DNA of 64,000 nt, taken from assembly GCA_029688905.1 (NCBI GenBank), contig JARULB010000003.1, forward strand, positions 1 through 64,000, written 5' to 3'. The notes under the pieces were generated by a model that saw only the letters and a program-made list of their open reading frames with translations, searched no databases and was not told the DNA's origin. Each line of letters starts with the position of its first letter. Position 1 is the first letter of the stretch. Made by a program: the position numbers and the translations under genes. The stretch comes from Balneolales bacterium ANBcel1 (GTDB lineage Bacteria; Bacteroidota; Rhodothermia; Balneolales; Natronogracilivirgulaceae). This document shows, piece by piece, positions 1-64,000 of the stretch.

Positions 1-50
1 TGGCACAAGCCAATATGGGTCCGCAGTCCGTGCTCGGGTTCCTCGGATAA
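1..50 (+). CDS. Flagellin, 3' end only (gene runs off the left edge)
   Basis: The first 50 bases read in frame as the last residues of a flagellin, A-Q-A-N-M-G-P-Q-S-V-L-G-F-L-G, then TAA at 48-50. The ending is nearly identical to that of the complete flagellin downstream (536-1480), which ends L-R instead of L-G. It is therefore the upstream copy of a tandem flagellin pair. The C-terminal D0 helix packs in the filament core and carries the export and polymerisation determinants. Nothing can be said of the rest of the protein. Confidence 0.85.
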   Translation, partial: AQANMGPQSVLGFLG

Positions 51-115
51 TCCGACGGATCCAGGCAGCAACTCTTTCCTGCTGGCACGATTACCTCCTG
101 CCGGCGGCCTTCAAA

Positions 116-150
116 AGCCGGGTGTCACTGCGACATCCGGCTTTTTTTTT
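116..150 (+). terminator. Intrinsic terminator of the upstream flagellin gene
   Basis: An 11-bp stem (AGCCGGGTGTC paired with GACATCCGGCT, one G-T wobble) with a 4-5 nt loop is followed directly by nine T residues. It sits 65 nt after the flagellin stop. A close copy follows the second flagellin at 1542-1575. Confidence 0.85.
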
Positions 151-387
151 GACATCCCGCCATCACACAACGGTAGCCGAGGCCGTATGTAGCCGGACAC
201 ACAAAGTGCGGTAACAGGCAACGCAATACAGGAATGTGCCGAAATTCGGCACACCCATCCGATGCTCATCACACCAGGGAGTATCTGAGTATCAATTGAT
301 TCGTCGGTTGGCCGGACCTGCCACGACTCCGGAAACTTCCTCCGAAAAACGATTTTATTTGATGATTAAAAAAACCACCCGCTCAGC

Positions 388-414
388 TTAAAAAATTTTA
401 CCGGCAGCCGATAA
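388..414 (+). promoter_or_regulatory. Sigma-28 (FliA) promoter of the flagellin gene
   Basis: TAAA at 389-392 is followed after 14 nt by a perfect GCCGATAA at 407-414, matching the flagellar sigma-28 consensus (TAAAGTTT-N11-GCCGATAA). The leader to the flagellin ATG would be about 115 nt. FliA itself is encoded at 38944-39711. Confidence 0.85.
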
Positions 415-535
415 TGGAGATGGGTAGTTCCCTTTACCAGCATCGGTTGCGCTTTCGCCCGGTCCCTTACACATGATTTTAGTGGTAAATCCGGCAGCAG
501 GCGCTGCCTGACCATTATCCACAGAGGAAATCCAT

Positions 536-1480
536 ATGTCAAGCTTTGGTGACCTTAACCGGGTGAATACCAATATTCAGTCGTTGATCGCCCAGCTTTC
601 GCTGAACCGCATCAACCGCAGTCTGGCGATCAATCAGCTCCAGCTGTCAACCGGCATGCGCATTAACCGGGCGGAAGACAACGCCGCCGGCTACTCCATC
701 GCCACCAAATTGAACAGTCGTGTCGCGGGACTTGGCCAGGCCCTGCAGAACGTCGGCGATGCAAAGTCTGTGCTGGACATTGCCGAATCCAGTTTCGACA
801 CGATCATGGACAACCTGATCGAAATGAAAGCCCTGGCAACCCAGGCCTCGAACGATACCCTGGGCAGCACCGAACGGGACTATCTCGGCAAACAGATTGC
901 CGCTCTGGGCCAGGATATCAATGACATCGCCAACCAGACGGTATTTCAGGATTTCGACCTGCTCAACGGACAGGCGGGACTTACCGGTGCCAGTGCGTTT
1001 TCGGGATCACTCACATTGACCTTCCAGGTAGGTGAACGGGCTTCCGATACCATCACAACCAACATCAGCGCGGTCAACGTCAATCAGCTGTTTAATACCT
1101 CCAGCATCACGTCGGGCAACATTTCGGTGTCCACGGGCGGCGCTCCCGGTCAGCAGGGGTCCCTGGTCTTCGGCAACGGAGCCACCGGGGCAACCTCAGC
1201 GGATTTTCGTTCGTTTCTCTCCGTTATTGACGGAGCCATCGACAGCATGGCACGGCGCGTCAACCAGGTGGGCATCACACAATCGTCCCTGAGTATCCGG
1301 GAGGTCACCCTGTCGCGCGGCATCAGTGCCAACCGGTCGGCGGTGAGTCGAATCATGGATACCGACTTTGCCAGGGCGCAAAGCGAATCGATCCGACTAC
1401 AAATTCTGCAACAAACAGCTATCGCCGCCCTTGCACAGGCAAATATGGGTCCGCAGTCCGTGCTCGGTTTTCTCCGATAA
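536..1480 (+). CDS. fliC: Flagellin (filament subunit)
   Basis: At 314 residues this is a compact flagellin. The N-terminal D0/D1 helices (about 1-140) carry the family pattern around LSTGMRINRAEDNAAG, and the C-terminal D1/D0 (about 235-314) ends LAQANMGPQSVLGFLR. Only about 90 residues lie between them, so the surface-exposed D2/D3 part is minimal; it is rich in Ser, Thr, Gly and Asn, which are plausible O-glycosylation positions. The ATG follows AGAGGAAA by six bases. It is the second of two tandem flagellins, has its own sigma-28 promoter and terminator, and is exported by the FlhAB/FliPQR apparatus encoded downstream, probably with help from FliS. Confidence 0.97.
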   Translation: MSSFGDLNRVNTNIQSLIAQLSLNRINRSLAINQLQLSTGMRINRAEDNAAGYSIATKLNSRVAGLGQALQNVGDAKSVLDIAESSFDTIMDNLIEMKALATQASNDTLGSTERDYLGKQIAALGQDINDIANQTVFQDFDLLNGQAGLTGASAFSGSLTLTFQVGERASDTITTNISAVNVNQLFNTSSITSGNISVSTGGAPGQQGSLVFGNGATGATSADFRSFLSVIDGAIDSMARRVNQVGITQSSLSIREVTLSRGISANRSAVSRIMDTDFARAQSESIRLQILQQTAIAALAQANMGPQSVLGFLR

Positions 1481-1541
1481 CCCATCCATCCTATTACAAC
1501 ACACAACTGCCGGCCGCTAGCTCCTGCCGGCAGCCCCCACA

Positions 1542-1575
1542 AGCCGGGTGTCTTGACGACATTCGGCTTTTTTTT
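1542..1575 (+). terminator. Intrinsic terminator of the second flagellin gene
   Basis: An 11-bp stem AGCCGGGTGTC / GACATTCGGCT with a 5-nt loop runs into eight or more T residues. The left arm is identical to that of the terminator at 116-150, showing that the flagellin duplication included the 3' flank. Confidence 0.85.
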
Positions 1576-1703
1576 GGGACAGCCTCCTCCAAAATACTGC
1601 CGGCCATTCTTTTATTTGAAAATTCTTTTGGGTAGATTTTGACGATTTTGTGGCATTACCATCCGTTTTTCTTCTCCCGCACATCCTGATCCGGTTCCTG
1701 ACC

Positions 1704-2957
1704 ATGAGCAAGCTTGCCCCCACCACCGCCACTGACCGTATTGTCGAGCTCGACATTCTGCGCGGTTTCGCCCTGTTCGGTATTGTTATGGTTAATGTGC
1801 AATTTATGGGACTCCCCTTTTACAAGGTGCTCACAGACCTCCACCCATTTTCCGACCCCGCCAGTATTGCGGGCCGAACCCTGATCACCATCTTTTTCGA
1901 GGGGAAGTTTATCACCCTTTTTTCCTTCCTGTTCGGACTCGGATTCTGGATTTTTGCCTCTCGCGCTCGTGACAAAGGATATAAAGCCGGACCGCTGTTC
2001 CTCCGACGCATATTCATCCTGGCCATCATCGGTGCTGCCCACGCCGTTCTGTTCTGGGCAGGAGATATCCTGCTGCCATACGCGGTGCTGGGTCTGTTCC
2101 TCATGCTGTTCCTCAACCGGAGCACAAAGACAGTCAAAGTGTGGATGATTCTCTTCCCCGTTTTCCAAATCCTGCTGATGCTCCTGCTGGTGCTGTTATT
2201 GCAGATTGGGCTCAGCATCCCCGAAGCAAGGGATGCGATTCTGGCCGATTTCGATGAGACCCGGCAACAAATGGAGCAGATGGCTCTTTCGGCGAACCAG
2301 ATCTACAGCTCATCCAACTGGATTGCCATGATCCCAATCAGACTTCAGGAGCTGGGTTTTGCCTATCAGGGTTTTATCTTCAGCGGCATGGGCATTTTTT
2401 ACCTGATGGGCCTGTTTCTGGCCGGAATGCTTGCCGGACGTAACGGATGGTTCTCCAATCTGGAACAAAAGCTCCCTAAAATCCGCAAACGCCTCCCCTG
2501 GCTGCTGCTTCTCGGCATCGCATGTGCGATTGCCAAATACTGGCTGTTTCAACAGACCGACCTCATGCTTCCCGATTGGAGCTCTGCCGGCTACATGATT
2601 TTTGCCATCATCGGCTCGCCTCTGCTGATCGCAGCGTACGCATCCCTGTTGATTCTCGGCTATTACCGATGGAAAGATGCCGCTTTCTGGAATTACATCA
2701 CAGCTGCGGGCCGCATGTCACTCACCGTTTACCTTACCCAGACCCTGATTTTGACCACCATATTTTACGGATATGGCCTCGGCCTGTACGGCAGCGTTCC
2801 GGTACCGGGCATGCTGCTCATGGCGCTGGGCGTTTATGCATTGCAGCTGGTGGCCGCCCGCTGGTGGATGCAGCATTTTTACATGGGACCTTTCGAGTGG
2901 CTGTGGCGCGCCGCCACGTATGGATCGGCCAGCCGATTTCGAAAACGGGAAGAATGA
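1704..2957 (+). CDS. DUF418 (YeiB-like) polytopic membrane protein
   Basis: About 417 residues with roughly ten hydrophobic segments. The start carries the family signature R-x-V-E-L-D-I-L-R-G-F-A-L-F-G-I, and the C-terminus has GPFEWLWRAATYG, the typical DUF418 closing motif. The family is of unknown biochemical role and lies in the inner membrane. The ATG at 1704 is preferred because the family begins just before the LDxLRGFA motif; an in-frame GTG at 1650 would add 18 residues without family support. It stands alone between the flagellin terminator and a convergent membrane gene and has no evident link to motility. Confidence 0.85.
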   Translation: MSKLAPTTATDRIVELDILRGFALFGIVMVNVQFMGLPFYKVLTDLHPFSDPASIAGRTLITIFFEGKFITLFSFLFGLGFWIFASRARDKGYKAGPLFLRRIFILAIIGAAHAVLFWAGDILLPYAVLGLFLMLFLNRSTKTVKVWMILFPVFQILLMLLLVLLLQIGLSIPEARDAILADFDETRQQMEQMALSANQIYSSSNWIAMIPIRLQELGFAYQGFIFSGMGIFYLMGLFLAGMLAGRNGWFSNLEQKLPKIRKRLPWLLLLGIACAIAKYWLFQQTDLMLPDWSSAGYMIFAIIGSPLLIAAYASLLILGYYRWKDAAFWNYITAAGRMSLTVYLTQTLILTTIFYGYGLGLYGSVPVPGMLLMALGVYALQLVAARWWMQHFYMGPFEWLWRAATYGSASRFRKREE

Positions 2958-3119
2958 CAGACAGCCGGATCTACCGGGAACACTGACGGACCGCCGGTAT
3001 CGTCCATCGCCGGTTGCATAAGCAATCATGCTCCGCTGCGATCGTTCGCTTCGGCCGTATATCCTAAATAGCCAATCTTACCCTTTTGGAGAGGCAGGTT
3101 TCCCGTAAACCGTGCCGGA

Positions 3120-4085
3120 TTACGCAGCGGTCTGCTCCTTCAGGGCCTGCTCCCGCTCCGGATCATCGCCGAACCACGACAACGCCGCGAATAATACCAG
3201 GTTTACCAGTTTGTTCAACGCGCTGAAGACCAGGAGCATGGCCGCAATCGAGGCAAGGGTCACATCACCCATTCGAGCGAATTCAATCCCTGCCCACATG
3301 AAGACCAGGTCTTTGCTGGGCAGGAACGGAATACGGTTCACCACAACGAAAAGCGCCAGAAAAGTAAACCAGAACGACCATGGGGTTCCGGGAATCGCGA
3401 CGGCCCACATCAGCATCAGGAGTCCGTGGTGGAGAATAAAGCGTGTCACATAGATCGAGAATACGATCCCCGCCTTGCGGCGAGGCAGCGCGAACAGATA
3501 CCGGCGAAACCGGTAGAGCACAAGTGCCGCCAGTACCAGCAGCAGCGTGCCGGCGATAATATGCATCGGGCCGGCATCCCCCAGGATTTGTGACATTTCG
3601 ATCCTGCCGGTATAAAGCAGGCCTGCGAGCAAAAAGACGGTCAGCATATTCGATGTCACCGACGAAAGGATGGAATTGTCCCGAATATTCCGGAAAATCT
3701 GGCGGTCGCTCGCGTCGAGCCGTTTGCGTCCCCACAAAAACAGATAAAACTCGCCGGAGTAGCCCATCACCTCATGGTTGTAGACTTTTTTGGTGAGGAA
3801 CGCAAGGAAACTTTTCCGCTTGGGCAGGGGCCACACCTGGCGGTAGATAAACATTTCGGCAACCGGAAGGGTCAGATAGATGCACAGAAACAGCAGATAG
3901 AACAGGGGGTTTCTGGGGAGCGATTGCAGTACTTCCCGCCACCCGATATCGATTAGCTGATAGGCGATAAGTCCGATGATCCCGAGAGCGATCACACGCT
4001 GCAACCACCGCAATGCGGTCCTGGTGCGGGGATCATTGCGGATGTGCTTCCACCGCTCTTTCAAATCGGGGCGTATTCTCATCAA
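3120..4085 (-). CDS. Polytopic membrane protein of unknown function
   Basis: A 321-residue protein with a basic N-terminus and about seven predicted membrane spans (near residues 32-47, 60-80, 140-160, 175-193, 205-228, 232-252 and 275-300). The overall layout recalls the membrane half of lysylphosphatidylglycerol-synthase-like (UPF0104-type) proteins, but I see no diagnostic motif, so this is only a suggestion. It is convergent with the DUF418 gene and followed by no partner. No link to flagella can be read from it. Confidence 0.6.
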   Translation of the reverse strand: MMRIRPDLKERWKHIRNDPRTRTALRWLQRVIALGIIGLIAYQLIDIGWREVLQSLPRNPLFYLLFLCIYLTLPVAEMFIYRQVWPLPKRKSFLAFLTKKVYNHEVMGYSGEFYLFLWGRKRLDASDRQIFRNIRDNSILSSVTSNMLTVFLLAGLLYTGRIEMSQILGDAGPMHIIAGTLLLVLAALVLYRFRRYLFALPRRKAGIVFSIYVTRFILHHGLLMLMWAVAIPGTPWSFWFTFLALFVVVNRIPFLPSKDLVFMWAGIEFARMGDVTLASIAAMLLVFSALNKLVNLVLFAALSWFGDDPEREQALKEQTAA

Positions 4086-4298
4086 GGGGGTAACTCTTTC
4101 GGGATCCTGGCGACGACACAGGCCTTATGAACACACCACTTCGGCATAGAAGACCTATTAAAGTCGTGCCCTTAAGGCATCTGTGAATACCCGAAGATAT
4201 CACCAATTCCGGGGAAGTGCATCCTGCAAGTAACCGGCCGGTACTTCAGGGCCCGGAGAGGATAATTTCAGCATGAACAGTTAGGCAGTCCGACACCT

Positions 4299-5825
4299 TT
4301 AAAAATCATCCGGGTCCTCTTCCAGGGCGACCAGCTCTTCCTGATCTGCCGGCGGGGTTTCATTGCCTTCGTGCCCCTCTTCACGGTAACCCGAATCATC
4401 GGATTTTACCGGTACTGCACCCTTGCGGTCCGTTTCCTGTTGATCGGTTTCACTGTCCGATTCTTTTGCATACCGATCTGTAAATTCCTTGGCTGCCGAC
4501 AGCACTCGTTCGCTCTCCAGAAACGTATTGTTCATCTGTTGATTTCTCTCTACATAGCCGGTCAGTTCTTTCAGTTTGTCATCGGCCGTGTTTACCTCCC
4601 GAATCAGTTCGGCAAAAGTGTTGGCAAACGATGTGGCGTCCTGCAATCGCGCCACCTCGATTTTTCCTGCACTATGGATAAAGCGCAGCACATACAGAAA
4701 ACGTTCAATCTCGTAAACCCGCGTTCTCAGGTCCCGTAGTGAAGAGGGGATGCGGCCGACTTCATCCGCAACAAGCAGCAGTCTGGGAGCAAACGCTTTC
4801 TGAAGATTCTTCAACACCCCGGAAACGGGGATGTCCGACCGGTAGCTGTCCTCACCGTTTGAGTGCACTTCATTCATGAAGACGGTCGACATTTCCACCT
4901 GTAGTTTGGCGGTGATGATATCAAAATTCATCTTGTCCAGCAACTTGCTGAGCGAGGTGATATGTTTCTGCATATCAGCAAGCATGCGCTCACCACCCAT
5001 CGACTGTTCGCCCATCTGTCCGGCTACCGCCGAAAGGGAAGCTCCGTCGCCATCCATCCGGGACGAGCCCACCTGTGCGTTCAGGGAGAGCAGCCGGATG
5101 GTTCTCGAAAGTTTCAGGATGTATTGAGAATGCTCTGTCAGTTTGCCATGCAATTCTTTCAATGACTTGAGCTGCTCAAACAACCCGGTCAAATGAGATT
5201 CAAAGAGCAGGATTTTTTCGGGAACGGCATCCTCACGGTTTTTTCTGCTGAAGTTCTGCCGTTTCAGCCCTTCTTCGCGAAAGCGCATTTCATCCTCCAG
5301 CGCCTTCCACATGAAAGTTTCGTAATTTTCAAAACCGTCCTGTTTCAGTTGCCTTGAGAAGAGATCGACGGCCGACATCATCCCCCGTTTGTCATCTTTT
5401 TGTTCCGCGTATTCCCTCTCCTCGGATAGCATGCGAAGATACAGCTTGCGGATGTATGCAAAGTTCTTGCTGCCCGGTTTCAGCCGTATTGAAAAGTACC
5501 CGCCCGAACAGGGAAACACCAGGGCGATGACCCAATAATAGGCCCCATCTTTTGCCATGTTTTTCACATACCCCACAAACGATTTCCCGGCTTTGAGGTA
5601 TTCCCACATCAGGTAGAAAACCGCCCTCGGCATGTCAGGATGGCGGATTATATTATGCGGACTCCCTACCAACTCATTCTCTTTCCATCCGCTCAGCCTG
5701 GTGAACACCTCATTGGCAAAGGTGATCTTCCCTTTCGAGTCGGTAAGTGAGAAAAACAGTTCATCAATTCGAAATTCCCGTTCGTGATCGACCGGTTGTG
5801 GACGGTACCTGGCAGCTTGTGACAT
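4299..5825 (-). CDS. Aer-like cytoplasmic PAS protein with eroded receptor signalling region
   Basis: A 508-residue soluble protein with no membrane segment. Residues about 18-125 form a PAS domain of the Aer/redox type: RHPDMP, then N-M-A-K-D-G-A-Y-Y-W-V, the usual context in FAD-binding Aer PAS domains. Around residues 240-300 a helix reads TIRLLSLNAQVGSS...SLSAVAGQMG. This aligns with the methyl-accepting receptor tip ([24 protein letters not shown] in Tsr), but the usual acidic and Gly/Arg pattern is lost. More helices follow (about 330-440) and then an acidic tail. It may sense redox state for taxis, or may be a receptor remnant now doing something else. It stands alone on the minus strand. 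Confidence 0.75.
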   Translation of the reverse strand: MSQAARYRPQPVDHEREFRIDELFFSLTDSKGKITFANEVFTRLSGWKENELVGSPHNIIRHPDMPRAVFYLMWEYLKAGKSFVGYVKNMAKDGAYYWVIALVFPCSGGYFSIRLKPGSKNFAYIRKLYLRMLSEEREYAEQKDDKRGMMSAVDLFSRQLKQDGFENYETFMWKALEDEMRFREEGLKRQNFSRKNREDAVPEKILLFESHLTGLFEQLKSLKELHGKLTEHSQYILKLSRTIRLLSLNAQVGSSRMDGDGASLSAVAGQMGEQSMGGERMLADMQKHITSLSKLLDKMNFDIITAKLQVEMSTVFMNEVHSNGEDSYRSDIPVSGVLKNLQKAFAPRLLLVADEVGRIPSSLRDLRTRVYEIERFLYVLRFIHSAGKIEVARLQDATSFANTFAELIREVNTADDKLKELTGYVERNQQMNNTFLESERVLSAAKEFTDRYAKESDSETDQQETDRKGAVPVKSDDSGYREEGHEGNETPPADQEELVALEEDPDDF

Positions 5826-6090
5826 TCTGTTATCCTTTTTGAATTGAACTGTTATTCGGGATGTTTCGCATTAAAAAACCGAAACAGTCATGGGATTTCG
5901 ATACCCGAAACATTGCATCCCATCCGGATTCCCGCCATTTTTCTGTTTCGCAATAATACTTAACCGGCGTACATAAATCATGGAAGCCGCTGCTCTCACA
6001 ATGGCTTCGATACCGGCTGAAAACCTGCGGTTATATTCGTTATTATCGGCACACGCACACAGACCCTTAACCCGTTTACATTCGTTTTTT

Positions 6091-6927
6091 ATGGATTCCT
6101 TCCTTATCGCCGCACTCCAGATGAACAGTCAGCCGGATGCCGGCATGAACCTGGCCCGGGCCGAACGGATGGTTGAAGAAGCCGTCGAAAAAAAGGCCCG
6201 TTGTGTGCTTTTACCCGAGAATTTCGCTTTTCTGGGAGACGATACGGAGAAACACCGGCAGGCGGAATCGATTGAGCGCCGGGTTATGCAGGAAGTGCCG
6301 CAATGGGCGGCGCGCCACCGGATATATGTGATGGCGGGTGGATTTCCGGCACGGGCCGATTCCGGAAAAGTGTACAACCGCTCGGTGATGTTCGGGCCGG
6401 ATGGCGCCCTGCTGGCCCAATACGACAAAATTCACCTTTTCGACATTTCGTTGTCGGTGGAAGAGAGCTACCGGGAGTCGGAGCTGGTTGAAGCCGGACG
6501 GATTGCTCCGGTGGTCTGCCATACCAGCCTTGGTGAAAGGAAATCGTCGCCATACGGTGGAGCGCGCTTCGGCCTGTCCATCTGCTATGATGTCCGGTTT
6601 CCCGAGCTATACCGGGAGCTTGCCGGTCAACATGCCGACGTATTATGTGTCCCATCGGCGTTCACGCGGCCAACCGGAGAGGCCCACTGGGAGGTGCTGT
6701 TAAGAGCCCGGGCGATTGAGAACACGGCCTATGTGGCGGCTCCTGCGCAGACCGGGCTGCATGGAGAATCCCGCACGACCCATGGCCATTCCATGATCAT
6801 CGACCCGTGGGGTAATATCCTGGCGGATGCCGGCACCGACACAGGCGTTATCATGGCGGCCATTGACCTGAACCTGATTCGCGAGACCAGAAAAAAGCTG
6901 CCTTCCCTGCAGCACCGCAAGCTTTAG
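6091..6927 (+). CDS. Carbon-nitrogen hydrolase (nitrilase superfamily, Nit1/amidase-like)
   Basis: A 278-residue cytoplasmic amidase. The Glu-Lys-Cys triad is present: E43 in LLPENFAF, K113 in YDKIHLFD and C165 in SICYDVRFPELYR. That last motif, with the length, points to the Nit branch, which includes deaminated-glutathione amidase and omega-amidase-like enzymes; the exact substrate cannot be told. The ATG at 6091 is chosen because the family starts right before the first beta strand (FLIAALQMN); an earlier in-frame ATG at 5980 would add 37 residues without homology. It is likely housekeeping metabolism unrelated to motility, and ends convergently with the PAS kinase gene. Confidence 0.9.
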   Translation: MDSFLIAALQMNSQPDAGMNLARAERMVEEAVEKKARCVLLPENFAFLGDDTEKHRQAESIERRVMQEVPQWAARHRIYVMAGGFPARADSGKVYNRSVMFGPDGALLAQYDKIHLFDISLSVEESYRESELVEAGRIAPVVCHTSLGERKSSPYGGARFGLSICYDVRFPELYRELAGQHADVLCVPSAFTRPTGEAHWEVLLRARAIENTAYVAAPAQTGLHGESRTTHGHSMIIDPWGNILADAGTDTGVIMAAIDLNLIRETRKKLPSLQHRKL

Positions 6928-6934
6928 CACTCAG

Positions 6935-6972
6935 ATTCCTTCAGGCCTCCGCCCCGGAGGCGGCAGAGGAAT
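6935..6972. terminator. Stem-loop between convergent genes, probable bidirectional terminator
   Basis: A perfect 7-bp inner stem GCCTCCG-CCC-CGGAGGC (6945-6961) is enclosed by a second 6-bp pairing, ATTCCT (6935-6940) with AGGAAT (6967-6972). It lies just after the amidase stop and ahead of the end of the opposing kinase gene. No long T run follows on either strand, so termination is an inference from position and symmetry. Confidence 0.5.
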
Positions 6973-7043
6973 TATGCACCCTCAGGCGACGAAACCGGAA
7001 TCCGGGTCAAACAGGCAGAGGAAGAGCCGGCGACGCTCAAGTG

Positions 7044-9281
7044 TCATTTCCGGGCACGTGCAGCACGGCCTCTGCTTCCGTCACTAAAACGAACTTCGAC
7101 CCGGAGTCCGCTGCCGGATGCGTCCACATGGATGGAACCGCCGAGTTGCTTCACCAGGCCGTGGATGATGGTGTATCCAAAAGAAGACGGATTTTCCAGC
7201 ATCACTGGATTCGACACGCCTTTGCCGTCATCACTGACCACCAACCGGTATTCCTTTTTATTCTTGTGAAGCTCCACCTCGATGGCACCGGCATCACGCC
7301 CTTCGAACGCATGTAGAAAAGCATTGGACAGCAGCTCGTTAGCCAGAAGCGTACAGGGCACCGACAGGTTCAGGTCGAGCATGGCATCCTCGGACGTGAC
7401 CGTTACGGAAATATTCCTGCGCTCATTGTGATATATCTTTTTCAGGCTGGCAACCAGCCGATGCAGCAGATGATCAAAACGAATCTCCGCGAAATTGCTG
7501 GTTTCATAAACCAGTTCATGAACCAGCGCCATCGAATGGATCCGGTTCCGGGTGTTTTCAAGAAAGGCTTGCATTGACCCGGGCCGGTTGAAGTCGGCCT
7601 GCAGGGTAAGCAGACTGGAGATGACCGCCAGATTGTTCTTCACCCGGTGGTGGATTTCAGATAGCAGTACGTTTTTTTCGTGAAGGTTTTTTCGGATGAT
7701 CTGTTCGGCCTGCTTTTGCTCGGTGATATCGATCGCACTGGTTATAACACGGGAATAGTCATCCTCGAAACCCGGCGCAACCGCCCAGTAAAGGTGCACA
7801 TCCAACAAGCGGCCATCCAGTGTTCTATGCTTTTTGGTCAGGGTGAGCTCTTTCCCCTTTCGTGCGATCAGTACCAGTGCCTCGATAAACGCTGTATAGG
7901 ATTCATCCGTAAAAACTTTGTGTATCCCTTCCAAAAACTCCTCTTTCGAGTTTGCGTTGTACTGCCGGACGGTCGCCTGGTTGACGTTCAGCACGATAAC
8001 TTCAGCCGCCAGTTCCCGCACCAGTTTTGGCCTGCTCAGAAAATAAGCGCGCAAGTCGGAAACGGGTCTGCGCGTAATCTTGTCCAGACGTTTTTTTACT
8101 TTGGAAAAATCCTGTTCCCAGAGGGATATGGGAGAGTCTTCGAACAGTGACCGGTACTTGGTTTCGCTTTCCCTCAGAGCGTATTCCGCCATTTTCCGTT
8201 CGGTCACATCCTCCACTATTCCGATACCGCCCGAAACGGTTTGATGATAGGAGTATACGGGTGCGAAAAAGGCCCGCACGGGAGTCACCTTATCTGCGGT
8301 GGTTGAGGCGTATTCGCCTACATAGGAGGTCCGTTCGCCATGTAACGCGCCCTGTATCGCCGTTACGAGTTTCCGGTCAGGTAATCTCTGCATATCAAGC
8401 CCGGTCAACGCCTCTTGTGACGACCCGATAATCTCAACAAATTTTTCATTGAAATCCGTAATAACGGCATTGCTGTCAAAATGAAACAGTCCAAGCGGGG
8501 TATGTCTGAAAATACTCTGAAACTTCTGCTCACTTTCCGTGACGGCTTCCATCGCCCGCTGCTGTTCGGTCACATCCTCGGCGGAGCAGACGACAAACAC
8601 GACACTCCCCAGCGCATCCAGCTTTGGCTTTTTGCTGATGCGCAACAGGCGTTTTTCTCCACGGCTGTTCGCCGCCCACTCCTCGGTGACAACCGGCTTC
8701 CTCGATTCAAAAACCAGTTTGTTGGCGATCAGGCACTGATCCGCTTCATCCCTGCTGAGCAGTTCGTACAGGCTTTTACCTTCAACCTGTTCCTTGGTCA
8801 GGCCCAGGAAGTCGGCATGTGCCTGGTTAACCTTCCCGTAATGTTCCTGGTCGACCAGATACCATATTTGTGTGCTGATGTTGTCAAGCAGCAGAGTCTG
8901 TTCTTCCTCAACACGCTTGCTATCGGTAATATTCATCCAAAATGCGGATAGATGGCCTTCAACAGGAGCGCTTAACGCGATCCGGAACCACTTGCCGAGC
9001 GGCCGGCTGTACACCTCCGAAACCTGCGGCTTTCGATCTGCTGCAGCTCTTCCAAATAAAGCGAACCAGTCTGTTTCTTCATCCAGGATTTTCGTAAAAA
9101 CCTCGAAGGCGCTCCGGTCAGTGATTTCAGAAGCTTTCAAGCCGGTCAGTTCTTCAAAAGCGGGATTCGCTTCAAGAACCGAGAGATCGGCCGGAGCCCC
9201 GTCATCCCCATAACAGATCTTTTGCCATGTGTAACCCACAGGAGATGATTGAGTAGCAAGTTTGTAAGGGTCCTGACCCAT
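7044..9281 (-). CDS. Multi-PAS sensor histidine kinase (HisKA_2 / HWE-type)
   Basis: A 745-residue soluble kinase without membrane segments. Four PAS-like modules can be placed at about 20-130, 130-245, 245-365 and 370-535, several ending in the D-I/V-T-E-x-K/R linker typical of PAS-PAC units. The phosphoacceptor region near residue 544 reads SEIHHRVKNNL, the signature of the HisKA_2 class (with HWE kinases), whose partners are often single-domain or non-canonical regulators. The ATPase domain follows, ending GYTIIHGLVKQLGGSI. No response regulator is adjacent. It lies beside the sugar island but is divergently transcribed from it. Confidence 0.9.
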   Translation of the reverse strand: MGQDPYKLATQSSPVGYTWQKICYGDDGAPADLSVLEANPAFEELTGLKASEITDRSAFEVFTKILDEETDWFALFGRAAADRKPQVSEVYSRPLGKWFRIALSAPVEGHLSAFWMNITDSKRVEEEQTLLLDNISTQIWYLVDQEHYGKVNQAHADFLGLTKEQVEGKSLYELLSRDEADQCLIANKLVFESRKPVVTEEWAANSRGEKRLLRISKKPKLDALGSVVFVVCSAEDVTEQQRAMEAVTESEQKFQSIFRHTPLGLFHFDSNAVITDFNEKFVEIIGSSQEALTGLDMQRLPDRKLVTAIQGALHGERTSYVGEYASTTADKVTPVRAFFAPVYSYHQTVSGGIGIVEDVTERKMAEYALRESETKYRSLFEDSPISLWEQDFSKVKKRLDKITRRPVSDLRAYFLSRPKLVRELAAEVIVLNVNQATVRQYNANSKEEFLEGIHKVFTDESYTAFIEALVLIARKGKELTLTKKHRTLDGRLLDVHLYWAVAPGFEDDYSRVITSAIDITEQKQAEQIIRKNLHEKNVLLSEIHHRVKNNLAVISSLLTLQADFNRPGSMQAFLENTRNRIHSMALVHELVYETSNFAEIRFDHLLHRLVASLKKIYHNERRNISVTVTSEDAMLDLNLSVPCTLLANELLSNAFLHAFEGRDAGAIEVELHKNKKEYRLVVSDDGKGVSNPVMLENPSSFGYTIIHGLVKQLGGSIHVDASGSGLRVEVRFSDGSRGRAARARK

Positions 9282-9418
9282 GGGCGGATGCGCTGATTAA
9301 TAACTATGAGGTAATATATAAGGGATAATTGAGATCAAATCAATGCCGGTCTGCGCTGAACTGTTTAGTTATATCCTCCGGACAGGTCTTTTTAGCCCAA
9401 TAATAGAACTTCGGGATT

Positions 9419-9444
9419 TAAGCAGGTACACTTTTTGCTGATAA
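9419..9444 (+). promoter_or_regulatory. Sigma-28-like promoter of the sugar aminotransferase gene
   Basis: TAAG (9419-9422), a 14-nt spacer and GCTGATAA (9437-9444) give a one-mismatch version of the flagellar -10, with the same spacing as the flagellin promoter at 388-414. The leader to the ATG at 9476 would be about 25 nt. If it works, it puts this sugar gene in the FliA regulon. Confidence 0.55.
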
Positions 9445-9475
9445 CAATAACAATGTTGCAATAAAGCAAAATGTT

Positions 9476-10603
9476 ATGATACCTGTAACCAAGCCGTTTT
9501 TACCGCCAAAAGAAGAGTACCAGGCCTATCTCGACGAGATATGGGAACGTACCTGGCTGACCAACAATGGTCCGCTCGTCAAAAAGTTTGAGCAGAAGAT
9601 GGCATCGTACCTTGGTTTTAATAGCCTAATCTACGTCAGCAGCGGAACAACGGCACTTCAGTTGGCCATAAGAGCTCTTGATTTGAAAGGAGAGATCATA
9701 ACCACACCATTTTCTTTTGTTGCTACAACAAACAGTATTCTCTGGGAAGGATGTAAGCCGGTTTTCACAGATATCGACCCGAAAACACTGAACATTGATC
9801 CTTCACAAATTGAAGAGTCGATAACTGCAGATACCTCGGCAATACTTGCCACCCATGTTTTTGGTAATCCCTGTGATATCGATGCCATATCCAGGATCGC
9901 GGAGAAGCATGACCTGAAAGTGATATATGATGCCGCCCACTGTTTCGGCACAAAATACAAGGGGCAATCTGTCCTGAATTACGGGGACATCAGTACCATA
10001 AGTTTTCATGCAACCAAAGTATTTCACTCCATTGAGGGAGGGGGTATTGTATGCCAAAATGAAAAGCTGGCAGAAAGAGTCGCATCACTTCGCAATTTTG
10101 GGTACAACACCAATGCTGAACATGCAAACCCTGGGATAAACGGGAAAAACTCCGAGTTTCACGCCGCTATGGGTCTTTGCAATCTGAAATACGCTGATCA
10201 GTTGCTCTCAGAGCGGGAGCATCAGTACCTGACGTACGTAAAACTGCTGATGGATCTCGATATTCAGTTGCAAGAGCCTGAATCCGGCACAAAAATAAAC
10301 TACTCCTACTTTCCGATACTATTTGAAAATGAGGAGACCCTTCTGGAAATGATAAAACGTCTGGAAGCAAACGGGTTTTACCCAAGACGCTATTTCCATC
10401 CTTCGCTTTCAGAGTTGCCTTACCTGAAAAAGCAGGATACGCCCGTCAGCCAGTCCGTTTCAAAGCGAATTCTCTGCCTGCCCATGTTTAACGGGCTAAA
10501 TCTTCAGGATCAAAAAAAGATGTGCCGACTGCTATTGCAGAAGAAGGCGCACTCTCTATATTTCAGGTTTTCGAAGGTTTTGATGAAGGCGGCAAGTTTG
10601 TAG
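9476..10603 (+). CDS. DegT/DnrJ/EryC1/StrS-family nucleotide-sugar aminotransferase
   Basis: A 375-residue PLP enzyme of the sugar-aminotransferase fold. The glycine-rich phosphate site is SSGTTALQLAIRAL (about 55-68). The cofactor-stacking and aspartate region is YDAAHCFG (D152). The Schiff-base lysine is K181 in SFHATKVFHSIEGGG. The family transfers an amino group from glutamate to a 3- or 4-keto nucleotide sugar. With a formyltransferase close by, a 4-amino-4,6-dideoxyhexose route (VioA/VioF-like, giving a formamido sugar) is a good guess but is not shown by sequence. The gene is AT-richer than the flagellar genes (one 60-base line counted at 38% GC), has a sigma-28-like promoter, and ends 13 nt from the opposing ParB-like gene. 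Confidence 0.93.
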   Translation: MIPVTKPFLPPKEEYQAYLDEIWERTWLTNNGPLVKKFEQKMASYLGFNSLIYVSSGTTALQLAIRALDLKGEIITTPFSFVATTNSILWEGCKPVFTDIDPKTLNIDPSQIEESITADTSAILATHVFGNPCDIDAISRIAEKHDLKVIYDAAHCFGTKYKGQSVLNYGDISTISFHATKVFHSIEGGGIVCQNEKLAERVASLRNFGYNTNAEHANPGINGKNSEFHAAMGLCNLKYADQLLSEREHQYLTYVKLLMDLDIQLQEPESGTKINYSYFPILFENEETLLEMIKRLEANGFYPRRYFHPSLSELPYLKKQDTPVSQSVSKRILCLPMFNGLNLQDQKKMCRLLLQKKAHSLYFRFSKVLMKAASL

Positions 10604-10616
10604 AAGGAAAAGAGTG

Positions 10617-11498
10617 TCAGTCACACACAGCTACCGCTGCAAGCTCCCGTAGTACAAATTGATTCCAACTCTTTGTAATCGGTGGTGATTCAGCCTCAAA
10701 AACTCTGTCAAAAAATTCCAGGGCCTGTTCTCTGGTATAATTCCCATTACGCACATGGGGCCAAAAATCTACATGCTCTCTGTCAATAACCAGGTTTACT
10801 CTTATGGGAATGCTATCATATCCCAACGCTGAGGCCGCGGCTGCCCGATGATTTCCAGCTGTCAGTAACCAGCGCCACTCACCATTACTTTTAACCAGAG
10901 CTGTCGCTCTGGCATCACCGTCACTTTCATCCGACCGGCAGTAGCTTTGATCTTTGATACTTTTTAGCACATTGCCAATACGCCTGGCTTCAACATCCAT
11001 TTTGGCCTCAGATACGGGCCCACAAAACAACCACCCGTCTTGAATGTCTCTGTCCATAATGCCTACTGAGCGATTCTCTTCTATAGCTGCCTTTTCATAA
11101 GCTTGCCTGTATGACTCAATCGAGCGTGCACGCCATGGAAATACAGCTGCCCAAGGTGGATTTTGGCGGAAAACATGACTTTCAGCTACCTGCATCCCCA
11201 ACCATTCAGCTGCATGTTCCGGAACCACCTTTTCATAATAGACCCTAAGTACATCCCGGATCACATCAAATACATCAGGCTTTTCCAAACCGTGCCTGAA
11301 ACCAGCCAGTGCGGAAAGATAAAACGGTGACGCACCTTTCAGACTAAATCCGGGTTGTGACCTCCCGTGTTGAAGACGACCAGTCAGTACAGCTGCAGAG
11401 TAAATCTCGCTGTAAAGAAGTGAGAGGGGATGTCCACCTCGGTTTCTCAGATCAGTAATGGCTTGTGACTTCATTGTACTTTTCTCCAGAGATTTCAT
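10617..11498 (-). CDS. ParB/sulfiredoxin-fold protein in the sugar cluster, function unknown
   Basis: A 293-residue soluble protein. The recognisable part is near residues 205-245, where TAGNHRAAAASALGYDSIPI follows the ParB N-terminal pattern (G-x-H/R-R-x-x-A-x-x-x-L-G-x-x-x-I-P). This fold can bind or hydrolyse nucleotides and is not by itself evidence of chromosome partitioning. No helix-turn-helix region is evident after it. The N-terminal 130 residues are helical and unfamiliar. Its start overlaps the end of the formyltransferase gene by 47 nt (23 nt if the internal Met at 11474 is used), so it is co-transcribed with the sugar genes and probably serves them. Confidence 0.65.
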   Translation of the reverse strand: MKSLEKSTMKSQAITDLRNRGGHPLSLLYSEIYSAAVLTGRLQHGRSQPGFSLKGASPFYLSALAGFRHGLEKPDVFDVIRDVLRVYYEKVVPEHAAEWLGMQVAESHVFRQNPPWAAVFPWRARSIESYRQAYEKAAIEENRSVGIMDRDIQDGWLFCGPVSEAKMDVEARRIGNVLKSIKDQSYCRSDESDGDARATALVKSNGEWRWLLTAGNHRAAAASALGYDSIPIRVNLVIDREHVDFWPHVRNGNYTREQALEFFDRVFEAESPPITKSWNQFVLRELAAVAVCD

Positions 11499-12174
11499 TT
11501 TTAGATGTACCAGGAGATACAGGATGCGGAATGGTCATTCTTTGAGCCTCAACGTCATCAATACTTGGTGAATAAGTACCACACTCAAATGTTGCACCAT
11601 CTATATAAACTCCATCCTCCTGACACCTTACACGTCCGGCATCAAACCACCTGACAACCTGAAGCAACATTCGACACTGATCCAAAAAGATTTTGTGACG
11701 GTTCACACTCACCGGGAGATTCGGATCAATGGGGCGCGCTGATTGAATAACCGGAAGTCCGGTATCCATTCCTTCATCAACCAAATGAACAGTAGCTCCC
11801 ATAAACCTGGCTCCACTCTTCAGTGTATCTTCGAAACCACCAAGACCCGGAAAAGCCGGTAATATTGATGGATGAAAGTTGAGAATCCTGCCCTTCATTT
11901 GCTGAAGTAACCTTCCCTTCAGGAGCCTGGTATAAAAAGAAATAATCAGATCCTCTCTGGTCAGTGAAAAAGCCTTGCAGATCGCATCTGAAAACGCTTC
12001 ACCGGTTTTGCTGTACAATGGAACAAGATCAATCCCGTAAAAACGCGCAATATCCTCGGCACCACATGGCCTGTCTGTGACTATCGCAGATATTTTCTTC
12101 CGAAGATACAGACTCTGCTCAAGTGTCTTCGATAATACGCTTCCATTGGTGGAACACAGTATGATTGCTTTCAT
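11452..12174 (-). CDS. PurN-like formyltransferase, probably acting on an amino sugar
   Basis: A 240-residue protein of the formyltransferase fold. N99-F-H101-P-S-I-L-P and D137 in D-E-G-M-D-T-G reproduce the catalytic Asn-His-Asp of glycinamide ribonucleotide and sugar formyltransferases (N106/H108/D144 in E. coli PurN). The family transfers formyl from N10-formyltetrahydrofolate to an amine. It is not likely to be the purine enzyme: the N-terminal phosphate loop is altered (CSTNGS instead of a G-x-G-S-N type), and it sits in a sugar operon near an aminotransferase. The inferred role is to make a formamido sugar. It overlaps its upstream WbqC-like neighbour by one base and its downstream neighbour by 47. 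Confidence 0.85.
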   Translation of the reverse strand: MKAIILCSTNGSVLSKTLEQSLYLRKKISAIVTDRPCGAEDIARFYGIDLVPLYSKTGEAFSDAICKAFSLTREDLIISFYTRLLKGRLLQQMKGRILNFHPSILPAFPGLGGFEDTLKSGARFMGATVHLVDEGMDTGLPVIQSARPIDPNLPVSVNRHKIFLDQCRMLLQVVRWFDAGRVRCQEDGVYIDGATFECGTYSPSIDDVEAQRMTIPHPVSPGTSKNEISGEKYNEVTSHY

Positions 12175-12989
12175 TATGCCTGCTCCAGGTGATAAGCCTC
12201 TAGTAAGTCCGCGGAATTTCTTCTACCATTAAACATCAGGACATCAATAATGGATAACCACGGGATATGCTTATCTCCAAACTGATTATATTCAACCGGC
12301 TTAGGTTTGATAAACCTTAGATCAATGCCTTGGTCTCTAAAATCACTTTTATTATAAAGCTTTTTACCTCCGGCAGGGTTTATGTAAACTTGCGCCCCAG
12401 CTTTACAGCAGATATCAATAATCCGTTCTTGTGCTTTCAGTTGGCTATTGCCGTTCGTAACGGAATTTCTGTAAAACCGGCACTCAATGCCCAGATACCG
12501 GGCACACACCTCTACACTTCTCTCGGCCAGATTCTGGATGTACGGTGAATCTGTATCAAGTACTTGCTCAATTAAAGTCATCACTTCAGTAAAAAAGGGG
12601 GCTTTGCCATAGGCATGACGGATGGTTAACAGCAGCTTTCTTTTACCTTTTCCATCCAAACGATGTTCAATTTCATTTATCAATCTGTTTTGTGATGGGT
12701 TAAAACAGGGAATAGTGAGGTATTTCCCCTCTCCATTGACCAGAATTCTATTTCTGTTGATCCATCCCCTCTTGATAAAGCTTACATCATCGAGAAAAAC
12801 AAATTGATCGACTGCATTTGCCAACTGAAAATAACCCAGATAAGGAAAAAAATATGGCTGCATGGCAGCTAGTCGGCTTGTTTCGACTGGCAAATTGTGA
12901 TCTGTCCCGAGCTCCTCCTTCAAATCGGAACTTCCTCCGGCCAATGAAGCTGGATAATCTATATCATTATCTCTCAGGAAATCAGTCAT
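12174..12989 (-). CDS. WbqC-family protein
   Basis: A 271-residue protein with the WbqC signature: Q-P-Y-F-F-P-Y-L-G-Y-F-Q-L, then FVFLDDVSFIKRGWINRNRI, then NPAGGKKLY near residue 200. WbqC-like proteins are recurrent in O-antigen and surface-sugar clusters, where they are thought to be transferases; the reaction is not settled. About 40 residues precede the usual family start and look disordered, so the true start could be later, though no Met lies just before the first strand. It starts 7 nt after the large fusion gene stops and overlaps the formyltransferase gene by one base, so the four genes form one operon. Confidence 0.85.
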   Translation of the reverse strand: MTDFLRDNDIDYPASLAGGSSDLKEELGTDHNLPVETSRLAAMQPYFFPYLGYFQLANAVDQFVFLDDVSFIKRGWINRNRILVNGEGKYLTIPCFNPSQNRLINEIEHRLDGKGKRKLLLTIRHAYGKAPFFTEVMTLIEQVLDTDSPYIQNLAERSVEVCARYLGIECRFYRNSVTNGNSQLKAQERIIDICCKAGAQVYINPAGGKKLYNKSDFRDQGIDLRFIKPKPVEYNQFGDKHIPWLSIIDVLMFNGRRNSADLLEAYHLEQA

Positions 12990-12996
12990 AGCTATT

Positions 12997-15900
12997 TTAT
13001 CCCCGAATATGACGATTTATTTTTTCCACAAGCTGACCGGCATAGTTCTCAAGCGTGAACTTCTCAAGAACCACTTCACGCCCCTGGCTTGCGATACTTT
13101 GTAATTTTTTGTCGTCCAGACTCAACAGCTCTTTAAGCTCACCGCTCCTCTGCCCGGTCATTAGTATCCCACTGCCATTCCCAAAGACTTTTTCCAGTTC
13201 GGAATTGTGATCGGAAAGAACACAGCTCCCGGAGACCAGAGCGTTACGCACTCTTTCGTGTACCTTGTCAGGAAACCCGGGGTCACAGTTGAGCACAACC
13301 TTTGTGCTGCGATACAATTCATCCAGCTTTTGCATCGAGACCTCTCCAATCCAGCGGATATTTCCTGCTTTTTTCAGGGTTGGAATCATATCCGCAGCAT
13401 CCGGATGGGCCGTTACTACTATCTTCCTTGCAGATTCGACATCTGATAGTTCTCCAAGCATTTCAAACCTTCTTTCCATCCTCACATACCAATCCACCAG
13501 ACTCAAAACACTCATCCACCGGAAATCATCCTCTGTTGACGGAGTCGAAAACTCGTAGCTTGTGTATCCCGACACCCTCATCGACTCACAGAAATGAGTA
13601 AACACCGACGAGGAGTAATCATTCTTTGATCTTCGGTAGGTCTCAATACCCACTTTCTTTGCATCCTGACCAAGCTCTTGCAACTGAGCTTTCAAACTCA
13701 CTTTTTGAGTCAGAAACTTGTGGATCCCCCACGGCACAAGAATATCAACTTCCCGTTCTGAAATCGGTTTAAGATCTTTTTCTGGTATAACAGGGCTCAT
13801 GGGAGGCGGATTATTCAACACCTCCGTTTGGGCCTTCCCAGGATATAGCGCCTGATACTCGTCTGCAATCGACCGGCAGGAAGTGAAAAACACCGTTTTC
13901 TTTGCACTGCGGCTCAAACGATTCCACATGAACCGGGTGTAGGGATGGTCACCGATAAACCCAAAAACCCTGGAATTCAAAAGATCAAACACATTACCGT
14001 TTACATTCATATCGGCATGCACCCACAAGTCATAGCCCATTACCCCTGCAAAGAAAGCGTGACCGGGAGTGTTGGACTGTACAACTACTTTTTCAAAGAA
14101 ATTTGAATCTGAAGCCGATACTACATCGGTATTTATACCCCTTGATTTCACCTCGTTCGCAAGCTGTTTTGCTCTTTTCAGATGGAGCCCATGAGCTCCT
14201 CCCTGAACGCCCGGAACTACAAAATGCAAATGAGTTAGGCGGTTACCCGCCAAACCATTGGTTCGGCGGGTATCCTTCGCACTTATTTCAACGACATCCA
14301 AGACTTTGGATTCCTTTCTTACCTGACCAGCCCCTGATACTTTTTTATTCATGCTCCAAAACCAGTCATTTCTCCGTGATGTGAAGTCGGCTGAAAAACT
14401 TCCGGACGCATCGGCCTCTCCATTCAAGTCCCCTTTTCTGCTCAACAGGGCATAATTTCTGGCAGTGTTCTCATGGTTGGATTTATCATCTCCCAGAACA
14501 TCAAGTATCTTTTTATCCTGTTGCCCAATGTGATAACCTGAAACCATCTTGAGCTGCAGCCAAGAGTCAATCAGCTTGATTCTCAGCCAGGTCAAATGGT
14601 CGTCACTGCCCCTATCAGCGGAAACATCATGCACAGGAAACAGTAATGGGAGGTCTACCGTGATATTCTCGCCCATCTTACTGGTCTGCATCAGCTTCTT
14701 CATGACCTCGACCGCTTGCTGCCTCCTTCCAAGAATGTTTAAGACCCTGGCAAGAGTAAGGGAAAGTTCCGCACCCGTATACCCCTTGTTGTAACGCTCG
14801 ATTAATATTCCGGCAGCATCAAGCAAAAGCGCTGCACGTTCCGACCCTGAAACCCCAACTGTCTCGGCCGCACAGATATAGCCAATTGCCCGATAATACT
14901 CTTTATTTCCCGTTCGTAACGAATTCTCCTTCCACTTTTCCATCAATGGCGAGGTCCACGGATAACGGCTGAAATGTTCTTTCCACAAACCCTCATCCGG
15001 AGTATTCGGCTTGACCTGCTCATCATGAATCCACCCTTCCGCCTGCAATACTTCCACCTTGTTTTGCGTCAATGCCACCAAATTTTGCAGATAACCATTC
15101 GCCGGCGCCTTAAGATCGTGTGGAATCATCAGTTTCAAATGATTCAGATACTCATAAATCGCATATCCCGAATTCTGCAATGACTCTAAAACCTTATAAC
15201 GACTCGGAGCATCGCCGTTCAATGCGAGGATAATCACAGGCGAGGCACTCCGTAGTAAACTTTCCGCCCCGGCCAGAACTCCTGCTTCCAATCCATTGAT
15301 ATCCAGTTTGATCACATCCACCTCCGGACGCCCCTCAAACTCCCACCAGGCATCCAGTGTCACAAGACTCACCTCGTCACCCTGCCCATCAGCGACAATC
15401 GTGCTCTCCTCCGGAGTCTTGCCCGTTTGCAAAACAGCTTTGCCCGATGTTTCCGAAACCGCCCGGCCGATCACCTCGACCTGATCCAACCCATTCTCCA
15501 GCTTGCTCATCTCCAAATGCCTGCGCGCCATTACCCCCGGCTCAAACGCATACACCTTCCCATCCGGACCCACTTTCTTCGCCATCGGCAACGCGTACAC
15601 CCCGAACCCGGCGCCCACATCCACCACATTCATGCCCGGCTTGAGGTACTCCCGCACAAACTGGAGCTCCGGCTCATACCACTGCTCCTGCTCCAACAGC
15701 ACATACGGGGTCAGCATATTCAGATCCGCCGGCGTGCAAATGGTCACCTCGTCTTTCGTCTCAATTTTCCAGACCTCCTTCGCGGATTCCTTCACAAAGC
15801 CGTTTACACCGCTATCCGGCCCAACACCTTCGCCTTCATGTTCATCAATGCGATCGTGACCGTTCCTGTTTTCAAGCCCATGGCTCGCGTCCGCTTCCGC

Positions 15901-18132
15901 CACGCTTCCATTTTTTTTCTGTGGATGGGTCTCGTGCCCGTTTGACAGTGCGTCGGCACTCTTCGCCACTTTCGCCGTCTTCGCCACTTTCGCCGTCTCC
16001 GTCACTGCCGCTTCTTCCAGCGCCTCTATCGTGATGTGATCCCGCCAGTCATCGCGACCGGACTCCCATCCTGCCACACGCTGCTTCCACATCTCGCGAA
16101 ACGCCGCCGTCAGGTGCGCACCAAACCGCCCACCATCACACAGCGCCGACAACCGCACACGCTCCCGCAGTCCCGCCCTCAGCTCCGCAAGGGCCTCCTT
16201 ATCCGAAGCCAGCGCCACCGCCTTCTCCACATAGTCCTCCCAACTGCCCGTAACCATCTCCGGCAAGCCCGCATTAACCAGATGTGTCGCCGAATGGCGG
16301 CCCGCAAAAGTCGGTCCCGGCAGCGTCACCACCGGCACACCCATCCACAGAGCCTCGCAGGTACTCAATCCACCCGAATACGGCCAGGGATCCAGCGCGA
16401 TGTCCACCTCATGGTATTTCCCCAGCAGCTCGTCATGCGGCGACTGACCCTCAAACAGCAGGCGATCCTTCTCGATCCCGAGCGATTCCATCTGCCCGAC
16501 AATCCGCCGCGTGAAAATTTCCGTATCGTACTGCTTGCTCTTGAGCAGCAGCCGGCTGCCCGGAACACGCTTCATGATTTCCGCCCATTGCTCCAGCAGC
16601 ACCGAATTTACTTTCGTCGGATTGTTAAAGCAGCCGAACGTTACGGCACCATCCCCCGCGGACGGCAGTTCATTGACTTCAGGGGCATATTCCGGTGGCA
16701 AAAAGCAGATGTAGTCGTCCGGCATGCGCACCAGCTTCTCGGTATAAAGTTCCTCTACCCCTTCCGGTGTCTCATGGTGGTCGGTGATCAGATAGTCCAT
16801 GGCCCGCAGTCCGGTGGTATTGAACAATCCGCCCACCCATTTCACGATGACCGGTGCCGGCTCAAGGGCCACTGTCCTCAGGCGGTTATCTGCCGAATGA
16901 CCGGAGAGCTCCACCAGTATGTCGATTCCGTCGTCGCGGATCATGTCGGCGATCACCTCATCCCGATACCCCAACACCGACTTCCAGCTGTCCGTCACCG
17001 CGTGGATTCTCCGGGTGATGGCATCAGACAGGTTGTTGGTTGTATAGCAATAGATTTCAAACTGCTCCTTCGGCAGGTTCTCCAGGGCCGAGGTAATCAT
17101 CCAGCCGACCGGGTGCCGCCAAAAACCACCCGACAAAAAGCCGATCCGCAACTTTCTGTCGGGGTTTTGATCAGACGGCACCGGTCTGGCCGGACGCACT
17201 TTCGGTGAAAACTGCTCATCCCATCGCAAATGCTGCTCAAAAATTTCTTGCCGGCTCCGCTCGGGGTTGTAGTGCAGCCCCATCAGGTAGTTGGAAAACG
17301 ACTCTACCGACTCCGGCTGATCTGCAAGCGCCCGGAGGTAATTCCGCTCGGATTCGTTGAAGCGGCCGATCTCCTGCAAAGCCAGCGCATAGTTTACCCG
17401 TACTGCCGCAAAGGTCGGGTACTCGGACAAAATCTCCTCATAGCGGGAAATTGCTTCCGCATAGGCACCTTCCACCCGGTCGATTTCGGCCAGGGTGATG
17501 CGCGCATCCAGGTCGCCCGACTTTTTCCCGATTAGTCCCTTGAGAACCTCCCGCGCTTCGTCAAACCGCTGCAGTTTCTGAAGCAGCCGCGCCTTCTCGC
17601 TGATCGCCTCGAAATACTCCTCGTCAATCCTGGCCGCAATATCGTACAGCTCCAGCGCCTTGGTTATATCGCCCTGATCACGGTAGATCGACGCGATTCT
17701 GAAAGCCACCCCCGCACTGCGCGGATCCAGCTGATTGGCTCGCTGAAAGCACCTGAGCGCCTCATCCAGCCGGGCCTGAGCCTGGTAAACCGATCCCAGA
17801 TTAAGCCACGCCTTGAAGAAATCCGGCCGCCGCTTCAGCGCCTCGCGGCCGCAACGGACCGCCTCGTCCAGGTTGCCCAGTTCCAGATACGCCAGAGAGA
17901 GCAAATGCCAGGTTTCCGGTTCATCGGAGCCACGATTCAGTGCCTCCTGCAAATAAGGCACTGCTTTTCCGTATTCCCGCTTGCTGATAAGCGCTACACC
18001 CATGTAGTGCCAGACCGGCCAGGGAGACTTCTTCTTTTTCTTCAACAAGGGCCTGAGAGCCTGGATGGCCTTGTCCGTATTCGGTTTTTTGCTGTTTAAC
18101 AGGGCTATTGCGCGTTCGAGCTGTAATTTCAT
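12997..18132 (-). CDS. TPR - GT41 (OGT-like) glycosyltransferase - FkbM methyltransferase - second glycosyltransferase fusion
   Basis: A giant soluble protein (1,711 residues from the ATG at 18132; an ATG at 18174 adds 14). Residue numbers here count from 18174. TPR repeats occupy about 20-310. A GT41 domain follows (340-700): RIGFLSGGFWRHP with H354, FGCFNNPTKVN with K521, DPWPYSGGLSTCEALWMGVP at 595-614; these match key OGT positions. A low-complexity linker (715-795) contains A-K-V-A-K-T repeats. An FkbM-type methyltransferase spans about 830-1010 (VVDVGAGFGVY, YAFEPG, VIKLDINGLE). A helical region covers 1060-1240. The C-terminal 1310-1725 is a second GT-B-like transferase with a CgeB-like end (HERVRNALVSGSCVLSDH). 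By analogy with Caulobacter FlmG (TPR plus GT), the TPRs may bind flagellin while the GTs build and methylate a glycan. GC drops sharply downstream of about 15.2 kb. Confidence 0.92.
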   Translation of the reverse strand: MKLQLERAIALLNSKKPNTDKAIQALRPLLKKKKKSPWPVWHYMGVALISKREYGKAVPYLQEALNRGSDEPETWHLLSLAYLELGNLDEAVRCGREALKRRPDFFKAWLNLGSVYQAQARLDEALRCFQRANQLDPRSAGVAFRIASIYRDQGDITKALELYDIAARIDEEYFEAISEKARLLQKLQRFDEAREVLKGLIGKKSGDLDARITLAEIDRVEGAYAEAISRYEEILSEYPTFAAVRVNYALALQEIGRFNESERNYLRALADQPESVESFSNYLMGLHYNPERSRQEIFEQHLRWDEQFSPKVRPARPVPSDQNPDRKLRIGFLSGGFWRHPVGWMITSALENLPKEQFEIYCYTTNNLSDAITRRIHAVTDSWKSVLGYRDEVIADMIRDDGIDILVELSGHSADNRLRTVALEPAPVIVKWVGGLFNTTGLRAMDYLITDHHETPEGVEELYTEKLVRMPDDYICFLPPEYAPEVNELPSAGDGAVTFGCFNNPTKVNSVLLEQWAEIMKRVPGSRLLLKSKQYDTEIFTRRIVGQMESLGIEKDRLLFEGQSPHDELLGKYHEVDIALDPWPYSGGLSTCEALWMGVPVVTLPGPTFAGRHSATHLVNAGLPEMVTGSWEDYVEKAVALASDKEALAELRAGLRERVRLSALCDGGRFGAHLTAAFREMWKQRVAGWESGRDDWRDHITIEALEEAAVTETAKVAKTAKVAKSADALSNGHETHPQKKNGSVAEADASHGLENRNGHDRIDEHEGEGVGPDSGVNGFVKESAKEVWKIETKDEVTICTPADLNMLTPYVLLEQEQWYEPELQFVREYLKPGMNVVDVGAGFGVYALPMAKKVGPDGKVYAFEPGVMARRHLEMSKLENGLDQVEVIGRAVSETSGKAVLQTGKTPEESTIVADGQGDEVSLVTLDAWWEFEGRPEVDVIKLDINGLEAGVLAGAESLLRSASPVIILALNGDAPSRYKVLESLQNSGYAIYEYLNHLKLMIPHDLKAPANGYLQNLVALTQNKVEVLQAEGWIHDEQVKPNTPDEGLWKEHFSRYPWTSPLMEKWKENSLRTGNKEYYRAIGYICAAETVGVSGSERAALLLDAAGILIERYNKGYTGAELSLTLARVLNILGRRQQAVEVMKKLMQTSKMGENITVDLPLLFPVHDVSADRGSDDHLTWLRIKLIDSWLQLKMVSGYHIGQQDKKILDVLGDDKSNHENTARNYALLSRKGDLNGEADASGSFSADFTSRRNDWFWSMNKKVSGAGQVRKESKVLDVVEISAKDTRRTNGLAGNRLTHLHFVVPGVQGGAHGLHLKRAKQLANEVKSRGINTDVVSASDSNFFEKVVVQSNTPGHAFFAGVMGYDLWVHADMNVNGNVFDLLNSRVFGFIGDHPYTRFMWNRLSRSAKKTVFFTSCRSIADEYQALYPGKAQTEVLNNPPPMSPVIPEKDLKPISEREVDILVPWGIHKFLTQKVSLKAQLQELGQDAKKVGIETYRRSKNDYSSSVFTHFCESMRVSGYTSYEFSTPSTEDDFRWMSVLSLVDWYVRMERRFEMLGELSDVESARKIVVTAHPDAADMIPTLKKAGNIRWIGEVSMQKLDELYRSTKVVLNCDPGFPDKVHERVRNALVSGSCVLSDHNSELEKVFGNGSGILMTGQRSGELKELLSLDDKKLQSIASQGREVVLEKFTLENYAGQLVEKINRHIRG
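15962..15997. repeat. 18-bp tandem repeat, two exact copies
   Basis: TTCGCCACTTTCGCCGTC occurs twice back to back (15962-15979 and 15980-15997), with a decayed partial copy after it. On the coding (minus) strand it encodes the alternating A-K-V/T-A-K linker of the fusion glycosyltransferase, between the GT41 and FkbM domains. Repeats in frame like this change linker length by six residues per unit. Confidence 0.85.
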
Positions 18133-18204
18133 CGGATCGTTTTTTGATAGCGGGAAAGGGACACAGGATCGCAATCCGGCCCGCCATCATCCCTAATTAA
18201 CTGT

Positions 18205-18240
18205 GTGGTATCGCCGGGCAAATCAACTGCCCGCTACCAC
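18205..18240. other. Two-part inverted repeat upstream of the fusion glycosyltransferase gene
   Basis: GTGGTA (18205-18210) pairs with TACCAC (18235-18240), enclosing CGGGCA / TGCCCG with a 7-nt loop. No T run follows on either strand. It lies in the would-be 5' leader of the minus-strand sugar operon, 70-110 nt before its start, so an operator or leader-RNA structure is possible. Confidence 0.5.
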
Positions 18241-18312
18241 GGATGAACCATTGTCCGGGGCAGCGGCCTTCGATACCGCGGCCTTCCGCCCCCCCTCTCT
18301 CTTTACAAATAA

Positions 18313-18333
18313 TGTGCCACCCTTTATGGCACA
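18313..18333. other. Perfect 7-bp inverted repeat in the divergent promoter region
   Basis: TGTGCCA (18313-18319), a 7-nt loop and TGGCACA (18327-18333), followed on the plus strand by AGTTTT. It sits between the divergent sugar operon and fliS. As it ends no gene, a protein-binding operator is as likely as a weak terminator. Confidence 0.45.
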
Positions 18334-18413
18334 AGTTTTGCTCTGATGATCCTGTCCGTGCCGTGAATCGTGCGGGTGTCGTTTTGTTTAAAAGATCCTA
18401 ACGTTCTGGGCGT

Positions 18414-18440
18414 TAAGTTTTTTTTCAAAAAATCCGATAA
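18414..18440 (+). promoter_or_regulatory. Sigma-28 promoter of the fliS-fliD operon
   Basis: TAAGTTTT (18414-18421), eleven bases, then TCCGATAA (18433-18440): one mismatch at the -10 from GCCGATAA and exact consensus spacing. The leader to the fliS ATG at 18477 is about 30 nt. Confidence 0.75.
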
Positions 18441-18476
18441 ACCGGGTAACCAACCGTTATCCAGATTTTACAACCC

Positions 18477-18803
18477 ATGAGAAATCCACAACTTGAATAT
18501 CAAAGACAGTCGGTACTCAATGCCTCACCAATCAAACTCATTGTGAAGTTATATGATCTGGCGATACAGGCATCGTACCGGGAGGATCAACAGAAGCTGA
18601 GGGACATCCTCTCTACCCTGATCAAGGGACTGAATTTTGAACATGAGCCTGCAGATCAGCTTTTCAACCTGTACCGATACTGTCAGGATCTGGCCCGGCA
18701 GCATAAATATGACGAAGTGCGCGAAGTCCTGGAACCCTTGCGGGAAGCCTGGGAAGAAACCGCCACCCAAACCACCATGCAAAGCGCCAACGGCACCTTT
18801 TGA
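18477..18803 (+). CDS. fliS: Flagellin export chaperone FliS
   Basis: A 108-residue helical protein. The N-terminus follows the FliS pattern (Y-x-x-Q-S-V-L-N-A-S-P-I-K-L-I-V-K-L-Y-D-L-A-I), where FliS usually has V-x-T-A-S-P-x-x-L-I-x-M-L-Y-D-G-A-I. FliS binds the C-terminal D0 region of flagellin in the cytoplasm, keeps it unfolded and delivers it to FlhA. It is short for the family (usually 120-130), the loss being at the C-terminus. It heads a sigma-28 operon ahead of fliD. Confidence 0.85.
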   Translation: MRNPQLEYQRQSVLNASPIKLIVKLYDLAIQASYREDQQKLRDILSTLIKGLNFEHEPADQLFNLYRYCQDLARQHKYDEVREVLEPLREAWEETATQTTMQSANGTF

Positions 18804-18921
18804 TGTATAACACCGGCCCTGAAACCGGATCGTCCCCCCATGTCCGCTCCGACAGGTGCGACACCGGGACAACGAGTCAGGGCCATCAGGTTTCATTACA
18901 CCATAGAAGGTTTTCACTGTT

Positions 18922-20355
18922 ATGAGCTCCGTAGGAAATATTTTCCAGTCAACCAATCCTTACGAAAAATTTGTCCAGCAGCTGGTCGAACTTGAAAGCC
19001 AGACCAAGTACAAATTGCAGGCTCAGCAGGGTGTGCACCGTGAGCGGAAAGATGCCCTGGGAGCCGTCAGCTCTTCCATCTCCAAATTCAACAGCAAACT
19101 GGAGGAACTGCAGGATAAAGACAACAACGCCTTCCATCCGCTGAAAACCTCTTCCTCCAACGAAAAAGCCATACGGGTGAATTCGGCCAGTGGTATTGAC
19201 CGGCCATCGGTCTATAATATCGATGTGGAACGCCTGGCAACAAGGGATGTGGCCCTGGCCCAGGTTATGTCCGCCGAAGGAACCGACCTGGCATCCTACG
19301 GCAGCGGATCGGTAACCCTCACCATTGGCGACCAGACCGAGACCATCACCCTCGAAACTCAGAAGGACGACGGCGACGGTAATATGGTCGATATGACCAA
19401 CCACGAAATTCTGGACGCCTTCGCCTCCCAAATTACCGAGCATTTCGGTGATCACGCCCAGGCGAACGTATTCCAGGTAAACAATGACGAAGTTCAGTTT
19501 TCCATCCAGAGTCTGAACACCGGCCACGAGAACCGGATTCAGTTCAGTGATGCCGACGGCGTCCTGGATACCATCATCAACGGCAGCGGAGACGACCAGG
19601 TACTTGCCATGCATCATCTGGTCGATCAAATGGAGCTGGATGCACGGTTTACGATCGACGGAGTGACGTTTGAACGGGCCGACAACCTGGTGGACGACGC
19701 CGTTACCGGTCTTAATTTCGAACTGCTGCGTACCACCACCGAAACCGAACAGATGTCCGTGCAGCGCGACACGGAGAAAGCACGCTCCAACGTCAACAGC
19801 TTTGTTTCCGCGTTTAATGAAATGAACAAAACCATCCGCGACCGGACCTTTATCGACGCGGAAGGTGACCGCAGGGGTGCTCTGCAGAATATGCGGGGTA
19901 TCAGAAACCTGACTCTGAATCTCCGCCAGATCGGACTCCAGTCCATGGATGGCATGGAGCCCGGCCAGGTTGGCAGGCTTGCCGACATGGGGATCAGTTT
20001 TGACAAGGACGGCACCATGCGGGTAGACGACTCGGAAAAACTCGATGAGGTTCTTGCGGAGCGCCCCGGAGAAGTTCAGGCATTTTTTACCAGCGAGGAA
20101 TCTCCCATCAACCTGATGCTGGAGCAAGCCGAATCCTTTACAAAAGCCCGTACCGGCATCATCGCCTCCATGGAAGACGGCATCGACCAGCAGCTCAGCC
20201 GGCTCGATAATCGTATCGCCGCACAGGACCGACACCTCGAGCAGTATGAGCAGCGGCAGCGGGCCGAGTTTGCCAAACTTCAGCAGATCATCACCCAGGG
20301 TGAAGATCAGTTCAACCAGGTAATGATGTTCCAGCAGCGTCTGGGCATGTTCTGA
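18922..20355 (+). CDS. fliD: Filament cap protein FliD (hook-associated protein 2)
   Basis: A 477-residue protein with the FliD N-terminal domain (about 5-100; YEKFVQQLVELESQTKYKLQ, then the L-x-x-L-x-x-K-D and V-Y-N-I-D-V-E-R-L-A pattern) and the FliD C-terminal domain (about 225-465; S-F-V-S-A-F-N-E-M-N-K, later L-A-D-M-G-I-S-F-D-K-D-G-T-M). FliD forms the pentameric cap that folds flagellin at the filament tip. Gap of about 120 nt after fliS. The acidic residue content is high through the central domain, suggesting a salty or alkaline external setting, though this is only suggestive. Confidence 0.93.
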   Translation: MSSVGNIFQSTNPYEKFVQQLVELESQTKYKLQAQQGVHRERKDALGAVSSSISKFNSKLEELQDKDNNAFHPLKTSSSNEKAIRVNSASGIDRPSVYNIDVERLATRDVALAQVMSAEGTDLASYGSGSVTLTIGDQTETITLETQKDDGDGNMVDMTNHEILDAFASQITEHFGDHAQANVFQVNNDEVQFSIQSLNTGHENRIQFSDADGVLDTIINGSGDDQVLAMHHLVDQMELDARFTIDGVTFERADNLVDDAVTGLNFELLRTTTETEQMSVQRDTEKARSNVNSFVSAFNEMNKTIRDRTFIDAEGDRRGALQNMRGIRNLTLNLRQIGLQSMDGMEPGQVGRLADMGISFDKDGTMRVDDSEKLDEVLAERPGEVQAFFTSEESPINLMLEQAESFTKARTGIIASMEDGIDQQLSRLDNRIAAQDRHLEQYEQRQRAEFAKLQQIITQGEDQFNQVMMFQQRLGMF

Positions 20356-20369
20356 TTCAAAAGTATCCT

Positions 20370-20741
20370 ATGAGCCCCATAATGAACATACTGGATGAAC
20401 TGAACGCCACCAGCGGCAAACTGCTGGAGCTGGTGGAAGACGAACACTCCTCCATCGATGCGATCGAAGAACTGATGCAGCAGCGAGGCAGCATGATTGC
20501 GGAACTCGACCCTCTCACCGACAATGTGGAGCCCTCGGCTTTCACTCCGGAAGAGCAGGATACACTGGTTGAAAAGTTTCGTGTCTACCGCAAACTGCAT
20601 GAAACCATCCAGCCGGCATTGGAAAAGCTCATGAACGGCAAGGAAGAAGTTATGGGTGATGCCTACAAGCGGCGCAGAGCCGATGACCGATACCACCTTT
20701 TGGGAACACCCGATATTTCGTATTATCAGACAAGTAAATAA
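20370..20741 (+). CDS. FliT-like flagellar chaperone (probable)
   Basis: A 123-residue, mainly helical acidic protein lying 14 nt after fliD, the usual place for fliT. The pattern of two or three long helices fits a FliT/FlgN-type export chaperone: residues 5-45 begin N-I-L-D-E-L-N-A-T-S-G-K-L-L-E-L-V, and helices continue to about 90. FliT proteins diverge greatly and no motif is decisive. FliT normally binds FliD and, in enterics, FlhDC; no FlhDC is seen here. An alternative start at the Met at 20382 is possible. Confidence 0.6.
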   Translation: MSPIMNILDELNATSGKLLELVEDEHSSIDAIEELMQQRGSMIAELDPLTDNVEPSAFTPEEQDTLVEKFRVYRKLHETIQPALEKLMNGKEEVMGDAYKRRRADDRYHLLGTPDISYYQTSK

Positions 20742-20753
20742 TAGCAGAAGGCT

Positions 20754-21101
20754 ATGGATATAAACAAACTCTCAACCCACCTTAACGGAACACAGGCCGC
20801 CGGACAAAAAGCGCAAGCCACCGGTGTGTCCTCAGCCGCAGACGCCAAAGGCAATGCCGCCGATAAGGTTACACTCGATGGTTACAACTTCAAGAAGAAT
20901 GAGGTGTTGTTTGCCAGATCCGAGTACGACAAACAGGCACAGGCTGCCTTCGAGCGGGTGAAAACCATGAAGGCACAGCTGAACGAATTCGATCAGGCCA
21001 AAACGGAGTCTGCTGAAAAAGCGGCATCCACCCCGATCGGAGAAACCCTCAACAGCCCGGATGTCTGGGAGAATATCGCACGGAAAATCCTGGACAGCTG
21101 A
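20754..21101 (+). CDS. Small protein at the end of the fliSD operon; FlgM-like candidate
   Basis: A 115-residue protein. The first 40 residues are rich in Ala, Gly, Asn, Gln and Thr and look disordered, followed by D-K-V-T-L-D-G, a helix at about 60-80 and a final short helix, W-E-N-I-A-R-K-I-L-D. FlgM, the anti-sigma-28 factor, has the same plan: an unstructured start with N, a D-x-V-x-L-S stretch, two or more helices, ending I-A-x-x-L. The match is weak in detail and the spacing differs. It is translated 12 nt after the FliT-like gene. If it is not FlgM, it is an unknown late flagellar protein. Confidence 0.5.
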   Translation: MDINKLSTHLNGTQAAGQKAQATGVSSAADAKGNAADKVTLDGYNFKKNEVLFARSEYDKQAQAAFERVKTMKAQLNEFDQAKTESAEKAASTPIGETLNSPDVWENIARKILDS

Positions 21102-21578
21102 TCTCCCGCTTTTTCCCGAATCCCCCCGGCGCTGCCTGCTTTCAGCACCCCCCCTTCACCACCGTGTCCGGTGTAAAAACGACATTATGAATATGTTGCT
21201 CCCGTAACGTATTCACGGGCCCGCGACCAGGCCCCTGACTCTCTTCAATGCGATGAAACCGTTGGAATACGACTGTTTCACTCCTGGCGAATACAACCGC
21301 CATGCCGTTCCCCGAAACTGCCCCACTGAGTTTGCCGAAGCCTCTTTCGCAAATGGTATGGAACGACCCCCGGAACTATGACCTGCTCTGGCAGGCGGAA
21401 CAAATTGCCACCTGCGCATATGGGATGGAATGATCCCCCCCCTTTTGTGGTTGCTCAGCGAACAGAGTGGCGCAAATCGCATAAAAGTCCGTTATATTTG
21501 TGTAGTTACTTTGACTTTAATTTTTTTTAATATATAATCCCTCGGTTATATTAACCCTGTTCACAATCATTTCTGCCA
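21102..21578. other. Intergenic region before the NtrC-type regulator
   Basis: This 477-nt stretch has no credible gene; an 89-codon minus-strand frame at 21213-21482 lacks any family likeness or start signal. A weak 5-bp hairpin (CACCG-TGTC-CGGTG) near 21160-21173 could end the fliSD operon. The last 70 nt are AT-rich and hold the sigma-70-like promoter at 21511-21538. Confidence 0.5.
21511..21538 (+). promoter_or_regulatory. Sigma-70-type promoter of the flagellar NtrC-type regulator gene
   Basis: TTGACT (21511-21516), a 16-nt spacer and a perfect TATAAT (21533-21538), giving a leader of about 35 nt to the ATG at 21579. A housekeeping promoter fits a class-II master regulator that must be made before the sigma-54 and sigma-28 tiers. 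Confidence 0.7.
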
Positions 21579-23051
21579 ATGCAAGGACGTATTTTAGTTG
21601 TCGATGACGACAAGCTTCTGCTGGGTTTCATGGAAGAGCATCTATCCATGAACAACTACGATGTCGTCGCGTTCAATTCTCCTGTGGAAGCACTCTCTTA
21701 CCTGGAAAAGAACCGGGTCGATCTGGTCGTCAGCGATGTCAAAATGAATGAAATGACCGGAGATGAGGTAATGAATCACATCAACCGGAATTACCCGGAC
21801 ACCGGCGTGATTCTCATAACCGGCTTCGGCAGCATCAACCACTCTGTGAATGCCATCCGTAAAGGCGCTTTCGATTACGTGACCAAGCCGTTTACGTCAC
21901 GCGAGATTCTGTACCGCGTAAACCGGTTTTTTGAAACCGCTCCGGAAGAGCGACGGGCGGAAGCGTCCACGCCGGCACCTTCTACCGGTACCACTACCGG
22001 GGAACCGGAATCTGGCGCAGCCCAGTCTTCGAAATCAACCTCCGGCGGACAGAAAAAAGCGGGAGGCGGAAGAGGCGGCCGCAAAGCCGAGATCAAAATG
22101 GTAGGGCAGCACCCGCACATCCGGAGGCTGCTCAGCATGTTGCCGCAAATTGCCCGGAACAACGCTCCCATCCTCATCCAGGGCGAAAGCGGAACCGGGA
22201 AAGAGGTCTACGCACACCTGATCCACCATGAAAGCGATCGCGCATCCGGCCCTTACCTGAAAATCAACTGCGCCAACCTGCCCTCCGAGCTGGTGGAAAG
22301 CACCCTGTTCGGGCATATGAAGGGCTCTTTTACCGGTGCGACCAGCGACCGCAAGGGAGCCTTTGACGAAGCCGACGGTGGCACGCTGCTGCTGGATGAG
22401 ATCACCGAGATCGACATCAACATTCAGGCAAAGCTGTTGCGGGTTCTGCAGGAAAAAGAGTTCCAGCGCGTCGGCAGCCAGAAGCCGGTGAAGGTGGATG
22501 TCCGGGTTATCGCTACCACCAACCGTCAGATGACCGAGGCTATCGCCGAAAACCAGTTCCGCGAAGATCTCTACTACCGCCTGAACGTATTTCCCATCAC
22601 CATCCCCCCGTTGCGCGAGCGGCGCGATGACATCCCCATGCTGGCCCAGTTCTTCATAGACCGCTATACCTCACAATACGATATGGGGGAAAAGACGCTT
22701 TCGAAACAACTGGCCGATTACCTGATGGAACAAGAGTGGAAAGGCAATGTGCGGGAACTTGACAATAAAATCCACCGGGGCGTAATCCTCTCCCAAAAAG
22801 AACCCGAAATCTCCATTGAACATGTGGAGGACCACCTCTTTTCGAATGTCGATGAGGAGATCAAAAGCGAGGTTCTGGCCGACATCCCGCTCATCCCCAT
22901 TGAGGAGATGGAGCTTCAGATGATCAAAAAGGCGCTGGAGAAAACGCGCGGCAATCAGAAGAAGGCGGGGCAGCTGCTGGGTATTTCCGATCGTACCATC
23001 CGCAATAAACTGAAGAATAGCGGCTGGACCGAAGAGATGGACTCCGATTAG
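21579..23051 (+). CDS. NtrC-family sigma-54 activator (FlrC/FleR/FlgR-like) with receiver domain
   Basis: A 490-residue regulator. A receiver occupies 1-120 (VVDDD, SDVKMNEMTGDEV with the phosphorylatable Asp, and KPF). A Ser/Thr/Gly-rich linker covers about 125-170. The AAA+ sigma-54 domain (about 175-410) has Walker A GESGTGKE, the sigma-54 loop as GSFTGA in place of the usual GAFTGA, and Walker B LLLDEI. A Fis-type helix-turn-helix closes the protein (about 445-485; KKAGQLLGISDRTIRNKL). Gene context (late filament operon on one side, rod/hook operon on the other) makes it the likely activator of the sigma-54 promoters before flgB and flgF. The probable kinase partner is encoded at 59469-60623. 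Confidence 0.93.
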   Translation: MQGRILVVDDDKLLLGFMEEHLSMNNYDVVAFNSPVEALSYLEKNRVDLVVSDVKMNEMTGDEVMNHINRNYPDTGVILITGFGSINHSVNAIRKGAFDYVTKPFTSREILYRVNRFFETAPEERRAEASTPAPSTGTTTGEPESGAAQSSKSTSGGQKKAGGGRGGRKAEIKMVGQHPHIRRLLSMLPQIARNNAPILIQGESGTGKEVYAHLIHHESDRASGPYLKINCANLPSELVESTLFGHMKGSFTGATSDRKGAFDEADGGTLLLDEITEIDINIQAKLLRVLQEKEFQRVGSQKPVKVDVRVIATTNRQMTEAIAENQFREDLYYRLNVFPITIPPLRERRDDIPMLAQFFIDRYTSQYDMGEKTLSKQLADYLMEQEWKGNVRELDNKIHRGVILSQKEPEISIEHVEDHLFSNVDEEIKSEVLADIPLIPIEEMELQMIKKALEKTRGNQKKAGQLLGISDRTIRNKLKNSGWTEEMDSD

Positions 23052-23072
23052 CCATCAGGACCCCGGCTTCCG

Positions 23073-24449
23073 TTATCCGGTCTTCTTCCGCAGCTTCATC
23101 CCTGCGATTACCCGCTGGGCTTTTTTAAGGTCCTTGCTTTTGGAAAGCGCGACCAGCCAGCGCCGAACATACGTTTCGTTGGATGGCTCCAGTTCCATCA
23201 TTTTCTGGTACCGTGCTCCCGCGAATTCGTACCAGCCCCGCTCCATGAACAGGGTCAGATAATCAAATACCTGCTCTTCGGTCGCGCTGTCCATCTTCTC
23301 GGCAAATGAAGCGCCAAACAGTTTTTTGAACAGCCCTTCCGACTGCTCGAAATCCTCCTGCTCGATGGCGAACAGGAGCAGCCGGTGCAGCAGCCCCTGA
23401 TCCACATTCCCGCCCCGCAGCATATACAATTTGCTGTAGTGTTCGTACGATGCCTTGCGCATCCCGGCACGAAACGCCATGTCGGCCAGTTGAGCCAGAG
23501 TCTCATCTTCCGGCAGCACTTTGTCAAAATTGGCCGCCGAAAGTTCGTCCCTCAGGGAGTAGTAGGTAAGCAGAATGTCGTGCGCCTCTCCCCACCGTTT
23601 ACCCAGCTGATGAATCCGGTAGAGAATCAGGTAGGGAAGGCGTTGTTTCGGCTCCAGGCGGATCGACTTGACCGCCGTATCCAGCGCCTGGTTCCATTTG
23701 TACTGTTCGGCCATGCAGCTGGCCAGCCCGTTGATGGCAGCCAGACGGTCATACGGAAGTACATCGCCCGAGTGCATCACTTTTCGGTACTGCGCGGCGG
23801 CGTGCACATATTTTCTCTGGTCGAAGTACCGTGCGCCCATTGTCAGGTAAACCTGGGGGGAGGGACGGGCAACCGACAGCTCATCTTCCGGATCCAGCTC
23901 CTCAAACAGCCTGCTCTCCCTGTGTATGTACAGGGGCTCCCCGGTTATGTTGATTCCGTTTCGGGTGATGTGGGAGGTACAGTCGGGCAGGTTCTTTCCG
24001 TCAAATAACGGCTCTTTGGAAGCGGCCACAAGCCGTATCTGATAACACTGCCGCAGCATATTGCCGTCGCGCCACTGGATCATCACCGGCGGCCAGTTCT
24101 TCAGGCTGTCGGTGTCGAGGGCGCCGAACCCGGAGAGATTCACAATCTCGTCATCCTCCAGAAAAAGAGCCCAACGAGTACTGACTTCGGCAAGCATCCG
24201 GTTCCACACCGCCGACCGGTACTCTTTCGGTTCGTAACGCATCCAGCGTACGGTGTCGGGCACATACTCCGGACGGTCGCCCGGCGCCGCTACCTGTACG
24301 GCCGGAAACCACGCGAGCCATTGCCTCACAGCATCTGCCTGCAGCATCGTTTCATCCGTCAGAAACAGGACCGGAGTAATGTCGGCCATATTTTCTGTTT
24401 CTCCAAAAAGGGTGCTTTCAGAGACCGAAGCGGTTTGTTCTTTTTCCAT
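23073..24449 (-). CDS. Putative GT2-like glycosyltransferase with TPR repeats
   Basis: A 458-residue soluble protein. Residues about 20-115 look like the core of a family-2 (SunS-like) glycosyltransferase: RSAVWNRMLAEVSTRWALFLEDDEIV resembles the R-N-x-G-L-x-x-A-x-G-x-W-I-L-x-L-D-x-D-E pattern of that group, here with E-D-D-E as the metal/nucleotide motif. From about 200 to the end come TPR-like helical repeats (Y-L-T-M-G-A-R-Y-F-D-Q-R-K-Y-x-x-A-A-x-Q-Y). It is the last gene of the flgF-to-flgL operon, 57 nt after flgL. That position suggests a motility-linked protein glycosyltransferase. The GT assignment is moderate; the TPR assignment is firmer. Confidence 0.65.
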   Translation of the reverse strand: MEKEQTASVSESTLFGETENMADITPVLFLTDETMLQADAVRQWLAWFPAVQVAAPGDRPEYVPDTVRWMRYEPKEYRSAVWNRMLAEVSTRWALFLEDDEIVNLSGFGALDTDSLKNWPPVMIQWRDGNMLRQCYQIRLVAASKEPLFDGKNLPDCTSHITRNGINITGEPLYIHRESRLFEELDPEDELSVARPSPQVYLTMGARYFDQRKYVHAAAQYRKVMHSGDVLPYDRLAAINGLASCMAEQYKWNQALDTAVKSIRLEPKQRLPYLILYRIHQLGKRWGEAHDILLTYYSLRDELSAANFDKVLPEDETLAQLADMAFRAGMRKASYEHYSKLYMLRGGNVDQGLLHRLLLFAIEQEDFEQSEGLFKKLFGASFAEKMDSATEEQVFDYLTLFMERGWYEFAGARYQKMMELEPSNETYVRRWLVALSKSKDLKKAQRVIAGMKLRKKTG

Positions 24450-24506
24450 AATATCTTGTATTGTGAGGATGGTAGCTTAATGTCATTAGTGCCGGATATT
24501 CCCTGT

Positions 24507-25400
24507 TCAGAGATAGTCGAGCAGGGTGTTGTGGATCATTTGGGTATGGACGGCCATGGCCGCCTCAAAGGAGATCTGGGTGCGCTGCATATCGGAAAAC
24601 GCCTTGGCAAAATCGGTGTCCACCAAATTGCTCACATCCGATTTCATTACAATGTTGGTCGATTCATACTGTTCGAACATGAATTCCAGGCGGTTGATGT
24701 TGTTCCCCAGGCGTGACGTGACGATGGAGCTGTGGTCAATCATCTGATCGACATCGCTCATCATGCCGTTCAGCGCCGCAGTATCGTTATCCAGCAGTGC
24801 CTGGTGGATATTGTCGATGATTTCAAACATATCGCCCGCGCCACTTTCCCGCAGGTCGGTGCCGGTCACGCTGAACTCGATGAACAGCTCATCGCCGGCC
24901 TGCACTTTCAGCGGCGAGCTGTTGCTGTGGTCCGCAACGCCGCCGGGCTCGAGCTCGTCAAACTGAAATGGCCGGACGCCGGAATTGGTACCAGCAAACA
25001 GGTAGCGGTCGCCATATGACGTATTGAGCGTCGCCACCATCGAATCGCGAATACCGGCAATCTCCTGCGCCATGCTCTCCCGAACCGTCGCACTGGAGGT
25101 ATCGGTGGCAGCCTGCGTCAGAATCCGCTTGATGTCGATCATGTTGTCGATGGTTTCATCAAGCGCCTCCTGGGCGAGCCGTCCCTGGCGCAATCCACTG
25201 CTGATATTCTTCTGGTACTGCTCCTGCTTCCGGATGTCCTCCTCGATAATGCGGCTGCGCTGAAACGAGGTGGGGTCCTGCGAAGGCAGCCTTACCCGCT
25301 TTCCGCTGGAGAGATCCGACTGGATCCCGGCCATTTGGCTGCGGTTCTTGTTGATATCCCGTATGAAGTCATCAAAAATGATTTTCTGTGTGATACGCAT
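24507..25400 (-). CDS. flgL: Hook-filament junction protein FlgL (HAP3)
   Basis: A 297-residue flagellin-like protein. The N-terminal D0/D1 reads MRITQKIIFDDFIRDINKNR, then LSSGKRVRLPSQDP, the FlgL version of the flagellin L-S-S-G-x-R-I-N-x-A-x-D. The middle contains the FlgL-typical Y-G-D-R-Y-L-F-A-G-T-N-S. The C-terminus reads F-A-K-A-F-S-D-M-Q-R-T-Q-I-S-F-E-A-A-M. FlgL forms the ring joining FlgK to the filament. It begins three bases after the flgK stop. Confidence 0.95.
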   Translation of the reverse strand: MRITQKIIFDDFIRDINKNRSQMAGIQSDLSSGKRVRLPSQDPTSFQRSRIIEEDIRKQEQYQKNISSGLRQGRLAQEALDETIDNMIDIKRILTQAATDTSSATVRESMAQEIAGIRDSMVATLNTSYGDRYLFAGTNSGVRPFQFDELEPGGVADHSNSSPLKVQAGDELFIEFSVTGTDLRESGAGDMFEIIDNIHQALLDNDTAALNGMMSDVDQMIDHSSIVTSRLGNNINRLEFMFEQYESTNIVMKSDVSNLVDTDFAKAFSDMQRTQISFEAAMAVHTQMIHNTLLDYL

Positions 25401-25403
25401 GAC

Positions 25404-26762
25404 TTACCTCACCAGGCTGATTAACGTGTCCATCATTTGCTGGGCACTGGCCATTACCCTGGCCGCGCCCTGATAAGCGTTTTGATACTGAATCATCAGA
25501 CTGAGTTCTTCGTCGATGTTGACACCGGCCTCACGCTCCTGCTGCACCTCGAGCATGCGGATTTCCGACTCGCGTGTCTCCATCGTATTTCGCAGCCGCG
25601 AAAGGTCGCTGCCCGCACTGCTGATGGTATCCACGGCATAATCGATCATCTTTCGGCCTTCGATCAGCTGCCGGTTGCGCAGCTCGGCCATGTCGGCGGC
25701 AATCTGACCGTTACCGGCCTCGAATTCCACCGAAGAGGCGGCAATATGCTTGTGATTATGTACGATTTCCTCGTTCAAACGCATGGTCGCGGCCGTCACC
25801 CCGGCGGGGTCAAAGAAATCCCGATGAACGTTGTCTTCAAGTCCGTATCCCGAAGCGTGCAGGGCATTTACCTCATTGACCATGGTCTCCGCGATCTGGT
25901 CCAGGCGACCCTTCATGCCAGGAACCTCCGACTCGTACATCTCGATACCCGCGGCCAGCCCGCCGCCGGACGGTTTGATCTCCGTGCCGTTTTCCAGATG
26001 CACGCCATAGGTTTTCAGAACATCGTCGTTGTCCGGCACCAGCTTGCGGTAGGTATCCTCATGCAGTACCTGCACTCCGCCAATATGTATCTGAAGGCTT
26101 CCGTTCTCGACCACGCTGGTATCGATATTCACAAGGTTGGAAAGGTCTTCCAGCTTTTTCACCTGCAAATCCAGGCTCGTATGATCGGGCTGCCCCATCG
26201 CCTGGGCCGTGGTGATGGATTTGTTCAGCGAGGCGAGATCCTGCAGCAAATCATTGATCTGGCGGATATTGGAGGTGATTGAGTCGCGGGTGATATCGCT
26301 TACACGGTCCAGGTTGCGGCTCAGGTCACCCAGTTTTTCGGTAAGCTGCCGCGCCTCTCCGACCAGATTGTTACGGACACTGAGATCCTGCGGATCGTTG
26401 GAAAGCTCGGAAAAAGTGTCGAACAACCGTCCCAGCTGGACATCCAGATCACCGCCGGAATCGGTTGCCAGCGACGACTCCAGCTGCTCCAGAATCTTCT
26501 CCTTTTCCTGCATGTAGCCCATCTGCTGGCGTTTGTCATTGAGCTGGATATCGGCAAGCTCATTGCGCAGCCGCGTGATACCGGCGACATTGACCCCCAG
26601 CCCTGCATGGTAGCCATGCATGTGCTGGCCGACAGGCGCTGTCTCCAGCCGCTGCCTGCTGTACCCCGGTGTATCCGCATTGATCACGTTGTTAGCCGTA
26701 ACCGACAGTGCCCGCTCCGCGCTGTACAATCCGCTTTTTGATACTTCGAAAATGGTTTTCAT
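25404..26762 (-). CDS. flgK: Hook-filament junction protein FlgK (HAP1)
   Basis: A 452-residue rod/hook-class axial protein. The N-terminal signature includes G-L-Y-S-A-E-R-A-L-S-V-T-A-N-N-V-I-N-A-D-T-P-G-Y-S-R-Q (A-x-x-N-x-A-N-x-x-T-x-G-Y class). The C-terminal heptad ends with Q-Y-Q-N-A-Y-Q-G-A-A-R-V-M-A-S-A-Q-Q-M-M-D-T-L, the standard FlgK end. It is exported and forms the first junction ring on the hook. The preceding gene, flgN, probably supplies its chaperone. Confidence 0.95.
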   Translation of the reverse strand: MKTIFEVSKSGLYSAERALSVTANNVINADTPGYSRQRLETAPVGQHMHGYHAGLGVNVAGITRLRNELADIQLNDKRQQMGYMQEKEKILEQLESSLATDSGGDLDVQLGRLFDTFSELSNDPQDLSVRNNLVGEARQLTEKLGDLSRNLDRVSDITRDSITSNIRQINDLLQDLASLNKSITTAQAMGQPDHTSLDLQVKKLEDLSNLVNIDTSVVENGSLQIHIGGVQVLHEDTYRKLVPDNDDVLKTYGVHLENGTEIKPSGGGLAAGIEMYESEVPGMKGRLDQIAETMVNEVNALHASGYGLEDNVHRDFFDPAGVTAATMRLNEEIVHNHKHIAASSVEFEAGNGQIAADMAELRNRQLIEGRKMIDYAVDTISSAGSDLSRLRNTMETRESEIRMLEVQQEREAGVNIDEELSLMIQYQNAYQGAARVMASAQQMMDTLISLVR

Positions 26763-26790
26763 ATCTGCCTGCTGTTTCTGGTTGCCAAAT

Positions 26791-27306
26791 TCACCCTTTC
26801 TGGTTCACGGCGATGCCCGACTGCACATCGGAAGTCCGGCCGTTGTGATGATAGTGGACATTCTTGCCGTTCCGCGCATGGTAAACCGAACGCATCAGAT
26901 CGGAATTCTGCTGCTGGGCGAACTCGATAAGCTGAACAAGCTGCTCCTGTTGCTTCTGCAGTTTATCCAGGTTTGCGGTGATCTGTTTTTTCCAGTCGTC
27001 AATAAACCCGCCGTATCCGGGGTACATCTGCTTGAGCCGCTCCAATGTCACCGGACCCTCATCTTTTGCCGGGCGAAACGCCAGATTCTGCATTTCGTTG
27101 ATGAAAGCCTGCTCGGCCTCCTGAAAATCCAGCTGTACCTCCGCATTTCTCTCCGTCAGCTGCATGACCCTCTCGGCATCGGAGGTGACTACAGCCTTGA
27201 GCTGCTCGGTCATCACCGACGACAGTTCCCGGCAGACTTTATCGAGGGCACGGACTCGGTCCGACATGGTGTGAATGGGGAACCGACCTGATTGCTCTTG
27301 TGTCAT
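26791..27306 (-). CDS. flgN: FlgN-like chaperone for FlgK/FlgL
   Basis: A 171-residue helical protein immediately before flgK and flgL. Long helices cover about 15-60 and 95-140. The flexible C-terminus has R-N-G-K-N-V-H-Y-H-H-N-G-R-T, like the Y-x-x-x-G family end of FlgN that binds the junction proteins. The family is weakly conserved, so position carries much of the call. A later Met at 27267 (MSDRVRAL) is an alternative start that removes 13 residues of unconvincing sequence. Confidence 0.78.
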   Translation of the reverse strand: MTQEQSGRFPIHTMSDRVRALDKVCRELSSVMTEQLKAVVTSDAERVMQLTERNAEVQLDFQEAEQAFINEMQNLAFRPAKDEGPVTLERLKQMYPGYGGFIDDWKKQITANLDKLQKQQEQLVQLIEFAQQQNSDLMRSVYHARNGKNVHYHHNGRTSDVQSGIAVNQKG

Positions 27307-27343
27307 ATTTTATCTGATTATCGTGATTGCTTCTGCTTCTGTG

Positions 27344-27796
27344 CTAATTGTCGCCTGACTCTTCCTGCTGCTTTTCCCGGGCAGGTTCCGGGTTTCCGGC
27401 GCCAGTGACACCCGTATTGAATTCCAGCGGCCGCTGTTCTTCTTCAAGCTTCAGCATGCCGGCGTTTCCGGTTTCATCCGTTTCCCCCTTGCCTGCGGGA
27501 TGATTCGCTTCCAGCCGCTCCCAATATTTCTCTACCATCTCGGCCATGCCCAGCTTTCGCTGCGCCGCCAGCTCACCGGCAAGGGCATCGGTTATAAATT
27601 CGCGGTATAGCGCACTGGATTGCCCGACCCCGGATGCGCCCCCTTCCATGTCGAACGCGCCTTTGGTCATCTGCTGTACCAGATGGCGGGCAAACAGTTC
27701 CTCGAATTCTGTTGCGGTTTTTTCACGATGGATCTCATCCCGCCGCTCATCGCCGGGTGTATGCCTGTTTACCGCAATAAAACTCTGTATGTTCAT
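27344..27796 (-). CDS. flgJ: Rod-binding protein, FlgJ N-terminal type without muramidase domain
   Basis: A 150-residue protein with the FlgJ rod-binding core at about 25-95 (T-E-F-E-E-L-F-A-R-H-L-V-Q-Q-M-T-K-G-A). The peptidoglycan hydrolase half of enteric FlgJ is missing, so another enzyme must open the wall for the rod. The C-terminal third is acidic and Gly/Glu-rich and probably disordered. It sits between flgI and flgN, the usual place. Confidence 0.82.
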   Translation of the reverse strand: MNIQSFIAVNRHTPGDERRDEIHREKTATEFEELFARHLVQQMTKGAFDMEGGASGVGQSSALYREFITDALAGELAAQRKLGMAEMVEKYWERLEANHPAGKGETDETGNAGMLKLEEEQRPLEFNTGVTGAGNPEPAREKQQEESGDN

Positions 27797-27867
27797 GGTG
27801 ATTTCTTTTCACTGCAGAGCAGTTTGCCCGATCTGGGGCTACCCGCCTCTGCCGGTATCTTTCAGGA

Positions 27868-29049
27868 TTACATTACAATCAGCTTGCCCCGCAGCGACCC
27901 CGCCCGATCCAGTGCCTGGAAGATGGCGATAATGTCCCGCGGACTGAGTCCCAGCGCATTGAGAGAACCGGAAAGCTGTTCGACGGTGGTTTCCGGCTCA
28001 AGCAGCATCGTCTGCGCCGCCTGTTCGCTGATCCCCACCTCGTGAATCTCTTCGACAATGGCCTCACCCTGGGTGAAAGGCGGTGGCTGTACAATAAACG
28101 GCCTCACCTGCGTGCGGATCTGGATGTTGCCGTGGGCGATCATCACTTCATCGATGATCACATTGCCTCCGGCCACAATGGTGCCGGTTCGCTCATTGAT
28201 CACCACCCGCGCCGGGGTATCCACCGCAATCTCCTGCTCCATCACAATGCTGGTGAACAGGTTCATGTTGCCGGGATCGCGAAACGCTTCGGGCCACTGC
28301 ACATAAACCAGCCCGGGATGCTGCATTTCGGCCAGGTCTTCATCAAACACCGAGTTGATCTCCTCTGCAATCCGGCGAGCGTTGGTATGGTTGGGATTCC
28401 GGAGTACGAGTCCGAGCGGCGCCTCAACGTTGTGCGAAAACCTGGTGTTTCGCTCCACAATCCCGCCGCCCGGCACTGTCGCGGTGAGGGTCTGGTTTCT
28501 TGTAATTCTTGCGCCGGGGGTCTCCGCGGTGATGCCACCCACGATCAGCGGACCCTGGGCCTTGGCAAAGACCTCCTCATTATCGGGATCGAAAAGCGGT
28601 GTCTGCAGAAGCACTCCGCCCTGCAGGCTGCTGGCATCGCCCAGGGAGGATACGGTCACATCAATTTCACTGCCGGGGGCGTGATAGGGTCCGATGGAAG
28701 CGGTAACCATCACTGCGGCTACGTTGCGGGTGCGGAGCCGGTCGGCATCCACCGTAATACCGAAATTCTCCAGCATGTTGGCAATGGACTGAACCGTGAA
28801 AACCGCGCCCCGGCTGCTGAGGGTGCGGTCGCCGGTACGATCCAGGCCTGTAACCAGGCCGTAGCCGATCAGCTCTTTCCGGTTGGCGTGCTGGACTTCA
28901 ACCAAATCGCTCAGGCGGGTTTGCGCCTGCAGGCCGCCCGGCGTCCATACGGAAAAGGCCACCATCACGACCGCCATCAGAAGGGTGCCGTTGCGGGTCA
29001 CCCGACCCGACTTGTTCTGTGAAACCGATAAATATGAATTGCGATTCAT
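27868..29049 (-). CDS. flgI: P-ring protein FlgI
   Basis: A 394-residue periplasmic protein. After a basic n-region a hydrophobic stretch ends G-G-L-Q-A-Q, a signal peptidase I type site. The mature start L-V-E-V-Q-H-A-N-R-K-E-L-I-G-Y-G-L-V-T-G-L matches FlgI. FlgI builds the peptidoglycan-level bushing ring around the rod. The start at 29049 is preferred: AAAGGA lies six bases before it and it gives a normal signal peptide. An earlier ATG at 29133 overlaps the flgH stop as TGATG and would add 28 residues; that coupling cannot be excluded. Confidence 0.93.
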   Translation of the reverse strand: MNRNSYLSVSQNKSGRVTRNGTLLMAVVMVAFSVWTPGGLQAQTRLSDLVEVQHANRKELIGYGLVTGLDRTGDRTLSSRGAVFTVQSIANMLENFGITVDADRLRTRNVAAVMVTASIGPYHAPGSEIDVTVSSLGDASSLQGGVLLQTPLFDPDNEEVFAKAQGPLIVGGITAETPGARITRNQTLTATVPGGGIVERNTRFSHNVEAPLGLVLRNPNHTNARRIAEEINSVFDEDLAEMQHPGLVYVQWPEAFRDPGNMNLFTSIVMEQEIAVDTPARVVINERTGTIVAGGNVIIDEVMIAHGNIQIRTQVRPFIVQPPPFTQGEAIVEEIHEVGISEQAAQTMLLEPETTVEQLSGSLNALGLSPRDIIAIFQALDRAGSLRGKLIVM

Positions 29050-29132
29050 GGGATTCCTTTCAATGTGTTTATTCGGGCCTGCACCGAATCCGCCCGGCAT
29101 TATATCTGCTCTGCTGTTGTTGCCGTCGCTCA

Positions 29133-29762
29133 TCAGTTCAGTTCCCGGGCAATGATAGCCGCGCTCATGGCAACTCCTACACCGATGAAGGCAACCCGGC
29201 GAATAAAACCGGGCTTGCGGGTCATTTGCTTGAGCCCCTCCTTCTTCTGATAATTGATCTCGGCGTTGGCCACCCGGTACGACAACACCCGGTTGGCGCT
29301 GTCCACATCGTTCGGCCTCACCGTACCCCTCAGTGTTATTTCATGCAGCTCCCCGTTGATCTCGGTGACCCGGTTACCACTTACGATCATGTCCCCCCGA
29401 TCGGTGATTTCGGTGATTTGCACACTCATGTGCCCCTGAAGCAGCTGACGCTGATTGGCCAGGTTGCGGTCATCGGAGTTATAGCCCACCGAAGCGTCGG
29501 TTCCGAAATAGGGTTCAAACGGGAGGAAGTTGCTGGAAGTGGACCCTGAAGCCTGACCGGAAGTGCTGGATGTCTGACGTGAGTCTGATGTGGAGCTGCC
29601 GGATATGTTCTCCATCAGAACCACCGTGATGATATCACCGATCTGATTGGCCTTCACATCACGGTACAGCGAATGCTGCGCAGACGACGGCAAAGCCGAT
29701 GCCAGCAAAAGACCCATACTCAGGAGCAGGATGTGCCCGGAAATACTGTTTCTGTTTTTCAT
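29133..29762 (-). CDS. flgH: L-ring protein FlgH without a lipobox cysteine
   Basis: A 209-residue protein with a signal peptide (hydrophobic about 11-25, A-L-P-S-S-A-Q). The conserved core includes Q-I-G-D-I-I-T-V-V-L-M-E-N-I-S and G-D-M-I-V-S-G-N-R-V-T-E-I-N-G-E, then G-T-V-R-P-N-D-V-D. FlgH normally is an outer-membrane lipoprotein acylated on a cysteine; no cysteine occurs anywhere in this protein. The C-terminus also differs, ending in a hydrophobic run (V-A-F-I-G-V-G-V-A-M-S-A-A-I-I-A) that may anchor the ring. Family identity is firm; the anchoring mode is inference. Confidence 0.92.
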   Translation of the reverse strand: MKNRNSISGHILLLSMGLLLASALPSSAQHSLYRDVKANQIGDIITVVLMENISGSSTSDSRQTSSTSGQASGSTSSNFLPFEPYFGTDASVGYNSDDRNLANQRQLLQGHMSVQITEITDRGDMIVSGNRVTEINGELHEITLRGTVRPNDVDSANRVLSYRVANAEINYQKKEGLKQMTRKPGFIRRVAFIGVGVAMSAAIIARELN

Positions 29763-29812
29763 TCTATTTATCTGTTAGGATCTGAGGACTGTAGATGGTT
29801 TTTCCGGATATT

Positions 29813-30658
29813 TCAGAGGGTCCGGACCCACTGCACGTACCCCGGGCCTGTCACTCGTCCCAGGTACGTTCTTCTCGTTTCATCACTGTAGAGGCGGATG
29901 CTTTCGTCCCGGGAGCCGTTCTGGCGCGCGACGGCCGAAATATCCACCCGGACACCGTCTCTTTGCAGAATCAGCGTGACCGTCTCGCCGGTTTCAACGA
30001 TATATTCCGTAGAAATATCCGCCTGGCGCACGGGCTCTCCCTGCGTGAGGGTGCGGCGAACCGTCATCCCTTCAATGGCCGCCGGATCGGCTACCAACTG
30101 CCCGCGATCGCGCGGCACCGGCACCCATCGCATCGTCATGTTCTCGCTGCCGATCACATCCCCTGCCGATACCCGCTCGCTCATCACCGGAAGCCACCGT
30201 TCGATGTCGACCTGAAGCTGCACCTGGGCCCGGCGACGCCGCCCGTCTGTTTCGTAGGTTACTTCAAAACCGGTATAGCGCTCCACGGCTCCGTCCGGCA
30301 CCACGGCCATAATACTCTCTGCCGGTAATTGAGCCAGGCTTCCGGGAATCCAGCGGGCCGTCACATCAAACCGGTAATTTTGCGGATCATGTGCGGCTTC
30401 CAGCGAAGCCCCGGCCAGCTCCAGAATCTTCTCTCTGGCAGGATAACGCCCGGCGGTACTATTTTCAGAATTTCGGGCCACTTGCGCTCCAGAGCGCGAG
30501 TCAACGGATCGATCCATGGCGTCAGCCGTTTCGGCCGTGCCTGCCGTTCCACTCATTTCAGCCGCGCTTGCCATGTTTCCGTCACCTTCAGCCCATACCA
30601 TGCCTTCAGGCCCTGCGGCCATAAATACGAGTACCGATATAAGCGCAATTACTTTCAT
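29813..30658 (-). CDS. flgA: P-ring assembly chaperone FlgA
   Basis: A 281-residue periplasmic protein. A signal peptide covers about 1-23. A Ala/Ser/Thr/Glu-rich spacer runs to about 70. A SAF-like domain and the FlgA C-terminal beta domain occupy 145-280 (S-A-G-D-V-I-G-S-E-N-M, then G-M-T-V-R-R-T-L-T-Q-G-E-P-V, Y-I-V-E-T-G-E-T-V-T-L). FlgA helps FlgI polymerise around the rod. It lies between flgG and flgH in the rod/ring operon. Confidence 0.88.
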   Translation of the reverse strand: MKVIALISVLVFMAAGPEGMVWAEGDGNMASAAEMSGTAGTAETADAMDRSVDSRSGAQVARNSENSTAGRYPAREKILELAGASLEAAHDPQNYRFDVTARWIPGSLAQLPAESIMAVVPDGAVERYTGFEVTYETDGRRRRAQVQLQVDIERWLPVMSERVSAGDVIGSENMTMRWVPVPRDRGQLVADPAAIEGMTVRRTLTQGEPVRQADISTEYIVETGETVTLILQRDGVRVDISAVARQNGSRDESIRLYSDETRRTYLGRVTGPGYVQWVRTL

Positions 30659-30757
30659 CTGCCGGTTGAGTTCACATTTTGTGATTATCTGTTCGTTACA
30701 TCAGAGCGGCGTGCACGACGGTTTCAGCTGCCGGTGCCACCGGGGGTGCCATCAGCG

Positions 30758-31552
30758 TTAGCGTTTGATGCTGTTGGTGACCTGCATCATGTCTTCGGCA
30801 GTCTGGACCACCTTCGAATTTGTTTCGTAGGCCCGCTGTGCTTCGATCAGCTTGACCATCTCGTTCACAATATCCACGTTCGACTGCTCCAGGTATCCCT
30901 GGCGCAACAAACCAAAGCCTTCCGATCCTGGGTTGCCGTAAAACGGCATGCCGGACGACTCCGTTTCACCGAACAGGTTGTCGCCCATGGCGTTGAGCCC
31001 GGAGGGATTGACAAACTTGGCAAGCTCGATCTGTCCCAGGTCAATCTGGCCGCCGCTTCCTGCCAGCTGGGCGGTAACCACACCACTCTGGGAGATGTCG
31101 ATACCGACCGCTTCCATGGGGATTTCGATCATATCGGCCAGCGGGAGTCCGGAGTTGTTGACCATCAGTCCGGTCGAATCCCGGCTGAAGTTTCCGTCAC
31201 GGGTATAGGCAATGCTTCCGTCGGGCATCTCCACCTGGAAAAAGCCGCTGCCGTTAATCGCGATATCCAGGGCACTTCCGCTCTCCTCAACCGGGCCCTG
31301 CATGAAATTCCGTATGGTAGCTACCGGCCGGGAACCGTGTCCGATCTGCAGGGATGGTCCGTCGTTGGACGGACGGCTGCCCGAGGCCCCGTGCCTTGAA
31401 GAGGCCACATTCTCGTAGAACATGTCCTGGAACGCGATGCTGGTTCGTTTATAGCCGGTTGTATTGACGTTGGCCAGGTTGTTGGCCACATTGTCGACCG
31501 ATCGTTGCTGGGCACTCATCCCGAGTGCGCCTGTGCTGAGAGCTCTGAACAT
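30758..31552 (-). CDS. flgG: Distal rod protein FlgG
   Basis: A 264-residue axial protein. The N-terminus S-T-G-A-L-G-M-S-A-Q-Q-R-S-V-D-N-V-A-N-N-L-A-N-V-N-T-T-G-Y-K-R has the rod signature with the A-N-x-x-T-x-G-Y/F core. The C-terminus has Y-L-E-Q-S-N-V-D-I-V-N-E-M-V-K-L-I-E-A-Q-R-A-Y-E-T-N-S-K-V, typical of FlgG. Length is as expected (about 260). It is exported and forms the rod segment that passes through the P and L rings. Confidence 0.95.
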   Translation of the reverse strand: MFRALSTGALGMSAQQRSVDNVANNLANVNTTGYKRTSIAFQDMFYENVASSRHGASGSRPSNDGPSLQIGHGSRPVATIRNFMQGPVEESGSALDIAINGSGFFQVEMPDGSIAYTRDGNFSRDSTGLMVNNSGLPLADMIEIPMEAVGIDISQSGVVTAQLAGSGGQIDLGQIELAKFVNPSGLNAMGDNLFGETESSGMPFYGNPGSEGFGLLRQGYLEQSNVDIVNEMVKLIEAQRAYETNSKVVQTAEDMMQVTNSIKR

Positions 31553-31574
31553 AGGTTTATTCTGTTATTTCAGG

Positions 31575-32315
31575 TTAAAATCTTCCCAGTTGGTTGGTTG
31601 TCTGCGAAAGCATTTCATCGGTGGTTCGCATGGCGCGCTGCTGTGCCTCGAACATCTGCATGTTGCGCATCAGGTCGGTCATTTCGTGCAGCGTTTGCAC
31701 ATTTCCTTTCTCAAAATGGCCTTGCATCACCGAACTGGACGAGTCCCCGGGAAGCAGCGTAATCCCTTCCGCCGAAAAGCGGGCATTTCCACGGCGTTCC
31801 AGCGTAGACGGGTCTTCAACTCGAACGACCCGTATCTGGTCGTACACCTCGTCATTAATGCGAATTGTGCCATCCTTTGCCACCTCGAGTTGCGCCTCCA
31901 TCTGGCCGTTGTTCATTCCGTGAAAAAACTCCGGTATGTGGATATGTCCGGCGGTTCCCATCACATTGGCTCCGTTCTTCGTGCGCAGGTATCCGTCGGA
32001 GTCCAGCTGAAAACGCCCATTTCGGGTGAGTTGCGCTTCGCCGCCGTCATCCACCATAAAAAAACCGGGGCCGTTGATGGCAAAATCAAAGTCGTTGCCC
32101 GTGGGTTCGAGCTCGCCCTGGGCAAGAGAGATGTGCTGCATGGGCACTGTTCGGGTAACCGTTTGGCCGTCTACCTGCTCGGTAAGCAGCTTGTGAAACA
32201 GTTTGTCACTTTTGAACCCGGGAGTATTGATATTGGCCAGGTTGTTCGCGGTCACCTCCTGGGCTCGCGAAAACATCTGCATGGCCTGCATATGGGCTTG
32301 TAGTCGATCCATCAT
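31575..32315 (-). CDS. flgF: Proximal rod protein FlgF-like
   Basis: A 246-residue rod protein with A-N-N-L-A-N-I-N-T-P-G-F-K near residue 25 and a C-terminal Q-T-L-H-E-M-T-D-L-M-R-N-M-Q-M-F-E-A-Q-Q. The central F-D-F-A-I-N-G-P-G-F-F-M-V is common to FlgE/F/G. As flgG follows, this is FlgF. The two initial Met residues leave the start slightly uncertain. A sigma-54-type promoter lies about 70 nt upstream, so this is probably the first gene of the operon running to the GT2/TPR gene at 23073. Confidence 0.88.
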   Translation of the reverse strand: MMDRLQAHMQAMQMFSRAQEVTANNLANINTPGFKSDKLFHKLLTEQVDGQTVTRTVPMQHISLAQGELEPTGNDFDFAINGPGFFMVDDGGEAQLTRNGRFQLDSDGYLRTKNGANVMGTAGHIHIPEFFHGMNNGQMEAQLEVAKDGTIRINDEVYDQIRVVRVEDPSTLERRGNARFSAEGITLLPGDSSSSVMQGHFEKGNVQTLHEMTDLMRNMQMFEAQQRAMRTTDEMLSQTTNQLGRF

Positions 32316-32354
32316 GGGACTGTACCGTGCTTGAAATTTTTTTTACTTCGGGTT

Positions 32355-32381
32355 TAAGAAACTGACTTACACGGCCGATAA
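32355..32381 (+). promoter_or_regulatory. Sigma-28-like promoter 500 nt upstream of flhB
   Basis: TAAGAAAC (32355-32362), eleven bases, then a perfect GCCGATAA (32374-32381): exact consensus spacing and -10. Transcription would run rightward from about 32388, with flhB starting at 32883 and fliA further on, so it could support FliA autoregulation or make a leader RNA. Confidence 0.55.
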
Positions 32382-32382
32382 C

Positions 32383-32398
32383 TTCAAAATGCGTGCCA
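32383..32398 (-). promoter_or_regulatory. Sigma-54-like promoter of the flgF operon
   Basis: Read on the minus strand: TGGCACG (perfect -24 box), four bases, then TTGAA, where the consensus -12 is TTGCW. The spacing is right and the flgF start is about 58 nt beyond the expected start point. The altered C at -12 lowers confidence. It interdigitates with the sigma-28-like site on the opposite strand. Confidence 0.45.
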
Positions 32399-32882
32399 TT
32401 GTGCTCTTTTGAAAATGGCCACCATGACATATCAGGCTTTCAAGAGCCCTGTGGCGTGTTTTTTGGAGGCGACCTGAAGCCGGGACATCCTCATGTTCTG
32501 TACGATGCCTCGGGATTCGGCTCCTGCAGAATATTCCTTTGCCGCTGTCCCGACGGGAAATGTTTTCCGTTGCCGGGCTGCGTGCGTGTCACCGGCCGGG
32601 GCTGCCGGTCCGCCCGGATAATACATTATATATACCGTTTGCAAACTATCGGTCACGGCCGCTTCCCGCGACTGCCGCCTGCCGGTAAAAACCGCGCCTG
32701 AACTCCGCTTATCGGCACGCATTGCAGGGCCATCTCCTCCCGGATCCCGTTTAACAAGCCGTGCCTCCCGCTCCGGAACGGCCCGGAAGTTCCGCCCACC
32801 CGTCATCGCAACCCCTACCCGGTTTCCTCATCACAGAGCCGCAACCCGCCGGGTTTGGTACTGTATTTGAAAGATCCCGGTC

Positions 32883-33956
32883 ATGTCCGACAAAAAAAGT
32901 GACCAGGAAAAAACCGAGGAACCATCGGCGCGGAAGCTTGAAAAAGCCCGTGAAGAAGGCAATGTTAGCATCAGCAAGGAAGTTTCTTCCGTGTTGCTGA
33001 TGTTTGCCGCCATCTTGATGCTGCTCTCCAGCGGCGGGTTCATGTACCGTCGCATTGAAGGCATGTTCGAGACCTTTTTCATGAACGCGGCGATGCCGGT
33101 GGACAACGAGGAGCAGGCGCTCGACCATCTTGAGACCGCCCTCAATTTTGGTTTCGAGATGATCATCCCCATACTGATCATGCTGCTGGTGACCGCGCTT
33201 CTGGTGAACATGGCTCAGACGGGCGGTGTGTTCTCCACCAAGAAAATCAAACCCAAAGGAAGCAACCTCAACCCGGTCAACGGCATCAAGAAGATCTTCT
33301 CAATGAAGGGGTTCGTGGAGCTGGTGAAAGGGTTCGCCAAGCTCTTTATTGTCGGTATCGTCATCTATTTCACCGTGCGCAACGATGTCGAGCATTTTCT
33401 GACCTTCAGCGTACTGCCCATGGGGGAAACCCTCTCGGAGGCCGGTTCCTATATACTGATGTTTGTCGGCCGTATCCTGGCGGCACTGTTTCTCCTCTCT
33501 ATTGTGGATGCGATCTATCAGCGGTTTCAGCACCACAAAGATCTTCGCATGACCAAGCAGGAGGTCAAGGACGAGCACAAGCAAATGGACGGTGATCCTC
33601 ACATCAAGGCTCAGCGCCGGAAGCGCGCCATGTCCATGCGCCACCGCAAGCGGATGGACCATTCGGTACTCAGTTCGGATGTCGTGGTCACCAACCCCAC
33701 GCACTATGCCGTCGCCCTTCGGTATGACCCCGAGCGCAACGAGGCGCCGATCGTGGAGGTCAAGGGCCAGCGCAAAAGGGCCCTCCGCATAAAAGAACTT
33801 GCAAAGCATTATGGCATACCAATTGTAGAAAACAAACCGGTGGCCCAGGCCCTGTTCGCCTCCGCCAACGAGGATGAGTACATCCCGGCAGACCTCTACC
33901 GGGCTGTCGCCGAAATCCTCGCCTACGTCTACAAACTCAAAAACAAAACAGCGTAA
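32883..33956 (+). CDS. flhB: Flagellar export switch protein FlhB
   Basis: A 357-residue membrane protein. Its start, D-Q-E-K-T-E-E-P-S-A-R-K-L-E-K-A-R-E-E-G, is the family signature. Four membrane spans fall between about 28 and 215. The cytoplasmic domain contains the autocleavage site N-P-T-H at about 269-272 (V-T-N-P-T-H-Y-A-V-A-L). Cleavage between N and P switches export from rod/hook to filament substrates, governed by FliK. It heads the flhB-flhA-flhF-flhG-fliA operon. Confidence 0.97.
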   Translation: MSDKKSDQEKTEEPSARKLEKAREEGNVSISKEVSSVLLMFAAILMLLSSGGFMYRRIEGMFETFFMNAAMPVDNEEQALDHLETALNFGFEMIIPILIMLLVTALLVNMAQTGGVFSTKKIKPKGSNLNPVNGIKKIFSMKGFVELVKGFAKLFIVGIVIYFTVRNDVEHFLTFSVLPMGETLSEAGSYILMFVGRILAALFLLSIVDAIYQRFQHHKDLRMTKQEVKDEHKQMDGDPHIKAQRRKRAMSMRHRKRMDHSVLSSDVVVTNPTHYAVALRYDPERNEAPIVEVKGQRKRALRIKELAKHYGIPIVENKPVAQALFASANEDEYIPADLYRAVAEILAYVYKLKNKTA

Positions 33957-33965
33957 CACCTTCGC

Positions 33966-36074
33966 ATGGCCGGACTCAACATCACAGGCAGTCAGTTAAA
34001 AAACATGTTCTTCCGGACCGATGTGCTGATCTCGTCCAGCATCATCGTGATCCTGATGATCATGATCCTTCCGATTCCGGCGGCGATGATGGATTTCTTC
34101 CTGGCCATCAGCGTGTCGCTCTCCCTGGTTGTCCTGCTCGTCGCTTTCTACACCCTCAAGCCGCTCGAATTCGCCGTTTTCCCGGGAATGCTGCTCATTC
34201 TCACCCTGTTCCGGCTGTCGCTGAACGTGGCTACCACCCGCCTGATCCTCAACGACGCCTACGCCGGCGAACTAATTCAGTCGTTCGGCGGGTTCATGGT
34301 GCGCGGCAATTTCGTGATCGGTATCATCATCTTCTCGGTGCTCATCATCATCAACTTTGTGGTAATCACCAAGGGCGCCACCCGTATTGCCGAGGTGGCC
34401 GCGCGGTTTACCCTCGACGCCATGCCGGGCAAGCAGATGGCCATCGACGCCGACCTGCAGGCCGGACTGTTAACCGACCAGGAGGCCAAAAAGCGGCGCG
34501 AAGAGATCGCCAATGAAGCCGATTTTTATGGTGCCATGGATGGTGCCAGCAAGTTTGTGCGGGGGGATGTGGTCGCCGCCCTGCTCATCACATTTATTAA
34601 CGTTATCGGCGGACTCATTATCGGCACCATGCAGCAGGGCATGTCGCTGGCACAAGCCGCCGAAATTTATACGCTGCTTACAATCGGCGACGGACTGGTT
34701 TCACAGATTCCCGCCCTGCTTGTGTCGACCGGCGCCGGTATCATCGTCTCGCGTGCCGCCTCTGAAGGCAACCTCAGTGAGGAGATGACCTCCCAGCTTA
34801 TGGGAAATCCCAAGACTGTGGTCATCGGTGCGGTGTTTGTCTTCTTCCTGGGCATCCTGCCCGGCCTGCCCATCCTTCCCTTCTGGTTTCTCGGCGGCCT
34901 GTTTCTGTTTATCGCCTACAAGAAGCACAACAGCAACGAACAGGAGAAGGAAGAGGCCCAAACGGCAAAGAAAACGGGTTCGCAGAGCGGCAGCAAAGAA
35001 GACCGCGTCGAAGACTACCTGTTGCTGGACACCCTTGAGCTGGAAATCGGCTACAGCCTGATTCCAATGGTCGAAACCGAGCAGGGCGGCGACCTGCTGG
35101 AGCGGATGTCATCGCTCCGTAAGCAGCTGGCCACCGAACTCGGCATCATCATCCCGCCGATTCGGATTCGCGACAACGTGCAGCTTGACGCCAATCAGTA
35201 TACAATAAAGATGCGGGGTATCATCCAGGGTGATGGCGAACTGCTGCCGGGATATCATCTGGCGCTGCTGCCCACCGATTTCAAGCCGGATATCCAGGGA
35301 ATCAAGACCAAAGACCCCACCTTCGGAATGGACGCGATCTGGATAAGCGGAAAAAACAAGTCGCAGGCGGAAAAATATGGCCTGTCGGTGATCGAAGCCG
35401 GAGCCGTCATCACCACCCACCTCATGGAAGTGCTCAAGAAGAACGCGCACAAGCTGGTGGATCGCCAGATGACCAAGCGGCTGGTAGACAACCTCAAGGA
35501 ACAATCTCCGGCGCTGGTCGAGGAAATGGTACCCGATGTGCTCAAATACGGCGATGTTCAGAAAGTGATCAAACGGCTGCTGCGTGAGCGGGTGCCGGTA
35601 CGTGACCTCACCACCATCCTCGAAACCCTTGCCGACAACAGCAGCCAGACCAAGAACACCGATGTACTGACCGAATACGCACGGGCCGCACTGGCGGAAA
35701 CCATTACCGGTCAGTTCAAATCGAACGACAACGAAATCCAGGTGACCGTCCTGGCATCGCAGCTGGAGTCGCACCTGATCGGACAGGCACAGCAGGGCAT
35801 GCTCAATTCCAACACCCTCGGGTTTACCCCGAAAACGGTGGAAGAGCTGTACCTGAGCGCCTCAAAGGTGCTGGAAAAAATGATCCGGCAAGGCCTGGAA
35901 CCCGTTCTGCTCACCTCCCCCGTATTGCGGCCGACGATTTATGATTTTTTGGTACCAATTTTGCCTGAGATCAATGTACTGTCTTACAATGATATCAGTC
36001 AGGATGTGCAGATAAAGACCTTTGACCGCATCGGGCTGGAACAGAAAGAACTTGAAGAACCCAATCCGGCATGA
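33966..36074 (+). CDS. flhA: Flagellar export gate protein FlhA
   Basis: A 702-residue protein. The N-terminal half has eight predicted spans and the conserved F-P-G-M-L-L-I-L-T-L-F-R-L-S-L-N-V-A-T-T-R motif. A cytoplasmic loop reads M-P-G-K-Q-M-A-I-D-A-D-L, the FHIPEP signature. The C-terminal half (about 345-700) is the cytoplasmic ring that docks chaperone-substrate complexes such as FliS-flagellin. It starts 9 nt after flhB and overlaps flhF by four bases. Confidence 0.97.
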   Translation: MAGLNITGSQLKNMFFRTDVLISSSIIVILMIMILPIPAAMMDFFLAISVSLSLVVLLVAFYTLKPLEFAVFPGMLLILTLFRLSLNVATTRLILNDAYAGELIQSFGGFMVRGNFVIGIIIFSVLIIINFVVITKGATRIAEVAARFTLDAMPGKQMAIDADLQAGLLTDQEAKKRREEIANEADFYGAMDGASKFVRGDVVAALLITFINVIGGLIIGTMQQGMSLAQAAEIYTLLTIGDGLVSQIPALLVSTGAGIIVSRAASEGNLSEEMTSQLMGNPKTVVIGAVFVFFLGILPGLPILPFWFLGGLFLFIAYKKHNSNEQEKEEAQTAKKTGSQSGSKEDRVEDYLLLDTLELEIGYSLIPMVETEQGGDLLERMSSLRKQLATELGIIIPPIRIRDNVQLDANQYTIKMRGIIQGDGELLPGYHLALLPTDFKPDIQGIKTKDPTFGMDAIWISGKNKSQAEKYGLSVIEAGAVITTHLMEVLKKNAHKLVDRQMTKRLVDNLKEQSPALVEEMVPDVLKYGDVQKVIKRLLRERVPVRDLTTILETLADNSSQTKNTDVLTEYARAALAETITGQFKSNDNEIQVTVLASQLESHLIGQAQQGMLNSNTLGFTPKTVEELYLSASKVLEKMIRQGLEPVLLTSPVLRPTIYDFLVPILPEINVLSYNDISQDVQIKTFDRIGLEQKELEEPNPA

Positions 36075-37855
36075 TTCTAAAGAAATTTTTCGGGAAATCG
36101 ATTGAAATGGCGAAGAAGAGCGCCCGTCAGATGTACGGGGATGATATCGTCATTCTGGAGTCCTTTAGTGGAGATGGAAAGAACGATGCCGGTGTCACCG
36201 TACTTGTGGACTCCCAGGCCGATCCGAAAACATCCCAAAAGGCCTCTGCGAAGCCCGCCGGCGATGAATCCCGTTTCAGGAATGTTTTCTACAAGCGCAG
36301 CGATATCGCGGCCGCGGCAAATCGCGACACCGAAATGGAAAAAATGACCGCCGCCAACCGCAACAGTAACGCGGATGCACCGGCAGGTGTTTCGTTTGAG
36401 CCATCCACCGGCGTCACTAACGGTAACGATGCGCATGGCGAAAGCCGGCCGGACCCGGAAAGGCCTCAAAAGAAAATCAGTAACAACCTGAAGACATTGC
36501 GCGAACTGGCCCGCAAGCAGATGGAGGAGATTGACAATAGTCGCGCACCCCGAAAGGCGAGCGATAACCGCAATGCTTCCGGCGACAGTAACTCCGGTGG
36601 AGCAACCGGCCCCGAAAAGAAAACACGGTTCCGGCCCGGCGCAGGTGCTTCAAAGCTTAAAGGGTTTGGCAGGCATAACCCGGCAAATAGTGGTGCCGAT
36701 ACGGAAGCCACGTCCAGCAACGGTACATCCGACAAGAAACCGGTTTTCCCGAATCCGGGAAACACGATGGGAACCGCCGAGGAGCGAAAAAAAGACCGTT
36801 TCCAGAAAGACAGTACCGATGAGTTTCTACCGGACAACGTATTCTCCGGCAGCCCGGCGACGATGAACGGCTCGTCAGGCAGCGTGGTGGCAGGCAATAC
36901 CGGTGCAACCCGCAAAAGCCGGTTTCAACCCGATGATGTGGCAGAAACCGTTGGCCGGGACACGGCCTCGCTTGTGGCTAACCATCAGCGTGAGATCTCC
37001 GCGCTGCACAAACGCTTTGACAAGCTGGAGTCGCTGCTCGACTCCGCGCTGATCTCATCCAATCTCGATTACGCGTCGCACCCGGCGTTCCAGCAGCTGG
37101 TACAGACCGGCATCAAGCCGACGGTCATCGCCCGATGGTTCCGGGAAATCATTGAAACAGGAATCGACCCCGACGATGAGCCGGAGCAGTTCATGTCCGG
37201 GCTCTCATCGATCATCCGTAACGCTCTGAAAAGCGATACCTCCGGCGAACCGGAAAAATACATGCTCTTCACAGGCCCGTCAGGTTCCGGCAAGACCCAT
37301 TTGATCATGAAGCTGGTCCTGCACCCCGAATTTCTTTCAGGCAAGAGCATCGCCGTGGTTACTCTGCAGCCGCCGGAAAACGCCGGCCAACCCTATTACA
37401 CCATACTGGAACCGTTCTGCGCCGATCACGGAATTACGCATTACACGGTTGCCGACAGCGCGGATGTGCGGAGGCTCCAGGAGGAGTGGGAAGAATACGA
37501 TCATGTGCTGTTTGATTCGCCGGCCATTCCCGTGGAACAGGAGAGCTCTTTCCGCCAGTACTGGAAAATGAGGCAGGTTCTTGCCTCCATCACCAAGCTG
37601 GAGGTTCACTACGTTGTGAACGCTTCGCTGAACCGCTACTACTTCCGTAATTCCGGCAAGGTGCACCATCCGCTGCAGCCCGACTATGTGGCCATCACCC
37701 ATCTCGATGAGGTATCGGAGTGGGGCCCCATCATACCTTTTCTTGAAGATATGGGTTGCGGTGCCCGATACCTGAGTATGGGAGCATCCGTACCCGGCAG
37801 TCTGGCGGATTTTAGTCCGGCCTGGTTTGCTCAACAAGTTTTGCAAGACAACTGA
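36071..37855 (+). CDS. flhF: FlhF, SRP-type GTPase for flagellar placement, with altered GTPase motifs
   Basis: A 594-residue protein. The FlhF start (about 1-45) reads I-L-K-K-F-F-G-K-S-I-E-M-A-K-K. A long low-complexity region rich in Asn, Ser, Gly and Lys follows (about 55-300), then the N and G domains. The P-loop near residue 403 is GPSGSGKTHL, where the family has GPTGVGKTTT. The G3 motif near 481 is DSPA instead of DTAGR. The G4 motif is T-H-L-D-E instead of T-K-L-D-E. Binding or hydrolysis of GTP may be changed. FlhF marks the cell pole for basal-body assembly. Coupled to flhA (ATGA) and six bases from flhG. Confidence 0.85.
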   Translation: MILKKFFGKSIEMAKKSARQMYGDDIVILESFSGDGKNDAGVTVLVDSQADPKTSQKASAKPAGDESRFRNVFYKRSDIAAAANRDTEMEKMTAANRNSNADAPAGVSFEPSTGVTNGNDAHGESRPDPERPQKKISNNLKTLRELARKQMEEIDNSRAPRKASDNRNASGDSNSGGATGPEKKTRFRPGAGASKLKGFGRHNPANSGADTEATSSNGTSDKKPVFPNPGNTMGTAEERKKDRFQKDSTDEFLPDNVFSGSPATMNGSSGSVVAGNTGATRKSRFQPDDVAETVGRDTASLVANHQREISALHKRFDKLESLLDSALISSNLDYASHPAFQQLVQTGIKPTVIARWFREIIETGIDPDDEPEQFMSGLSSIIRNALKSDTSGEPEKYMLFTGPSGSGKTHLIMKLVLHPEFLSGKSIAVVTLQPPENAGQPYYTILEPFCADHGITHYTVADSADVRRLQEEWEEYDHVLFDSPAIPVEQESSFRQYWKMRQVLASITKLEVHYVVNASLNRYYFRNSGKVHHPLQPDYVAITHLDEVSEWGPIIPFLEDMGCGARYLSMGASVPGSLADFSPAWFAQQVLQDN

Positions 37856-37860
37856 AGAAC

Positions 37861-38664
37861 ATGACACACAACACAGTATCACATCATCCCTTTATTATCG
37901 CGACGGTAAGCGGCAAAGGCGGCGTCGGCAAAAGCATGGCGAGCGTAAACATCGCCGGCACGCTGATTGACATGGGCTACACGGTCGCACTTCTGGATGC
38001 CGATATCGGCATGTCCAACTGCGCCACACTGTTGAACGAGCCAACCGATGCTACCGTCATGCACTGGGTTCAGGGCAAATGCGGGCTGGAAGACCTCCCG
38101 CACGTTTGCGACGGACTGACTCTGGTCACCGGTTCCGACGAACCCGGCGTGCACGATCAGGATCCGGAGCTTCTGATGGAGGCCATTGACCAGGTTCTGC
38201 TTGCGATGGCCGAAGATCACGATATCATCATCATTGATACCCCGGCGGGCTCCGGCGAGTTGAGCCTTTGGGCCCTTGATCGTGCTCAGCTCGGCATGGT
38301 ACTGCTGGTGGATGAACCCACAGCCATCTCCGATGTCTACCGTTTCTGCAAGTACATTTTGAATATTGACCCGACCTATCCCTTCGCGAGTGTTGTAAAT
38401 TTTGCCGGGGATGAGAACGCTGCAAACAGCATCCATCAGCGATTCAACACCATTTTACACTATTTCATGCAGCAGGAGGTCGCCTATCTGGGATTTATCC
38501 CCGACAGTGACCTGATTCGCCAGTCGGTACAGAAGCAGACCCCGGTCACGCGCCTTCACCCCGACTCGCCGGAAAAGCGGGAATTCGAGTTTATCGCACA
38601 CAACATCATCAGTGCCATGCCGGAGAAACAACGGCCCAGGCAACGCACCATGAGTCACGATTAA
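37861..38664 (+). CDS. flhG: FlhG (MinD-like ATPase controlling flagellar number)
   Basis: A 267-residue ParA/MinD-class ATPase. The deviant Walker A is S-G-K-G-G-V-G-K-S-M, switch I has L-L-D-A-D-I-G-M-S-N, and Walker B reads I-I-I-I-D-T-P-A-G. Membrane-targeting helices of MinD type may lie at the C-terminus, but no strong amphipathic tail is obvious. FlhG partners FlhF and often restrains the flagellar NtrC-type regulator. It directly follows flhF. Confidence 0.93.
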   Translation: MTHNTVSHHPFIIATVSGKGGVGKSMASVNIAGTLIDMGYTVALLDADIGMSNCATLLNEPTDATVMHWVQGKCGLEDLPHVCDGLTLVTGSDEPGVHDQDPELLMEAIDQVLLAMAEDHDIIIIDTPAGSGELSLWALDRAQLGMVLLVDEPTAISDVYRFCKYILNIDPTYPFASVVNFAGDENAANSIHQRFNTILHYFMQQEVAYLGFIPDSDLIRQSVQKQTPVTRLHPDSPEKREFEFIAHNIISAMPEKQRPRQRTMSHD

Positions 38665-38676
38665 GCTTACCGTCTT

Positions 38677-38940
38677 ATGTTACTACGATTGATTACCGCC
38701 ATATCACTGCTGGTTTTTGCCCTGCTGCTCATGTCGGGGACACAAATCGACATGGCGCTGTATCGCAGCCTGGTCGTGTTCCTCATTCTTTTTGCCGGCG
38801 CCTATCTGACTATTTTCTTTTTGAACGTCATGCAGGAGTCCAATCATACGAAGGCCTCCCCGCCCGCAACCGCATCCGGCAACAATAAAGGCGGAAGCGA
38901 GAAGAACAGCGGCGAGGCCTCATCACAAAAATCTTCATAA
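38677..38940 (+). CDS. Small two-span membrane protein between flhG and fliA
   Basis: An 87-residue protein. Two hydrophobic segments (about 5-20 and 30-50) are followed by a polar Ser/Lys/Gly/Asn-rich tail of about 35 residues. I do not recognise a family. It starts 12 nt after flhG and ends 3 nt before the fliA start codon, so it is translated within the operon and probably has a flagellar role, perhaps linking FlhF/FlhG or FliA regulation to the membrane. The tight spacing on both sides makes it a real gene. Confidence 0.72.
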   Translation: MLLRLITAISLLVFALLLMSGTQIDMALYRSLVVFLILFAGAYLTIFFLNVMQESNHTKASPPATASGNNKGGSEKNSGEASSQKSS

Positions 38941-38943
38941 GCC

Positions 38944-39711
38944 ATGGGTGACAAAACGTTACAAGAATTGGTGGACACTTACTGCGAAGAGCCCGTCGAC
39001 GGGTTACGCAATGCCATCATAAGCAAATCCATGCCGCTGGTCCGCAGCATCATCGGAAAAATCAAGCGTCCCGACCATCCGCTAACGCACCGCGAAGATC
39101 TTGAAAGCGCAGGTATCAGCGGACTCTTACAGGCACTTGACAGCTATGACTCGGAAAAAAATATTCAATTCAACACCTTCGCCTACTATCGGATCCGCGG
39201 CAGTGTCATTGATTACCTGAGGAAAGTGGACCAGATTCCGCGCGTGCAACGCAGCAACTACGGGCGGGCGCAGGAAATCAGCGATCAGCTCACTCAGCAG
39301 CTTGGTCGTCAGCCGGAGGATCACGAAGTGGCCGATGAGCTCGGCATGTCTGTGGATGAATACCAGACGCTGTTGTCCAATGTCCAGCAGCGCAACGCAC
39401 TTTCTCTCGACTCCCGATTTGACAGCGACGGCGGCTCTCTTTACGACACCATGGCCGATCCCGAAAGCGAACAGCCGGACGAAAAGCTTCAGAAAGACAC
39501 CATGGTCAGTAAACTTCAAAAGCGGATCGGAGAACTGAATGACCGTGACCGGCTGATTCTTACCCTCTACTATTTTGAGGACATGACACTGAACGAAATC
39601 GCCCTGCTTCTGGATCGCTCGGAAGCGCGCATTTCCCAAATTATCGGAAAACTGCTGCTTCAACTCAAAAACGAGTTACAGGTGAACAAGGCTCGTGAAC
39701 CCGAGTACTGA
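38944..39711 (+). CDS. fliA: RNA polymerase sigma-28 factor FliA
   Basis: A 255-residue sigma factor. Region 2 includes F-N-T-F-A-Y-Y-R-I-R-G-S-V-I-D-Y-L-R-K, the -10 recognition helix typical of FliA/WhiG. Region 3 follows (about 110-145). Region 4 (about 195-250) has L-T-L-Y-Y-F-E-D-M-T-L-N-E-I-A and a recognition helix E-A-R-I-S-Q-I-I-G-K-L. It directs late genes; several matching promoters occur in this window (flagellin, fliS, aminotransferase, motA). Its placement in the flhBAFG operon is common. Confidence 0.95.
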   Translation: MGDKTLQELVDTYCEEPVDGLRNAIISKSMPLVRSIIGKIKRPDHPLTHREDLESAGISGLLQALDSYDSEKNIQFNTFAYYRIRGSVIDYLRKVDQIPRVQRSNYGRAQEISDQLTQQLGRQPEDHEVADELGMSVDEYQTLLSNVQQRNALSLDSRFDSDGGSLYDTMADPESEQPDEKLQKDTMVSKLQKRIGELNDRDRLILTLYYFEDMTLNEIALLLDRSEARISQIIGKLLLQLKNELQVNKAREPEY

Positions 39712-39713
39712 CC

Positions 39714-39992
39714 ATGACCTCTCTATCCCGAATTGCACGCCTGGCGCGGATTCCGGAGATTCGAAGAAAAAACAGGGAAACGGACCCACGCAAAAAGAAA
39801 CGCGACGAAGAGCGCGATGAAGACCGGCCTGTCTTTACGTTGAGTGAAGAGCAGCCCCCGGTGCCGGACATCCGAAGAGAGATTCCTTCCGCCCCGAGGC
39901 CCAAAATCAGAACCCGGAGCCTCCCCGCAAAAAAACCGGCAAAAAGCGCCTCTGATGATGGAGTCGGAGAACGGCTCGACCTGAAAGTCTGA
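39714..39992 (+). CDS. Small basic unknown protein after fliA
   Basis: A 92-residue protein rich in Arg, Lys, Pro and Glu, probably disordered except for a possible N-terminal amphipathic helix (residues 1-20). It ends G-E-R-L-D-L-K-V. The unknown 75-residue protein next to fliE ends M-H-I-D-T-K-I, a similar [HL]-[IL]-D-x-K-[IV] tail. Its ATG lies 2 nt after the fliA stop, so it is translationally linked. No function can be given. Codon positions look coding, but the disorder-like composition keeps the confidence moderate. Confidence 0.6.
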   Translation: MTSLSRIARLARIPEIRRKNRETDPRKKKRDEERDEDRPVFTLSEEQPPVPDIRREIPSAPRPKIRTRSLPAKKPAKSASDDGVGERLDLKV

Positions 39993-40043
39993 CCGAAGCG
40001 CTGTACAAAATCTGACCGGCAGCAGCCCGGGAACTGACTGCGA

Positions 40044-40823
40044 TCAGGGAGTCAACAGTTCGATCATCATGGAGAGGTACTCGAACAGGCGCTGGAACAT
40101 GATATCGAAGGCAATCGGCAGATAGGGGACGACCAGTACCAGCAAGATCATGCCCACCCCGAGTTTGACGGGCAGCGCGATGAAAAAGATGTTGGCCTGG
40201 GGCATGATGCGGGCGAAAATGGCGAAAGAGAGGTTCAGCATAAAGAGCACGACCAGAAATGGAGAGGCGATCTGTACTCCGGTAATGAACAGGTAGGTGG
40301 CCATTTCGAGAAACAGCGGCGAGGCCGAGGCCAGTTGCGCGGTGCTCACGGGAATGTGTTCAAAACTGTGCGCCAGGGCGAGAATATAAATTTTGTCTCC
40401 TCCGATGGAGAGAAAAATAAGTATGGCCAGCAGATTGAACATGTTGCTCACCACCGAACTTTGCTGCTGGGTCATGCTGTCGACCACATTGGCAAAACTG
40501 AGCGCCACCTGAATACTGATCAATCGTCCGGCCAGGTCCAGTCCGGCAAACACAAGCTGCCCGACAAGCCCCAGCGCCACTCCGGTAAGCACCTCCTGAA
40601 TGATCGCCATGAGCATGAAAATGATTCCGGATTCCGGATCCACCATAACGCTTTGGGCGGGGATGGCGGGAAAAAGCAGAAAACTGGTCATGAGCGCGAA
40701 AAACAGCTTGACCCGCACTGGAAAAACCGCCGCGCTGAAAAACGGGGCAACCATGATCATGCTGCCGACGCGCACGAAGATGAGAAAAGCGGACAGGATA
40801 TATTCAGGGGAAAGCAACGCCAT
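40044..40823 (-). CDS. fliR: Flagellar export gate protein FliR
   Basis: A 259-residue membrane protein with about six spans. The order of segments fits FliR: start V-R-V-G-S-M-I-M-V-A-P-F-F, a middle G-R-L-I-S-I-Q-V-A-L-S-F-A-N-V-V-D, and the final A-R-I-M-P-Q-A-N-I-F-F-I-A-L-P-V-K-L-G-V-G. It joins FliP5FliQ4 in the export channel. It is the last gene of the long minus-strand operon, convergent with the fliA operon. Confidence 0.93.
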   Translation of the reverse strand: MALLSPEYILSAFLIFVRVGSMIMVAPFFSAAVFPVRVKLFFALMTSFLLFPAIPAQSVMVDPESGIIFMLMAIIQEVLTGVALGLVGQLVFAGLDLAGRLISIQVALSFANVVDSMTQQQSSVVSNMFNLLAILIFLSIGGDKIYILALAHSFEHIPVSTAQLASASPLFLEMATYLFITGVQIASPFLVVLFMLNLSFAIFARIMPQANIFFIALPVKLGVGMILLVLVVPYLPIAFDIMFQRLFEYLSMMIELLTP

Positions 40824-40906
40824 GGCGCATGGTATTCACATTAGTTGGCAAAACCGGGTGCCCGCTGCAAGGCAAGCCATTGACCGGCTGCTGCCGCAAC
40901 CGCGCA

Positions 40907-41176
40907 TCACTGGGCAATATTGGGGATGAAATCAAAAATCCGCTCCATGAATCCGATGGCGTATTGTAGCATAAATCCGAACAGAAAAAAAAGAATGATC
41001 ACTACGACAACCATTTTGGGGACATAACTGAGGGTCATCTCCTGAATCGAAGTAGCGGCCTGGAAAATGGCGATGGTCAGACCGATGACAAGCGCACCGA
41101 TCAGTACCGGTCCGGCCAGCACAACGGCGGCGGTCAGAGTTTCCTGAACCCAGTAGATTCCTGTTTCTGTATTCAT
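40907..41176 (-). CDS. fliQ: Flagellar export gate protein FliQ
   Basis: An 89-residue two-span protein. The family signature Q-A-A-T-S-I-Q-E-M-T-L-S-Y-V-P-K sits in the middle loop (FliQ usually has Q-A-x-T-Q-I-x-E-x-T-L-x-F-I-P-K). Length and place between fliP and fliR are as expected. Confidence 0.93.
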   Translation of the reverse strand: MNTETGIYWVQETLTAAVVLAGPVLIGALVIGLTIAIFQAATSIQEMTLSYVPKMVVVVIILFFLFGFMLQYAIGFMERIFDFIPNIAQ

Positions 41177-41230
41177 TCGTTTAACCTGTGATATTCAAAA
41201 TTTCGGGTACGTTCCGTGTCGTTTGGCGGA

Positions 41231-41920
41231 TTAGTCGAAGCTGCGGACCATGGACTGTACCAGCAGGTACCATCCGTCGGTAAGCACAAAAACCAGAATC
41301 TTGAACGGCAGCGAAACCAGTACCGGCGGCAGAAAGATGATTCCCATCGAGAGCAGGATCGATGCCACCACCAGGTCAATAACCATAAAGGGGAGATAGA
41401 TCATGAACCCGATCTGAAAGGCGATCCGCAGCTCACTCATCACATAGGAGGGTACCACGACATACAGCGGGATATCGGCAATGCTTTCGGCGGCTTCCAT
41501 CTCCAGCATATCCATAAAGAACAGCAGATCCTGCTCCCTGGTTTGACGCACCATGAACTCCTTGAGCGGAACGGCCGCTTCAACGAGCGCTTCGGCCTGG
41601 GTCATCTCCTCGTTTACATAGGGCTGAATCGCCTGTTCGTTGACCGCATCGAAGGTCGGCATCATGATAAAAATGGTCAGAAACAGCGCCAGTCCGATCA
41701 ACACCTGGTTGGGAGGCGACTGCTGAGTGCCAAGGCCCATCCGAAGAAAAAAGAAAACCACGATAATGCGGGTGAAGCTGGTCATCATGGTGATAAAGGC
41801 GGGGCCGAACGACAGAATGGTGATCAGAATGAGCGCCTGAATGGCCAGCGAAAAATCCTCGGCCTCGCCTCCGATACTCAGATCTATTTGTGGCAGCGCC
41901 TGTGCGATAATTGATATCAT
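41231..41920 (-). CDS. fliP: Flagellar export gate protein FliP with altered methionine loop
   Basis: A 229-residue protein with FliP features: F-T-R-I-I-V-V-F-F-F-L-R, L-F-L-T-I-F-I-M-M-P-T-F, and the C-terminal S-L-P-F-K-I-L-V-F-V-L-T-D-G-W. The N-terminus is short with no clear signal peptide. In Salmonella FliP, A-M-G-M-M-M-V-P-P contains the three methionines that form the gasket of the export gate; here that position reads S-M-G-I-I-F-L-P-P. The gene overlaps fliO by four bases. Confidence 0.93.
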   Translation of the reverse strand: MISIIAQALPQIDLSIGGEAEDFSLAIQALILITILSFGPAFITMMTSFTRIIVVFFFLRMGLGTQQSPPNQVLIGLALFLTIFIMMPTFDAVNEQAIQPYVNEEMTQAEALVEAAVPLKEFMVRQTREQDLLFFMDMLEMEAAESIADIPLYVVVPSYVMSELRIAFQIGFMIYLPFMVIDLVVASILLSMGIIFLPPVLVSLPFKILVFVLTDGWYLLVQSMVRSFD

Positions 41921-42471
41921 GACTTTCCGCTAAACAAATTGTAAAAGCTGCTGCTGTCCTGTTCCGACTCGTCCGGAATGGGATCAACCCACTTCTCCTT
42001 TGGATACCGGTGGAGCAGTGTCACCGATTCGGCGCTAACTCCCAGTACCCATATTTCGTTGTTAATTTCTATAACTTTTATTTGATGGCCTGCCCCAACC
42101 GTATGTTCTCCAATATCTTTCAAGAACCCGGAGGTTTTGGTATCTCCTGTTTTTCGGCGTGACCAGAACCAGACGCCGGCCAGAAGTACCATCAACACGA
42201 TGAAGGTGGTAAAGGCATTGAAAAACAGGCCTGTGGAGCGGTCTTCGTCCACGAAAGCGGTATCGGACTTGCCCATCATCACGCGCACGCTGTCGCGGCG
42301 CTCCTGGGTGGATGGGTCGGCAGCGGGGTCGGGCCGCCCGGACGAAGAGTAATCCATTCTCGAAACCACAATGAGCCACAATACCAGGAGCACAACCGAG
42401 ATGGATATGACGATTCCCAGAATATTTCTGGGATTTTTTCCGGATGCAAACTGACGAATATCGACCATCAC
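41917..42471 (-). CDS. fliO: FliO-like export apparatus assembly protein
   Basis: A 184-residue protein. One hydrophobic segment near 18-42 is followed by a second near 85-107, and a cytoplasmic end contains I-E-I-N-N-E-I-W-V-L-G-V-S, a small beta domain as in FliO. FliO helps FliP oligomerise. Two spans rather than one is slightly unusual. The 4-nt overlaps with fliN and fliP support the identity strongly. Confidence 0.82.
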   Translation of the reverse strand: MMVDIRQFASGKNPRNILGIVISISVVLLVLWLIVVSRMDYSSSGRPDPAADPSTQERRDSVRVMMGKSDTAFVDEDRSTGLFFNAFTTFIVLMVLLAGVWFWSRRKTGDTKTSGFLKDIGEHTVGAGHQIKVIEINNEIWVLGVSAESVTLLHRYPKEKWVDPIPDESEQDSSSFYNLFSGKS

Positions 42472-43550
42472 AATTTCGCTATCCGGTCTTTGGTGGTGAT
42501 CAGGTTGGAGATGCGCACCCCGAAATGTTCGTCAATCACGACCACTTCACCCTGTGCGATTTTGGATCCGTTCACCAGGATATCCACCGGTTCACCGGCC
42601 AGCTTGTCGAGTTCAATGATGGAGCCCTTGGCGAGTTTCAGCACTTTACCGAGGGGCATTTCGATCTGGCCAAGTTGCACCGAGACATCCATTTCGACAT
42701 CCTTGAGCAGTGCCATGCTGCGAGAATGGCCGTTGGTGCCTTCCAGGACGGGCTCATCAAAACTGTCGAATTCCACTTTGCGGCCGGAGACCACCTGATC
42801 CTCATCGACCAGTGAGTCGCTCTCCTCGCCCATTTGCTCGGTGTCGATGCTGGTGAATTCCTTTCCGGGGGCGTTCTGTTCTCCGGCGGGTTGTCCTTGT
42901 TGTCCGGTTTTGGAGGCCCCCGGTTGTTTTTTTCCGGTCTGGTCGGGCTGCGGGGCCTCTGCGGCTTCTGCCGCCGATTCCTTGTTGGAAACCTGCCCGT
43001 CCGATGGAACCGATTCTTCCTGGCCACCTTCGACGGAATCCTCATCGGCGCTTTGGATGCCCAGCAGGAGTCCGGAGCGAACCATATCGTCCGCGAGGCC
43101 TTCCACATCCATTTTCGCGTAAAAGAATGTTCCTTTCTTGATTTTCTTTTCCAGCTGTCGAAGCGTGAGCACTTCAATATCACCCAGAGCGATTTTGAGC
43201 CCTTCCTTCCGCAGGCTCTTCATGAGCGTTACCGAAAGTTCGGTGGAAAACTTCTTCAGGAGATCTCTTGTAATTTCGTTGTTCTCCTTTTCCTCCACCC
43301 CCATCATGATGCTGGACAGCAGACCGAACCACTCCTTTTCAAGAACAAGTACTACGGAGTTTTTACTGGTCTCATCCTGTGCGAAAACATAGATATCGCT
43401 TTTTTCAAGAGTTTTGGCGAGCCCCTCCTTGTCGAAGCTTTCCGCTTCGACAACATGGACCTTCGCATCTTCCTGCAGTACGGAAGTAAGAAACTTTTCC
43501 ACTTCCGGCAGACTTTTTTCCAGTTCGGTTTTCCAGTTTTCCACGTTCAT
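42468..43550 (-). CDS. fliN: Flagellar switch protein FliN, extended (FliY-like size)
   Basis: A 360-residue protein. The C-terminal SpoA domain (about 283-358) has V-S-V-Q-L-G-Q-I-E-M-P-L-G-K-V-L-K-L-A-K-G and V-V-D/V-I-D-E-H-F-G-V-R-I, clear FliN. A N-terminal domain of about 170 residues precedes a Gln/Gly/Glu-rich linker (about 175-270). This layout resembles FliY, but I see no CheC/CheX-type ExxN phosphatase motif in it, and no EIDALL-like CheY-binding peptide at the N-terminus. It overlaps both fliM and fliO by four bases. Confidence 0.9.
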   Translation of the reverse strand: MNVENWKTELEKSLPEVEKFLTSVLQEDAKVHVVEAESFDKEGLAKTLEKSDIYVFAQDETSKNSVVLVLEKEWFGLLSSIMMGVEEKENNEITRDLLKKFSTELSVTLMKSLRKEGLKIALGDIEVLTLRQLEKKIKKGTFFYAKMDVEGLADDMVRSGLLLGIQSADEDSVEGGQEESVPSDGQVSNKESAAEAAEAPQPDQTGKKQPGASKTGQQGQPAGEQNAPGKEFTSIDTEQMGEESDSLVDEDQVVSGRKVEFDSFDEPVLEGTNGHSRSMALLKDVEMDVSVQLGQIEMPLGKVLKLAKGSIIELDKLAGEPVDILVNGSKIAQGEVVVIDEHFGVRISNLITTKDRIAKL

Positions 43551-44482
43551 AGCAATTCTTCTTCGTTAATTTCTTCGAGCATTTCAAAAATTTTCACAGC
43601 TCTCCGGCCGCCCAATGTACCGGGATAGGCTGTCATTTTGGTAACCCCGTTCACTCTCACTTCCAGGGGCTGATCTGTTTTCTGATTGAGGGTAATGGCA
43701 TCACCTTCTTCCAGTTTGAGCAGTTCGTCCAGAGTCAGCCTGGTGGTTCCCAGTAGTGGCTGCACCCGCGTTTTTACTTTGGTCAGTGTTCTTTCATACG
43801 CCTGAAGCTGCTCCTCGCTTAACCGGAAGCGTCGACTGTGGTTGTCAATTTTCAGGATGGAGTCGTTCAGTGACTCCTTCAGCAGGCTGTAGGGGTAGGA
43901 AATTTTCACATCCACCGCCTCATCAAACACCTCGATGCGGAATACCGCGACAATAGCCGGGTCGGCGCTGATCATGTGCAGGTTTTCCGGCTTGCTTTCA
44001 TAGGTCATGGACTTCACGTTGAAGTTCATGAGCGGTTCCCAGGCGGAGACGATCTCTCTGGTCACATTCCGCATGATACGCTCCATGATTCGCTCTTCGA
44101 TGGTCGTAAGCATTCGTTTGGGAGGAAGTTCTGTTCCGCGTCCGCCGCTTTGCCGCTCCACCATCTGAATACAGAACCCGGTAGGCATCACCATCACAAC
44201 ATCACCGCCAAGGTCCTCCACATTGAGCACGTAGAGAGCGCTCGGACTTTCGATGTGCCGGATGAACTCGCTGGAAGCCAGCTGGTCGATCTGGGAGAGC
44301 TTTACATCAACTTTCTGGCGAAGTCCGGTACTGAAAACCCTGTTGAGATTGCGCGCAAACACTTCGTGAATGGTGCGCAGGGTTCGCATGATCTCCTTGC
44401 TGAACAGCTTGGGATGCTTGAAATCATACGCCTCAACATACTTTTTACGCCGTTGCGGCGCTTTTGCTGTGCTTGAAGTCAT
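43547..44482 (-). CDS. fliM: Flagellar switch protein FliM lacking the N-terminal CheY-binding peptide
   Basis: A 311-residue protein. The middle CheC-like domain and the SpoA C-terminal domain (about 230-305) are intact: I-H-E-V-F-A-R-N-L, then E-R-I-M-E-R-I-M-R-N-V, then A-I-T-L-N-Q-K-T-D-Q-P-L-E-V-R-V-N-G. Normal FliM begins with L-S-Q-x-E-I-D-A-L-L, which captures phosphorylated CheY. Here the protein starts with a short basic stretch directly before the Y-D-F-x-x-P segment. The frame upstream runs only nine more codons to a stop, with no such motif. Confidence 0.95.
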   Translation of the reverse strand: MTSSTAKAPQRRKKYVEAYDFKHPKLFSKEIMRTLRTIHEVFARNLNRVFSTGLRQKVDVKLSQIDQLASSEFIRHIESPSALYVLNVEDLGGDVVMVMPTGFCIQMVERQSGGRGTELPPKRMLTTIEERIMERIMRNVTREIVSAWEPLMNFNVKSMTYESKPENLHMISADPAIVAVFRIEVFDEAVDVKISYPYSLLKESLNDSILKIDNHSRRFRLSEEQLQAYERTLTKVKTRVQPLLGTTRLTLDELLKLEEGDAITLNQKTDQPLEVRVNGVTKMTAYPGTLGGRRAVKIFEMLEEINEEELL

Positions 44483-44509
44483 AAGTGGTACATACTCGGT
44501 TATCGCAAA

Positions 44510-45013
44510 TCATTGTATTATGTATCTGGTGAAATACAAATTGCGTACCGAACGCACACCGATTGCCTCATTTACTTCCACTGCCAGGTCTCTGCGGAGT
44601 TTTTCTCTCTCTTCAAAATCCATAAGATCTCTGACCGTCCGGGAAGTCAGCACATCATTGAAGCGGTCCGTGATCTTCATCATGTTTTTGTCGATCAGCT
44701 CCACATGGTCGTGATGGGCCAATTCCATCCCTATTTGCACCACAAGGAAACGCTGGGCGTTGTTTCCGGAGGGGTTTACGATGAGTTCTTCCATCATGTA
44801 GGTGGTGGTGAAGTCGGGCAGAGATCCGAAAATCCGGACATAAATATCTTCGTAGTGCTCGTCGATCAAAACGTAGGCACCTACAGCCTGACCAAGAATT
44901 AATATTACCAGCAGGAAATATTTTCCCTTGGGCAGAAATTTTGAGTCCTGGACACCCTGGAGTTCTTCCTCGGTTCCGGACACATCCATATTGTTGTCGT
45001 TAAAGGCTGGCAT
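44510..45013 (-). CDS. fliL: Flagellar basal-body protein FliL
   Basis: A 167-residue single-span protein (span at about 28-50), with a periplasmic stomatin-like domain containing Y-M-M-E-E-L-I-V-N-P-S-G-N-N-A-Q-R-F-L-V-V-Q-I-G-M-E, a standard FliL core. It rings the stator and supports torque. It lies between motB and fliM. Confidence 0.9.
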   Translation of the reverse strand: MPAFNDNNMDVSGTEEELQGVQDSKFLPKGKYFLLVILILGQAVGAYVLIDEHYEDIYVRIFGSLPDFTTTYMMEELIVNPSGNNAQRFLVVQIGMELAHHDHVELIDKNMMKITDRFNDVLTSRTVRDLMDFEEREKLRRDLAVEVNEAIGVRSVRNLYFTRYIIQ

Positions 45014-45030
45014 ACCGCTATTATCGGATG

Positions 45031-45774
45031 TTATTCTGCTTCGCTCAAGCCCCTTTGATATATTGGAATACTTTCCTGAAGATCGATGAACTGATCGTCG
45101 TACCGGACATATATTTCGACTCGTCTGTTGGCACGCCGGCCCTCGGGAGTCGTATTCGTATCCACCGGACGATATTCGCCATAACTGCTTGCTTTGAAAT
45201 GATCTGGTGGCAAGCCGCTCGTTTCCTTGATAAATCGTACCACCGAAATTGACCGAGATGCCCCCAGATCCCAGTTTGACCGGTAGTAGGCCGATTGCCG
45301 GAGCGGCACATTGTCGGTATGGCCCTGTACTTCTATTTCGTAAATGTCCTCGCTGAACAGTACGGCAATTTCCGACAGGATATTCCTCGCCTCCGGCAGC
45401 AAGTCGGAGGAGCCGCTGTTGAACGTCACCGATTCACTAAGCGTAATGCGAATGCCCTCCGGGATGAGGTCAATTTCAAAATGATCTTCCAGCTGCCGCT
45501 CTTCAATATAATCAAGAAGAGCCTGCCAGCGCTCAAGGCGTTGCTCACGCAACCTCCTGTTATCTTCGATCTGGATGGATGACTGATTCATAACCGACTC
45601 CTGCTGCTTCATCACACCCTTCCCTCCCTGAAAGCGCTGCAGAAAATCCTGCAGGGTATCCAGGTCGACGCCGGGCGTCAGCATGTACAAAACCACGAAG
45701 AAAACCAGCAGCAACGTAACCATGTCGCTGTAGGTCATCAACCAGTTTCCAGTGTCTTTCTTAGATCTTCCCAT
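45031..45774 (-). CDS. motB: Stator protein MotB
   Basis: A 247-residue protein. A single membrane span (about 12-33) carries the proton/sodium-binding aspartate D17 in T-Y-S-D-M-V-T-L-L-L. An OmpA-like peptidoglycan-binding domain fills about 125-235 (E-V-Q-G-H-T-D-N-V-P, A-S-R-S-I-S-V-V-R). The cytoplasmic N-terminus is very short. Whether protons or sodium drive it cannot be read. It overlaps motA by 37 nt. Confidence 0.95.
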   Translation of the reverse strand: MGRSKKDTGNWLMTYSDMVTLLLVFFVVLYMLTPGVDLDTLQDFLQRFQGGKGVMKQQESVMNQSSIQIEDNRRLREQRLERWQALLDYIEERQLEDHFEIDLIPEGIRITLSESVTFNSGSSDLLPEARNILSEIAVLFSEDIYEIEVQGHTDNVPLRQSAYYRSNWDLGASRSISVVRFIKETSGLPPDHFKASSYGEYRPVDTNTTPEGRRANRRVEIYVRYDDQFIDLQESIPIYQRGLSEAE

Positions 45775-46616
45775 CCGCTGCTCTGTTGTTCAACCCAGTA
45801 CTTGTAGAGTTTTTCTTCCCGCTCCTTGGTGATGCGGGTATTGTCATGGAACTGCAGGTATTCGGCTCTGCTTTTCGGTTCCACGTAGTTCAGCATTTTT
45901 TTCTCCATCAAGCGCGGGTTTTCGCCTTCCACTATCGACATGATCGCAACCCGGAACATGCGCTTGCGGTTCAGATCCAGCTCACTCAGGAATTCCAGTT
46001 TACCGGCAAGCGGATTAAACACCATATTGGCAAAAATTGTCCCGTAAAGCGTGGTGAGAAGTGCAACGGAGAGGCCTGCGCCAAGTGTTTCGGGGTCGGA
46101 GATGTTCTGAAGCATCAGAATCATGCCGATAACGGTTCCGATCATTCCGAAGGCCGGAGCGTAGGAGGCCATGGAATAGAGCACATTGATGGAGATCTCC
46201 ATCCTGCGCTCGATACTCTTGATCTGGTCGCCGAGGATGACTTCGAGGTTGTCTTTGCTGATTCCGTCGATGGCGAGCTGCATTCCGTTCTGCAGAAACT
46301 GGTCTTCGATGTACTGGACATCGTTGTCGAGAGGAATCAGTCCGCCACGGCGCGCCCTCCGGGCAAACAGGTTCATCAGCTCCACATCGGTGCGAAGGTC
46401 CACCGCTTTTGCCCGCATCATGTTGGTGATAACCTGGAAGCTGTCGCTGATATTCTCCCAGCTGTAGTTCACCATGGTCGCCGCGATAACACCTCCAAGT
46501 ACGATTAATACCGAGGAGAGACTCGCAAAGGCTACCAGACTGCCCTGAGTCGTAATGGCCAACCCCACCAGTGTGAAGCCACCGATAAATCCTATGAGTG
46601 TTGAGCGGTCTAACAT
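45738..46616 (-). CDS. motA: Stator protein MotA
   Basis: A 292-residue protein with four spans. The start S-T-L-I-G-F-I-G-G-F-T-L-V-G-L-A-I is the usual MotA first helix. The third and fourth spans lie at about 150-205 (P-A-F-G-M-I-G-T-V-I-G-M-I and L-L-T-T-L-Y-G-T-I-F-A-N-M-V-F-N-P), with the proline and polar residues needed for torque. The cytoplasmic loop between holds charged residues for FliG. A sigma-28-type promoter ends eight bases before the start. Confidence 0.96.
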   Translation of the reverse strand: MLDRSTLIGFIGGFTLVGLAITTQGSLVAFASLSSVLIVLGGVIAATMVNYSWENISDSFQVITNMMRAKAVDLRTDVELMNLFARRARRGGLIPLDNDVQYIEDQFLQNGMQLAIDGISKDNLEVILGDQIKSIERRMEISINVLYSMASYAPAFGMIGTVIGMILMLQNISDPETLGAGLSVALLTTLYGTIFANMVFNPLAGKLEFLSELDLNRKRMFRVAIMSIVEGENPRLMEKKMLNYVEPKSRAEYLQFHDNTRITKEREEKLYKYWVEQQSSGWEDLRKTLETG

Positions 46617-46623
46617 GCTTGAG

Positions 46624-46650
46624 TTATCGGCCGGAAGCCGAAAAACTCAA
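46624..46650 (-). promoter_or_regulatory. Sigma-28-type promoter immediately upstream of motA
   Basis: On the minus strand TTGAGTTT (46650-46643), eleven bases and a perfect GCCGATAA (46631-46624). The -35 has one or two mismatches from TAAAGTTT. The predicted start point falls within a base or two of the motA ATG (46616), implying an almost leaderless mRNA. Confidence 0.6.
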
Positions 46651-46816
46651 GGGGTGGAAACCCAGTGATTACAGAGTTCACACCCCTCTGTCAGCATGTC
46701 GCCACCACGCCACTTGCTAACCGAAGCCGCAACTATCGATTTCTGCGTGCGGGAATCCGGTCAGGCCCGGGCCACTACCCGGTCCGACCGTACCCTGATA
46801 TTATTTATTTTACGGA

Positions 46817-48091
46817 TTATCGTTTCAGGTTGACCGCCTCCATCAGCATTTCATCTGCGGTGGAGATCACTCTGGCGTTGGACTGATACGCTCTTTGCGA
46901 GGTGATCATTTCGGTAAACTCCTTGGCCAGATCCACATTCGACCCCTCAAGAGAGCCGGCATTGATAGTGGTGTCGGACATGGCGTCAGCCGAGTTGATA
47001 AATACTTCACCGGCTGCCGAGGTAGCGCGGAACAATCCGCTGCCGACCATTTCCAGTCCGTGGTCGTTCTGTACCTGTGCCATTGCTATTTGCGCAAGCG
47101 TTGCATTCTTTCCATTGTCGTAGATCCCTGAAATTCTTCCGTCACCATCGATTGCCACATCCAGGAGCTGGCCCTGGGCGTAGCCGTCCTGGGAAAGCAC
47201 CTTGGCGGTATTGGTTCCGGAAAACTGGGTAAGCACCGCGCCCTTGCTGCGGTCATTCAGTTCCACATTGATTTCAAAATCACTGGCCCCACCGCCGGGA
47301 GATACCTCGATAGCAGGGATCGAGCTCACATCCAGCTCTCCGCTCTCTGTGAAAGTCACTTCGGCGTCCGTCACCGGGTTACCGGCGGCATCCACAAAAA
47401 TGGCATCGGCATCATCGGGCGATGAAACCGCAACATCCCACTCGTTATCGATGATATTGCCGTCGACATCCTGCTTGCGAGTGAAAGTAAGCAGCAGGGA
47501 ATAGGCACTGCCCAGCCCGTCATAGACTGTAGTGCTCATACGTACCGGCTCATCTCCCGAGAGGTTTCCGGTAAGGGTGATCTCTTCGGTAGCTTTGGGT
47601 GACAGAGCCTGCTCAAAATCGATAGAAATTTTCGATGTGCTTCCACCGGGTGTGATGGTACCGTCGTTATTGGCGTTATATCCCTGCACATGCCGTCCTC
47701 CCTGATCTACCAGGAAACCGTCTTTGTTAAAGACAAAATTGCCGGCGCGGGTCATGTAGGTTTCTCCCTGGTCAGCTACCAGAAAATAGCCACGGCCTTC
47801 AATGGCAAGATCGGTGCCGCGACCGGTATTCTGCATGACTCCCTGTGTGAAATCACGGTCGATGGATCCGATGCGCACCCCCAGGCCTACCTGATTGCTC
47901 ATCTGGGGGGATGACTCCCCGCCGGCATCGGCTCTGCCCAGACGCTGACTCATCAGCTCGGCAAAGGTAACCCGGGACGATTTGAACCCGGTCGTCTCCA
48001 CATTGGCAATATTATTACCGATCACATCCATTTTGGTTTGAAATGATCGCAAACCACTCACACCTGAATTTAATGCTCTGATTAATGCCAT
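46817..48091 (-). CDS. flgE: Hook protein FlgE
   Basis: A 424-residue axial protein. The start, L-N-S-G-V-S-G-L-R-S-F-Q-T-K-M-D-V-I-G-N-N-I-A-N-V, has the hook signature; the C-terminus ends F-T-E-M-I-T-S-Q-R-A-Y-Q-S-N-A-R-V-I-S-T-A. The central domains are acidic and have FlgE-like D1/D2 folds. GGAGAA lies eight bases before the ATG, a clear ribosome-binding site. FlgE polymerises on the FlgD cap to a length set by FliK. The 85 nt before it, after flgD, contain a 6-bp hairpin (GGCAGC/GCTGCC). Confidence 0.96.
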   Translation of the reverse strand: MALIRALNSGVSGLRSFQTKMDVIGNNIANVETTGFKSSRVTFAELMSQRLGRADAGGESSPQMSNQVGLGVRIGSIDRDFTQGVMQNTGRGTDLAIEGRGYFLVADQGETYMTRAGNFVFNKDGFLVDQGGRHVQGYNANNDGTITPGGSTSKISIDFEQALSPKATEEITLTGNLSGDEPVRMSTTVYDGLGSAYSLLLTFTRKQDVDGNIIDNEWDVAVSSPDDADAIFVDAAGNPVTDAEVTFTESGELDVSSIPAIEVSPGGGASDFEINVELNDRSKGAVLTQFSGTNTAKVLSQDGYAQGQLLDVAIDGDGRISGIYDNGKNATLAQIAMAQVQNDHGLEMVGSGLFRATSAAGEVFINSADAMSDTTINAGSLEGSNVDLAKEFTEMITSQRAYQSNARVISTADEMLMEAVNLKR

Positions 48092-48175
48092 AACTTTTCT
48101 CCTTGTTTTGTAATCGGCAGCATAGAGCCGCTGCCTTACCCACTACGGGCGCTGTTATTTGTTTTTAATTAAAAA

Positions 48176-48853
48176 TCATAACGGGAGGCCGATCTCCTCG
48201 ACATCACCAATGGGTATATCAATACCGTTTACGGTAAGTTTAACCCCGTCGCCGGTATACCGCACTTTGGAGGCGACTCCTTCCACATAGGTCAGTGCCG
48301 CGACACCGGATTCCTCATTCGATGCTTCAATCGAAACCCGGTAGTTGCCGTCCGGCACCCGGTTTCCATACTCGTTGCGTCCGTCCCACTCCCAGGAGTG
48401 GTCTCCGCCCGCCATATTACTCACACTTTCGCGTCGGATTTCACGCCCGCTCTCATTGCGGATGACAATGTCAACCTGCGATGCGGAGTTGTTCAGCTTG
48501 TAGTTGATTTTTGACGATTCTCCGGAGTTGAGCATTACAACATCCGACAGCGCTTTTACATTCTTGCCGGTAAGCGATGCGGCCAGGGAATTTGTCAGTC
48601 CGGTGCTCATCATATCCTGGCTCTCCTGGAGCTTGTTGATGCCCTGGTTGACATTGATCAGCTGCTCCACCGAGTTGAACTGTGCCAGCTGTGCCGCAAA
48701 ATCGGCGCCGTCCAGCGGGTTAAGCGGATCCTGATGGCGCATCTGCGATACCAGGAGCTGCAGAAACTGCTGCTGTCCCATCTCGTTGCGCTTGGCCGGG
48801 TCCTGCCTGTTGAACATGGCCGATGTCTGAGAATTGATATTGTGTATATCCAT
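48176..48853 (-). CDS. flgD: Hook cap scaffold FlgD
   Basis: A 225-residue protein. The N-terminus Q-Q-F-L-Q-L-L-V-S-Q-M-R-H-Q-D-P-L-N-P is the diagnostic FlgD motif. A FlgD Ig-like domain (about 120-185) has W-E-W-D-G-R-N-E-Y-G-N-R-V-P-D-G-N-Y. It caps the growing hook and is removed when the hook is complete. It starts 11 nt after the fliK stop. Confidence 0.95.
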   Translation of the reverse strand: MDIHNINSQTSAMFNRQDPAKRNEMGQQQFLQLLVSQMRHQDPLNPLDGADFAAQLAQFNSVEQLINVNQGINKLQESQDMMSTGLTNSLAASLTGKNVKALSDVVMLNSGESSKINYKLNNSASQVDIVIRNESGREIRRESVSNMAGGDHSWEWDGRNEYGNRVPDGNYRVSIEASNEESGVAALTYVEGVASKVRYTGDGVKLTVNGIDIPIGDVEEIGLPL

Positions 48854-48864
48854 TGTTTAGTCCG

Positions 48865-51747
48865 TTATGCCGTCCATTCCATCTGGTTATATCCGAAATT
48901 CCTTATGCTTTGCGGGGCCACTTTTTCCACCTGCATGGGTTTGGCATCGCTGCCGGAAGCGGGGTTATGCTCTTGCCTGCCTTCGTCGGATTGCGAATCC
49001 CCGAAGAATCCGGCGAACTCATCCATTCCCCTGTTATCCAGCTGCAATTCGATTTCAATATCACACTCTTTCTGCAGGTGATCACGCAGTTCCTGGTAAT
49101 GGTGCTGGAGCATGCGTCCGAGCTCCGAAGCGCTGGAACCCAGCTTCAGCTGGAGCACTCCGTCCACTTCCCGAACCGATATCCGGATGTTGCTTCCGTC
49201 GTCCATCGTAAACCGGTGATTCTGCCAGCTGCCGGAGTTGGACGAACCCGATTCACGGGCTGTCTGGACAAAGCGTGTCAGGGCGGGTATCACCTCACGG
49301 CGAATTTCCGCGTTCATGATCGGTATCTGTCCCATTCTGGATGCGGATGCTGCCGAATCGCGTTTTTCCTCTTCCGCGCTGTCCGAAGTGTCGACGTCCA
49401 TTACATATTTTTTCCACTCAAAGTCTTCTTCATCGGTGGATGACATCTCACCGAATACAACGCTTGATACCGGTTGCAGGGCGGACACCGACTGTGTTTG
49501 CGTCACCTCTCCACTGCTTCCGGAAATGACCGGAACACGGATGGTTTCAGACGATGTAACCCGCTCGGTAAAAGCGTTTATGTGAGCTTCATACCTGGCC
49601 GACCGGATTCCGGTTACATGGGCATCCTCCCTGCCCGCGGTCTTGCCTGACCGCAGATCCGCTGCATCCACAGCTGCTGCCGGTGCTTCGGAAGTTCTGT
49701 TCGTTTCCAGAGCCGCGCGCTCTCCTTTCGGGGGCTGCTCCTGTACGTTTCCGGTCGACTCCGCCCGAGCCGCCTGCTCCAGCCGCCGGGCAATTTCCCG
49801 GGTCATGGACGCGAATCTCAGCGACTCCTGAACTCCTTTGCTGTTACGATCGGCGTTATCAGCAGACGCCGCAATGCGGTCGCCCATCGAATCTGTGCTG
49901 CCGGATGAACCCGATCCCGAAACCGAATCCGGCTTCATGGCCCGTTCACCCAAAAACGTCGCTTGCGCACGCTCACCGGTTCTGTTTTCCTGCTGGGTTC
50001 CGGTGCCGACCGGTGTCGTCTGCCGGTCTGCGGCCTGCCCATCGCTGCGGCCGATGCCATTCGCGTTGGTGCGAGACGTGTCGGTCTCCCGGCGTTCGGA
50101 TTCCGGCTTATGATTTTCTGTTGCCCGGCCGGATTCTTTCTTCACGGAGTCTTTATCACGGGATGACACGTCCGATCCTGTTTTGGAATCCTTGTCTGAG
50201 TCTGTTGAGGAGTCCTTTTCGGATTCGCCTGTCACACCCTTTCCGGATTCCTTGCTGGCATCCGCACCATAGTTTCTTCCGGAGTCTGCAGCAAAACCGG
50301 TTTTTGAGCTCGTGCCGTAGCCGGGGTTATGTCCGTTTTTACCCTCCGGTTCGTTTGATGTTCCCGAACCCTTTCCGGACCCGGAGTTCTTGTCGCCGGT
50401 AAGACCGCCAGAATGGTTCCGGTTTGAGCCACTTTCGGGTTCGGAGTGCTTATCATTACCCGAGAGATGACCGGTGCCGGGATTGTTGCCCGCCCCCGGA
50501 GCCAAACCGGCCGAATGCCCTTCATTGTCTTCGCCGGATCCATACGGTATTTCAGTCTCTGCGGCAGCATTTTCCTCATCGTATCCCGGTTGGGGCACGC
50601 CATCTGTCTCGGAGCTTTGTTCATCCGTATCACCGGCATCGGCCGCATCGGAATCACTTGCCCCCAGACTGTTTTCATCATCCTTTACGGCTGTTCCGGC
50701 ATCCCCGGAATCCTTTGCGGGTTCGTCCGCTTTGCCTGATTCCGGCACTCTTTCTGCGCCGCCGCCAACTGCTTCAGTAGTACCGTGTTCCGGTGATGCC
50801 GGTTCAACTCCCGTGTATTCGGTTTCCGAATCCACATGCAGACCGTATCCGGATCCGCTCTTTGCCTTTTCCGACGCATCGCCGTCACCGGCAGATAATT
50901 CCGCCCCCGCGGAGAAGCCGGTATCACCGGACTCATGCTCTGGTCCATCCACCTGAATTCCGGCGGATGAACCCAAAAAATCTTTTTTGGAAACATCGTT
51001 GCCAAAATCCAAACCGGTGGTGGCGCCCGGCCAGCTAACTGCTTTTTCCCCCTCTGTTTCCTGTTGCGAAACAGAACGGTTCGTCACAGCTTCGTTCGCG
51101 GATCCGGCCCAATGATTTGCTTCATCTTCATCGGATCCGTCCATGCTTCCTGCCCCGAAAGCATGTTGCGCTGTGGAACCCTGGCCGGGCGCACCTCCAC
51201 CGGTTTGCCCCTTTGTCAAGAACACTTCTTCTTCTATAATATCTTCGCCATCGGCAGATGGAATGACAACCCGCTCAAGTACGGATGTGTCGCCTTCGTC
51301 CGTCTGCGGTGCCACGGAAAGCGTCACGTACGGCTTCTCACCTTCGGCGGCCTGCAAATGTCGACTGCCCAGGTTGTTATCGCCATCCGCCGGCACTTTC
51401 TGTGAGTGCTCCGGACGGACACCCAGACCACCCCCGGCAGCAGTCTGCATTAATCGGCTTCCCAAACCGACATGGGATAATCTTCGGGAACTACTGTCGC
51501 CGCTTTCGGAACGACTATCCGCCTTCTCTCCCGAACCATTCTTCGATCCTGAATCATCGGCGATTCCGCTTGACTTGTTCCCGGAATCGGAATCTCTGTT
51601 TAAGGATTGCCAGACACTGGAGAACGGCCGGGATTCCCCCTGATTTGTTTGCAAGGAGGCCAGCGAAGGCGTAGACGCTGAACCGACACGGCCATCTGTT
51701 CCGGCACCGGGAAAACTTTTCTGACTCACAAAGGGAAAACTGCTCAT
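48865..51747 (-). CDS. fliK: FliK, hook-length control protein, unusually long
   Basis: A 960-residue protein, more than twice the usual 400. The first 800 residues are low-complexity (Ser, Gly, Asp, Glu, Thr, Lys, Asn), with many S-G-x/D-S-G runs and hardly any hydrophobic core, as expected of an extended molecular ruler. The C-terminal domain (about 845-935; Q-N-H-R-F-T-M-D-D-G-S-N-I-R-I, then L-Q-L-K-L-G and Y-Q-E-L-R-D-H-L-Q-K) is the FliK domain that contacts FlhB to switch specificity. It overlaps the MotE-like gene by four bases and is followed by flgD. Confidence 0.88.
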   Translation of the reverse strand: MSSFPFVSQKSFPGAGTDGRVGSASTPSLASLQTNQGESRPFSSVWQSLNRDSDSGNKSSGIADDSGSKNGSGEKADSRSESGDSSSRRLSHVGLGSRLMQTAAGGGLGVRPEHSQKVPADGDNNLGSRHLQAAEGEKPYVTLSVAPQTDEGDTSVLERVVIPSADGEDIIEEEVFLTKGQTGGGAPGQGSTAQHAFGAGSMDGSDEDEANHWAGSANEAVTNRSVSQQETEGEKAVSWPGATTGLDFGNDVSKKDFLGSSAGIQVDGPEHESGDTGFSAGAELSAGDGDASEKAKSGSGYGLHVDSETEYTGVEPASPEHGTTEAVGGGAERVPESGKADEPAKDSGDAGTAVKDDENSLGASDSDAADAGDTDEQSSETDGVPQPGYDEENAAAETEIPYGSGEDNEGHSAGLAPGAGNNPGTGHLSGNDKHSEPESGSNRNHSGGLTGDKNSGSGKGSGTSNEPEGKNGHNPGYGTSSKTGFAADSGRNYGADASKESGKGVTGESEKDSSTDSDKDSKTGSDVSSRDKDSVKKESGRATENHKPESERRETDTSRTNANGIGRSDGQAADRQTTPVGTGTQQENRTGERAQATFLGERAMKPDSVSGSGSSGSTDSMGDRIAASADNADRNSKGVQESLRFASMTREIARRLEQAARAESTGNVQEQPPKGERAALETNRTSEAPAAAVDAADLRSGKTAGREDAHVTGIRSARYEAHINAFTERVTSSETIRVPVISGSSGEVTQTQSVSALQPVSSVVFGEMSSTDEEDFEWKKYVMDVDTSDSAEEEKRDSAASASRMGQIPIMNAEIRREVIPALTRFVQTARESGSSNSGSWQNHRFTMDDGSNIRISVREVDGVLQLKLGSSASELGRMLQHHYQELRDHLQKECDIEIELQLDNRGMDEFAGFFGDSQSDEGRQEHNPASGSDAKPMQVEKVAPQSIRNFGYNQMEWTA

Positions 51748-52304
51748 AGCATCACCTCGCTCATCAGTTTGGCTGCGCGCTGCGGAGAGAGTGAGCGCAA
51801 CAGCTTTTCACGCTGAATGGTACCGCCGGACTGATACAACCGCACCAGCTGCCCGTCATCCATCTCCCTGATAATCGGTGCCAGCTCTTCTTCATCCAGG
51901 TTCAGCAGGCTTTTCACCCGCTCCCCAAACTCTTCATCACTCATGTAAAACGTGCTGCCGCGCTGAACCGGCTCTGTCGCAGATTCCGCTACCGGCATAA
52001 AATCTTCCAGTTTTTCCCACTCCTTTAACTCAAGCTCCAGATCCTCATTCAGCAGCTGCAGGGAATCGACCGTACTGCGCAGACTGCGATTATCCGCTCG
52101 AAGACGTTCCATCTCCGCTTTCCACTCCTCGACTTCCTCATCGGTCAGCGGTCCCGCGCCCGGAAACCCATCTCCGTCCTGTTCATCCCACTGGGTCAGC
52201 TGTTCGTACTGTTCCGGATTAATCTGGGGATACAGGAAGAATATCAGCGCAAACACGCCCACAAAAGAGCCAACAATAATGCCGGGGATTTTGAGATATT
52301 TCAT
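51744..52304 (-). CDS. MotE/YlxF-like flagellar protein with MgtE-N-type domain
   Basis: A 186-residue protein. A single span (about 8-25) is followed by a coiled coil (about 60-100, W-K-A-E-M-E-R-L-R-A-D-N-R-S-L-R) and a C-terminal helical domain (L-L-R-S-L-S-P-Q-R-A-A-K-L-M-S-E-V). The end matches the MgtE-N-like repeat seen in MotE/FlbB/YlxF proteins. These sit between fliJ and fliK in many operons and act near the stator or MS ring as chaperone or adaptor. The precise role here is inferred only from position and layout. Confidence 0.72.
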   Translation of the reverse strand: MKYLKIPGIIVGSFVGVFALIFFLYPQINPEQYEQLTQWDEQDGDGFPGAGPLTDEEVEEWKAEMERLRADNRSLRSTVDSLQLLNEDLELELKEWEKLEDFMPVAESATEPVQRGSTFYMSDEEFGERVKSLLNLDEEELAPIIREMDDGQLVRLYQSGGTIQREKLLRSLSPQRAAKLMSEVML

Positions 52305-52407
52305 CTTGTCAGTTTGTTGTCATTGGGTACTTTGCGGATCATTTCCACACCGGGCATCAATTGATGCTCCCCAGTGCTGCCGGATCCTTGCCGCACCTGG
52401 CGGACCG

Positions 52408-52836
52408 TTACCTGCCGAAGTATTGGGCCGCAATTTCATCCATGTGCTTCTGTTCCATCCGATCTGCCTCTTCCCGGAACGCGCTGTGCTCGCGGTCCTT
52501 GATCTTTTCGAGGATATGCGTTTCGCGGTGAGCTTTCAGCAGCTTGTCACGTTCGCGATTGACCTCATCCTGCGCCTTACCCGCATCACGATCGATTTTT
52601 CCCATCATCTGGTGCGTGTGCTCCATGTGCGCATAGGCATTTCTGAGTTTCCGGATATCATAAACCGACGCCTTTTCCTTCTCCCCCAGAAACTGCTTGA
52701 GTTCATCGGCTATTTCGGATTTCCGCTCGTCGAGGATCTGCTTGATCCGCTGCTTTTCAGCAAGCTTCTGCTGTTGAATCTTTTCCTTGTGCTCACGGAC
52801 GCGAAGGACCGGTTCGAGTGAGAATCTGAATTTCAT
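52408..52836 (-). CDS. fliJ: Export ATPase stalk protein FliJ
   Basis: A 142-residue coiled-coil protein. The family opening F-R-F-S-L-E-P-V-L-R-V-R-E-H-K-E is plain, and the rest is highly charged helix with Gln-rich heptads. FliJ rotates in the FliI hexamer and connects to FlhA. The ATG at 52836 is preferred, as FliJ starts right before that motif; an in-frame ATG at 52887 would add 17 residues. Between it and fliI lie about 150 nt with nothing recognised. Confidence 0.88.
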   Translation of the reverse strand: MKFRFSLEPVLRVREHKEKIQQQKLAEKQRIKQILDERKSEIADELKQFLGEKEKASVYDIRKLRNAYAHMEHTHQMMGKIDRDAGKAQDEVNRERDKLLKAHRETHILEKIKDREHSAFREEADRMEQKHMDEIAAQYFGR

Positions 52837-52983
52837 ATGCGGTTCGGTTACTGATTTCAAAAGGTGCCTGTACTGCTCACGATCCATGGGCGCTTAGACC
52901 ATCCATGGATTGCCGTGGATTTGGCTTCAATGATATCACCATCCAAAACCGTGCCGGAATGATGAAAAAAAGTTGAGAATACG

Positions 52984-54318
52984 TCAGTCAACGATTTTTT
53001 TCAGGGACCCCCACAAGTCCTCATTGAAATCCGACTCGTCCATGCCCTGTCTCAGAAAAGATTCCAGGCCCGGATTCTTCTTGATGGCTTCGTCAATTTT
53101 GGGATTGGAGCCCTTGACGTAGGCACCGATGTTGATGAGATCTTCGGCCTCGCGATAGGTGGCCAGGATCTCACGCGCTTTCATGGCGATGTTGCGGTCT
53201 TCCCGGGAAATAATATTGGGCATGACCCGCGAGACGCTTTCAAGCACATCTATCGCGGGATAATGGTTTCTGTGGGCCAGGCGCCGGGAAAGTACCAGGT
53301 GACCATCCAGGATGGATCGCACGGCATCAGCGATGGGCTCATTCATATCGTCGTTGTCCACCAGCACGGTATACAACCCGGTAATGCTGCCGGATTTGGT
53401 TTTTCCGGCCCGTTCCAGCAGTTTCGGCAGTGTGGTAAACACGCTCGGGGTATATCCCTTGGTGGTGGGAGGTTCTCCGGAGGCCAGACCGATTTCACGC
53501 TGGGCCATGGCCACCCTGGTCACCGAGTCCATCATGAGAAGGACATTTTTTCCTTTATCGCGAAAATATTCCGCAATCGCCGTAGCTGTGGAAGCGCCCT
53601 TGATGCGGCTCATTGCCGCCATATCGGAGGTGACGGCCACAACGACGGATCGTTTCAGTCCCTCTTCCCCCAGGGCATCGGTGATAAACTCGCTCACTTC
53701 GCGTCCCCGCTCCCCGATCAGTGCGATTACGTTCACATCGGCGGAGGAGTTCCGGGCGATCATGCCCATCAAAACACTTTTACCGACACCCGAGCCGGCG
53801 AAAATACCCAGCCTCTGTCCTTTTCCGAGGGTGTTGATCGTGTCGATGGCGCGCACACCGGTAAGCATGGGGGTGTCGATGCGTCCCCGGCTGAGCGGGC
53901 CCGGAGGTTCGTTGTACACCGTTTGGTGCTCCCCGTTCATAATCGGCCCCTTGCCGTCGATCGGCAGTCCGTCGGCATCCACAACCCGCCCCAGCATGTC
54001 CTTGCCGATGGCCAGCGTAAGCGGACGGCTGCTCAGTTCCACCAGGCATCCGGCCTTCAGACCTTCGATCCGGTCGTAGGGCATCAGCAGAGTATCCTTG
54101 TCGCGTATTCCAACAACCTCCGACTGGATCCGCTTTCCGCTTTGACTGTGGATACTGTAAATCTCACCGACACACGCCTGCAAACCCGTACACTCCACGA
54201 TGGTACCGATTACCGTCGATACTTTGCCGAATCGTTTCGGTTCTGCGGGTATCAGCCGGGCCTTTTCCCGGATATTGTGGATGTGCCCGGTCAGGGTCTG
54301 TTGACTGATGGTACTCAT
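52984..54318 (-). CDS. fliI: Flagellum-specific ATPase FliI
   Basis: A 444-residue F1-beta-like ATPase. The Walker A is G-I-F-A-G-S-G-V-G-K-S-V-L, the Walker B region L-L-M-M-D-S-V-T-R, and the catalytic-glutamate helix G-E-R-G-R-E-V-S-E-F. The family sequence G-Y-T-P-S-V-F-T-T-L-P-K-L-L-E-R is present. It energises unfolding and chaperone release at the export gate with FliH and FliJ. Its start overlaps fliH by four bases. Confidence 0.97.
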   Translation of the reverse strand: MSTISQQTLTGHIHNIREKARLIPAEPKRFGKVSTVIGTIVECTGLQACVGEIYSIHSQSGKRIQSEVVGIRDKDTLLMPYDRIEGLKAGCLVELSSRPLTLAIGKDMLGRVVDADGLPIDGKGPIMNGEHQTVYNEPPGPLSRGRIDTPMLTGVRAIDTINTLGKGQRLGIFAGSGVGKSVLMGMIARNSSADVNVIALIGERGREVSEFITDALGEEGLKRSVVVAVTSDMAAMSRIKGASTATAIAEYFRDKGKNVLLMMDSVTRVAMAQREIGLASGEPPTTKGYTPSVFTTLPKLLERAGKTKSGSITGLYTVLVDNDDMNEPIADAVRSILDGHLVLSRRLAHRNHYPAIDVLESVSRVMPNIISREDRNIAMKAREILATYREAEDLINIGAYVKGSNPKIDEAIKKNPGLESFLRQGMDESDFNEDLWGSLKKIVD

Positions 54319-54971
54319 TTCGGCAAAATCAGGGATTCCTTAAAATCATGGAGCATCTGGCGGAAGTCGCGCACCACTTTTTCCCTGTTGGTTTCAAGCT
54401 GAAATTCCCCGGGATTGCAATGGCTGCTCACGCGAACAACGACACCGGTCGCCTCGGCATACTCGTTCTGAAGTGATTCGACCAGGTCAAAATCTTCGGA
54501 AGAGACCCACAATACCGGGCGGGCTTTCCGGTCCAGTTCCTGCAGCAGCAGCCGCAGATCTTCTTCCAGTTTGTTGCGCATGGTACCGTTGGTAATGGGA
54601 ACCCCCAGAATCGCTTCCGAAATATCGAACACCAGGTTGAGCAAACCCGGCTTCAGTGCCTCCTGATGCTCTTTCCAGGCTGCACGTGCCGCCTCAAACT
54701 CACGGCGCATAGGCTCAAGCCTTGCCTCCAGCTCGCCGGCGGCCTTGTCATATCCTTCACGCCGGCCTTGCTCACGTCCTTTTTCGAATGCCTCCGTACG
54801 GATCTTTTCGCGCTCAAGCAGCCATTTCTCATGCTGCTCCCGAAGCAGGGAGTCCACATCCGGTGGTGCCGCCTCCGGCTTCTGCTCATCAAAAACCATC
54901 CGGTAATTCAGGCGAAAACTGCCGTCATCTTTCCAGGAAAACTTTTTCTTGTCAATGATCTTACGGGACAT
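54315..54971 (-). CDS. fliH: FliH, negative regulator/stator of the export ATPase
   Basis: About 218 residues. A charged helical N-terminal half (L-L-R-E-Q-H-E-K-W-L-L-E-R-E-K; then K-G-R-E-Q-G-R-R-E-G-Y-D-K-A, the E-G-Y/R-x-x-G pattern) is followed by a C-terminal V-type-ATPase-stalk-like domain (L-V-F-D-I-S-E-A-I-L, then V-V-R-V-S-S-H-C-N). FliH anchors FliI to FliN. The ATG at 54971 (M-S-R-K-I-I-D-K-K-K) is favoured; an ATG at 54989 overlaps the end of fliG by 11 nt. Confidence 0.88.
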   Translation of the reverse strand: MSRKIIDKKKFSWKDDGSFRLNYRMVFDEQKPEAAPPDVDSLLREQHEKWLLEREKIRTEAFEKGREQGRREGYDKAAGELEARLEPMRREFEAARAAWKEHQEALKPGLLNLVFDISEAILGVPITNGTMRNKLEEDLRLLLQELDRKARPVLWVSSEDFDLVESLQNEYAEATGVVVRVSSHCNPGEFQLETNREKVVRDFRQMLHDFKESLILPK

Positions 54972-54978
54972 ACAACCG

Positions 54979-56028
54979 TTACTCCACAATCTCGTCTTCG
55001 GCCATCTTTCGGGTCGAAATCTGCCCTTCTTCCTCGAGCTTCTTTATTTTCTTTATTATACGCTGCTGCGCTTCTTCGACATCCTTGACGTGCACAGGTC
55101 CGAGCGCTTCCATATCCTCCTTGAGCATATCCACGGCACGGGTGGACATATTCTTGATAAACTTGTTGGTAAGCTCCTCGCTGACCCCTTTGAGGCCCAG
55201 AACCAGATCGGCTTTGTCCATTTCGTTGATAATGAGCTGGACGGTCCGATCGTCGAAATGAGCGATATCCTCGAAGAGGAACATCTGCTTCTTGATCTCT
55301 TCGGCAAGCTGCGGGTCGCGTTCCTCGATTTCCCGGATCACATTGCGTTCCACAGACATGTTCGCTTCGTTCAGAATGCTGGCCACCATCGAAGCGCCGC
55401 CTTTGACCCGGTCACCCACCGAATCCACACCGCCCATCTGCTCCTTGATCACCTCTTCGACCTCATCGATCACTTCGGCGGATATTTTGTCGAGTGACGC
55501 CAGTCGGAAGATAATTTCACCCTGCAGTTCTTCACTGAGGTGGGAAAGGATTTCCGCCGACCGTTCCTGTTTAATCTGCGACATGATCAGCGCCGCCACC
55601 TGCGGGTGCTCGTTCTGGATAAAATGGACAATCTGGGTGATTTCATTGGACTGGAACACCCCGAAAGCGCTGGTACCGGTCTCCGCCTCCAGCTTGCGGA
55701 ACATGTTGTTGGCGTCATCGGCACCTTTGGCCTGGGTCAGAATCCCCTTGGCGTAGTCAATCCCCCCTTCGAGAATGTACTGCTTGGCCGTCATCATGTC
55801 GTAATATTCCCGCATTACCTCATCGACAACCTCGGGACTCACATTCTTGATTTTGGCAATTTCAAGCGAGATCGCCTCTACTTCGTCATCACGCAGCGTT
55901 TTCAATACCGTGGATGCCGCTTCAACCCCGAGCGAGATCAGCAGGATCGCCGCCTTCTGGTTGCCGCTCAGTTTCGATGCATCATCAATAGTTACTCCGC
56001 CGAAATCTTTCTTTGCCATATCCGTCAA
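54979..56028 (-). CDS. fliG: Rotor/switch protein FliG
   Basis: A 349-residue protein with the three FliG regions. The N-terminal start A-A-I-L-L-I-S-L-G-V-E-A-A-S-T binds FliF. The middle contains E-H-P-Q-V-A-A-L-I-M-S-Q (EHPQ motif). The C-terminal torque domain (about 215-320) includes L-F-E-D-I-A-H-F-D-D-R-T-V-Q with the conserved charged helix. Its start overlaps the fliF stop by four bases. Confidence 0.97.
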   Translation of the reverse strand: MTDMAKKDFGGVTIDDASKLSGNQKAAILLISLGVEAASTVLKTLRDDEVEAISLEIAKIKNVSPEVVDEVMREYYDMMTAKQYILEGGIDYAKGILTQAKGADDANNMFRKLEAETGTSAFGVFQSNEITQIVHFIQNEHPQVAALIMSQIKQERSAEILSHLSEELQGEIIFRLASLDKISAEVIDEVEEVIKEQMGGVDSVGDRVKGGASMVASILNEANMSVERNVIREIEERDPQLAEEIKKQMFLFEDIAHFDDRTVQLIINEMDKADLVLGLKGVSEELTNKFIKNMSTRAVDMLKEDMEALGPVHVKDVEEAQQRIIKKIKKLEEEGQISTRKMAEDEIVE

Positions 56029-57683
56029 CTCACTTTTTTACTGAATGTCATCATTGCCCGCACCACACTGGCGGCCTCGTCAGGCTGCATTTCGATGAAG
56101 TCGCGGATCTCCTCGACCACGAATGATTTCTCGTCCAGTTGTTTTCTGGCAGCAGGACTCAGCTTGCGGTTGTAGAAATTTTCCTCTTCTTCAGACATAT
56201 TCACACTATCTCCCTCACTCTGGTCAGTTGCACCCTGTTCCGATACCGCGACATCCTGGCCGTTGGTGTACCCCTGGAACAGTACCGGTGACGTTTCATC
56301 ACGGAATCGTTTCGACATATTGTAGATCAGCAAGGCAAATGCAAGCAGGGCGGCGAGGATCAGTGACCATCGAATCACCTGATTCCAGGGAACCGGCTGC
56401 TCACCGTGCGGGTACAATTCATCCATGGCGGGATCAAAGAACCGGATCTGTGTGATCGTCAGCTCATCGCCGCGATTCATCTGAATGCCAAGTGCGGTCC
56501 GCACCACTTCCTGCAGCTCCTGCAGCTCGTCCTGGGTATAGGGCTCATCAACCAGAACGGTTTCCCCCTCCTCGCTGACTTCCCTGGTCTGCTTGTAATT
56601 CAGCAGGAGCGAGGCGCTGATTCTCCGGATATCACCTTCCGGCTTTTCAAACAGTTCGCGGACTTTGTTGACTTCGTAATTCCGGGTCTGAACAACATTT
56701 TCGTTGTTTCGGCTGGAGAGAAGTACGCTTTCACCGCGGAGGTTAATGGGGGTGAACTCATCGATGGGTACCTGCTGGAAGTCCTCATGGTTCTGGGAGT
56801 CCGTTCGGCGTTCCTCGGAGATAATGGTACGGCTGTCGGGATCGATCAGGTCGGATTCCCTGGTCAGCCGATCGAAATCGTGTTCGGCGGCAACTCGCAG
56901 GATGCTGTTGCCGGGACCAAGCACCCGGTCGAGCATGGTTTGGCCGCGCTCGGTCAGGTACGCCTCGGTTTTTTGTCTCAGCTCCATCTGACTGGATCCG
57001 GAGGCAAAACCGCCGGTTCCCGATGCGGAATCGGTCAGTCTATTGCCGTTCTGGTCCAGTACCGTAATGGCGTCGGCACCCAGCCCTTCCACACTACCGG
57101 CAACCAGAGCGGTCATTCCGGAGATTTGATCCTTGGAGAGGCCCTGGCCACGTTTAAGTGTCAAAATTATTGAAGCTGATGCCTCCACCGTGGTTCGCTG
57201 AAAGGGTGTGCGTTCCGGAAGCACGAGGTGGACGCGGGAATTTTCGACCTGCTCAAGGCTGGCGATGGTCCGCGAGAGCTCCCCTTCCAGCGCCCGTTTC
57301 TTGTTGATCCGCTGCATGAAATCCGTCATACCGAGCGTGTTCTCATCAAAAAGTTCGTACCCCTGCACGTCGGAATGCGCGGCGAGGCCGACCGATGCCA
57401 GCCTCATGCGGAGTTCATGCACCTGATTGCTTCTCACATAGATGGAGCGTCCGCTGTCCTCAACACGGAAGCTGACCCCCTGCTCCTCAAGCTCGGCGGC
57501 AACTTCACGGGCCGCCTCATTATTCATGGAGCCAAACAAAATGGTGTATTCGGGTTTGAGCGTCCAGTAAAACACGCCCCCCAGGATGATGACGAGCAGG
57601 GTGATCATCAAAACGAACATGGTTCGCTGCGCCATGGTCAGCGGTTCGAAAAATGCTTGAATACTCTCGGTAATACGTCCCAT
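56025..57683 (-). CDS. fliF: MS-ring protein FliF
   Basis: A 552-residue protein with membrane spans near residues 20-42 and 442-460. Ring-building motifs include the YscJ/FliF start (Y-T-I-L-F-G-S-M-N-N-E-A-A-R-E-V-A), and in the middle R-V-H-L-V-L-P-E-R-T-P-F. The C-terminal tail (about 500-552) binds FliG, ending A-A-S-V-V-R-A-M-M. It forms the base on which the rest assembles. Confidence 0.96.
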   Translation of the reverse strand: MGRITESIQAFFEPLTMAQRTMFVLMITLLVIILGGVFYWTLKPEYTILFGSMNNEAAREVAAELEEQGVSFRVEDSGRSIYVRSNQVHELRMRLASVGLAAHSDVQGYELFDENTLGMTDFMQRINKKRALEGELSRTIASLEQVENSRVHLVLPERTPFQRTTVEASASIILTLKRGQGLSKDQISGMTALVAGSVEGLGADAITVLDQNGNRLTDSASGTGGFASGSSQMELRQKTEAYLTERGQTMLDRVLGPGNSILRVAAEHDFDRLTRESDLIDPDSRTIISEERRTDSQNHEDFQQVPIDEFTPINLRGESVLLSSRNNENVVQTRNYEVNKVRELFEKPEGDIRRISASLLLNYKQTREVSEEGETVLVDEPYTQDELQELQEVVRTALGIQMNRGDELTITQIRFFDPAMDELYPHGEQPVPWNQVIRWSLILAALLAFALLIYNMSKRFRDETSPVLFQGYTNGQDVAVSEQGATDQSEGDSVNMSEEEENFYNRKLSPAARKQLDEKSFVVEEIRDFIEMQPDEAASVVRAMMTFSKKVS

Positions 57684-57694
57684 TATCCCCTATC

Positions 57695-58006
57695 CTATAT
57701 TTGCATTCGGCTTATTTCCTGATAGGTCTCGATTGCTTTGTTGCGCACTTCGACCATCATCTGAAAGCTGAGCTGTGCCCGCTGCATGTTGATCATGACC
57801 TCATGGACATTCTCGGTGCGGCCGGCGGCAAAGTCCTGGATGCTCTGTTCGGATGTTTTCATGGTTTGATCGACAGAACCAACCGCGCGGGTCAGCATAT
57901 CGGCAAACGAATCTTTGGTGTCGGGTGTACGCAGTTCGGGGCGCTGCAAACCAGACCGGACCTCACCGGCCTGTTGGAGTCCTCGTAGTTCAATGGGATT
58001 GATCAT
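57695..58006 (-). CDS. fliE: MS-ring/rod junction protein FliE
   Basis: A 103-residue protein. The core S-F-A-D-M-L-T-R-A-V-G-S-V-D-Q at 32-46, V-M-I-N-M-Q-R-A-Q-L-S-F-Q-M-M-V-E-V-R-N-K and the end A-Y/T-Y-Q-E-I-S-R-M-Q-I are diagnostic of FliE. It links FliF to the FlgB rod and is the first export substrate. It lies 11 nt before fliF. Confidence 0.96.
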   Translation of the reverse strand: MINPIELRGLQQAGEVRSGLQRPELRTPDTKDSFADMLTRAVGSVDQTMKTSEQSIQDFAAGRTENVHEVMINMQRAQLSFQMMVEVRNKAIETYQEISRMQI

Positions 58007-58030
58007 AACAATAGTGCTTTGAAAAGGGGA

Positions 58031-58258
58031 TTAGATTTTGGTGTCGATGTGCATACCGCGGCCTGAGAGCATCTGCTCCTGCTTCTGACCATTGCCCTTG
58101 TAATACGTCAGCGGCTTTGCGCCCGAGAACTCCTTGCGGATCATTTTGCTCTCGTCGTCGGTAAGCGTTGGAGGGGTGGCCATACCCGCAGCCTTTCTGA
58201 GGCCGTTTCCCCTGGTAATCTCCTGGGTTTGAATGGTGTTCAGTGAAGAAACATTCAT
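58031..58258 (-). CDS. Small unknown protein between flgC and fliE
   Basis: A 75-residue polar protein with no hydrophobic segment. It reads T-D-D-E-S-K-M-I-R-K-E-F in a likely helix, then a Gly/Lys-rich end G-R-G-M-H-I-D-T-K-I. It is spaced 8 nt after flgC and 24 nt before fliE, on the same strand, so it is almost surely expressed with them. The C-terminal [HL]-[IL]-D-x-K-[IV] tail resembles that of the unknown protein after fliA (39714-39992). Family unknown; a rod or export accessory is possible. Confidence 0.68.
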   Translation of the reverse strand: MNVSSLNTIQTQEITRGNGLRKAAGMATPPTLTDDESKMIRKEFSGAKPLTYYKGNGQKQEQMLSGRGMHIDTKI

Positions 58259-58266
58259 GGTGTTAC

Positions 58267-58773
58267 CTAAATTTCAAGTGAGCGTTTGATAATTTGTTTT
58301 TCCGCTTCGATGGCACTCAGGTTGGCTTCGTACAACCGGTTGGCGCTGACCAGCTGGGTCATCTCCCGGATCAGGTCCACATCCGGATACCGGACCATTC
58401 CGTTTTCATCGGCATCGGGATGGTTGGGATCGTACTCGTGGCGGAACGATTCGGTTTCAGTAATCTGTGCCTGCGGACCCAGGCTGCCGGACGGCCCGTT
58501 TGCGGAACTTGCGGATGCCGCCCCCGGAGAACCCATATGGCGCGCTTCGGTGCGGCGAAGAGTGTCGACATTGTCCAGTAGCACCCGTTGAAAGTCGTGC
58601 CGGTTACCGATGCTCGTCTGCACGGACTGAGGTTTGTAGGCATTGGAGGATCCCTCCGGTGCGGATGTTCCGGCGTTGGCAATATTCCGCGTAGCAACGG
58701 AAATTTTTTCACGCTGCACGTCCAACCCCTGTGCAGATGTCCGGAATGATGAAAAAATTCTGTCGGGTAACAT
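58267..58773 (-). CDS. flgC: Proximal rod protein FlgC
   Basis: A 168-residue protein, a little longer than usual (about 135-150) owing to a Gly/Ala/Ser insert near 80-105. The start F-R-T-S-A-Q-G-L-D-V-Q-R-E-K-I-S-V-A-T-R-N-I-A-N-A has the rod motif; the end has V-R-Y-P-D-V-D-L-I-R-E-M-T-Q-L-V-S-A-N-R-L-Y-E, the FlgC signature. It is the second gene of the basal-body operon. Confidence 0.94.
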   Translation of the reverse strand: MLPDRIFSSFRTSAQGLDVQREKISVATRNIANAGTSAPEGSSNAYKPQSVQTSIGNRHDFQRVLLDNVDTLRRTEARHMGSPGAASASSANGPSGSLGPQAQITETESFRHEYDPNHPDADENGMVRYPDVDLIREMTQLVSANRLYEANLSAIEAEKQIIKRSLEI

Positions 58774-58796
58774 ATCGGATAGAGGGTGTCTGTGAT

Positions 58797-59141
58797 TTAT
58801 CGGTTAATTCCTGTGATCCCTGTGCGGAGCATGTCAAAATGGTGCCGCAAAGAGCGAGCCATGACATTCACGCGGATCTGGGTATCGGTCATTTCCAGCA
58901 TTTCGTCCTCCAGTACAGGAGCCTCTCCGGTTTCCACGATCTCCGGCGCCACCTCTTTCATACCCCGCACACCCTGACTGTCCTGTACTTTGCGCAGTTC
59001 ATTTTCGAACCGGACATCCAGCTTTTTATAACCGGGTGTGTCCAGATTGGCAATGTTCGCAGAGGTGATTCTCTGCCGCAGGGTAAGGGCATCCATGGTC
59101 CTGCCCAACAGTTGTGAGTGGTTGTCGTCAATGAGTTTCAT
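58797..59141 (-). CDS. flgB: Proximal rod protein FlgB
   Basis: A 114-residue protein: L-R-Q-R-I-T-S-A-N-I-A-N-L-D-T-P-G-Y-K is the FlgB motif, and the C-terminus reads T-Q-I-R-V-N-V-M-A-R-S-L. The ATG at 59141 starts the family-typical first helix (M-K-L-I-D-D-N-H); an earlier ATG at 59213 adds 24 unconserved residues. It is the first gene of the basal-body operon, behind a sigma-54-type promoter. Confidence 0.93.
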   Translation of the reverse strand: MKLIDDNHSQLLGRTMDALTLRQRITSANIANLDTPGYKKLDVRFENELRKVQDSQGVRGMKEVAPEIVETGEAPVLEDEMLEMTDTQIRVNVMARSLRHHFDMLRTGITGINR

Positions 59142-59277
59142 TGGTGATACCGCTTTTGATATAGTCTGACCGCCGTTTTTCTTCCGGATTCGGAAGCCGC
59201 CGGCAACATTCATGCATTTAAGTTTTCCACGCGCCCTGTCGATAATGACACGTAAGAGGAATCTGTGCAGTTTTTAT

Positions 59278-59293
59278 AGCAACACTCATGCCA
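59278..59293 (-). promoter_or_regulatory. Sigma-54 promoter of the flgB operon
   Basis: On the minus strand TGGCATG (59293-59287), four bases and TTGCT (59282-59278) match TGGCAYR-N4-TTGCW in full. The start point would be near 59267, about 125 nt before the flgB ATG at 59141. The NtrC-type activator at 21579 is the natural partner. Confidence 0.7.
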
Positions 59294-59468
59294 TTCGGGG
59301 GGACAATAATGTTTTTTTTACCAGCGACGGCTTTTCTCCATATCACGGACCGATGTCATGCACGATCGGCCGGCAAATTTTTCCCGTACCCGGATTCTCT
59401 TTTAAGATTCCCCGCCAACGTCTGATAACCGTAATACACACGGCATCCAAACACCAACGTAACAGGCA

Positions 59469-60623
59469 ATGCATCAAACAGGCGATCCAGTATATCCACG
59501 GGAATATCGACCGGACACCCCCTCCGATCACCCCCTGAAAGCGTTTTACGGTAATTCGGAGTATCACGACGGGTCCGACCTCATTGGCGATGCGACGCAC
59601 CAGGACGGGCCCGATCGCTGTGACGGTGCCGAATACCACTCCAGGACTAACGAATTCCGGGTCGCAGTGGAAGAAGCAACTGTTGGAGATGAACTTACTT
59701 CACTGGTCACCAACCTTTCCTGTCCGGCATTTATCACCGACGAGCACGGGATCGTTGTTGCCTTCAATGCGGAAGCTCTGCAAAAAAACAGTGGCAGAGA
59801 TCCGGAAGGGCGTCCGCTGAACCATCTGTTATGGGCGCGCGAAAAAGTTGGCGCCATGGAAATGGCTTACATCAACCGTTCCTGGATGATCGTATCCGAA
59901 GAACGTCTGAGCCTGGAAGCATCAGAATTCAAAATGGTGACACTGCGGGATCACCCGGACCTTCCCTCGATGGAGGTGATCGAGTCCGCACGGGACATGA
60001 TCGCCGTGATGCTGCACCGGTTCCGGTCACCGATGACCGGAATGCAGGGGTATCTTGATCTGCTGCTTGGAAATACGGAAAATGACCGGGAGCAGAAAAG
60101 GCTGGAAACCCTGAATGAAGGCATGTCGCAGCTTAACGGAATGCTCGATGAGCTGGAACAGCTATATGACAGTCATTCCGATTCCAATGCCGAGCCGTTG
60201 TACCTGCAGGCGGTAATCCGGGAAGCCGTTGCCGAACTGAATGACGATACCCGAAAGCAAGTCATGATCAGCGAGGACAGCAAACACAAGCCGGTCCGCC
60301 TCAGCCGCAAGAAAGTCCGCGGCATCCTGGACATACTGCTGAAAAACGCCGCCGAACACACCAGCGGCCATCAAAACGGCATTCACATAGAGTTGGAATC
60401 GGGGCGAAAAGTGGTAGTAACCAATTATGGCGAGCCCATACCCGATTTTTTGAGAGCACGGATGTTTCATCCGTTCATGACCAACAAGGCTCAGAATATG
60501 GGGATCGGACTGACACACGCTCATCTGCTTGCCCGATATCTTGGAGCGTCCGTGATCCCTGTAAAAAACTGCCGGGAGGAAGGAATTTCCTTTACGCTAC
60601 TGCTGCCGCCCTCATTTTCCTGA
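59469..60623 (+). CDS. FlrB/NtrB-like PAS histidine kinase
   Basis: A 384-residue soluble kinase. A PAS domain lies at about 80-175 (C-P-A-F-I-T-D-E-H-G-I-V-V-A-F-N). The phosphoacceptor helix near 190 reads V-M-L-H-R-F-R-S-P-M-T-G-M, the H-box with HRFRSP in place of HEIRNP, a substitution seen in FlrB/FleS-type kinases. The ATPase domain (about 265-380) has I-L-L-K-N-A-A-E-H and the G2 box M-G-I-G-L-T-H-A-H-L-L. It is divergent from flgB and likely phosphorylates the NtrC-type activator at 21579-23051. The first 65 residues are unusual, and the start could lie further in. Confidence 0.85.
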   Translation: MHQTGDPVYPREYRPDTPSDHPLKAFYGNSEYHDGSDLIGDATHQDGPDRCDGAEYHSRTNEFRVAVEEATVGDELTSLVTNLSCPAFITDEHGIVVAFNAEALQKNSGRDPEGRPLNHLLWAREKVGAMEMAYINRSWMIVSEERLSLEASEFKMVTLRDHPDLPSMEVIESARDMIAVMLHRFRSPMTGMQGYLDLLLGNTENDREQKRLETLNEGMSQLNGMLDELEQLYDSHSDSNAEPLYLQAVIREAVAELNDDTRKQVMISEDSKHKPVRLSRKKVRGILDILLKNAAEHTSGHQNGIHIELESGRKVVVTNYGEPIPDFLRARMFHPFMTNKAQNMGIGLTHAHLLARYLGASVIPVKNCREEGISFTLLLPPSFS

Positions 60624-60821
60624 ATGGGTTCTGCTCAAATCCAGCGGGGCGGGCGGGTGAACGCTCTCTTCTGCAAGATGCGGCTCCACTCACATTTGAG
60701 CGTCTCGATATAGTGGTCCTGTGGCTGACGAACAACCGATCCGTCTTCCTGTCGCGGGCATGCCCTGCTTATCCGGAAGGAATCCGACAATGCAGGCTGG
60801 TTTGACAGGGGTTCATCCGGT

Positions 60822-61202
60822 TCAGCTCAGGCTGCTGGTCAGATTGTCGATCTCTTCGCCCAGCTCTTCCGGCGTGAAGGGTTTGTGGACAAAAGAGGCG
60901 CCATACTCATAGAACAGAGAGATACGCTGCTCATTGCTCTCGGTGGATACTACCATGACGGGCACGTCGCTGGTACCCGGATTGGACCGCACTTTTTCCA
61001 GCATCTCCATCCCGTCCATTACCGGCATGTTAATATCCATGAGAACCAGGTCGACGCTCTCTTTTTCAAGCAAATCAAGCCCTTCCTGCCCGTTGCCGGC
61101 CTGGTATATCGTTCCGATATCAGCGCCGCTGAGTTTTATGGTTTTAATGATCATGCTCCGCATGACACTGCTGTCGTCCACAACAAGTATATTCAATCCC
61201 AT
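60822..61202 (-). CDS. cheY: Chemotaxis response regulator CheY
   Basis: A 126-residue single receiver domain. The acidic pocket D9-D10, phosphorylation site D56 in L-M-D-I-N-M-P, T87 in V-S-T-E-S, and K107 in V-H-K-P-F are all there. The residue matching Tyr106 of E. coli CheY is Phe. It follows cheB by 13 nt, ends the chemotaxis operon, and should act on the FliM/FliN switch, although FliM here lacks the usual docking peptide. Confidence 0.92.
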   Translation of the reverse strand: MGLNILVVDDSSVMRSMIIKTIKLSGADIGTIYQAGNGQEGLDLLEKESVDLVLMDINMPVMDGMEMLEKVRSNPGTSDVPVMVVSTESNEQRISLFYEYGASFVHKPFTPEELGEEIDNLTSSLS

Positions 61203-61215
61203 TCTTCTGTTCCCG

Positions 61216-62295
61216 TTAATCCGTTAACGTATGTCTTTGACGATTGGACTCCCGCTGCCGGGATATCGCATTTACGAGCTCTTCCGGAAACTTTTGCAGG
61301 GGGAGCACCTGGTCGGCCGCTCCTATCCGGATCGCTTCTTTGGGCATACCGAACACTACTGAAGTATGCTCATCCTGAGCCATGGTAAGTGCACCCGCCT
61401 GCTTCATGGCCAGCATTCCTTTCGCACCGTCGGCTCCCATTCCGGTGAGCAGCGCGCCCACCGCGTTAACCCCGGCCGCCTGTGCCACGGAGTTGAAAAG
61501 GACATCAACACTGGGCCGCTGATGGTGAACCGGAGGCCCTTCCTTCACCCGCACATAATATCTGGCACCACTTTTTTCCACAATCATGTGATAGTTACCC
61601 GGGGCCAGAAGCGCAACCCCCTGCTCCAGGCAGTCACCGTCTTTGGCTTCCCGCACCTCCATGGCGCAGATTTTATTCAGGCGCTCGGCAAAGCCGGTGG
61701 TAAATACCGGCGGCATGTGCTGTACCATGGCAATCCCGGGCATATCGCCGGGCAGGCGGGTCAAAATGGCCTCAATAGCGCGTGTTCCGCCTGTTGAGGC
61801 ACCGATGGCAACAATCTTGCTGGTCGTCTTGATCAGCCGGACTTTATCCGTCGATACGGGCCCGGCTGGTTTTCTTCCGTTTCCGGAAGCAAAACCCTTT
61901 TCAAATCGAGCAACCGATGCGGTACGGATGGCTCTGGCCAGTTGCATTGAAATATCCTGGGTTGAGTAGGCTGAGCCCGGCTTACAGATTACTTCAACCG
62001 CTCCCAGCTGCAACGCCATCAGCGCGTTTTCACTGTTTCGGGGAGCCAGCGAACTCACAACCACCACCGGCATGGGATAGTGTTTCATCAAACGGGAGAG
62101 AAACGAGAGTCCGTCCATGCGGGGCATTTCCAGATCCAGGGTGATGACATCCGGTTTCAGCTCTACAATTTTTTCCCTGGCCACATAGGGATCCATGGCC
62201 GAACCCACCACCTGAATATCTTTCTGCTGGTTGAGTTCCTCCGTCAAAATCCGGCGAACGAGCGCCGAGTCATCAACAACAAGTACTTTTATCAC
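61216..62295 (-). CDS. cheB: Receptor methylesterase/deamidase CheB
   Basis: About 359 residues. A receiver (L-V-V-D-D-S-A-L-V-R-R, then L-D-L-E-M-P-R-M-D-G) is followed by the methylesterase domain (about 165-345) with I-G-A-S-T-G-G-T (catalytic Ser), V-Q-H-M-P-P-V-F-T (His) and M-G-A-D-G-A-K-G (Asp). A GTG start at 62295 is favoured: it is placed six bases after a strong GGAGGAG, and the receiver begins at once (V-I-K-V-L-V-V-D-D). An ATG at 62349 would overlap the preceding gene by 41 nt. It demethylates receptors during adaptation. Confidence 0.95.
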   Translation of the reverse strand: MIKVLVVDDSALVRRILTEELNQQKDIQVVGSAMDPYVAREKIVELKPDVITLDLEMPRMDGLSFLSRLMKHYPMPVVVVSSLAPRNSENALMALQLGAVEVICKPGSAYSTQDISMQLARAIRTASVARFEKGFASGNGRKPAGPVSTDKVRLIKTTSKIVAIGASTGGTRAIEAILTRLPGDMPGIAMVQHMPPVFTTGFAERLNKICAMEVREAKDGDCLEQGVALLAPGNYHMIVEKSGARYYVRVKEGPPVHHQRPSVDVLFNSVAQAAGVNAVGALLTGMGADGAKGMLAMKQAGALTMAQDEHTSVVFGMPKEAIRIGAADQVLPLQKFPEELVNAISRQRESNRQRHTLTD

Positions 62296-62308
62296 GTTTG
62301 CTCCTCCA

Positions 62309-62773
62309 TCAAGAATAATAGACCGTAATTTTTGCACACCCTTCATCAAGGTGAACCATTACGGTTTCATGGTTCATCCCCTCAAACCGCTGCTCCGGAT
62401 TCTCCCGGTCGGGAATGATTTCAGGCGGACGAATGTAGCAGATCTTGTCGTCCTTACTGAAAAATGGCGCGACATTGCCACAGATGATATTTACGATTTC
62501 ACAGAGCGCACCTTCTTTTTGAGAATCCGTTGCGTCGTCGGTACCGAGCATGTTTTCCGCCAGGGCGTCCATCAACCCTTCACAGGCCGAAATGACCAGC
62601 CCGCCTTCGGCTGCACCGTCGAAACGGGCGGCAGAAGTAACGTACCGGTCCAGATTATGCTGTGCATCTTCGGGAAACTCCGATTCGTCCAGCGGAAACA
62701 TGTAGCACATGAGCTCAAACGTCTCAATGGCAATTTTGTAAATATCGTCGGCGTATGTGGTCTTTGTTGTCAT
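62309..62773 (-). CDS. CheX-like phosphatase of CheY-P
   Basis: About 154 residues. Near residue 95 the sequence A-L-C-E-I-V-N-I-I-C-G-N matches the CheC/CheX/FliY active-site helix (E-x-x-N followed by G-N), with one such motif, as in CheX. These proteins speed dephosphorylation of CheY-P. The ATG at 62773 is preferred over 62797, as the first eight residues of the longer form are unlike the family. It lies between cheD and cheB and is probably translated with them. Confidence 0.75.
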   Translation of the reverse strand: MTTKTTYADDIYKIAIETFELMCYMFPLDESEFPEDAQHNLDRYVTSAARFDGAAEGGLVISACEGLMDALAENMLGTDDATDSQKEGALCEIVNIICGNVAPFFSKDDKICYIRPPEIIPDRENPEQRFEGMNHETVMVHLDEGCAKITVYYS

Positions 62774-62825
62774 ATTCTGTTCCCGTCGTTTATGCAAGAA
62801 TAGGTATCAATATTTGTGCCGTTTG

Positions 62826-63332
62826 TCAGCGGCTGACGGCTGTTTTTCGAACAGGCTCCGTCACCATGGGGTTTTTGTTGATGGTTATAAGGCCGTCGGA
62901 CATCCTCAGCAGCATGGTGCGAGACTTATTCCCTCCGACATCCTGGGCGTGAATCATGAGCCCGTTCTTCCAGAGCATTTTTCTAAGCACGGTGAAGTTC
63001 CTCTTACCGATTTTGAAGTAATCATTTCCGTTGCTCTGTTTCATGCTGGCGCCGCCTGCTACCGAAATCCTCATGTTCCTCTTGGTAGCTCCGAAATCGT
63101 AACACTGCTGCAGAAGCGAAAACACCCCGGTATCCACATACATGGCCGGGTTGCGTTTTGCCTTCTCCGGATCGGCAGACGAGAGCGGCATCATTACGTG
63201 CAACATTCCTCCCACCATGGCCACCGGGTCGTAAATAACCACCCCAAGGCAGCTGCCCAGGGCATAGGTGATGAGTTCCTCATGAGGACTGTCCGAAATC
63301 TTCAGGTCACTCACATTTACTATGATTTTCAT
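62826..63332 (-). CDS. cheD: Receptor glutamine deamidase CheD
   Basis: A 168-residue protein. A-L-G-S-C-L-G-V-V-I-Y-D has the catalytic cysteine, and the following G-G-M-L-H-V-M-M-P holds the catalytic histidine. Later R-I-S-V-A-G-G-A-S-M and R-K-M-L-W-K-N-G are CheD-typical. It deamidates receptor glutamines and may interact with the neighbouring CheX/CheC-like protein. It starts 13 nt after cheR. Confidence 0.95.
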   Translation of the reverse strand: MKIIVNVSDLKISDSPHEELITYALGSCLGVVIYDPVAMVGGMLHVMMPLSSADPEKAKRNPAMYVDTGVFSLLQQCYDFGATKRNMRISVAGGASMKQSNGNDYFKIGKRNFTVLRKMLWKNGLMIHAQDVGGNKSRTMLLRMSDGLITINKNPMVTEPVRKTAVSR

Positions 63333-63345
63333 TCAAAAAACCCCG

Positions 63346-64000
63346 CTATTTTTTTCTGTAAACTGCCGGACGCACATTTTTCAACCCTGAATGGGTCCCG
63401 GAAATGGTTTCGGAGTGGCCCAGAAAAAGATATCCACCCGGTTCAAGCATGTTGACGAATCGGTCAATCAGTTTTTTTTGGGTGGGCTGGTCAAAATAGA
63501 TCATCACATTACGGCACATGATAATGTGAAAAGGCCCTTTCATGGGCCACTGCTCTTTCAGGTTAAGGCGCCCATAACGGATCATGGACCTGACCTCATC
63601 GGTAATTCTGCACGTAAGCGGATCCGCCGGGTTCTTTATGAAGTATCGTTTCCGGATATACTCAGGTATGCCTTTGATATGTTCCACCGGATAGATACCT
63701 GCCTTTGCCTTGTTAAGCACTATGCTGGATATGTCGGTGGCCAGAATGCGAGCGCTACCGCGGTGTCCGGCAACCCGTTCCTCCAGCCAGGTAATGGCCC
63801 AGGAAACCGGCTCTTCACCACTGGAACAGCCGGCCGACCACCACGTTACATGCCGGTCTCTGATCTCGGGGATCACCTCTTTGCGAATAAAATCGAAATG
63901 GGCGCTTTCCCGGAAGAAGCTGGTTTTATTGGTGGTGAGCACATCTACCAGGGAGAGGAATTCTGCTCCGGCATTGTCACTTTCCACATAGTCGAAGTAC
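63346..64000 (-). CDS. cheR: Receptor methyltransferase CheR, N-terminus cut by the window edge
   Basis: The visible 218 residues continue in frame past position 64000, so the start lies outside. The S-adenosylmethionine pocket is W-S-A-G-C-S-S-G-E-E-P-V-S-W-A, close to the family W-S-A-x-C-S-T-G-E-E-P-Y-S. T-T-N-K-T-S-F-F-R-E and F-H-I-I-M-C-R-N-V-M-I-Y-F and G-G-Y-L-F-L-G-H-S-E are CheR signatures. It methylates receptor glutamates. In this operon cheR-cheD-cheX-cheB-cheY are read in order; the promoter lies beyond the window. Confidence 0.95.
   Translation of the reverse strand, partial: YFDYVESDNAGAEFLSLVDVLTTNKTSFFRESAHFDFIRKEVIPEIRDRHVTWWSAGCSSGEEPVSWAITWLEERVAGHRGSARILATDISSIVLNKAKAGIYPVEHIKGIPEYIRKRYFIKNPADPLTCRITDEVRSMIRYGRLNLKEQWPMKGPFHIIMCRNVMIYFDQPTQKKLIDRFVNMLEPGGYLFLGHSETISGTHSGLKNVRPAVYRKK

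Follow-up and report, generated by a model that had tools for sequence, protein, structure and literature searches.

Beside the fliS-fliD genes of Balneolales bacterium ANBcel1 lies a single reading frame of more than 1,700 codons, which raises the question of whether one polypeptide could bind flagellin, attach a first sugar, and then methylate and extend the glycan. In the window, i.e. the 64,000 nucleotides of contig JARULB010000003.1 analysed here, the gene occupies positions 12997-18132 of the minus strand, and the frame runs uninterrupted from an ATG at 18132 to a stop codon at 12997-12999 (1711 codons); an alternative TTG start 42 bases upstream would yield a protein of 1725 aa. A sequence-only reading of this DNA had described one such frame joining a TPR array, a GT41 domain, an FkbM-type methyltransferase and a second glycosyltransferase, and this description holds: Pfam and NCBIfam profiles place TPR, GT41, FkbM and Glyco_trans_1_2 matches in this order, all above curated cut-offs, and the domain search and structure prediction it had proposed as a check recovered the four modules, with FkbM and GT-B folds modelled. 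The fusion is not an assembly or frameshift artefact, since two further genomes (G243 and G258, loci L052 and L055) encode collinear full-length relatives with 46-48% identity. Chance neighbouring of TPR and glycosyltransferase domains is likewise ruled out by the kept architecture and synteny.

The TPR array comprises about residues 1-300 (17233-18132, minus strand), as detected by Pfam TPR families, and is the predicted flagellin-binding part by analogy with the N-terminal domain of Caulobacter FlmG (PMC7591256). The GT41 catalytic domain follows at residues 310-690 (16063-17205, minus strand), matched by Glyco_transf_41 (PF13844) in two stretches (E=1.4e-47, 162.7 bits versus a cut-off of 25). 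The key His and Lys previously assigned to this OGT-like domain were located as His340 (17113-17115, motif FRxHPVGW) and Lys507 (16612-16614, motif CFNNPxK), i.e. the domain displays the profile match, the catalytic His and the nucleotide-contacting Lys of the GT41 family. In an alignment of 25 relatives, the catalytic motifs, these two residues included, are kept wherever they are covered. The chain thus has an FlmG-type layout, with N-terminal TPRs fused to an OGT-like transferase in a protein predicted to be cytoplasmic.

The solved structures nearest to the GT41 domain are the Thermobaculum terrenum TPR protein 5djs (E 4e-90), a putative OGT, and the Arabidopsis O-fucosyltransferase SPINDLY 7y4i (4e-81); the nucleotide-site motif residues are similar in both. 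According to phmmer alignments, the site has an Asn before the Lys and a Glu, as in SPINDLY, rather than the Gln and Asp of the human OGT site, and hence UDP-GlcNAc should not be assumed as the donor. GDP-fucose, suggested by the likeness to SPINDLY, is unsupported: a profile search of the window's genome returned no gmd match above cut-off (best 72.6 bits versus 415), which makes this donor unlikely through the de novo route, the one covered by the search.

The FkbM-type SAM methyltransferase (residues 820-1010; 15103-15675, minus strand) stands as previously assigned. Residues 838-990 match Methyltransf_21/FkbM (PF05050; 3e-12, 47.4 bits versus a cut-off of 22.7), the NCBIfam model fkbM_fam matches as well (1.3e-24, 87.3 versus 37.7), and the SAM-site residues (D/G and E) are invariant across 17 sequences. 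An AlphaFold model of the FkbM-spacer region (17 sequences, pLDDT 84.6) shows a methyltransferase succeeded by an alpha-helical spacer, with the FkbM protein 2py6 as top PDB match. The spacer (residues about 1011-1215; 14488-15102, minus strand) is conserved in alignment A2, and its end forms the module-swap boundary, as identity drops just after it. The distal, variable module is a GT-B glycosyltransferase (residues 1297-1711; 13000-14244, minus strand), with Glyco_trans_1_2 (PF13524) matching residues 1586-1702 (2.8e-13, 50.5 bits versus 25). The last 700 residues of the chain matched no sequence in the PDB; structure prediction yields an entire GT-B fold for the module (pLDDT 72.7), for which Foldseek finds the GT4 enzymes BshA, MshA and GlgM at E~1e-9. 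The proposed second transferase is therefore present, but the 'CgeB-like end' ascribed to it is not a separate element; because the C-terminal part models as a complete GT-B, it represents the second (donor) half of this fold.

The gene adjoins fliS-fliD and heads an operon-like run, as had been read from the sequence. fliS, encoding the flagellin export chaperone (18477-18803, plus strand; PF02561, 3e-13), and fliD, encoding the filament cap (18922-20355, plus strand; PF07195/PF02465), are immediately divergent from it. On the minus strand, the fusion gene opens a tight run of four genes, with a 7-bp gap and then overlaps. The second encodes a WbqC-like protein (12174-12989; PF08889, 4e-69), the third a PurN/VioF-type formyltransferase-like protein (11452-12174; PF00551, 6e-23; 85.9 bits with the PurN model, well short of the required 150) with predicted activity in amino-sugar N-formylation, and the last, overlapping the third, a 293-aa protein (10617-11498) for which Pfam and NCBIfam gave no match. 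Facing this run is the gene of a DegT/DnrJ-type aminotransferase (9476-10603, plus strand; PF01041, 5e-94; DesI model 276.6 bits, below cut-off), predicted to be a dTDP-4-keto-6-deoxyhexose 4-aminotransferase. The predicted substrate, a flagellin, is encoded at 536-1480 (plus strand; NCBIfam flagellin models and PF00669). We note that more flagellin genes are found on another contig of this genome (C9:59648-63783, L036), at the contig end, where the last one is cut.

Beyond fliD, two small genes precede that of a sigma-54-dependent response regulator (21579-23051, plus strand; PF00158, PF00072 and PF02954), which is syntenic in relatives and a candidate activator of two promoters. Between the fusion gene and fliS-fliD, two sigma-54-like sites are arranged head-to-head: TGGCACATTATTTGTA (18304-18319, minus strand; one mismatch) reads into the fusion gene and TGGCACAAGTTTTGCT (18327-18342, plus strand; a perfect match) into fliS-fliD. 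Taken alone these could be due to chance, as the whole window holds five sites with at most one mismatch versus 2.5 expected. Of 23 loci, however, 16 have a site with two mismatches or fewer in the 300 bases that precede the gene, against 1.4 expected from shuffles. No convincing sigma-28 site was detected upstream of the fusion gene, and no sigma-54 site upstream of the five flagellin genes passing the filter.

The position beside a sigma-54 activator gene would suit a mainly regulatory TPR-GT41 protein with catalysis as a secondary function, by analogy with Listeria GmaR, a bifunctional protein that is both flagellin glycosyltransferase and anti-repressor. The retention of all catalytic motifs and the attachment of additional enzyme modules speak against such a role, as does the placement of GmaR outside GT41 (to our knowledge it is not a GT41 protein), and we regard it as highly improbable.

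Among 129 genomes of the Balneolales, with flagellin called by Flagellin_N at E<=1e-24, a GT41 relative is present in 39, flagellin in 46, and both in 34. GT41 relatives thus occur in 34 of the 46 flagellin-bearing genomes versus 5 of the 83 without a flagellin match (Fisher p=7e-16, in a test that ignores relatedness), and the gene tracks flagellin over several families. The five exceptions comprise two incomplete genomes (G001 and G431; 76% and 82%), two in which the contig breaks off soon after the gene, in the direction in which relatives have their flagellin genes (G425 and G427), and G042, with a divergent, unlinked 662-aa protein. Twelve flagellin-bearing genomes lack the gene, which is hence not needed for flagella in general. 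By our count it adjoins fliD in 36 of the 39 carriers, mostly divergent from fliS-fliD and often with flagellin genes thereafter; in G426 it lies one step from fliD, with the fliD unit on one side and the regulator gene on the other, and in G464 it opens the contig directly upstream of flagellins. In genus g29, two genomes (G463 and G467) encode a 690-aa protein of TPRs and GT41 alone, from a gene that separates fliS from the flagellins, and a third (G347) has no GT41 gene, with fliS directly adjoining flagellin. The layout of the former two is close to a natural minimal FlmG-type system.

Flagellar linkage and co-presence with flagellin, both characteristic of FlmG-type transferases, were accordingly found. 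A higher central Ser/Thr content in the flagellins of carriers was looked for and not found (22% in GT41-positive versus 21% in GT41-negative genomes, p=0.31). Their central region is longer (median 109 versus 79 aa), and carriers show enrichment of Ser/Thr at a few positions, in comparisons that do not control for phylogeny.

The same neighbourhoods allow for a different acceptor, which might be FliD, some other protein of the flagellum or a surface polymer built on a lipid: the invariant gene nearest to the fusion gene is fliD and not a flagellin gene, and DegT, WbqC-like and formyltransferase genes are known from O-antigen clusters too. Yet GT41 enzymes have proteins as acceptors, flagellin arrays succeed the gene in many genomes and directly follow its minimal form, and the TPRs of FlmG bind flagellin (PMC7591256), so that this possibility appears slight. 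We therefore retain flagellin as the probable acceptor. The FlmG-like O-glycosyltransferase function proposed in the sequence-only reading is well supported by genomic evidence, namely co-occurrence, fliD and flagellin synteny, sigma-54-like promoters and the minimal gene between fliS and flagellin; extension and methylation of the same flagellin by one chain, the other part of that proposal, is consistent with the architecture, and overall the claim is partly supported.

How the distal enzymes relate to this function is informed by their variation. The second transferase is no constant component of the chain but one of several interchangeable distal modules, absent or encoded by a separate gene in some relatives. 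Residues 1 to about 1215 are kept, and beyond them relatives carry unrelated enzymes, classified here through Pfam. The GT-B tail of the window recurs in G243 and G258, whereas other genomes have GT2 and GT-B (G305 and, by similarity, G424 and G425), GT2 (G048), GT2 and a methyltransferase (G327, G394), GT56 (G030, G052, G313) or a second FkbM domain (G055, G041, G025, G281, G317, G398 and, by similarity, G426). Further tails are APH/choline-kinase-like (G005, and also G006, which is without FkbM), protein-kinase-like (G023), or methyltransferase plus protein-kinase-like (G026), where the kinase-like assignments come from low-scoring Pfam matches and might stand for other phosphotransferase-fold activities. 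In G046, G219, G293 and, by similarity, G428 the tail is missing and a separate TPR-GT56 gene is present instead. The same GT-B tail was also considered for L020 (G016) and ruled out, with 20% identity there and a contig that ends inside the gene.

The breakpoint is sharp between close relatives. For L023 and L029, from the same genus, identity falls from 50-90% to about 20% at residue ~1200-1260, for L022 and L057 from 70% to 23%, and for L053 and L054 from 68% to 30% and lower. At the DNA level, L022 and L057 are 79% identical over a 9.9-kb stretch that extends from fliS-fliD to within the core, after which similarity is lost until the flagellins. These three pairs are strongly supported sisters in the core tree (residues 1-685), which broadly agrees with the FliD tree, while the tail types require at least 15 changes over 24 labelled rows, three for the GT-B type alone. 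Hence, the core is mainly vertically inherited and the tail exchanged.

The sugar genes vary along with the tail. The window's GT-B module is found in 7 of the 129 genomes, in all cases at fusion-type loci or on a contig fragment. In G305 and G425, DegT and WbqC genes separate the fused gene from a second FkbM-spacer-GT-B gene, which stands on its own (914 aa); in G424, a fused GT2-GT-B gene is followed by DegT and WbqC genes; and in G243 and G258, RmlA-like, hexapeptide transferase and DegT genes accompany the module. The WbqC-like and DegT proteins of the window thus have relatives beside the module in G305, G425 and G424, those of DegT being 53-56% identical. rmlA (500 bits) and rmlB (453 bits) score above cut-off elsewhere in the window's genome, which therefore encodes RmlA, RmlB and DegT of a viosamine/Qui4N-type dTDP-amino-sugar pathway, DegT as a family-level match. 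Given the association of the GT-B module with neighbouring dTDP-amino-sugar genes, an N-acylated dTDP-4-amino-4,6-dideoxyhexose is predicted as the last sugar, possibly bearing a formyl group, as a family-level match suggests. Separately, sulfotransferase-like genes adjoin the fusion gene in some relatives (L056:2048-3103, L057:14314-15030), suggestive of sulfated flagellar glycans.

Linkage of this kind cannot prove that the distal modules act on flagellin. The TPR-GT41 part might modify flagellin with one sugar, the FkbM and distal modules acting elsewhere or being attached for stoichiometry only, in line with the minimal TPR-GT41 genes without either (G463, G467) and with the distal enzymes encoded by separate genes (G305, G425; split forms G046, G219, G293, G428). 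Such a division is improbable in our judgement, because the separate TPR-GT56 protein has its own core-related TPR array (32-35% identity), suggestive of a shared substrate, and because within the order the GT-B module is restricted to fusion-type loci or a contig fragment.

Based on these comparisons, we propose that the protein is probably an FlmG-type enzyme that builds flagellin glycans in the cytoplasm, operating through capture, priming, methylation, addition of a distal sugar and exchange of the tail; flagellin as the substrate, the order of steps, the identities of the sugars and the methylation target are what we infer. Sigma-54 would turn on the fusion gene together with fliS-fliD, and the TPRs would capture newly made flagellin prior to FliS-dependent export. 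The GT41 domain, using His340 and Lys507, would then add the first sugar to Ser/Thr, and the FkbM domain would O-methylate a sugar, though it could methylate something other than the flagellin glycan. The distal GT-B would add the terminal sugar, for which a dTDP-4-amino-4,6-dideoxyhexose is the likeliest candidate; the DegT, formyltransferase-like and WbqC-like products, together with RmlA and RmlB, would make and N-acylate (e.g. formylate) it. With the core inherited vertically and the distal module exchanged along with the sugar genes, the outer glycan would differ between relatives. We also favour, with somewhat less assurance, the broader view of a fixed capture-and-priming core (TPR-GT41-FkbM-spacer) whose distal enzymes, i.e. 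transferase, methyltransferase or kinase-like, are exchanged at a single locus along with their sugar genes and would thereby diversify the outer glycan of the flagellum, perhaps as protection from phages that bind it.

Among the closest known systems is FlmG of Caulobacter crescentus, in which the TPR domain binds flagellin and TPR plus OGT-like transferase suffice for cytoplasmic glycosylation (PMC7591256). Shared features are the N-terminal TPRs, the C-terminal OGT-like transferase, the flagellar context, the cytoplasmic location and the independence of Maf (PMC7591256), and the layout is matched exactly by the ~690-aa proteins of G463, G464 and G467. However, FlmG comprises 596 residues, adds pseudaminic acid and has neither a methyltransferase nor another transferase (PMC7591256), whereas the window's chain is 1711 aa long, includes two additional enzymes and has dTDP-amino-sugar genes in its vicinity.

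The sequence-only reading had named no precedent for this module order. For the union of GT41 and methyltransferase there is one, as SPINDLY-type (COG3914) GT41 proteins with methyltransferase domains were reported from flagellin islands of Enterobacteriaceae, in a survey of 194 strains (De Maayer and Cowan 2016, PMC4875605). These islands also combine GT41 and AdoMet methyltransferase in one protein and hold DegT, formyltransferase and FkbM genes; they belong to another phylum and are located between fliC and fliA, not next to fliS-fliD, and the accessible part of that report mentions neither a TPR-GT41-FkbM-second-transferase chain nor tail exchange (PMC4875605). Within the literature covered, which extends to few subscription papers, we found no paper on an additional transferase at the distal end of such a chain or on tail exchange at constant core, nor on flagellin glycosylation in the Balneolales or their phylum. 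In the viosamine island of Pseudomonas syringae (vioA, vioB, vioT, vioR, vioM, fgt1 and fgt2), a modified 4-amino-4,6-dideoxy sugar similarly ends the flagellin glycan; the aminotransferase involved is of the VioA type, and the transferase is a protein of its own (PMC3927599). The P. syringae functions are, however, distributed over separate genes with an unrelated Fgt transferase, in contrast to the one chain of the window. The methyltransferase among them is encoded by vioM.

What is new is hence the core-constant, tail-variable variant; TPR-GT41 flagellin transferases and GT41-methyltransferase proteins are already known. If the proposal is true, one polypeptide captures flagellin and primes, methylates and caps its glycan, and replacement of the last module rewrites the glycan. 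The natural series of constant cores and variable tails would permit tests of channelling in multi-step protein glycosylation and of diversifying selection on outer sugars, and the interchangeable tails could serve glycoengineering.

Other proteins of related appearance were observed. At an unlinked position, G030 and G052 also encode a TPR-GT2-GT56 protein (about 1275 aa; L034:5440-9270, L035:7978-11805), with a TPR region weakly related to that of the core (24%), possibly a second protein glycan builder. Another family of the phylum has frames of 2000-3500 aa with GT41 domains, in some cases two (G099:C79, G144:C71, G384:C384, G217:C87). Finally, the gene of a 458-aa protein (23073-24449, minus strand) separates flgL from that of the sigma-54 regulator, as it does in nearly all relatives (30-46% identity). 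This protein has no Pfam match, and the motif ALFLEDD may point to a GT-A-like enzyme, perhaps another flagellar modifier.
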